From a virus, in IMG/VR virus record IMGVR_UViG_3300037493_000213, positions 1 through 23,289 of that record: DNA of 23,289 nt, one strand, 5' to 3'. The position numbers were made by a program, and so were the translations under genes. Numbering within the stretch: position 1 is the stretch's first letter; each line of letters begins with the position of its first letter. Shown piece after piece: positions 1-23,289 of this stretch. The notes below the pieces were generated by a model. That model was not told the origin of the DNA and ran no database searches. It saw only the letters and a list, made by a program, of their open reading frames with translations.

Positions 1-12
1 TAGGGATTAACT

Positions 13-46
13 TGCAAATACTATAGGGGCAAACCCTTAGTTTGCA
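13..46. other. Imperfect long hairpin at left end of window
   Basis: Positions 13-18 (TGCAAA) pair with 41-46 (TTTGCA). Inside, CTA (21-23) pairs with TAG (38-40) and AGGG (25-28) with CCCT (34-37), around a GCAAA loop. With two small bulges this gives about 13 base pairs. There is no T-run after it, so it is not a typical terminator. It could be an RNA structure at the end of the preceding transcript or part of the repeat-rich control region. Function unknown. Confidence 0.35.
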
Positions 47-66
47 TGGATAGTTTGGATTTGACA

Positions 67-271
67 TGGACAACTAAAATCATGCGTGAATTGTCCACAG
101 AAAACCTATATACAACCTGACTATTTTCAGACTTATGGACAATATGGACAATAATTTATCTATTTGTTTTGGTAGATTAAAAAGTAATACTATATAGCTA
201 CACAGTAGGATATGGATCACGTTTGGCCAGCGACTTAAAATGTCTGTCCAAATTGTCCATATTGTCCATAA
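67..271. repeat. TGGACA/TGTCCA box cluster with 20-bp inverted repeat
   Basis: Seven copies of TGGACA or its complement lie at 67-72, 92-97, 136-141, 145-150, 245-250, 254-259 and 263-268. The copies at 136-150 and 254-268 form tandem 9-bp units (TATGGACAA twice; ATTGTCCAT twice). These make a perfect 20-bp inverted repeat, 133-152 against 252-271. An inner 11-bp inverted repeat (184-194 against 274-284) is nested with it, so the two strands could form a large cruciform. One box, TTGTCCACA at 91-99, is one mismatch from the DnaA box TTATCCACA. The setting is A+T-rich and non-coding, which suits a protein-binding control or replication region; that role is inferred. Confidence 0.7.
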
Positions 272-300
272 ACTATAGTATTACATACCCAAATGGCCAT

Positions 301-475
301 GTTAGTGCCCACTAACTTACCATGTTAGTGACCACTAACTAGGCTAAGTTAGTAAGCACTCACTTCGCCAAGTTAGTATGCACTAACATATAAATTTGAC
401 AAGTTAGTAGCCACTAACTTTCAGATGTAAGTGAGTGCTCACTAACCTGGCTGCTGTAAGTAAGTGCTTACTAAC
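301..475. repeat. Array of seven 16-bp palindromes (GTTAGTG-NN-CACTAAC)
   Basis: Copies start at 301, 324, 348, 372, 403, 431 and 460. Copies 1 and 2 are perfect 7-2-7 palindromes; 4, 5 and 6 differ at one half-site base; 3 and 7 are more diverged. Centres are 23, 24, 24, 31, 28 and 29 bp apart. The whole array is non-coding and lies upstream of the tRNA and terminase genes. Even-length palindromes with a 2-bp centre are typical binding sites for dimeric DNA-binding proteins. Candidate roles are an operator array, replication iterons, or a terminase recognition site comparable in position to the lambda cosB R sites. Which one is not decidable from sequence. Confidence 0.85.
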
Positions 476-652
476 TTAGGGGTGGGGGTAGGGCCGACGG
501 CCATGGGTCAACGGTGACGGAGGTTTCACGAACAATTTTTTTTATTTTTTAAAACCAAATCTCAAAGCCCAAAATTGTTGCCCACATGACCCACACTTTG
601 GTATATTCCAATCGCTGGCGCACAGTAACTGAGTTGAATATTGCTCCTTCTT
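476..652. other. Non-coding stretch between palindrome array and promoter
   Basis: This stretch holds a short palindrome GGCCGACGGCC (492-502), a T-rich run (536-550) and a weak GGTTT/AAACC pairing around it (522-526 with 552-556). No protein gene is convincing on either strand. The minus-strand reading frames here run into the antisense of the tRNA. The T-run after the G+C-rich palindrome could mark the end of an upstream transcript, but the 33-base gap between them makes this weak. Confidence 0.35.
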
Positions 653-658
653 TATAAT
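653..658 (+). promoter_or_regulatory. Candidate -10 box (TATAAT) for tRNA-terminase operon
   Basis: A perfect TATAAT lies 30 bases upstream of the tRNA 5' end, which predicts transcription starting near 665. No good TTGACA-like -35 is seen at 16-18 bp spacing; the nearest partial match, TTGAAT at 634-639, leaves only 13 bp. If real, this promoter may need an activator. It lies downstream of the palindrome array, so the array could serve it. Confidence 0.45.
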
Positions 659-688
659 TCTCAGAACTCCCTGCGCTAGCGCCCACAT

Positions 689-763
689 TGCGGGGTGGAG
701 AAGAAGTATCTCGTTGGGCCCATAACCCAAAGACCGCTGGTGCGAATCCAGCCCCCGCTACCA
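689..763 (+). tRNA. Initiator-type tRNA-Met (anticodon CAT), atypical elbow
   Basis: The 75-nt sequence folds into a full cloverleaf with CCA encoded at 761-763. Acceptor positions 2-7 (690-695) pair with 753-758. Position 1 (T689) faces T759 unpaired, matching the unpaired 1:72 ends of bacterial initiator tRNAs. The D stem is GAGA/TCTC, including the initiator-type A11:U24 pair. The anticodon stem has three G:C pairs (716-718 with 726-728) next to CAT (721-723). The T stem is five perfect pairs (736-740 with 748-752). Departures from normal: C instead of T at position 33, a 7-nt D loop (702-708) with no G18-G19 pair, and a T loop beginning TGC rather than TTC. The gene sits 17 nt before terS. 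Whether it is charged and works in initiation is unknown. Confidence 0.85.
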
Positions 764-780
764 TCCATTACACTCCGCAC

Positions 781-1230
781 ATGACGTTCCACAGCCTCCC
801 ATTTGAGCCGCGCAAGGTTGTCGCAACCGAAGCGCGGTTAAACAAAATCTACGACGCCGCCAAGCTGGGCTTGAAGGGCGACGCTTTAGCCTTAGCGTCC
901 GGCATGTTGCCGACCGAGTACCGGCAACTGTGTGAGCTAGACCCCATCGCGGACATGGCCGCGCAAAAAGGCAAAGCCGACGGCGAACTGGAGATGTCCA
1001 CCTGTCTGCACAAGGCAGCGCATGAAGGCGACGCCAAAGCGGCGTTGGCAATCCTCCAACACTCACACGGCTGGGTGGCCAAGCAATCCATCAGCATCGA
1101 TGTCGATCAGCGCATCAGCATCATCGGCGCGTTGCGCCAAGCAGAGTCACGGGTTATTGATGTGATCGCCCACGAACCGAGTCCCATGCTGAAACAGGAA
1201 CTAAATGCAGAACACCATCTACAGCGCTGA
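781..1230 (+). CDS. Terminase small subunit (TerS)
   Basis: Predicted small terminase, 149 residues. It would bind packaging-site DNA and bring the large subunit to it. Residues about 15-50 look like the helix-turn-helix of small terminases. The middle then carries a stretch typical of this protein type: a GKADGELE segment followed by an AxxGDxxAAxxxLxxxxGW pattern ending near GWVAKQ. The frame is open back to a TTG at 688, but that would run through the tRNA, so the ATG at 781 is chosen. No Shine-Dalgarno is visible; the ATG follows the tRNA 3' end by 17 nt. The end overlaps terL by 26 bp. The assignment rests on the fold pattern and on the adjacent large subunit. Confidence 0.8.
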   Translation: MTFHSLPFEPRKVVATEARLNKIYDAAKLGLKGDALALASGMLPTEYRQLCELDPIADMAAQKGKADGELEMSTCLHKAAHEGDAKAALAILQHSHGWVAKQSISIDVDQRISIIGALRQAESRVIDVIAHEPSPMLKQELNAEHHLQR

Positions 1231-2728
1231 AGACGAAACCGAATTGATGGCGCGGCTATGGTCGCCCCAGATCAAGGACAACCCGCTGGCGTTTGTGATG
1301 TTCGCGTTTCCGTGGGGCGTCAAGGGTACGCCGCTGGAGCACTTCCAAGGGCCGCGCAAATGGCAACGCGAAGTGCTGCTGGATATTGCCGAACACATCA
1401 AACTGAACCAGAAAAAGCTGGACTTTGACGTGCTGCAAGAGGCAATATCGTCTGGCCGTGGTATTGGTAAGTCGGCCTTAGTGTCATGGCTAACTATCTG
1501 GATGCTGGCGACAAGGATTGGCTCGACGACCATCATCTCGGCCAACTCGGAGTCCCAGCTCCGCAGTATCACCTGGGCCGAGATCACCAAGTGGCTGGCG
1601 ATGTCGATCAACAGCCACTGGTTTGAGGTGTCAGCAACTAGAGTGATGCCAGCCAAGTGGCTGACTGAGCTTGTGGAGCGTGATTTGAAAAAGGGCACCC
1701 GCTACTGGGGCGTCGAAGGGCGCTTATGGTCAGCGGAAAACCCAGATGCGTACGCTGGTGTGCACAATTTCGACGGTGTTTTGGTGATTTTTGACGAAGC
1801 ATCAGGTATTGACGACTCTATTTGGGCGGTTACTGGCGGTTTTTTCACAGAAAACACGCCAAATCGCTTCTGGCTGGCCTTTTCCAACCCGCGCCGCAAT
1901 ACGGGGTACTTCTACGAAGCGTTTAACAGCAAAAGAGAGTTCTGGCGCACGAAAGTGGTGGACGCGCGCACGGTCGAGGGCACTGACAAGCAGGTCTACG
2001 AGCGGATCATCGCGGAATATGGGCCAGACTCGGCGCAGGCGCACGTCGAGGTGTACGGTCAGTTCCCCAACGCGGGGGATGATCAGTTCATCGGGGCTGA
2101 CATCGTGGACGACGCCATGAAGCGGACGAAATACCAAGATCAGAGTGCGCCGATAGTGATCGGTGTAGACCCCGCACGGTTTGGAGCGGACGCAACGGTG
2201 ATCGCGGTGCGGCAAGGTCGGGATATTGTGAAGATCATGCGGCATCGAGGGGACGACACCATGACGGTGGTCGGGCATGTGATCGAAGCGATTGATGAGT
2301 TCAAGCCGACGTTGGTCGTGATCGACGAAGGTGGCTTGGGCGCGGGGATCGTGGATCGGCTCAAGGAGCAGCGGTACAAGATCAAGGGCGTGAACTTCGG
2401 AAACAAGGCAAAGAACCCCGTCATGTATGGCAATATGCGCGCGCAGATGTGGGGCGACATGCGCGATTGGCTCAAGACGGCGAGCATTCCGAACGACAGG
2501 TTCTTGAAAACGGACTTGATTTCGCCTATGATGAAGCCTGATTCACGTGGAACAATTTTTCTGGAAAGCAAGAAAGACATGAAGTCGCGTGGGCTAGCGT
2601 CACCAGATGCCGCCGACGCAATTGCTGTTACATTTGCGTTTCCTGTAGCACATCGGCAATATGTTGAGCCAACCCGCCGCGTGAACGCGCAAGGCAGTGG
2701 AGTCAACGCATCATGGATGGGATCATAA
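1205..2728 (+). CDS. Terminase large subunit (TerL), ATPase and nuclease
   Basis: Motor of DNA packaging, 507 residues, a normal length. The ATPase half shows Walker A SGRGIGKS at residues 83-90 and Walker B VLVIFDE at 192-198, with the catalytic acidic pair D197-E198. The RNase H-like nuclease half shows the metal-binding acids expected: D322 in GVDPAR, D374 in VVIDEGG, and D468/D471 in SPDAADA. Cleavage and ATP-driven translocation into the prohead through the portal follow from the family. The start overlaps terS by 26 bp, indicating translational coupling. No domain is missing. Confidence 0.97.
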   Translation: MQNTIYSAEDETELMARLWSPQIKDNPLAFVMFAFPWGVKGTPLEHFQGPRKWQREVLLDIAEHIKLNQKKLDFDVLQEAISSGRGIGKSALVSWLTIWMLATRIGSTTIISANSESQLRSITWAEITKWLAMSINSHWFEVSATRVMPAKWLTELVERDLKKGTRYWGVEGRLWSAENPDAYAGVHNFDGVLVIFDEASGIDDSIWAVTGGFFTENTPNRFWLAFSNPRRNTGYFYEAFNSKREFWRTKVVDARTVEGTDKQVYERIIAEYGPDSAQAHVEVYGQFPNAGDDQFIGADIVDDAMKRTKYQDQSAPIVIGVDPARFGADATVIAVRQGRDIVKIMRHRGDDTMTVVGHVIEAIDEFKPTLVVIDEGGLGAGIVDRLKEQRYKIKGVNFGNKAKNPVMYGNMRAQMWGDMRDWLKTASIPNDRFLKTDLISPMMKPDSRGTIFLESKKDMKSRGLASPDAADAIAVTFAFPVAHRQYVEPTRRVNAQGSGVNASWMGS

Positions 2729-2729
2729 A

Positions 2730-2747
2730 ATGGCGAAGAAAAAATAA
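2730..2747 (+). other. Five-codon mini-ORF (MAKKK) coupled to portal start
   Basis: An ATG at 2730 opens a five-codon frame reading MAKKK. It ends in TAA (2745-2747), whose last base is the first base of the portal ATG. It starts two bases after the terL stop and fills the whole gap. It could be a remnant of a short lysine-rich gene or a device for re-initiation at the portal, which has only a weak purine-rich leader. No evidence shows that the peptide is made. Confidence 0.25.
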
Positions 2748-4951
2748 TGGACTACACAGGCATAGCCGCAGCCGGTGCTGTGGCCAACGGCGGCAAGCAA
2801 AAAGGCTCAGAATCTAATGTCTTGGCGACTGCTCGCTCGCGTTTGGACATGGCCATTGGCGCGCTGTCTGAGTCTCGTCAAGATGAGATTGATGACCTGA
2901 AGTTCTACGCTGGCTCACCCGACAATCGCTGGCAGTGGCCAGCGGATGTGCTGGCCACCCGTGGCGCTGTGCAGGGTCAGACAATCAACGCCAGACCGTG
3001 CCTGACGATCAATAAGCTGCCCCAGCACGTCAGACAAGTAACCAATGACCAAAGGCAGAACCGCCCAAGTGGCAAAGTTATCCCAGCCGATGACCACGCA
3101 GACATTGAAGTCGCAGAAATCTTCAACGGCATGGTCAGGCACATCGAATACATCAGCGACGCTGACGTCGCCTACGATACGGCGTGTGAAAACCAAGTCT
3201 CCTACGGCGAAGGCTACATCCGCATCCTGACCGAATACTGCGACGAAAACACGTTTGACCAAGACATCAAGATTGGCCGTGTTCGCAACTCATTCAGCGT
3301 CTACATGGATCCAACGATCCAAGACCCGACCGGCGCGGACGCCAATTGGTGCTTCATTACTGAAGACATCACCAAAGACGAATACCAGCGGATGTACCCC
3401 GACTCTGCGCCCATCACCACCTTGCAAACGCTGGGTGTGGGTGACCAAAATTTGAGCCAATGGCTCATGGAAGACACTGTCCGCGTTGCTGATTACTACT
3501 ATGTAGATTACGACAAAGCAACGCTTAACCTGTACCCTGGGAACGTGACCGCATTTGAAGGCACCCTAGAGGACAAACAACTGAAAGCAATTTATGGCAA
3601 GCCTAAAAAATCTCGTGAATCTGATCGTGTCAAAATTAAATACTGCAAGATTAATGGTTATGAAATTCTTGAAGAACGCGATTGGGCGGGGAAATACATC
3701 CCCGTAGTTCGCATTGTTGGCAATGAATTTGAGGTCGATGGCCGCTTGTACGTGTCTGGCCTTGTGCGTAACGCCAAGGATGCCCAGCGCATGTACAACT
3801 ACTGGGTAAGCCAAGAAGCCGAAATGCTAGCGTTGGCACCCAAGGCACCGTTCATTGGCTACGGCGGCCAGTTTGAAGGTTATGAGACTCAGTGGAAGAC
3901 AGCCAACACGACCAACTGGCCGTATTTGGAAGTCAACCCAGACGTGACCGACGGCCAAGGTGCGGTGTTGCCGTTGCCTGCCCGTGCCCAGCCGCCAATG
4001 GCGTCGAGTGGTCTGTTGCAAGCCAAAGCTGGCGCGTCTGAAGACATCAAAGCGTCTACTGGCCAATACAACGCATCCTTGGGTATGACATCCAACGAGC
4101 GCAGCGGCAAAGCCATTTTGGCTCGCCAGCGCGAGGGCGATGTGGGCACTTACCACTACGGCGACAACTTGGCTCGCGGTGTGCGTCACATTGTGCGCCA
4201 GTTGGTGGACTTGATCCCCAAGGTGTACGACACCCAGCGCGTGGCTCGCATTATTGGTGTGGACGGTGAAACCGACATGGTCAAGTTAAACCCTGACCAA
4301 CCTGAAGCCGTTCGCAAGATTACCGATCAGAACAACCCTGACATCGTGATCGACAAAATCTACAACCCCAACGTCGGCAAGTACGATGTGGTGGTGGCGA
4401 CCGGCCCAGGCTACGCAACCAAACGCCAAGAAGCGTTGGAAGCAATGGCTCAACTGTTGCAGGGTAATCCGCAACTGTGGTCTGTGGCCGGTGACCTGTT
4501 CGTGAAGAACATGGACTGGCCTGGTGCTCAAGAGATGGCCAAGCGGTTTGCCAAGACCATCGATCCTAAGCTCATGGAAGACGGCGACAAGCCACCAGAG
4601 TTGCAAGCGGCTGAACAGCAGATGCAGGCGATGGGTCAAGAGCTTGATCAACTGCATGAAATGCTTAAGAACGTCGGCAAGTCGATTGAAGCGCAAGACA
4701 TGCAGCGCAAAGATTTTGAAGCTGAAGTTAAGATGTACGAAGCCGAAACCAAGCGGATCGCTGCGGTGCAGGCAGGCATGAGCGAGCAACAGATTCAAGA
4801 TATTGCCATGGGCGTGGTTGCTGCGGCGATGGAATCGCAAAATATGGCTAATGAAATGCCTGAGATGCGTGAAGAGTCTATGCCTATGGAGATGATGCCA
4901 CCAGAGCAAGAAATGATGCCACCTGAACAACAAATGGGAATGCCACAATGA
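2747..4951 (+). CDS. Portal protein (P22-like)
   Basis: Dodecameric portal at the head vertex, 734 residues, similar in size to P22 gp1. The early segment reads as a long alpha/beta protein with the DEIDDLKFYAGSPDNRW and VTNDQRQNRPSGKV motifs common near the N-terminus of P22-type portals. The last part (about residues 614-700) is rich in Gln, Glu and Lys and predicted to be coiled coil, as expected for the barrel. The end (about 700-734) is unusually rich in Met, Pro and Glu. The start follows the terL stop by 18 bp and overlaps the MAKKK mini-ORF stop. The end overlaps the next gene as ATGA. The position between terL and the scaffold supports the call. Confidence 0.93.
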   Translation: MDYTGIAAAGAVANGGKQKGSESNVLATARSRLDMAIGALSESRQDEIDDLKFYAGSPDNRWQWPADVLATRGAVQGQTINARPCLTINKLPQHVRQVTNDQRQNRPSGKVIPADDHADIEVAEIFNGMVRHIEYISDADVAYDTACENQVSYGEGYIRILTEYCDENTFDQDIKIGRVRNSFSVYMDPTIQDPTGADANWCFITEDITKDEYQRMYPDSAPITTLQTLGVGDQNLSQWLMEDTVRVADYYYVDYDKATLNLYPGNVTAFEGTLEDKQLKAIYGKPKKSRESDRVKIKYCKINGYEILEERDWAGKYIPVVRIVGNEFEVDGRLYVSGLVRNAKDAQRMYNYWVSQEAEMLALAPKAPFIGYGGQFEGYETQWKTANTTNWPYLEVNPDVTDGQGAVLPLPARAQPPMASSGLLQAKAGASEDIKASTGQYNASLGMTSNERSGKAILARQREGDVGTYHYGDNLARGVRHIVRQLVDLIPKVYDTQRVARIIGVDGETDMVKLNPDQPEAVRKITDQNNPDIVIDKIYNPNVGKYDVVVATGPGYATKRQEALEAMAQLLQGNPQLWSVAGDLFVKNMDWPGAQEMAKRFAKTIDPKLMEDGDKPPELQAAEQQMQAMGQELDQLHEMLKNVGKSIEAQDMQRKDFEAEVKMYEAETKRIAAVQAGMSEQQIQDIAMGVVAAAMESQNMANEMPEMREESMPMEMMPPEQEMMPPEQQMGMPQ

Positions 4952-5316
4952 CACACAAAGCCGCTGATTTTTTAGGCTTGCTGTTTCTAGCACGGGACGT
5001 GGCGCACAGCGTTCATTTGAACACCCGCAGCTTCAGCAAGCACGACGCACTTAATATTTTCTATGCTCGCATTGTTGGCGCAGCAGATGATTTTGCTGAA
5101 GCGTACCAAGGCCGTCATGGTTTGATTGGCCCAATCACTTTGCATTCGGCAAAGAAGACTTCCAACATCATTGAGTTTTTAGAAAGCTCGTTGGCTGAAA
5201 TTGAAGAGGCTCGGTATAAGGTTGCCGACAAGTCAGATTCGTCATTGCAACAGTTGATAGATAATATTGTTGAAATCTATCTTCGCACTTTGTACAAACT
5301 GAAATACTTAGCATAA
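4948..5316 (+). CDS. Small Dps/ferritin-like four-helix protein
   Basis: Protein of 122 residues in a family widespread in phages and usually left unnamed (it resembles the DUF5856 type). Predicted all-helical. Residues H20, H32, D47 and E51 have spacings of 12, 15 and 4. This is exactly the spacing of the E. coli Dps ferroxidase ligands H51, H63, D78 and E82. The local DDFAE (47-51) resembles Dps DTMAE, and the residue before H20 is Ala as in Dps. A ferritin-like fold with iron or peroxide handling, or DNA association, is inferred from this. The protein is shorter than Dps (about 165 residues) and lacks a Lys-rich DNA-binding tail. It starts on the portal stop (ATGA) and lies in the head operon, so it may be packaged or be a late host-protection protein. 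Confidence 0.6.
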   Translation: MTHKAADFLGLLFLARDVAHSVHLNTRSFSKHDALNIFYARIVGAADDFAEAYQGRHGLIGPITLHSAKKTSNIIEFLESSLAEIEEARYKVADKSDSSLQQLIDNIVEIYLRTLYKLKYLA

Positions 5317-5325
5317 GGACACATC

Positions 5326-5601
5326 ATGGCAAATTACAGAGCTCTCACTGCCACGGCACAAGTAAAAGTTGGTGCGGGCAAACTCAAAGGCATTTTCGTC
5401 AGTTCTGGCACTTTACCAACTGTCGCTGTGTATGACAGCGACACGGCTAGCACCAGCGGCACCACATTGATTGCTCAGTTTACCGCTGCTGCTCCAGGCA
5501 ACTACCCGTTGCCAGGCGACGAAGCAGGCGTATTCTTTAGCAAAGGGCTTTACGTTGTATTGGGTGGAACAAGCCCAGTTGCAACAGTTTTGTTTGATTA
5601 A
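5326..5601 (+). CDS. Small beta-rich head protein (possible decoration protein)
   Basis: Ninety-one residues, dominated by short beta-prone stretches with Gly, Thr and Val, and no hydrophobic membrane segment. No catalytic motif is visible. It has a good Shine-Dalgarno (AAGGA before the ATG) nine bases after the preceding stop and sits between the portal and scaffold genes. Small beta proteins here are often head decoration or capsid-associated proteins, but that role is inferred from position and composition. No specific family is recognised with confidence. Confidence 0.65.
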   Translation: MANYRALTATAQVKVGAGKLKGIFVSSGTLPTVAVYDSDTASTSGTTLIAQFTAAAPGNYPLPGDEAGVFFSKGLYVVLGGTSPVATVLFD

Positions 5602-5606
5602 CTGTA

Positions 5607-5638
5607 CTGGTGCGGATCACCAGGGAATCTTAGGATTC
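5607..5638 (+). promoter_or_regulatory. Two tandem RNA hairpins at scaffold ribosome site
   Basis: CTGGTG (5607-5612) pairs with CACCAG (5618-5623) around CGGAT. GAATC (5625-5629) then pairs with GATTC (5634-5638) around TTAG. The only Shine-Dalgarno for the scaffold gene, AGGA at 5632-5635, lies across the loop and stem of the second hairpin, seven bases before the ATG. The structure could limit scaffold translation. P22 scaffold is known to control its own synthesis, so a control element here is plausible but unproven. Confidence 0.45.
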
Positions 5639-5642
5639 AAAA

Positions 5643-6431
5643 ATGACTGAAGAAGTCCAACAACCCTTAGCGGAAGTAGACTCCGCGCCCGCAGCAGTAG
5701 TGACGGCCACTCCTGAAGCAAATGTAGTTGCGCCGGAAGTCGCTGATGAAGCAAAAGAGTCGAGGGTTTTTACCCAAGATGAACTTGATGCAGCAATTGG
5801 CAAAAGGCTTGCAAGAGAACAACGTAAGTGGGAAAGAGAGCAGACTCAACGCCAAGCGGAAACGCAAACGCTGAGAGCGCCAGCAAGTATCCCGTCAGTC
5901 GATCAGTTTGAAAGCACTGAAGCCTATGCAGACGCATTGGCCTACCAGAAAGCTGAACAACTGCTTGCCCAGCGAGAACAAGCACGGCAGCAATCTGCAA
6001 TTCTTGATGCTTATCACGAACAGGAAGAAGAAGCGCGGGCTAAATATGATGACTTTGAACAAGTCGCATACAACCCAAAACTTCCCATTACTGACGTGAT
6101 GGCTGAGTCGATCCGAGCCTCGGACATAGGCCCTGAAGTAGCTTACTACCTCGGTGCCAACCCCAAGGAAGCGGAACGAATCTCTCGTCTTGCGCCTATC
6201 GTGCAGGCTAAAGAAATTGGGAGAATTGAGGCCAAAATGGCCAGTGATCCTCCCGTGAAACGAACCACGTCTGCGCCAGCACCGATTTCGCCTGTCACTG
6301 CTCGCTCTTCTGGGGGCCCAGCCTATGACACTACTGATCCACGGTCTACCAAGACCATGACGGATTCGCAGTGGATTGAAGCTGAAAGAGTAAGACAACG
6401 AAAAAAGTGGGAAGCACAAGCCAACCGCTAA
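5643..6431 (+). CDS. Scaffolding protein
   Basis: Head assembly chaperone of 262 residues. It is acidic at the N-terminus and strongly charged throughout. Long Gln/Glu/Arg/Ala helices predict coiled coil at about residues 45-80 and 100-140. The FTQDELDAAIGKRLAREQ segment is typical of phage scaffolds, which fill the prohead and are released or degraded before packaging. The C-terminus is basic (RQRKKWEAQANR), as expected for a coat-binding end. It lies directly upstream of the coat gene, the usual order. The start is set by an AGGA motif seven bases before the ATG, within a hairpin. Confidence 0.88.
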   Translation: MTEEVQQPLAEVDSAPAAVVTATPEANVVAPEVADEAKESRVFTQDELDAAIGKRLAREQRKWEREQTQRQAETQTLRAPASIPSVDQFESTEAYADALAYQKAEQLLAQREQARQQSAILDAYHEQEEEARAKYDDFEQVAYNPKLPITDVMAESIRASDIGPEVAYYLGANPKEAERISRLAPIVQAKEIGRIEAKMASDPPVKRTTSAPAPISPVTARSSGGPAYDTTDPRSTKTMTDSQWIEAERVRQRKKWEAQANR

Positions 6432-6454
6432 ATAATTTTTAAAGGACTTTTTTC

Positions 6455-7654
6455 ATGGCTAATAGTATCTTAACGATTGACATGATTACCCGCAAAGCTC
6501 TTGAGATTCTCGAGAACAACCTGGTGATCACCCGTAACGTGAACCGTCAGTACGACGACAGCTTTGCTGTTGAAGGTGCCAAGATCGGTTCTACACTGCG
6601 TATCCGCTTACCCGACCGCGCTTTGGTAACTGACGGTGCCGCCTTGCAAGTTCAGGACGACAACGAACAGTTCACCACACTGACTGTTGCTTCACAAAAG
6701 CACATCGGCGTGAACTTCACATCTGCTGAATTGACCATGCAATTGGACGACTTCGCAGAACGTGTGTTGAAGCCTCGTATCAGCCAGTTGGCTTCCAGCA
6801 TTGATGCTGATGTTGCCAATGCGTACAAAACCATCGGTAACACCGTTGGCACTCCAGGCACCACTCCTTCTACTTCTTTGGTCTTGTTGCAAGCTCAACA
6901 GAAGCTGAACGAAAACGCTGCCGTGATGTCACCACGTTACGCTACCGTCAACCCTGCCGCTAACGCTGGTTTGGTCGAAGGCATGAAGGGTTTGTTTAAC
7001 CCCACCGACACCGTCAGCAAGCAGTTCAAGAACGGCATGATGGGCGCTGGCGTGTTGGGCTTTGACGAGGTCAACATGTCTCAGTCAATCAAGCAACACA
7101 CCACTGGTACACGTGCTGCTACTGGCAACACCACTGGCGCTGCTGTGACAACCGAAGGTGCATCTACTTTGACATTGACTGTCGGCTCTGGTGAACTTAT
7201 CGCTGTTGGTGACGTGTTTACGATTGCTGATTGCTACGCTGTGAACCCACAAACCCGTGAATCTACAGGTTCGTTGTTCCAGTTTGTTGCTCTGGCATCA
7301 ACAACTGCCACCACAACTGCTACCGTTACCGTGGCAGCCATGTACTCAGCTAGCCATGCTTTGGCCACCATGTTGACTTTGCCTGCTACCAGCAAAGCCG
7401 TCGTGTTTGTCGGCACGGCCAGCACTCAGTACCCACAAAACTTGGTCTACCACAAAGATGCGATCACTTTTGCGACCGCCGACTTGTTGCTGCCCCAAGG
7501 CGTCGATATGGCTGCTCGCGCAGTTCATAACGGTATCAGCTTGCGCGTTGTTCGTCAGTACGACATCAACAACGACCGTATGCCTTGCCGTATTGACGTA
7601 CTGTATGGCTTCAGCACAATCCGTCCACAAATGGCCTGCCGCATGTGGGGCTAA
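6455..7654 (+). CDS. Major coat protein (P22 gp5-like)
   Basis: Capsid shell subunit with HK97 fold, 399 residues. The P22 type is indicated by the N-terminal part (ITRKALEILENNLVITRNVN, residues 11-30) and by the C-terminal FATADLLLPQGVD and SLRVVRQYDINND motifs, followed by a VLYGFSTIRPQMACR ending. Between about residues 222 and 328 lies a Thr/Ala/Val-rich beta segment, matching in position the inserted I-domain of P22 coat. A strong Shine-Dalgarno (AAAGGA) precedes the ATG. A GC-rich UUCG hairpin follows the stop, fitting a heavily expressed gene. No truncation is seen. Confidence 0.95.
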   Translation: MANSILTIDMITRKALEILENNLVITRNVNRQYDDSFAVEGAKIGSTLRIRLPDRALVTDGAALQVQDDNEQFTTLTVASQKHIGVNFTSAELTMQLDDFAERVLKPRISQLASSIDADVANAYKTIGNTVGTPGTTPSTSLVLLQAQQKLNENAAVMSPRYATVNPAANAGLVEGMKGLFNPTDTVSKQFKNGMMGAGVLGFDEVNMSQSIKQHTTGTRAATGNTTGAAVTTEGASTLTLTVGSGELIAVGDVFTIADCYAVNPQTRESTGSLFQFVALASTTATTTATVTVAAMYSASHALATMLTLPATSKAVVFVGTASTQYPQNLVYHKDAITFATADLLLPQGVDMAARAVHNGISLRVVRQYDINNDRMPCRIDVLYGFSTIRPQMACRMWG

Positions 7655-7661
7655 ATTGATT

Positions 7662-7695
7662 GGGGGCTTCGGCCCCTGTCTTCGTAACTCTTTTT
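7662..7695 (+). terminator. UUCG hairpin after coat gene (partial terminator)
   Basis: GGGGC (7663-7667) pairs with GCCCC (7672-7676) around the very stable TTCG loop (7668-7671), with one possible G:U extension. The T-run (7691-7695) comes only 14-15 bases later and overlaps the leader of the next gene. Termination is therefore probably weak. The element may instead protect the 3' end of the coat message. Confidence 0.55.
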
Positions 7696-7708
7696 AAGGA
7701 AATTTATC

Positions 7709-8131
7709 ATGGCATTACCTAATTCTGGCGGTGGATACCAAGTCGGTGACGGCAACCTGAACGAAATCGACTTGTATGCAACAGCGTCTCAACAGACCGC
7801 AACCGCAACCGCGACCCTGACCGTTGCACAAATTACGGGCAACTTGTTGGTGGGTAACCCCACCACAACCGCTGCTACGTACACTTTGCCAACGGCAACC
7901 GCAATTGATGCGGTCATAACTAACGCAAAAATTGGCAGCACGTTCAATTTGACTGTTATTAACCTCGGCACTTCCACCGGCCTCATCACGATGGCTGTTG
8001 GAACTGGCATCACTGCGGTTGGCAACTTGGTTGTTGCTATTACTGGCAGTGCGGCAGGTGTTGGTGGCGCAGCGCAGTTCATGTTCCGCAAAACAGGCGA
8101 CGCTGCATACACTTTGTATCGTATTGCTTAA
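7709..8131 (+). CDS. Putative head decoration or fibre protein
   Basis: One hundred and forty residues, low in charge and rich in Ala, Thr, Gly and Val, with a repetitive beta-strand pattern resembling capsid decoration or fibre shafts. The N-terminus MALPNSGGGYQVGDGNLNE is Gly/Asn-rich. The C-terminus (AAQFMFRKTGDAAYTLYRI) resembles the closing strands of phage beta proteins with a ligand-type fold. It has a good Shine-Dalgarno (AAGGA) and lies between two GC-rich hairpins directly after the coat gene. The exact role is inferred from position; no enzyme motif is seen. Confidence 0.7.
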   Translation: MALPNSGGGYQVGDGNLNEIDLYATASQQTATATATLTVAQITGNLLVGNPTTTAATYTLPTATAIDAVITNAKIGSTFNLTVINLGTSTGLITMAVGTGITAVGNLVVAITGSAAGVGGAAQFMFRKTGDAAYTLYRIA

Positions 8132-8135
8132 ACCT

Positions 8136-8161
8136 AAATAGGGGCTTCGGCCCCTATTTTT
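8136..8161 (+). terminator. Intrinsic terminator with UUCG loop
   Basis: A 10-bp stem: AAATA-GGGGC (8136-8145) pairs with GCCCC-TATTT (8150-8159) around TTCG (8146-8149). The T-rich 3' arm runs directly into TTTT (8157-8161). This is a textbook Rho-independent terminator and the strongest in the window. It lies inside the head operon, so some read-through or a downstream promoter is needed for the later genes. Confidence 0.85.
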
Positions 8162-8174
8162 AAAGGAAAAAATC

Positions 8175-8393
8175 ATGCCAAATACTATTGCTGTAGGCGT
8201 CGCGTTTGAAGACGCGCAACTAAACGGCGCAATCATGGGCAAAACTGGTGGAACTGCGGGCTTCTACGGAACCACGCCGATTACACAAGCTGCGGCCATC
8301 ACTGCGGTCGGAAACACTGCTACGGGAACTGAGCTGGCAACCGCCATCAATGCTCTTCGTACTGCGTTGAAAAACATCGGCATCACTGCCTAA
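8175..8393 (+). CDS. Head fibre-like small protein
   Basis: Seventy-two residues containing GKTGGTAGFYGTTPITQ (about residues 22-38), a motif common at the C-terminus of phage head fibre proteins, often written as GFFGxTPxxQ. It is followed by Gly/Thr-rich beta sequence and a terminal helix (LATAINALRTALKNIGI). As a stand-alone short protein it probably decorates the capsid surface. A strong Shine-Dalgarno (AAAGGA) lies just after the terminator. The gene is bracketed by GC-rich hairpins on both sides. Confidence 0.72.
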   Translation: MPNTIAVGVAFEDAQLNGAIMGKTGGTAGFYGTTPITQAAAITAVGNTATGTELATAINALRTALKNIGITA

Positions 8394-8400
8394 ACCAAAC

Positions 8401-8419
8401 GGGGGCCTAAACAGCCCCC
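8401..8419 (+). terminator. GC-rich hairpin after head fibre gene
   Basis: GGGGGC (8401-8406) pairs with GCCCCC (8414-8419) around a CTAAACA loop. Only TCTT follows, so termination would be weak. It ends ten bases before the next ATG and removes room for a Shine-Dalgarno. It may lower expression of the following gene. Confidence 0.5.
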
Positions 8420-8428
8420 TCTTAAACT

Positions 8429-8614
8429 ATGGCTGTTATTTACATGTCTCATGAAGTTCACGGTGCCAAGGTTGCTACTATGGAACTTGAAGCCGTAGAA
8501 GATGAAAAAAATGGCTGGGTGCGATATACTTTAGACACGCCTGTTGAGGCGGCTCCACTGGAAGTCAAACGTCGTCGTAGCCGATCACCAGAGGTGGTCG
8601 AACAAGGAGCATAA
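8429..8614 (+). CDS. Small conserved phage head-region protein
   Basis: Sixty-one residues. The first half (VIYMSHEVHGAKVATMELE) resembles a short protein often found beside phage coat genes, where the HGxKVA core recurs. The second half is charged and ends in a basic patch (KRRRSRSP) and an acidic tail. No Shine-Dalgarno is visible before the ATG at 8429. A second in-frame ATG lies at 8444, also without a clear site. A capsid-associated role is inferred only from position. It ends two bases before the next ATG. Confidence 0.65.
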   Translation: MAVIYMSHEVHGAKVATMELEAVEDEKNGWVRYTLDTPVEAAPLEVKRRRSRSPEVVEQGA

Positions 8615-8616
8615 AC

Positions 8617-9333
8617 ATGGCCATCTACACTGCTGGCGATCAAATCAATAGAGCATTACGATTGCTTGGTGTGTTGGCCGAAGGTGAGACAACTTCCGCG
8701 TCCGTGTCTCAAGATTCGCTGATGGCGCTGAATCAAATGATTGATTCATGGAACACTGAGCGTTTGGCTGTTTTTAGCACTCAAGATCAAATGTTTACTT
8801 GGCCTGCGGGTCAAATTACGCGCACTCTTGGCCCCACAGGTAATTTTGTAGGTAACAGGCCAATACTGTTGGATGATGCCACTTACTACCGCGATGCAAG
8901 CACCAACGTGTCTTACGGCATCAAATTTATCAATCAACAACAGTACGACGGCATTGCTGTGAAAACGGTGACGTCTACATACCCACAGGTCATTTTTGTC
9001 AACATGACCTACCCTGACGTTACGATGACCGTTTACCCACAGCCTACACGGGACTTGGAATGGCACTTTATTTCGGTTGAGGAATTGACTCAGCCCGCCA
9101 CTTTGGTGACCAACATCTTGTTCCCACCAGGCTATTTGCGGGCGTTTACCTACAACTTGGCAATGGAAATTGCACCCGAGTTTGGCGTTGAGCCAAGCCC
9201 ACAAGTGCAACGGATTGCAATGACGTCCAAGCGCAATCTCAAGCGCATCAACAATCCTGACGACATCATGTCGATGCCTTACGCCATTGTGGCCTCACGT
9301 CAGCGGTTCAACATCTACGCCGGTAATTACTGA
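8617..9333 (+). CDS. Tail accessory / head-tail adaptor protein (P22 gp4-like)
   Basis: Protein of 238 residues that would bind below the portal and extend the neck. The N-terminus (AGDQINRALRLLGVLAEGET) is the typical helix of gp4-type adaptors. Near residues 168-195 the NLAMEIAPEFGVEPSP motif matches the AxxIAPDY-type region of P22 gp4. At 238 residues it is longer than P22 gp4 (about 166), with extra beta sequence in the middle (residues about 60-150). It has a strong Shine-Dalgarno (AAGGAG) and overlaps the next gene by one base (TGATG). Confidence 0.85.
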   Translation: MAIYTAGDQINRALRLLGVLAEGETTSASVSQDSLMALNQMIDSWNTERLAVFSTQDQMFTWPAGQITRTLGPTGNFVGNRPILLDDATYYRDASTNVSYGIKFINQQQYDGIAVKTVTSTYPQVIFVNMTYPDVTMTVYPQPTRDLEWHFISVEELTQPATLVTNILFPPGYLRAFTYNLAMEIAPEFGVEPSPQVQRIAMTSKRNLKRINNPDDIMSMPYAIVASRQRFNIYAGNY

Positions 9334-10775
9334 TGCAAACGCCGATTCTTGGTGCAAGCTATGTTGCTCGCAGCATCAACGCTGCCAACAATCGCATGGT
9401 GAACCTGTACCCCGAAGCCACGCCAGACAACGGTCAGACGGCGGCTTTTCTAACGCGCTGCCCTGGGTTGGATTTTTTGCAAACAATCGGCACCGGCCCG
9501 ATCAGAGCGCTTTGGGCACATCAGACCAACGGGTCTGACTTTTATGTGGTGTCAGGTTTGGAAGTCTATAAAGTTACGGGCATGACCGCCGTGCCTACTT
9601 TGCTTGGTACCGTAACCGGCACTGGCCCCGTGTCCATTGCCGACAACGGCACCCAGATATTCTTTGCCTGCAATCCTGATAGTTACATTTACAACGAAGT
9701 CACCAACGTGTTTGCCCAGATCACTGATCCAGATTTCCCTGGCGCGGTGACTGTAGGCTATCTAGACGGCTATTTTGTGTTTAATGAGCCAGACAGCCAA
9801 AAGGTGTGGGTGACGTCGCTGTTGGACGGCCTGTCGGTCGATCCGTTGGATTTTGCTAGCTCTGAAGGCTCACCCGACGGTTTGGTGGCGCTCATCGTAG
9901 ACCACCGTGAAGCCTGGTTGTTTGGTACCGATTCTGTTGAAGTCTGGTACGACGCTGGCTTGGCTGACTTCCCGCTCACCCGCATCCAAGGCGCGTTTAA
10001 CGAAATTGGCTGCGTGGCTGCGTTCTCTGTAGCCAAGCTCGACAACGGTTTGTTTTGGCTGGGCACCGATGCCCGTGGCCAAGGCATCGTCTACCGTGCC
10101 AACGGCTACACCGGCCAACGGGTGTCCACCCATGCTATTGAGTACGCAATTGCTCAGTACAGCGACATTTCAGACGCGGTGGCCTACACCTACCAGCAAG
10201 AAGGCCATGCTTTCTATGTGCTGACGTTCCCTACCGGCAACGCCACATGGGTGTTTGACGTGGCTACCCAAGCATGGCACGAACGTGCTGGCTGGGACAA
10301 CGGAGAATTTACCCGTCACCGATCCAATTGTCAGTGCAACTTTGGTGGCAACACCATCGTGGGCGACTTTGAAAATGGCAACATCTACCAGATGACGTTG
10401 GATGTCTACGATGACTATGATGAGCCTCAAAAATGGCTGCGCTCATGGCGGGCGCTGCCTAGCGGTCAAAACAACCTCAAACGTACCGCGCACCACAGTT
10501 TGCAGTTAAATTGCGAATCAGGTACTGGGTTGGCCACCGGTCAAGGCGACGATCCTCAAGTCATGTTGCGCTGGTCTGATGATGGCGGCCATACTTGGAG
10601 CAATGAGCATTGGTCACCGATGGGCAAGATCGGGGCGTACTATCAGCGCGTCTTTTGGCGGCGGCTTGGCATGACGCTCAAGCTGCGGGACAGGGTTTAT
10701 GAAGTGTCTGGGACTGATCCTGTAAAGGTCGCCATCATGGGCGCTGAATTGATTCTGAGCCCGACCAATGCCTGA
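9333..10775 (+). CDS. Packaged DNA stabilisation protein (P22 gp10-like)
   Basis: Neck or plug protein of 480 residues, close to the 472 of P22 gp10, which closes the portal channel after packaging. The N-terminal RSINAANNRMVNLYPE motif is a hallmark of this family. The rest is beta-rich with repeated Trp and aromatic blades (AWLFGTDSVEVWYD; NGLFWLGTD; NATWVFDVATQAWHER), suggesting a beta-propeller. The start overlaps the adaptor stop by one base, and the end overlaps the fibre gene by 8 bp. The gp4-gp10 order is as in P22. Confidence 0.9.
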   Translation: MQTPILGASYVARSINAANNRMVNLYPEATPDNGQTAAFLTRCPGLDFLQTIGTGPIRALWAHQTNGSDFYVVSGLEVYKVTGMTAVPTLLGTVTGTGPVSIADNGTQIFFACNPDSYIYNEVTNVFAQITDPDFPGAVTVGYLDGYFVFNEPDSQKVWVTSLLDGLSVDPLDFASSEGSPDGLVALIVDHREAWLFGTDSVEVWYDAGLADFPLTRIQGAFNEIGCVAAFSVAKLDNGLFWLGTDARGQGIVYRANGYTGQRVSTHAIEYAIAQYSDISDAVAYTYQQEGHAFYVLTFPTGNATWVFDVATQAWHERAGWDNGEFTRHRSNCQCNFGGNTIVGDFENGNIYQMTLDVYDDYDEPQKWLRSWRALPSGQNNLKRTAHHSLQLNCESGTGLATGQGDDPQVMLRWSDDGGHTWSNEHWSPMGKIGAYYQRVFWRRLGMTLKLRDRVYEVSGTDPVKVAIMGAELILSPTNA

Positions 10776-12654
10776 ACAACTTAATATAACGAACCTACCT
10801 TCGTCGCGGGTTGAGTTTATCGACCCCCGCACGGGGTTGATGTCGCGTGAGTGGTATCGGTTCTTTTTGAACTTGTTTACCTTGACCGGCGGCGGCAACA
10901 ACCAGACATCTTTGGATGACTTGCAACTTGCGCCGCCATTCGTACCCGCAACTGCGGGCGGCGGTTCAGGCACGGTCACATCGGTTGATGTGTCTGGCGG
11001 CACCACAGGGTTGACTACTACTGGTGGCCCGATTACCACCAGTGGCACGATTACATTTGCCGGTATTTTGAATATCGCCAACGGCGGCACAGGAGCCTCA
11101 ACGGCGGCAGGCGCTCCCTTTGCGCTTAAAGGTGCCAACGCCGACATTACCAGTTTGGCGGGGCTTACCGGCCCTATCAGCAGCCCAACCTATGTGCAAT
11201 TTGGCAGCGGATCAGGTACGACTTTGGCCGCTGGCCGCATGTGGTACGACGAAACTGTTGGCTCGCTAAATTTTGGTATGGGTAATGGCAACATCACCCA
11301 GCAAGTTGGTGAAGAGCTATTTATTTACGGCAAAGCCTCTGCGGCAATTACAGACTCCCCACTACAGATTGTTTACCATACCGGCACGGTAGGAGCCAGC
11401 GGAGTTATTACGTTTGCGCCTACGATTGCAGGAATTACAAACGCAAACGACATTGTTGGCGTAGCTACTGAATCGTTGGCGCTTAATGATTTTGGGCGAA
11501 TCACAACTTATGGTTTAGTGCGTGGCATTACAACTAACGGTGCTGCTTTTGGTGAAACTTGGGCTGATGATGACGAAATTTGGTACAACCCTGTAACTGG
11601 CAACCCTACCAATGTTGAACCGGTTGCGCCTAACATTAAGATGCAAATTGGCATTGTGGTTAATGCAGGGTCTGGTGGTTCTGGCTCGTTTCAAGTGGGA
11701 TTGCAACGTGGCTCAAAACTTGGTGGCACTGACTCCAACGTGCAGTTTGGCACCTTGGCCAACAACAACCTGATCGCCTACGACAGCACGTTAGGCTATT
11801 GGAAGAACGTCACCGCAACCACTTTGGGTTTAGGTACGGTCACTTCGGTTGCGGCGACTGTTCCTTCATTCCTATCAGTTACCGGCTCACCTATCACAAC
11901 TTCAGGTACTTTAGCCATTTCCTATTCAGGGACGGCTTTGCCGGTTGCCAACGGCGGCACAGGCACGGCCACACCCGCGCTGGTTGCAGGCACCAACGTC
12001 AGCATCACCGGCACTTGGCCAAACCAGACAATCAATTCCAGCAACCCAGGCGGCACGGTTACTTCAGTGGCGGCTACGGTGCCGTCGTTCTTGTCGGTCA
12101 CCGGTTCACCGATTACTTCGTCCGGCACCTTGGCCATCGCCTATTCGGGAACGGCTTTGCCTATTCTGAACGGCGGTACAGGTCAGACGACTGCCGCCGC
12201 CGCATTCAACGCCTTGTCGCCCATCACTAGCACTGGTGACCTGATCATTGGAAACGGCACCAACAGCGCCACAAGGTTGGCCATTGGGGCCAATAACTAC
12301 GTTCTGACATCCAACGGCACCACGGCGACATGGGCGGCGGCCAGCGGCAGCGGGGCAACAATCAGCAATGACACGACAACGGCCACCAACATCTACCCTT
12401 TGCTGGCCAACGCCACTTCTGGTTCGGTGGCTACGGTTTACACCAGCAATGCCAACTTGTTGTACAAGCCATCTACGGGCGAATTCTTGGCTCAACAATT
12501 TAACGCGGGCAACGGAATTTACGTCAACAGCAAAACCATTTCTACAAGTTACACTATAGCTACTGGAAATTCAGGCATGTCGGCTGGGCCGATCACCATT
12601 GCTAGCGGTAAGACAGTGACAGTCTCGTCAGGTTCCCGCTGGGTTGTTTTGTAA
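10768..12654 (+). CDS. Long tail fibre protein with beta repeats
   Basis: Predicted host-recognition fibre, 628 residues. The N-terminus (residues 1-30, including SREWYRFFLNLFT) is a short attachment segment seen on many phage fibres. A middle domain (about 137-340) is the beta module with GLVRGI and ADDDEIWYNPVTG. Three copies of a GTVTSV...NGGTG repeat start at residues 68, 356 and 429; the last two are 44 residues each and nearly identical. The C-terminal 39 residues end in SGSRWVVL and recur in the fibre at 19605-20354. It overlaps the preceding gene by 8 bp and has no clear Shine-Dalgarno, so coupling is likely. Confidence 0.85.
   Translation: MPEQLNITNLPSSRVEFIDPRTGLMSREWYRFFLNLFTLTGGGNNQTSLDDLQLAPPFVPATAGGGSGTVTSVDVSGGTTGLTTTGGPITTSGTITFAGILNIANGGTGASTAAGAPFALKGANADITSLAGLTGPISSPTYVQFGSGSGTTLAAGRMWYDETVGSLNFGMGNGNITQQVGEELFIYGKASAAITDSPLQIVYHTGTVGASGVITFAPTIAGITNANDIVGVATESLALNDFGRITTYGLVRGITTNGAAFGETWADDDEIWYNPVTGNPTNVEPVAPNIKMQIGIVVNAGSGGSGSFQVGLQRGSKLGGTDSNVQFGTLANNNLIAYDSTLGYWKNVTATTLGLGTVTSVAATVPSFLSVTGSPITTSGTLAISYSGTALPVANGGTGTATPALVAGTNVSITGTWPNQTINSSNPGGTVTSVAATVPSFLSVTGSPITSSGTLAIAYSGTALPILNGGTGQTTAAAAFNALSPITSTGDLIIGNGTNSATRLAIGANNYVLTSNGTTATWAAASGSGATISNDTTTATNIYPLLANATSGSVATVYTSNANLLYKPSTGEFLAQQFNAGNGIYVNSKTISTSYTIATGNSGMSAGPITIASGKTVTVSSGSRWVVL
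11833..12183 (+). repeat. Two 132-bp coding repeats in tail fibre gene
   Basis: Repeat units 11833-11964 and 12052-12183 encode almost the same 44 residues but differ at many third positions. The protein sequence therefore seems to be held by selection while the DNA has drifted. A more diverged copy lies at 10969-11097. The units probably form repeated shaft turns of a trimeric fibre. Confidence 0.8.
12535..12651 (+). repeat. Fibre C-terminal module, copy 1 (SGSRWVVL)
   Basis: This 39-codon module matches the last 39 codons of the gene ending at 20354, with about 25 identical residues. Both end in RWVVL and both directly precede the stop. A shared end module on two fibres suggests a common trimer cap, chaperone site or receptor-contact piece. 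Confidence 0.75.
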
Positions 12655-12665
12655 AAGGTGCTTCA

Positions 12666-13001
12666 ATGACTGTAACTGCCAAAAATCTAGTGCCAGCCAA
12701 AACCGTTGAGGCGACTCAGACAACGCAATACACGGCCAATGGTGTAACCACGATCATTGACAAATTCACAGCCACCAACTACAGCGGTTCTGCGGCCACC
12801 ATCAGCGTCAACTTAATCACCGCCACGGGCACCGCCAGCAACGACAACTTGATTGTCAAAGCCAAATCCTTGGCTGCATCTGAGACTTATATCTTTCCTG
12901 AGCTTGTTGGCCACATCTTGCCATCTGGCGGGTTTATCTCCACAATCGCAGGCACAGCCAGCGCCATCAACATGCGCGTCAGCGGAAGGGAAATCTCGTG
13001 A
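12666..13001 (+). CDS. Small beta-sandwich protein, fibre-associated
   Basis: Protein of 111 residues with alternating strand-like segments (TTIIDKFTATNY; AATISVNLI; DNLIVKAKSL), resembling a single Ig-like or jelly-roll domain. There is no signal peptide or membrane segment. The Shine-Dalgarno AAAGGTG lies eight bases after the fibre stop region, and its own stop overlaps the GTG start of the glycosyltransferase. A role as a fibre or tail component, or as a surface decoration, is inferred from position. No specific family is claimed. Confidence 0.65.
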   Translation: MTVTAKNLVPAKTVEATQTTQYTANGVTTIIDKFTATNYSGSAATISVNLITATGTASNDNLIVKAKSLAASETYIFPELVGHILPSGGFISTIAGTASAINMRVSGREIS

Positions 13002-13870
13002 CCGTTGTCATTCAGACTTACTGCGAACACCCCGCTTTGGCCTACGGCGCTTTGATGGTGTTTAAAACATTGCGCGTGGGATTTCCCACCGCAAAAGTAC
13101 TTGTTGTTGATAACGGAAGCCACCCAGACGTATTGCCTCAAATAAAAAAAGCAGCCCTCGACGCCGGATGCTTGTTTACGCCCGCGCCGCGCCAGCATTT
13201 TTTAGATTTCTACCGCTGGGTATTGTTTGAGCAGACCGCCATGACTTCGATAGTTTTACTTGATCCTGACGTAGTGTTTTGGAACAACGTAGAGCATTGG
13301 AAATTTGACGGCTTAATGGCAGGCAGACTCATTCCTGACCTCTACAATTACGGCGTGACTTCTTTGTCTCGGCTGCACCCTAGTTATCTATGGGTGCCAG
13401 ATGTGGCCAAGCTGCGTCAAGCATTAGCAAATACACACGCTAATGGCTTTGATCCTTTGCGTCAGTTTTCCGCGCCAGCCAACGGCAAAATGTATTTCTG
13501 GGACACCGGCGCGGGTCTGTACCAAGCGTTAGCCACCAAATGCGATTCATTCTCTGACGCGCAACTTGATTGCTACGATCACTTATTTTATGGCTCCCAT
13601 CTTCCTGTTGTGCAACCCGCGTTAAACGATGAAAACTTAACGTACTTTGCCCATCAGGCCGCAGCAGGAAATGACTTGACTGCGCTTAAAGGCATTTGGC
13701 GCGAACAAGATAAGCACTTTAAATCACAACGTCAAAAACCTTTGCGTGGTGAAATGATGTTGGCTGAAATGATTAAAACTTGCAAAACTTTAGGCCAAGC
13801 ACAAGGAATTGAAAGCGGATACGATGTTGCGGTAGAAGGCTTACTTAGTAACATAAAGGCTCAACTATGA
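12998..13870 (+). CDS. Glycosyltransferase, GT-A type
   Basis: Predicted nucleotide-sugar transferase, 290 residues. The N-terminal Rossmann-like half starts with VVIQTYCEHPALAYGALM and VLVVDNGSHPDV (residues 34-45), the usual GT2 nucleotide-binding pattern. The DxD metal motif is D89-P90-D91 in VLLDPDVVFW. The C-terminal part contains FWDTGAGLYQAL (168-179), as in acceptor-side regions. The start is GTG at 12998, overlapping the previous stop (GTGA); the end overlaps the next ATG (ATGA). Donor and acceptor cannot be read from sequence. Targets could be virion protein, host surface glycan or a metabolite. It stands between fibre and ejection genes, an unusual place for an enzyme. Confidence 0.82.
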   Translation: MTVVIQTYCEHPALAYGALMVFKTLRVGFPTAKVLVVDNGSHPDVLPQIKKAALDAGCLFTPAPRQHFLDFYRWVLFEQTAMTSIVLLDPDVVFWNNVEHWKFDGLMAGRLIPDLYNYGVTSLSRLHPSYLWVPDVAKLRQALANTHANGFDPLRQFSAPANGKMYFWDTGAGLYQALATKCDSFSDAQLDCYDHLFYGSHLPVVQPALNDENLTYFAHQAAAGNDLTALKGIWREQDKHFKSQRQKPLRGEMMLAEMIKTCKTLGQAQGIESGYDVAVEGLLSNIKAQL

Positions 13871-14742
13871 GCAATTTAACCAAGCAAGAAGACGTCGGCC
13901 AACTGGTTTTGCGTGAGCTTTTGAGCTTAGAAAAGCCTGAGCAAACGCTTTTGCAGTTGCCGCAAGTCGAATGCTCTGTCGTGCATCACTTTGGCCCTGG
14001 GGTGTGTATCCGTGAGGTTTTCATGCCTGCGGACACTTTGGCTATTGGCCATAAACAAAAATTTGACCACCTAAACATTATGTTGCGCGGCAAAGTAATG
14101 ATTGTTACAGACGACGGCAGCACCCAAGTATTGACTGCGCCGATGATCTTTACCGGCAAAGCTGGCCGCAAGATAGGGTACGTTTTGGAAGATATGGTAT
14201 GGCAAAACATCTACGCCACTGAGTTGACAGACCCAGACGCGGTGGAAGCTGTTTTTATTGAAAAAAGCGAAGATTGGATGCAAGACCAACAATCTAAACT
14301 GGCAATTGAAAAGCTAACCCGTGTAGACGACCGTAAAGATTACTTTAACTTGCTTGACGAATGCGGTATACCTCATGAGTTGGCCAGACAGCAGTCTGAA
14401 AACGAATACGATCAAAGATGGGTTGATAGCCAAATTACTCGCGTAGCTGAGTCGCCCATAGAAGGTAAAGGTCTATTTTTGACTTCACCAGTAAAATCAG
14501 GCGACATTATTTGCGCGGCCAGAATAGACGGGTACCGAACACAAGGTGGTCGATTTACCAACCATTCAAAAACACCAAACGCAAAAATGGTTATGCTGCC
14601 TAACGGCAACATCGATCTTGTTGCGCTAGTTGACATTGAAGGATGTAAAGGCGGCGCTATGGGTACTGAGATAACAATTGACTACCGGCAAGCCTTGGCG
14701 CTGTCAGGTATTGAATTTAAGGAGTCAGCATGTCAGCAATAG
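13867..14742 (+). CDS. Cupin-SET fusion, predicted protein-lysine methyltransferase
   Basis: Two-domain protein, 291 residues. Residues about 30-120 form a cupin-like beta barrel, with GHKQKFDHLNIMLRGKV (61-77) resembling cupin motif 1. Residues about 190-281 are a SET domain: GKGLF at 200-204, the NHS-xx-PN signature at 232-238, and EITIDY with the expected catalytic tyrosine Y273. SET domains transfer methyl from S-adenosylmethionine to lysine. The Cys-rich pre- and post-SET parts found in many eukaryotic enzymes are absent, as in short viral SET proteins. The start overlaps the glycosyltransferase stop as ATGA; the end overlaps the next gene by 13 bp. The substrate is unknown: a capsid, fibre or host protein. 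The SET call is firm; the function of the cupin half is open. Confidence 0.82.
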   Translation: MSNLTKQEDVGQLVLRELLSLEKPEQTLLQLPQVECSVVHHFGPGVCIREVFMPADTLAIGHKQKFDHLNIMLRGKVMIVTDDGSTQVLTAPMIFTGKAGRKIGYVLEDMVWQNIYATELTDPDAVEAVFIEKSEDWMQDQQSKLAIEKLTRVDDRKDYFNLLDECGIPHELARQQSENEYDQRWVDSQITRVAESPIEGKGLFLTSPVKSGDIICAARIDGYRTQGGRFTNHSKTPNAKMVMLPNGNIDLVALVDIEGCKGGAMGTEITIDYRQALALSGIEFKESACQQ

Positions 14743-15401
14743 CAACAGCAATTGTCGCCAGTTCTTACATGGGTTCAAAGGCGGCAGAAAGAGGCGCGAA
14801 CACGCAAGCCGAAGCAATGGATCGTTCTTCGGAATTGCAATACAAACAATACAAACAAGACGTTGCAAGACAAAAACCGTTTTATGACGTAGGCGTCAAT
14901 GCATTGCCGGAACTGGTTGAAGCGTCAAAATACAAAAATTTTGGTATGGATCAGTTTCAAGCTGATCCAGGTTACGCATTTCGTTTGAGCGAAGGCACAA
15001 AAGCCTTGGAGCGATCCGCTGCCGCCCGTGGTGGTTTGCTGTCTGGCGGCACTGGCAAGGCGCTTACGCGGTTTGGCCAAGAAATGGGCTCGCAAGAGTA
15101 CACCAACGCATTCAACCGCTATCAGGCCGAGCGTACCGCTCGTCTGCAACCTTTACAAGCGCTGACAGGCATGGGCCAAACCACTGCCCAACAAATAGGT
15201 CAGCAAGGTCAGCAGATGGCGTCAAATGTTGGCGACGCTATGGGCAGCAGTGCTGCGGCAAGAGCATCGGGGTATGTTGGCAGCGCAAACGCTTTGACCG
15301 GCGGTTTGAATACGTATTTAAACTACACAAACAGTCAAAATTTGGTAAACGCATTAGGCGCGCGTAATGCAGGGCAAGTTACTCCTGGTTACTACGCATA
15401 A
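14730..15401 (+). CDS. Ejection / internal virion protein (short)
   Basis: Predicted DNA-ejection protein, 223 residues, of a type common in podoviruses next to two longer internal proteins. The N-terminus has a weakly hydrophobic helix (IATAIVASSYMGSKAA). The middle has the PGYAFRLSEG motif followed by the ARGGLLSGGTGKAL segment, recurrent in this family. The rest is helical and rich in Gln and Ala. Its strong Shine-Dalgarno (AAGGAG) lies inside the end of the cupin-SET gene. In P22, gp7, gp16 and gp20 leave the head to make a channel in the cell envelope; the same work is inferred here from order and composition. Confidence 0.78.
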   Translation: MSAIATAIVASSYMGSKAAERGANTQAEAMDRSSELQYKQYKQDVARQKPFYDVGVNALPELVEASKYKNFGMDQFQADPGYAFRLSEGTKALERSAAARGGLLSGGTGKALTRFGQEMGSQEYTNAFNRYQAERTARLQPLQALTGMGQTTAQQIGQQGQQMASNVGDAMGSSAAARASGYVGSANALTGGLNTYLNYTNSQNLVNALGARNAGQVTPGYYA

Positions 15402-15411
15402 GGATTAAAAA

Positions 15412-17055
15412 ATGGCTATTGATCCTAGAATTTCCCTTGGTGTTCAACAACTTCAGTTGAATGACCCACTGACGCAATACGGCCAAGTGCAAAACATTTT
15501 GGCCGCGCAATCTCAAAGACAAGCCGCCGGTACGCAAAACGAGTTGGCCCAAGCGCAGCTAGGCCAAGCTCGGATGTCGATTAAAGAAGCGCAAGAAGCG
15601 CAAGAATATATAACCCAAGTTATGGCTGAGGCAAAAAGAAGGGGTGCAACAACTGATGACCCTATGAACGCCGCTATGCAAATGTTGAACCATCCAAACC
15701 CAAAAGTTCGAGAAGCGGGCAAAAGTTTGTTTGACGCAAATCAAACAGTTTTGGCGTATCAACAAGACAGATCATTTGCAAACCGCAACGCGCCGCAACC
15801 CCCGCCTGTTGCCGCGCCTCCAGTTGCTGGCCCATCCGCGCCTATAGATGAAGCGTTGAAGATGGACTACATAAAAAATGCTCGACCAGGCGTTACATAC
15901 GAAGATTTTGTGGCTAGCCGAGCAGAAGGTCTAGCCGCGCCAGTAGTTGCGCATACACCGGTTGTAACAGCAACCCTTCAAGCGCCAGGTGTAGACCCAG
16001 CGCCGCGAGTCAATAATTTACCTACTGCTGCACCTGCTGCGGTTGCACAAACCAACGCGCTTGCCTCACCATCCAGAGCAAATGAATTGTTGAAGGAAAT
16101 TAACTACTTGCGAACAAATTTCCCCTACAGCGCCAAAGCAAAAGAACAAATTACGTTTCTCACTGAACGGTATAAGGAAGCTATTAAGCCACAAATTGTG
16201 GCCCCAGGTTCAGCTATTGTTGTTGATGGTGAGTCAATATTCACCGCCAAAGACAAGCCACTTACTCAAACTGATCTGGTAAGAAATTTTGAGTACGCAA
16301 AAACACCTGCGGGTGGCAATTACAAAGGTTCGTTTGCTGAATTTAAGGCTATTTCAACGCCTAAGACATCGGTGTCTTACGGGCCACAAGAAAAAGAAGA
16401 GAAAAAGGAATACGGCAAACTTTTGGTTGATCAATTTAAAGTTGTAAATGACGCCTCAAGAATTGCCGCAAGATCAATGCCCGCAATTGAAAGCAATCTT
16501 GCTACCTTAGATAAAGGGTTTGACACTGGATTTGGAACTGAAACCATAGCCGCAGGCGCTAGGGTGCTGGGCGCTCTTGGTGTTCAAAAAGCAGAAGACT
16601 TTGCTACAGACGCGCAGACATTCTTGGCCAGCGCCAGCGCGGCTGTGTTGCAACGACAATTGGAACAAAAAGGCCCGCAAACCGAATATGACGCGCAACG
16701 CATCACAGCCACTGGCGCTCAATTAGGTAACACCAAAGAAGCCAACCGGTTTGTTCTTAACGTGGCCAAAGCCCAATTTCAGCGCGACATTGAGCAGCGC
16801 GAATTCTACGCTAAATGGCGCGACAAGAATAAAACATTTGAAGGTGCTGAAGACGCATGGTTTGCTGGCCCAGGCGGTAAGTCTTTGTTTGATACCCCTG
16901 CACTTAAAAAATACACCACTAACGCAGTAGAACAAATTCCAGGTTCAGGCCCCGCGCCTGCAAGTAATTCAGTTACGCTGCCTGATGGTCGTATTAAGAC
17001 ATTTCCCAACGCGGAAGCGGCCAATCAGTTTAAAAAAGCCGCAGGGATTAAATAA
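15412..17055 (+). CDS. Ejection / internal virion protein (middle)
   Basis: Second predicted ejection protein, 547 residues. The N-terminus (PRISLGVQQLQLNDPLTQYG) and a Gln/Ala helix are typical of internal virion proteins. A Pro-rich linker lies near residues 123-145. The C-terminal half (about 380-500) is a conserved helical block that includes ARVLGALG and QLEQKGPQTEYDAQRIT, widespread in podovirus internal proteins. It ends in a short DGRIKTFPNAEAANQFKKA tail. There is no enzyme motif and no clear membrane span. The Shine-Dalgarno AAGGA is good. The stop overlaps the next ATG (TAATG). Confidence 0.8.
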   Translation: MAIDPRISLGVQQLQLNDPLTQYGQVQNILAAQSQRQAAGTQNELAQAQLGQARMSIKEAQEAQEYITQVMAEAKRRGATTDDPMNAAMQMLNHPNPKVREAGKSLFDANQTVLAYQQDRSFANRNAPQPPPVAAPPVAGPSAPIDEALKMDYIKNARPGVTYEDFVASRAEGLAAPVVAHTPVVTATLQAPGVDPAPRVNNLPTAAPAAVAQTNALASPSRANELLKEINYLRTNFPYSAKAKEQITFLTERYKEAIKPQIVAPGSAIVVDGESIFTAKDKPLTQTDLVRNFEYAKTPAGGNYKGSFAEFKAISTPKTSVSYGPQEKEEKKEYGKLLVDQFKVVNDASRIAARSMPAIESNLATLDKGFDTGFGTETIAAGARVLGALGVQKAEDFATDAQTFLASASAAVLQRQLEQKGPQTEYDAQRITATGAQLGNTKEANRFVLNVAKAQFQRDIEQREFYAKWRDKNKTFEGAEDAWFAGPGGKSLFDTPALKKYTTNAVEQIPGSGPAPASNSVTLPDGRIKTFPNAEAANQFKKAAGIK

Positions 17056-19586
17056 TGGATTACGACGCACTCGCCAAAAAATACGGCGGCGCAGACGTTG
17101 CGCCCGCTGTTGATTACGATGCGCTGGCCAAGCAATATGGCGGTGCAGATATGGCACCACCCAAACAACAAGCGTCTAACGGCATTTTGGGGCCAATCAG
17201 AGGCGCAATCGAAACTGGCGCGGGTTTGGTATCTAATCTTTTTACTGCGCCGGTTGTTGAAGCAGCCAAGATTTACGGCACATTAACTAGCGGTAAATTT
17301 GGTACTCCTGAAGGCATTCGAGCAGGCGAAGAATTTGGCAACCAAGTCCAAAGACAAAACTTTTACCAACCACGCACTGAAGAAGGCCAAAGGTATTTGC
17401 AAAATATCGGCGAAGCTGCGTCAAAAACAGGTATGCAAGGCGTACCGTTGCCCCTGTTGGCCGATTTAAGCAAAGGTGTATCAACAGCTACCCGCGCAGC
17501 GCCTTTATCAACGGCAGTAAAAATGCCGTTTGATAAGCAAATTCAAGCCAAGCGCGAGCGTTTGTCGGCAGAGTCCTACGCCAAGGCACCTCAGTTAGAC
17601 GCAATTGCTGAAGCTCAACGGTTAAAACTTGCGCTTAACCCTGTAGACATTGAAAATTCAATTTCAGCTAGAGCTTATTCCGCTGCCGCTGGGCCTCGCG
17701 GCCCTGAAGCATTGGCTAAAGTTAACCAACCCCGTGTTACTGAAATTGCAAAAAATGAACTGGGGATTGATTCCACAACATCGTTGACTAGCGACTCGTA
17801 CAAACAAGCCCGTGCCAAATTGGCCGCGCCATATGACGAAGTACGCAAGCTGCCAGCTATGGTGGCAGACGAAACTACAATTAAAAATCTAGACGACCTA
17901 CGCAGAAATGAAAATTTACTTGGCGACAAAGGCGCGGCTAAAAAAGTAAATAAAGAAATTGATAAGGCCATAGCTAACGTGCAACAAGGTTTGACCGGCT
18001 CTGACCTTCTTGACAGCGTTAGAAATCTTCGCGCAGAAGCCAAACAAACATATAAAAACCCAAGCGCCAAGCCAAAAGACATAGCCGCAGCGGACGCCAA
18101 CTTGGCCATTGCCAATCAGTTGGAGTCAATGATTGAGTCCAACATTACCAACCCTAAACTGTTGGATCAGTTCCGCGACGCGCGTCAAAAAATGGCGCGG
18201 TCGTATGTGTACGAGGAAGCGACTGACTTTAATACCGGTCAAGTTGACGCATCAAAATTGGCGCGCATCACAGCCAAAGATAATGCGTTGACCGGCGACA
18301 TTAAATCTATCGGCGTGATTGCAGGTAACAACCCAGACGCGTTTACAACCCAAGTAGCGTCTAAATTTTTTAGTGCCCCTCGCCTTACACGATCTGGATT
18401 AGGCGGCGCAACCGGCGCGTTAATTGGCTCGCCTTTTGGTGTGCCAGGGTCTATCATTGGTATGGCAGCAGGCAGTGTTTTAGGTGAGTATGGCGGCGGG
18501 TTAGCCGCTAAGCGCATGGCGTCGCCTGGGTACCAAGCCGGTTTGACAATGCAAGACTTCCGCATTCCTACCAACCAACTTGCCGCAGCCGCTGCGCCTA
18601 TTCCGCAAAACCGCGCTGTTGTGCCTTATGACCAAAGTAATGCACTGGTGCAACCAAATGAGATTGTGGGCTACACCCAAGACGGCTCACCAATCACCGC
18701 CGCGCAAGCGTTCAGCCGTCCTAACTTCATAATGACCCGCCCAGGGCCTGAAGTCAGAACAAGCGTACAACCCACGCCACCTCAATTGGCTGCACCTAGC
18801 GCAGAAGGCACCATCAACGCTTTACGTGCTGAAGATGTCCGACGTGCTGGCGTGTCTCGCACCTTGGGTCAGGAAGCCGAAGCTCAACAGGCTGCTGCTG
18901 AAGCCGCTGCCCGCAAGCCCGCTGGTAGGGGTGCCGAGTTAGTATTTGACAACGCGGGCAATTTAGTAGAAGCGCCAACGGCGGGCACCACGATTATGCC
19001 GACATCGCTGGAAAGCGCCATACAGAAGTTGACCGGCCAAGTCGTACCTGAAACCAGCACAAGTTACAAAACCACGCTGGTTACGCCTAAGAGTGGCGCA
19101 AAGCCCTACTACAAGATCACACCTAAAGAAGGTGAGACTACTTTTGAGCGCGGCGTGTCTAAGGCGTTTGATCTGACAGCAACCGAAAAAATTGCTTGGG
19201 ACAAAACCAAAGCCAATTTGAATTTGATTGATCAGGCACCAGGGTTCAAAGCGCTTACCGACAAAGCCATTGCCAAGAAGATGATGGATCGTAAGTGGGT
19301 TGCAGAAGCCTACAGCAAAGCCCGTGAAAAGGCATTGATGTTTGACGAGATTGCCAAACGTGCGGCCAACGAGCAAACCAAATTTGATGCTAACGTCAAG
19401 CGCGACCAGATGCTCGACTTGCTCACCACGCTGGAAGATAATCTGCGAAATGCTCGCCCGACGTCTGCCGGTGGCCAAGGCCCAAAAACCCGTGAGGCTA
19501 TTCGCAATAAACTAGCAGGCGGTGAAACCAAGAACGCTTTAACCCCAGTCCCGAAAGTTGACATTCGTGGATTTGAACGTGAATAA
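17055..19586 (+). CDS. Ejection / internal virion protein (large)
   Basis: Third and largest predicted ejection protein, 843 residues. It opens with a tandem pair DYDALAKKYGGAD and DYDALAKQYGGAD (residues 2-14 and 20-32), a motif typical at the start of large internal phage proteins. A long helical body follows. A Gly/Ala-rich stretch near residues 445-490 (GGATGALIGSPFGVPG and neighbouring helices) resembles a glycine zipper and could insert into the host membrane. The C-terminal part is helical and charged. No lytic transglycosylase or peptidase motif is visible. It starts on the previous stop (TAATG). A role in DNA passage through the envelope is inferred. Confidence 0.8.
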   Translation: MDYDALAKKYGGADVAPAVDYDALAKQYGGADMAPPKQQASNGILGPIRGAIETGAGLVSNLFTAPVVEAAKIYGTLTSGKFGTPEGIRAGEEFGNQVQRQNFYQPRTEEGQRYLQNIGEAASKTGMQGVPLPLLADLSKGVSTATRAAPLSTAVKMPFDKQIQAKRERLSAESYAKAPQLDAIAEAQRLKLALNPVDIENSISARAYSAAAGPRGPEALAKVNQPRVTEIAKNELGIDSTTSLTSDSYKQARAKLAAPYDEVRKLPAMVADETTIKNLDDLRRNENLLGDKGAAKKVNKEIDKAIANVQQGLTGSDLLDSVRNLRAEAKQTYKNPSAKPKDIAAADANLAIANQLESMIESNITNPKLLDQFRDARQKMARSYVYEEATDFNTGQVDASKLARITAKDNALTGDIKSIGVIAGNNPDAFTTQVASKFFSAPRLTRSGLGGATGALIGSPFGVPGSIIGMAAGSVLGEYGGGLAAKRMASPGYQAGLTMQDFRIPTNQLAAAAAPIPQNRAVVPYDQSNALVQPNEIVGYTQDGSPITAAQAFSRPNFIMTRPGPEVRTSVQPTPPQLAAPSAEGTINALRAEDVRRAGVSRTLGQEAEAQQAAAEAAARKPAGRGAELVFDNAGNLVEAPTAGTTIMPTSLESAIQKLTGQVVPETSTSYKTTLVTPKSGAKPYYKITPKEGETTFERGVSKAFDLTATEKIAWDKTKANLNLIDQAPGFKALTDKAIAKKMMDRKWVAEAYSKAREKALMFDEIAKRAANEQTKFDANVKRDQMLDLLTTLEDNLRNARPTSAGGQGPKTREAIRNKLAGGETKNALTPVPKVDIRGFERE

Positions 19587-19604
19587 CAAACTTGAGGTAA
19601 ACAC

Positions 19605-20354
19605 ATGGCTGGCTTAACCCCCTCACCCAAACAGCAGATTTTCGGAACGGATGGCCTGCCTCTTGTCGGCGGCAAAATCTACACCTACGCGGGCGGTACT
19701 TCGACGCCTATCGCTACCTACACCGACTATGGTGCTGCTACGGCCAACACCAACCCGATCATCTTGGACTCGCTTGGCCAAGCCAACATTTGGTTGATTA
19801 ACACCACCAGCTACAAGTTCATAGTCAAAGACGCCGACGATGTGTTGCTCTACACCGTAGACAACATCTCCATTCCCTTAGACTTCTCCGCGTTTGCCTC
19901 GCCCCCGCCCATTGGAGACACCACACCCAACACCGGCGCGTTCACTACGCTGACGGCCAGTGGCGCCGTAGCATTTGCCACAACCTTGGGCGTGACCGGC
20001 GCGGTGACCTTGGGCAGCACCTTGACGGTTGCTGGCCAACTGACCTTAAACAACACCGGTGCCGCCAAACTGAGCGCGGGCACTACCGGCCAGCGCCCCA
20101 CACCCGTCACTGGCATGGTGCGCTACAACTCCACAGACGGCAAGTTTGAAGGCTACGGCGCAACAGCTTGGGGTGCCTTGGGCGGTGGCGCAACTGGCGG
20201 CGGCGCTGACCAGGTGTTTGTGGAGAACGGCCAGACTGTGACCACAGACTATACTCTCAGCACTGGCTTTAACGCAATGTCTGTTGGCCCGATCACTGTC
20301 AATAGCGGCATCACTGTCACTGTCCCCTCCGGCGCTCGCTGGGTTGTTCTGTAA
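19605..20354 (+). CDS. Tail fibre protein with P22 tailspike-type head-binding domain
   Basis: Short fibre or adaptor, 249 residues. Residues about 8-90 resemble the head-binding domain of P22-like tailspikes (QIFGTDGLPLVGGKIYTY, then TANTNPIILDSLGQANIW and SYKFIVKDADDVL). A Gly/Thr-rich beta shaft follows. The last 39 residues ending SGARWVVL match the end of the fibre at 10768-12654. No endoglycosidase domain is present, so it probably anchors or extends rather than cuts glycans. The Shine-Dalgarno GAGG is good. It opens a four-gene cluster of beta-rich receptor-type proteins. Confidence 0.82.
   Translation: MAGLTPSPKQQIFGTDGLPLVGGKIYTYAGGTSTPIATYTDYGAATANTNPIILDSLGQANIWLINTTSYKFIVKDADDVLLYTVDNISIPLDFSAFASPPPIGDTTPNTGAFTTLTASGAVAFATTLGVTGAVTLGSTLTVAGQLTLNNTGAAKLSAGTTGQRPTPVTGMVRYNSTDGKFEGYGATAWGALGGGATGGGADQVFVENGQTVTTDYTLSTGFNAMSVGPITVNSGITVTVPSGARWVVL
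20235..20351 (+). repeat. Fibre C-terminal module, copy 2 (SGARWVVL)
   Basis: Second copy of the module at 12535-12651. Both code for GPIT and RWVVL at the same places, and both lie directly before a stop. The two copies are about 7.6 kb apart and share protein rather than close DNA identity, so the split is old. Confidence 0.75.
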
Positions 20355-20363
20355 AGGAAATAT

Positions 20364-20942
20364 ATGTCATCAGTCGTTATTTCGGGGGATACCAGCGGGG
20401 CTATCACAGTATCAGCGCCTGCTGTTGCGGGTACAAATACGCTGACTTTGCTTGCCGCCACTGCGACCAATTCTGTCAATGTTTTGTCAACAGCGGTTGC
20501 GAGTACATTAGGCACTTCTATTAATTTCACAGATTTGCCAGCGTGGGTGAAGCGGATTACTGTGATGCTTCAAGGTGTGTCTTTATCCTCAACAGCGCAA
20601 ATTTTGGTTCAGTTAGGGACTGGCGCAACACCTACATACACAATAACTGGATATCTTTCAAGCAGTGGGGCTGTATCCGGATCAACTGCTGTTTCAAATG
20701 TTACTTCAGGATTTAATGTAAGAACAGACTCGGCTGCACAAATTGTTTCTGGAATTATGACTATAGTAAATATTACAGGTAATTCTTGGGTATCTAGCCA
20801 TTCAGCAAAACAATCATCAAGCACCGTAATTCTTGGTGGTGGTGATGTTTCATTAGGCGCAGTGCTGACCGCTGTTCGCATTACATCGACAAGCACAGAC
20901 ACCTTTGACCTTGGCACTATCAACATTCTGTACGAAGGATAA
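20364..20942 (+). CDS. Beta-rich receptor-type protein, paralogue A
   Basis: Protein of 192 residues, dominated by Ser/Thr/Val strands. A core starting TSINFTDLPAWVKRITV and ending TFDLGTINILYEG is shared with the gene at 21563-22090. The pattern suggests a beta-sandwich head domain of a fibre. There is no catalytic motif. It has a strong Shine-Dalgarno (AAAGGA), two bases separate it from the next gene, and it follows directly on the SGARWVVL fibre. A part in host recognition is inferred from position and from the paralogy. Confidence 0.7.
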   Translation: MSSVVISGDTSGAITVSAPAVAGTNTLTLLAATATNSVNVLSTAVASTLGTSINFTDLPAWVKRITVMLQGVSLSSTAQILVQLGTGATPTYTITGYLSSSGAVSGSTAVSNVTSGFNVRTDSAAQIVSGIMTIVNITGNSWVSSHSAKQSSSTVILGGGDVSLGAVLTAVRITSTSTDTFDLGTINILYEG

Positions 20943-20944
20943 TC

Positions 20945-21553
20945 ATGTCAATACTTGCTTTAACTTCTGACACACTGATTGCTACAGCAGCCGCTGGCAA
21001 TACTGAGTACGATGGCGTATGCTTTTACCCAACGGCTGATACTACTGGCGGTAGACCATTTTCACCAAACGCACAAATATTCAGGCTAACTGCAAATGGA
21101 TCAGCAATTGGCGCAACCATTGCAGATTATTTCAGTACATCAAGTTCAATAACTTTATCCGCTGCGGGTGTTTACGAAATCGAATATTTTTTGTTTTTTA
21201 CCAAAACAACTGCTGGCACAGTAACCTTTACTTTGACGGCGGCACAAACACCTGTGAATGTAAATGCGTATTATGTTGGCACTCCAGTTGGCGGTGTTGG
21301 TACTGTGGGAACGGCTCAAACAGCGGCAATAGTAGCAAGTGCATCAACAACATCAGCGTTACCAGCAACAGGTTCATTGACTACTGCTGTTAACCATCAA
21401 TACTATTTAAAGGCAATTGTTCAAGGTCATGCAACCGTTGCTGGAACATTTAAATTGCAGGCGACTGAAAGCGCTGGAACAATAACTCCTTTACTTGGTA
21501 GTTATTACAAAGTAACAAGAATTCCTGCAACTAACTCTGGCATATTTGCTTAA
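20945..21553 (+). CDS. C1q/TNF-like beta-sandwich protein
   Basis: Protein of 202 residues. The segment with SSSITLSAAGVYEIEYFLFF (about 60-80) followed by TVTFTLTAAQTPVNVNAYYVG and a late YYLKAIVQGHA strand matches the pattern of C1q/TNF-like jelly-roll domains, which form trimeric tips on phage fibres. No membrane or enzyme motif is seen. The Shine-Dalgarno AGGA is present. It is flanked by the two paralogues A and B, so the three may form one receptor-binding assembly. The fold is a pattern-based call. Confidence 0.62.
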   Translation: MSILALTSDTLIATAAAGNTEYDGVCFYPTADTTGGRPFSPNAQIFRLTANGSAIGATIADYFSTSSSITLSAAGVYEIEYFLFFTKTTAGTVTFTLTAAQTPVNVNAYYVGTPVGGVGTVGTAQTAAIVASASTTSALPATGSLTTAVNHQYYLKAIVQGHATVAGTFKLQATESAGTITPLLGSYYKVTRIPATNSGIFA

Positions 21554-21562
21554 AGGATAATC

Positions 21563-22090
21563 ATGAGTACCGTAATTGATGGTTCAGCAAGCGTCACGAT
21601 CAACTCTGGCGCAATTCTTGGCATTACCTCTGGCACTGCGGTTGCATCTACCAGCGGTACAAGCATTACGTTTAGTTCAATACCAAGTTGGGTTAAGAGG
21701 ATAACAGTTGGTTTTATGGGTGTTTCAACAAACGGTACTGCCAACATTCAAGTCCAATTAGGCGTTTCTGCAACAGCTATCATTACAGGGTATCTTGGCG
21801 GTGCTTGGTCATCAAACACTAATAATACAGCTTTTACAACGGGATTCGGATTAACGGCTGCAAATGCTGCAACTAGATTTCAATATGGGAATATGACTTT
21901 GACAAATATGTCGGGAAATCTTTGGACGGCAACGGGAGCTGTATTTGATGCATTTTCAAGCGCTGCAAGTGTTAGCGGTGGGCATATTTCTTTAGGTGGA
22001 GTATGCGACTCAATAAGAATTATTGCAAGTACTACTGGTGCCCCCGCTGATACCTTTGACGCTGGTTCAATAAACATTCTTTACGAGTAA
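21563..22090 (+). CDS. Beta-rich receptor-type protein, paralogue B
   Basis: Protein of 175 residues and a clear paralogue of the protein at 20364-20942. They share TAVAST-GTSI-F and PxWVKRITV (near residue 38 here), then VQLG, ITGYL, and the end TFDxGxINILYE. The N-terminal part differs, and the middle is shorter and richer in Asn. An AGGATAATCATG leader is shared with the gene at 20945. The pair probably arose by duplication and could bind related or alternative receptors. No enzyme motif is seen. Confidence 0.7.
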   Translation: MSTVIDGSASVTINSGAILGITSGTAVASTSGTSITFSSIPSWVKRITVGFMGVSTNGTANIQVQLGVSATAIITGYLGGAWSSNTNNTAFTTGFGLTAANAATRFQYGNMTLTNMSGNLWTATGAVFDAFSSAASVSGGHISLGGVCDSIRIIASTTGAPADTFDAGSINILYE

Positions 22091-22095
22091 ACATC

Positions 22096-22245
22096 ATGAC
22101 ACACAGAACCGTAGTTAACGTAGAAACAGGCGTAGTCACTCAGGTGGAGTACACCGCTGAAGAGCAAGCGGCGCATGATGCAGCAGTGGCGGCGCAAGAA
22201 GCTGCGGCGGTTGTGGAAGTAACACCAACTGAGCCAGCAGCATGA
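22096..22245 (+). CDS. Small acidic protein, tail-fibre-assembly-like start
   Basis: A 49-residue protein. It starts MTHRTVVNVETGVVTQVEYT, followed by an acidic Ala/Glu helix (AEEQAAHDAAVAAQEAAA) and a short Pro-containing tail. The opening resembles small proteins found beside fibre genes, where the ETGxVTxVxYTxEE pattern is common. The ATG at 22096 lies five bases after the preceding stop, and the stop overlaps the next ATG (ATGA). A chaperone or fibre-linked role is a guess from context. Confidence 0.6.
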   Translation: MTHRTVVNVETGVVTQVEYTAEEQAAHDAAVAAQEAAAVVEVTPTEPAA

Positions 22246-22433
22246 GTTTAGAGACAGACTTCTACGCGCACCAGGCATCTTGCGATGAGCGATACAAGAA
22301 CATCGAAGAGAAGCTAGAGGCTGGAAAGCAGCGCATGACGCGCATAGAGTATCTGCTCTACGTCGTGATTGGCGCGGTGTTGCTCGGCCCTGGCTTTGTT
22401 GGCGTGATTGTCAGCAAATTAATAGGCGCGTGA
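22242..22433 (+). CDS. Small coiled-coil membrane protein (holin-like candidate)
   Basis: Sixty-three residues. A charged helix (about 10-33) suited to coiled coil is followed by one strong membrane segment (LLYVVIGAVLLGPGFVGVIV, about 38-57) and a short tail. The plan, soluble helix plus one C-terminal span, resembles XhlA-type lysis partners and some single-span holins. It starts the right-end cluster of small membrane proteins after the fibre genes, where phages often keep lysis genes. No endolysin is in the window, so the lysis role stays inferred. It begins on the stop of the 49-residue gene (ATGA). Confidence 0.6.
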   Translation: MSLETDFYAHQASCDERYKNIEEKLEAGKQRMTRIEYLLYVVIGAVLLGPGFVGVIVSKLIGA

Positions 22434-22434
22434 A

Positions 22435-22965
22435 ATTGAACCTATCACACTGGCATTGGCTGCAATTGCTGGAATTAAGCAAGGTGTGGCTTTGTACAAG
22501 GATGCCAAAGCTGCGGGGACAGACCTTTACAAGATAATCAAAGAGATCTCTGGGTTCATTGGGCAGTTCTTTGACGCGCATGAAGAAGTCAAAAAGGACG
22601 TTAAGCGCCAAGAACTTGACCCACCCAAAACCAAATCAATGAAAGCGCAGGCGCTTGAGAACGTGTTCCACCAGATTGAGTTGGAACGCCAGTCGGTTGA
22701 GTTGCGTGAGTTTTTGATCTACCACACAGACCCCGCGCTTGGTGCAGTCTGGTCACGGTTTGAAGAAGAATACGCAAAACTGAACGAGGAAAACGAAAGG
22801 CAGATTGAACTGGAACGCCAGATGGAGATCCAACGCAAATGGCAACGCAGAAAAAATCTCAACAACTTGGAAGACAAGGCGTTAATAATCGCAGCAGTTC
22901 TGACAGTTACTATATACCTCCATCTAATGCTGTGGTCGATAAAACAAATGAGCATGGACAAGTAG
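22435..22965 (+). CDS. Helical protein with C-terminal membrane segment, probable ATT start
   Basis: About 176 residues if begun at ATT (22435), 169 if begun at TTG (22456). The frame has no ATG or GTG before the conserved part. The ATT choice gives (M)EPITLALAAIAGIKQGV, the usual beginning of this phage protein type as I recall it, with AGG at 22424-22426 eight bases before. The TTG has no Shine-Dalgarno. The body is helical, charged and likely coiled coil (about 85-140). A single membrane segment (LIIAAVLTVTIYLHLMLWSI) lies near the C-terminus. It overlaps the next gene by 127 bp in another frame. Placement suggests a lysis- or membrane-associated role; the family is not named here. Confidence 0.65.
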   Translation: MEPITLALAAIAGIKQGVALYKDAKAAGTDLYKIIKEISGFIGQFFDAHEEVKKDVKRQELDPPKTKSMKAQALENVFHQIELERQSVELREFLIYHTDPALGAVWSRFEEEYAKLNEENERQIELERQMEIQRKWQRRKNLNNLEDKALIIAAVLTVTIYLHLMLWSIKQMSMDK

Positions 22966-23120
22966 TTTTTTTAATTTGTTTAGTTGTGATAATGCTGATC
23001 TTGCCGCTGTTTTTGTACCTGATGGCATCGATGTATTTTGATATGCTTGTTGTTCAGCAAGAAAACAAACAACAGCAAAAAGCTGTTCAGAAATTGATTG
23101 ACAAAGCAAAGGAAAAATAA
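22839..23120 (+). CDS. Small membrane protein overlapping the previous gene
   Basis: Ninety-three residues. A polar Ser/Asn-rich N-terminus (about 1-40, with SYYIPPSNAVVDKTNEHG) is followed by one long hydrophobic segment (about 41-70, VVFLICLVVIMLILPLFLYL) and a C-terminal Lys/Gln helix likely to form coiled coil. The first 127 bp lie inside the preceding gene, in a different frame. The arrangement recalls nested Rz/Rz1 lysis pairs, but no lipobox is present. The stop overlaps the next ATG (TAATG). A spanin-like or membrane-disrupting role is conjecture. Confidence 0.6.
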   Translation: MATQKKSQQLGRQGVNNRSSSDSYYIPPSNAVVDKTNEHGQVVFLICLVVIMLILPLFLYLMASMYFDMLVVQQENKQQQKAVQKLIDKAKEK

Positions 23121-23289
23121 TGCTCCCAATACTTGCATCATTGCTTGGCAGCCTAGCCGAAAACGGTTTGGGGCTGCTCTCTAGTGCCATCCAAGCCAAG
23201 GGCAAGGACGTAGTTGAAAAGACGCTAGGCGTGAAAATCCCTGACAACCCAACTTCTGAGGACGTTGCCAAGCTGCGCCAGCTTCAGTT
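23120..23289 (+). CDS. Partial gene: amphipathic helical protein, lysis region
   Basis: The first 56 codons of a gene cut by the window end. It starts MLPILASLLGSLAENG, a weakly hydrophobic helix, followed by SSAIQAKGKDVVEKTLGVKI and a charged helix beginning at PDNPTSEDVAK. This start resembles small proteins common near the lysis genes of related phages, some of which carry membrane spans further on, such as the three-span holin type. The rest is not visible, so no function is claimed. The ATG overlaps the preceding stop (TAATG). Confidence 0.55.
   Translation, partial: MLPILASLLGSLAENGLGLLSSAIQAKGKDVVEKTLGVKIPDNPTSEDVAKLRQLQ

Follow-up and report, generated by a model that had tools for sequence, protein, structure and literature searches.

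The window analysed here is the whole stretch of 23,289 bases of an IMG/VR virus record and belongs to a P22-like short-tailed phage. Its head genes gave matches to a P22-type portal (1.3e-174), the head closure protein Hc3 (3e-133), and a major head protein (5e-73). A tRNA-Met gene (cat) lies at 689-763, directly ahead of the terminase region, and an ORF between portal and scaffold (4948-5316) matches phrog_858, "starvation-inducible transcriptional regulator" (1.5e-22), which is unusual in a head operon. Two different tail-region proteins (10768-12654 and 19605-20354) carry a near-identical C-terminal stretch, GPITI-SG-TVTV-SG-RWVVL. The products of 20364-20942 and 21563-22090, which are separated by a third protein, have WVKRITV... 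and ...INILYE in common and resemble diverged copies of each other. The features of the region that encodes a cupin-SET fusion protein are collected in Table 1.

Table 1. Features of the cupin-SET region, in window positions; aa, residues of the cupin-SET protein
Feature	Position	Strand	Remarks
Upstream ORF, called glycosyltransferase	12998..13870	+	ATGA overlap with cupin-SET; no family match
Cupin-SET protein	13867..14742	+	ATG start, intact, 291 aa
Cupin-like double-stranded beta-helix domain, ~aa 20-125	13924..14241	+	phrog_12032/phrog_24280; Foldseek 4e2g, 2.0e-5
Helical linker / pre-SET segment, ~aa 126-189	14242..14433	+	nearly invariant D182 (QSENxxDQ)
Minimal SET domain, ~aa 190-282	14434..14712	+	GxG 200-202, NHS 232-234, EITIDY 268-273; SET-I almost absent
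Ejection-gene ribosome-binding site (AAGGAG, 14719-14724) and start codon (14730-14732)	14719..14732	+	nested in cupin-SET 3' end, 13-nt overlap
gp7-like DNA-ejection protein, conserved downstream partner	14730..15401	+	phrog_598, 4.8e-42; weak P22_gp7 PF25688

The full-length protein is a member of phrog_34170 (2.7e-83 in a PHROGs search), an existing PHROG without assigned function, and the family is represented by 463 to 581 matching stretches in IMG/VR, on hundreds of metagenomic phage contigs. An AlphaFold model built with 63 aligned sequences reached a mean pLDDT of 94.8 and a pTM of 0.88, and a Foldseek search with this model recovered cupins and SET enzymes as separate matches. The two-domain observation is far beyond chance. 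The preliminary description, made from the letters of the DNA, had proposed a cupin fused to a SET domain with a complete signature, and both parts of that proposal were confirmed: the SET family of Pfam (PF00856) scores 24.5 bits against a cut-off of 22.4, the cupin belongs to phage cupin PHROGs, both folds were found by Foldseek, and the motifs SPIEGKGLF (residues 196 to 204), GRFTNHSKTPN (228 to 238), and EITIDY (268 to 273) are all present.

By sequence and fold, the protein is a member of the SET family. A profile built from seven SET modules of the cupin-SET group, searched against the PDB sequence set, matched human MLL1 (3.5e-12), EZH2 (2.6e-10), and vSET of PBCV-1 (1n3j; 2e-8), and among the structural matches were ASH1L (3.2e-5), from the S-adenosylmethionine-bound SET enzymes, as well as NSD1 and MLL1. 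The structure prediction and the comparison with viral SET enzymes that had been suggested as a check thus gave a confident SET fold and a vSET match, and profile, motifs, and modelled fold together support the earlier prediction of a lysine methyltransferase. We describe the product as a predicted protein-lysine methyltransferase with intact cofactor- and catalysis-signature residues, its activity being suggested by these residues.

The SET core is unusually compact. The second glycine of GxG and the asparagine of NH are 29 to 30 residues apart in 178 of 181 proteins, compared with 65 in MLL1 as taken from the SET profile alignment, and the segment from SET-N to RYxNH has about 10 residues where about 45 are usual, so that SET-I is nearly gone. 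In classical SET enzymes, SET-I helps to hold the substrate peptide and to form the peptide groove; its length varies, and it is not needed for membership of the family.

Comparison of 82 nonredundant cupin-SET proteins revealed that G200, G202, H233, E268, and Y273, positions outside the search pattern with which relatives were gathered, are invariant. S196, R224, G228, R229, and N232 are likewise invariant, but R224, T225, G228, R229, and N232 fall within that pattern, and their invariance is therefore partly due to selection of the sequences. Loss of the tyrosine and NHS motifs among close relatives had been named beforehand as evidence against a functional enzyme; N232, H233, E268, and Y273 were instead found in 100% of the 82 proteins, N232 with the search bias just mentioned. 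The signature residues stay invariant down to about 27% identity. Against L020, a relative that is about 92% identical to the window, the SET domain has a dN/dS of 0.025 and the cupin one of 0.032, and the gene is under strong purifying selection.

The N-terminal barrel belongs to the phage cupin families phrog_12032 (2.6e-31) and phrog_24280 (8.8e-28), and its best structural match among cupins, 4e2g, identifies it as a double-stranded beta-helix. The canonical metal motif HxH(x)3-4E ... H is absent from the domain in the 82-sequence alignment; the only well-conserved histidines are H40 (98%) and H68 (87%), a pattern unlike that of canonical metal cupins. Most phages with this cupin have no SET domain (48 of 56 phage records), and SET methylation is therefore dispensable for the genomic slot that the gene occupies. 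SET-less cupins were found in the same slot in eight loci (L004, L005, and L190 to L195), those of VPMS1, 1.067.O, 234P9, BA3, X14, VvAW1, ZP9, and Amaethon, which include Vibrio and Shewanella phages. In the T7-like Sphaerotilus phage SnaP-R1, the cupin gene is flanked by tail tubular B and a T7 gp14-family gene (PF24072), which is the place of T7 gene 13.

This slot is defined by the gene that follows it. With duplicates removed, the sequence past cupin-SET could be read in 120 loci, and 104 of these continue with a gp7-like ejection gene. Of the 12 classed as having another downstream gene, 11 have unrelated ORFs with the same ejection-like N-terminus (MS followed by a Gly/Ala-rich hydrophobic stretch). 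In the remaining four loci the ORF was called on the wrong strand, and for at least two of them (L001 and L006) annotation does give the downstream gene. The cupin-SET and ejection genes overlap by 13 nt in 56 loci and by 4 nt in 27. The linkage spans unrelated ejection families and genome layouts, and the upstream neighbors are more variable. In the window, the gene had been placed in a virion operon, between a glycosyltransferase and the ejection proteins. The operon and the ejection side stand, the downstream product being a member of the "DNA ejection" family phrog_598, and the glycosyltransferase label is tentative: 12998-13870 gave no useful match in Pfam, PHROGs, NCBIfam, or PDB sequences, and a DPD-like motif seen by eye (LLDPDVVFW, resembling GT-A glycosyltransferases) is all that speaks for the name. 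That ORF is present only in close relatives (11 loci, redundant) and is missing from that place in most cupin-SET phages.

Some ejection-like proteins encoded after the cupin are small, and three of them (L187:3814-4143, L189:5378-5713, and L007:7798-8130) have a common C-terminal motif, TMLTGxxGxxxxxLxLGKxxLLG, whose conserved lysine is a possible candidate substrate. In phage zth2-2, a GNAT acetyltransferase (PF00583; L007:8078-8566) is encoded two genes past cupin-SET, and a small ORF between cupin and SET in another locus (L187:4146-4508) is perhaps GNAT-like, with no family match. Acyl- and methyltransferase folds may thus share this neighborhood.

The counterpart of the slot in P22 is gene 14, annotated as "virion stability factor" or "head morphogenesis," and both P22 gp14 and T7 gp13 bear database names of scaffold or head-morphogenesis factors. 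Homology of the slot's occupants was considered and set aside, as phmmer searches with P22 gp14 and T7 gp13 gave no match to the cupin or SET loci. By eye, gp14 and gp13 had looked GNAT-like, but the AlphaFold model of P22 gp14 was poor (pLDDT, 52), and we make no such claim.

The two modules are arranged in several ways among relatives. The reversed order, SET-cupin, was found in six loci (L016, L111, L113, L116, L130, and L157), and at least L016, L130, and L157 have it at the cupin-SET slot. Cupin and SET are separate adjoining genes in Paraburkholderia ferrariae (L106); in L187 they are also separate, with about 1.2 kb between them. The SET of L104 is not fused to a cupin, and a single small gene stands between it and an ejection-like ORF downstream. 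Two apparent standalone SETs (L144 and L188) begin at contig edges and were left out of the count. On a tree of 78 SET modules, whose deep branches are weakly supported, at least eight architecture changes are required, fewer than with shuffled labels and more than the minimum of two. Fusion in both orders and occurrence as neighbors are a classical sign of domains acting together. Because the modules occur in both fusion orders and as separate genes, their arrangement implies that cupin and SET probably work together.

The explanation that we favor, at a little under an even chance, is that P22-like phages and their short-tailed relatives use cupin-SET as an assembly enzyme of two modules, which methylates virion lysines, most likely those of an ejection protein. 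The cupin would be the docking or assembly module, since the cupin alone fills the slot in many phages, and it would dock on the nascent ejection or assembly complex. Before packaging or in the course of it, the SET domain, with S-adenosylmethionine, would then methylate at least one lysine of a virion protein, the likeliest target being a member of the gp7/gp20/gp16 ejection set. SET would thus be an optional modification step added onto an ancestral cupin morphogenesis factor. The gene's location, its translational coupling, and the swapping of its modules suggest the ejection proteins or the assembly module as the target; a coat or fiber lysine or a host protein, which the preliminary description had offered as substrates, found no support. 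The near loss of SET-I, which normally aids binding of the substrate peptide, is an argument against this assignment, and the gene neighborhood may reflect a link in assembly rather than an enzyme and its substrate. A comparison of gp7-like proteins from 65 SET-bearing phages and 9 without SET revealed no invariant lysine specific to the former, and the gp7-like protein as substrate is therefore unsupported by lysine conservation.

Methylation might instead fall on a virion protein other than the ejection proteins (coat, connector, needle, or fiber), for example to stabilize the particle. The gene lies in a virion operon, and the P22 gene of the same slot is a "virion stability factor" in some records, but the tightest conserved linkage is to the ejection gene while the upstream neighbors vary more, and we consider such a target rather unlikely. 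A SET fold that is catalytically dead and serves assembly as a structural or cofactor-sensing module would accord with the near absence of SET-I; against it, the cofactor and catalysis signature is invariant to about 27% identity at a dN/dS of about 0.03, which makes this quite unlikely. Bacterial SET effectors that act on foreign proteins, such as Legionella RomA and Chlamydia NUE, are a precedent for methylation of a host protein early in infection by a packaged and ejected cupin-SET, and the gene's neighbors do encode proteins that the phage delivers into the cell. It is nevertheless encoded with structural genes, there is no sign that its cupin relatives are ejected, and the same-slot T7 gp13 and P22 gp14 have the scaffold and head-morphogenesis names given above; we judge such methylation of a host protein very unlikely.

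The names of the cupin families themselves, "short tail fiber protein" (phrog_12032) and "tail fiber adhesin" (phrog_24280), would make the product a short tail fiber or adhesin. These names derive from deposited annotation, however, and no underlying experiment was found; papers on Shewanella phage X14, VvAW1, and P26218 contained no mass spectrometry support for such a role. The place of the gene, beside the ejection genes, is that of an assembly factor, and a methyltransferase domain would be unexpected in an adhesin. We rejected this reading, whose basis is the database names, as highly improbable. A role in defense or counterdefense was also set aside after PADLOC gave no match.

If the assembly enzyme proposed here is real, a phage enzyme marks the proteins of its own particle, which would explain a gene family found in hundreds of metagenomic phage contigs; enzymology would be offered a very small SET core, and a poorly understood factor encoded just ahead of the podovirus ejection proteins would gain a testable role. 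The SET fold is best known from histone modification; here a stripped-down form of it is joined to a barrel and encoded beside the ejection proteins, which suggests, short of proof, self-marking of the particle by a phage. A wider proposal, which we put forward as a doubtful but serious possibility, is that in a widespread group of short-tailed phages a dedicated methyltransferase lacking SET-I, with a cupin for docking in cis or in trans, modifies ejection proteins before packaging at the gp13/gp14 slot, lysine methylation being part of building or firing the ejection machine.

Our search covered the open-access literature, where neither the fusion and its compact SET core nor the slot and the swapping of modules was found to be described; the same holds for lysine methylation of a phage particle by a phage enzyme. 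SET annotations in phages are on record: a "SET domain containing protein" of uncultured Caudovirales phages, MW202744, and ORF62 of Stenotrophomonas phage Ps15, annotated in passing (PMC9025141) and the one phage SET enzyme that the literature search turned up.

Compared with known systems, cupin-SET has the SET fold and the motifs GxG, R-[YF]-x-NH-[SA]-xx-PN, and E-x-T-x-DY in common with MLL1/KMT2A, ASH1L, EZH2, and PBCV-1 vSET, from which it differs in its fused phage cupin and its nearly absent SET-I. P22 gp14 (DUF2824) and T7 gp13 (PF11090) resemble it in standing directly before the first gene for an ejection or internal virion protein but differ in that no sequence homology was detected. 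The phrog_12032/phrog_24280 cupins (PHA00672) of Vibrio, Shewanella, and Thalassomonas phages are homologous to its N-terminal domain and occupy the same pre-ejection slot, without SET. The identical full-length architecture, in the same place, is that of phrog_34170 and is found in Rhodoferax phage P26218, Pseudoalteromonas phage PH1, phage zth2-2, MW202557, and MW202744, in whose records the protein is hypothetical or unannotated, or in one case automatically named "pbcV-1 histone H3-lys 27 methyltransferase structure."
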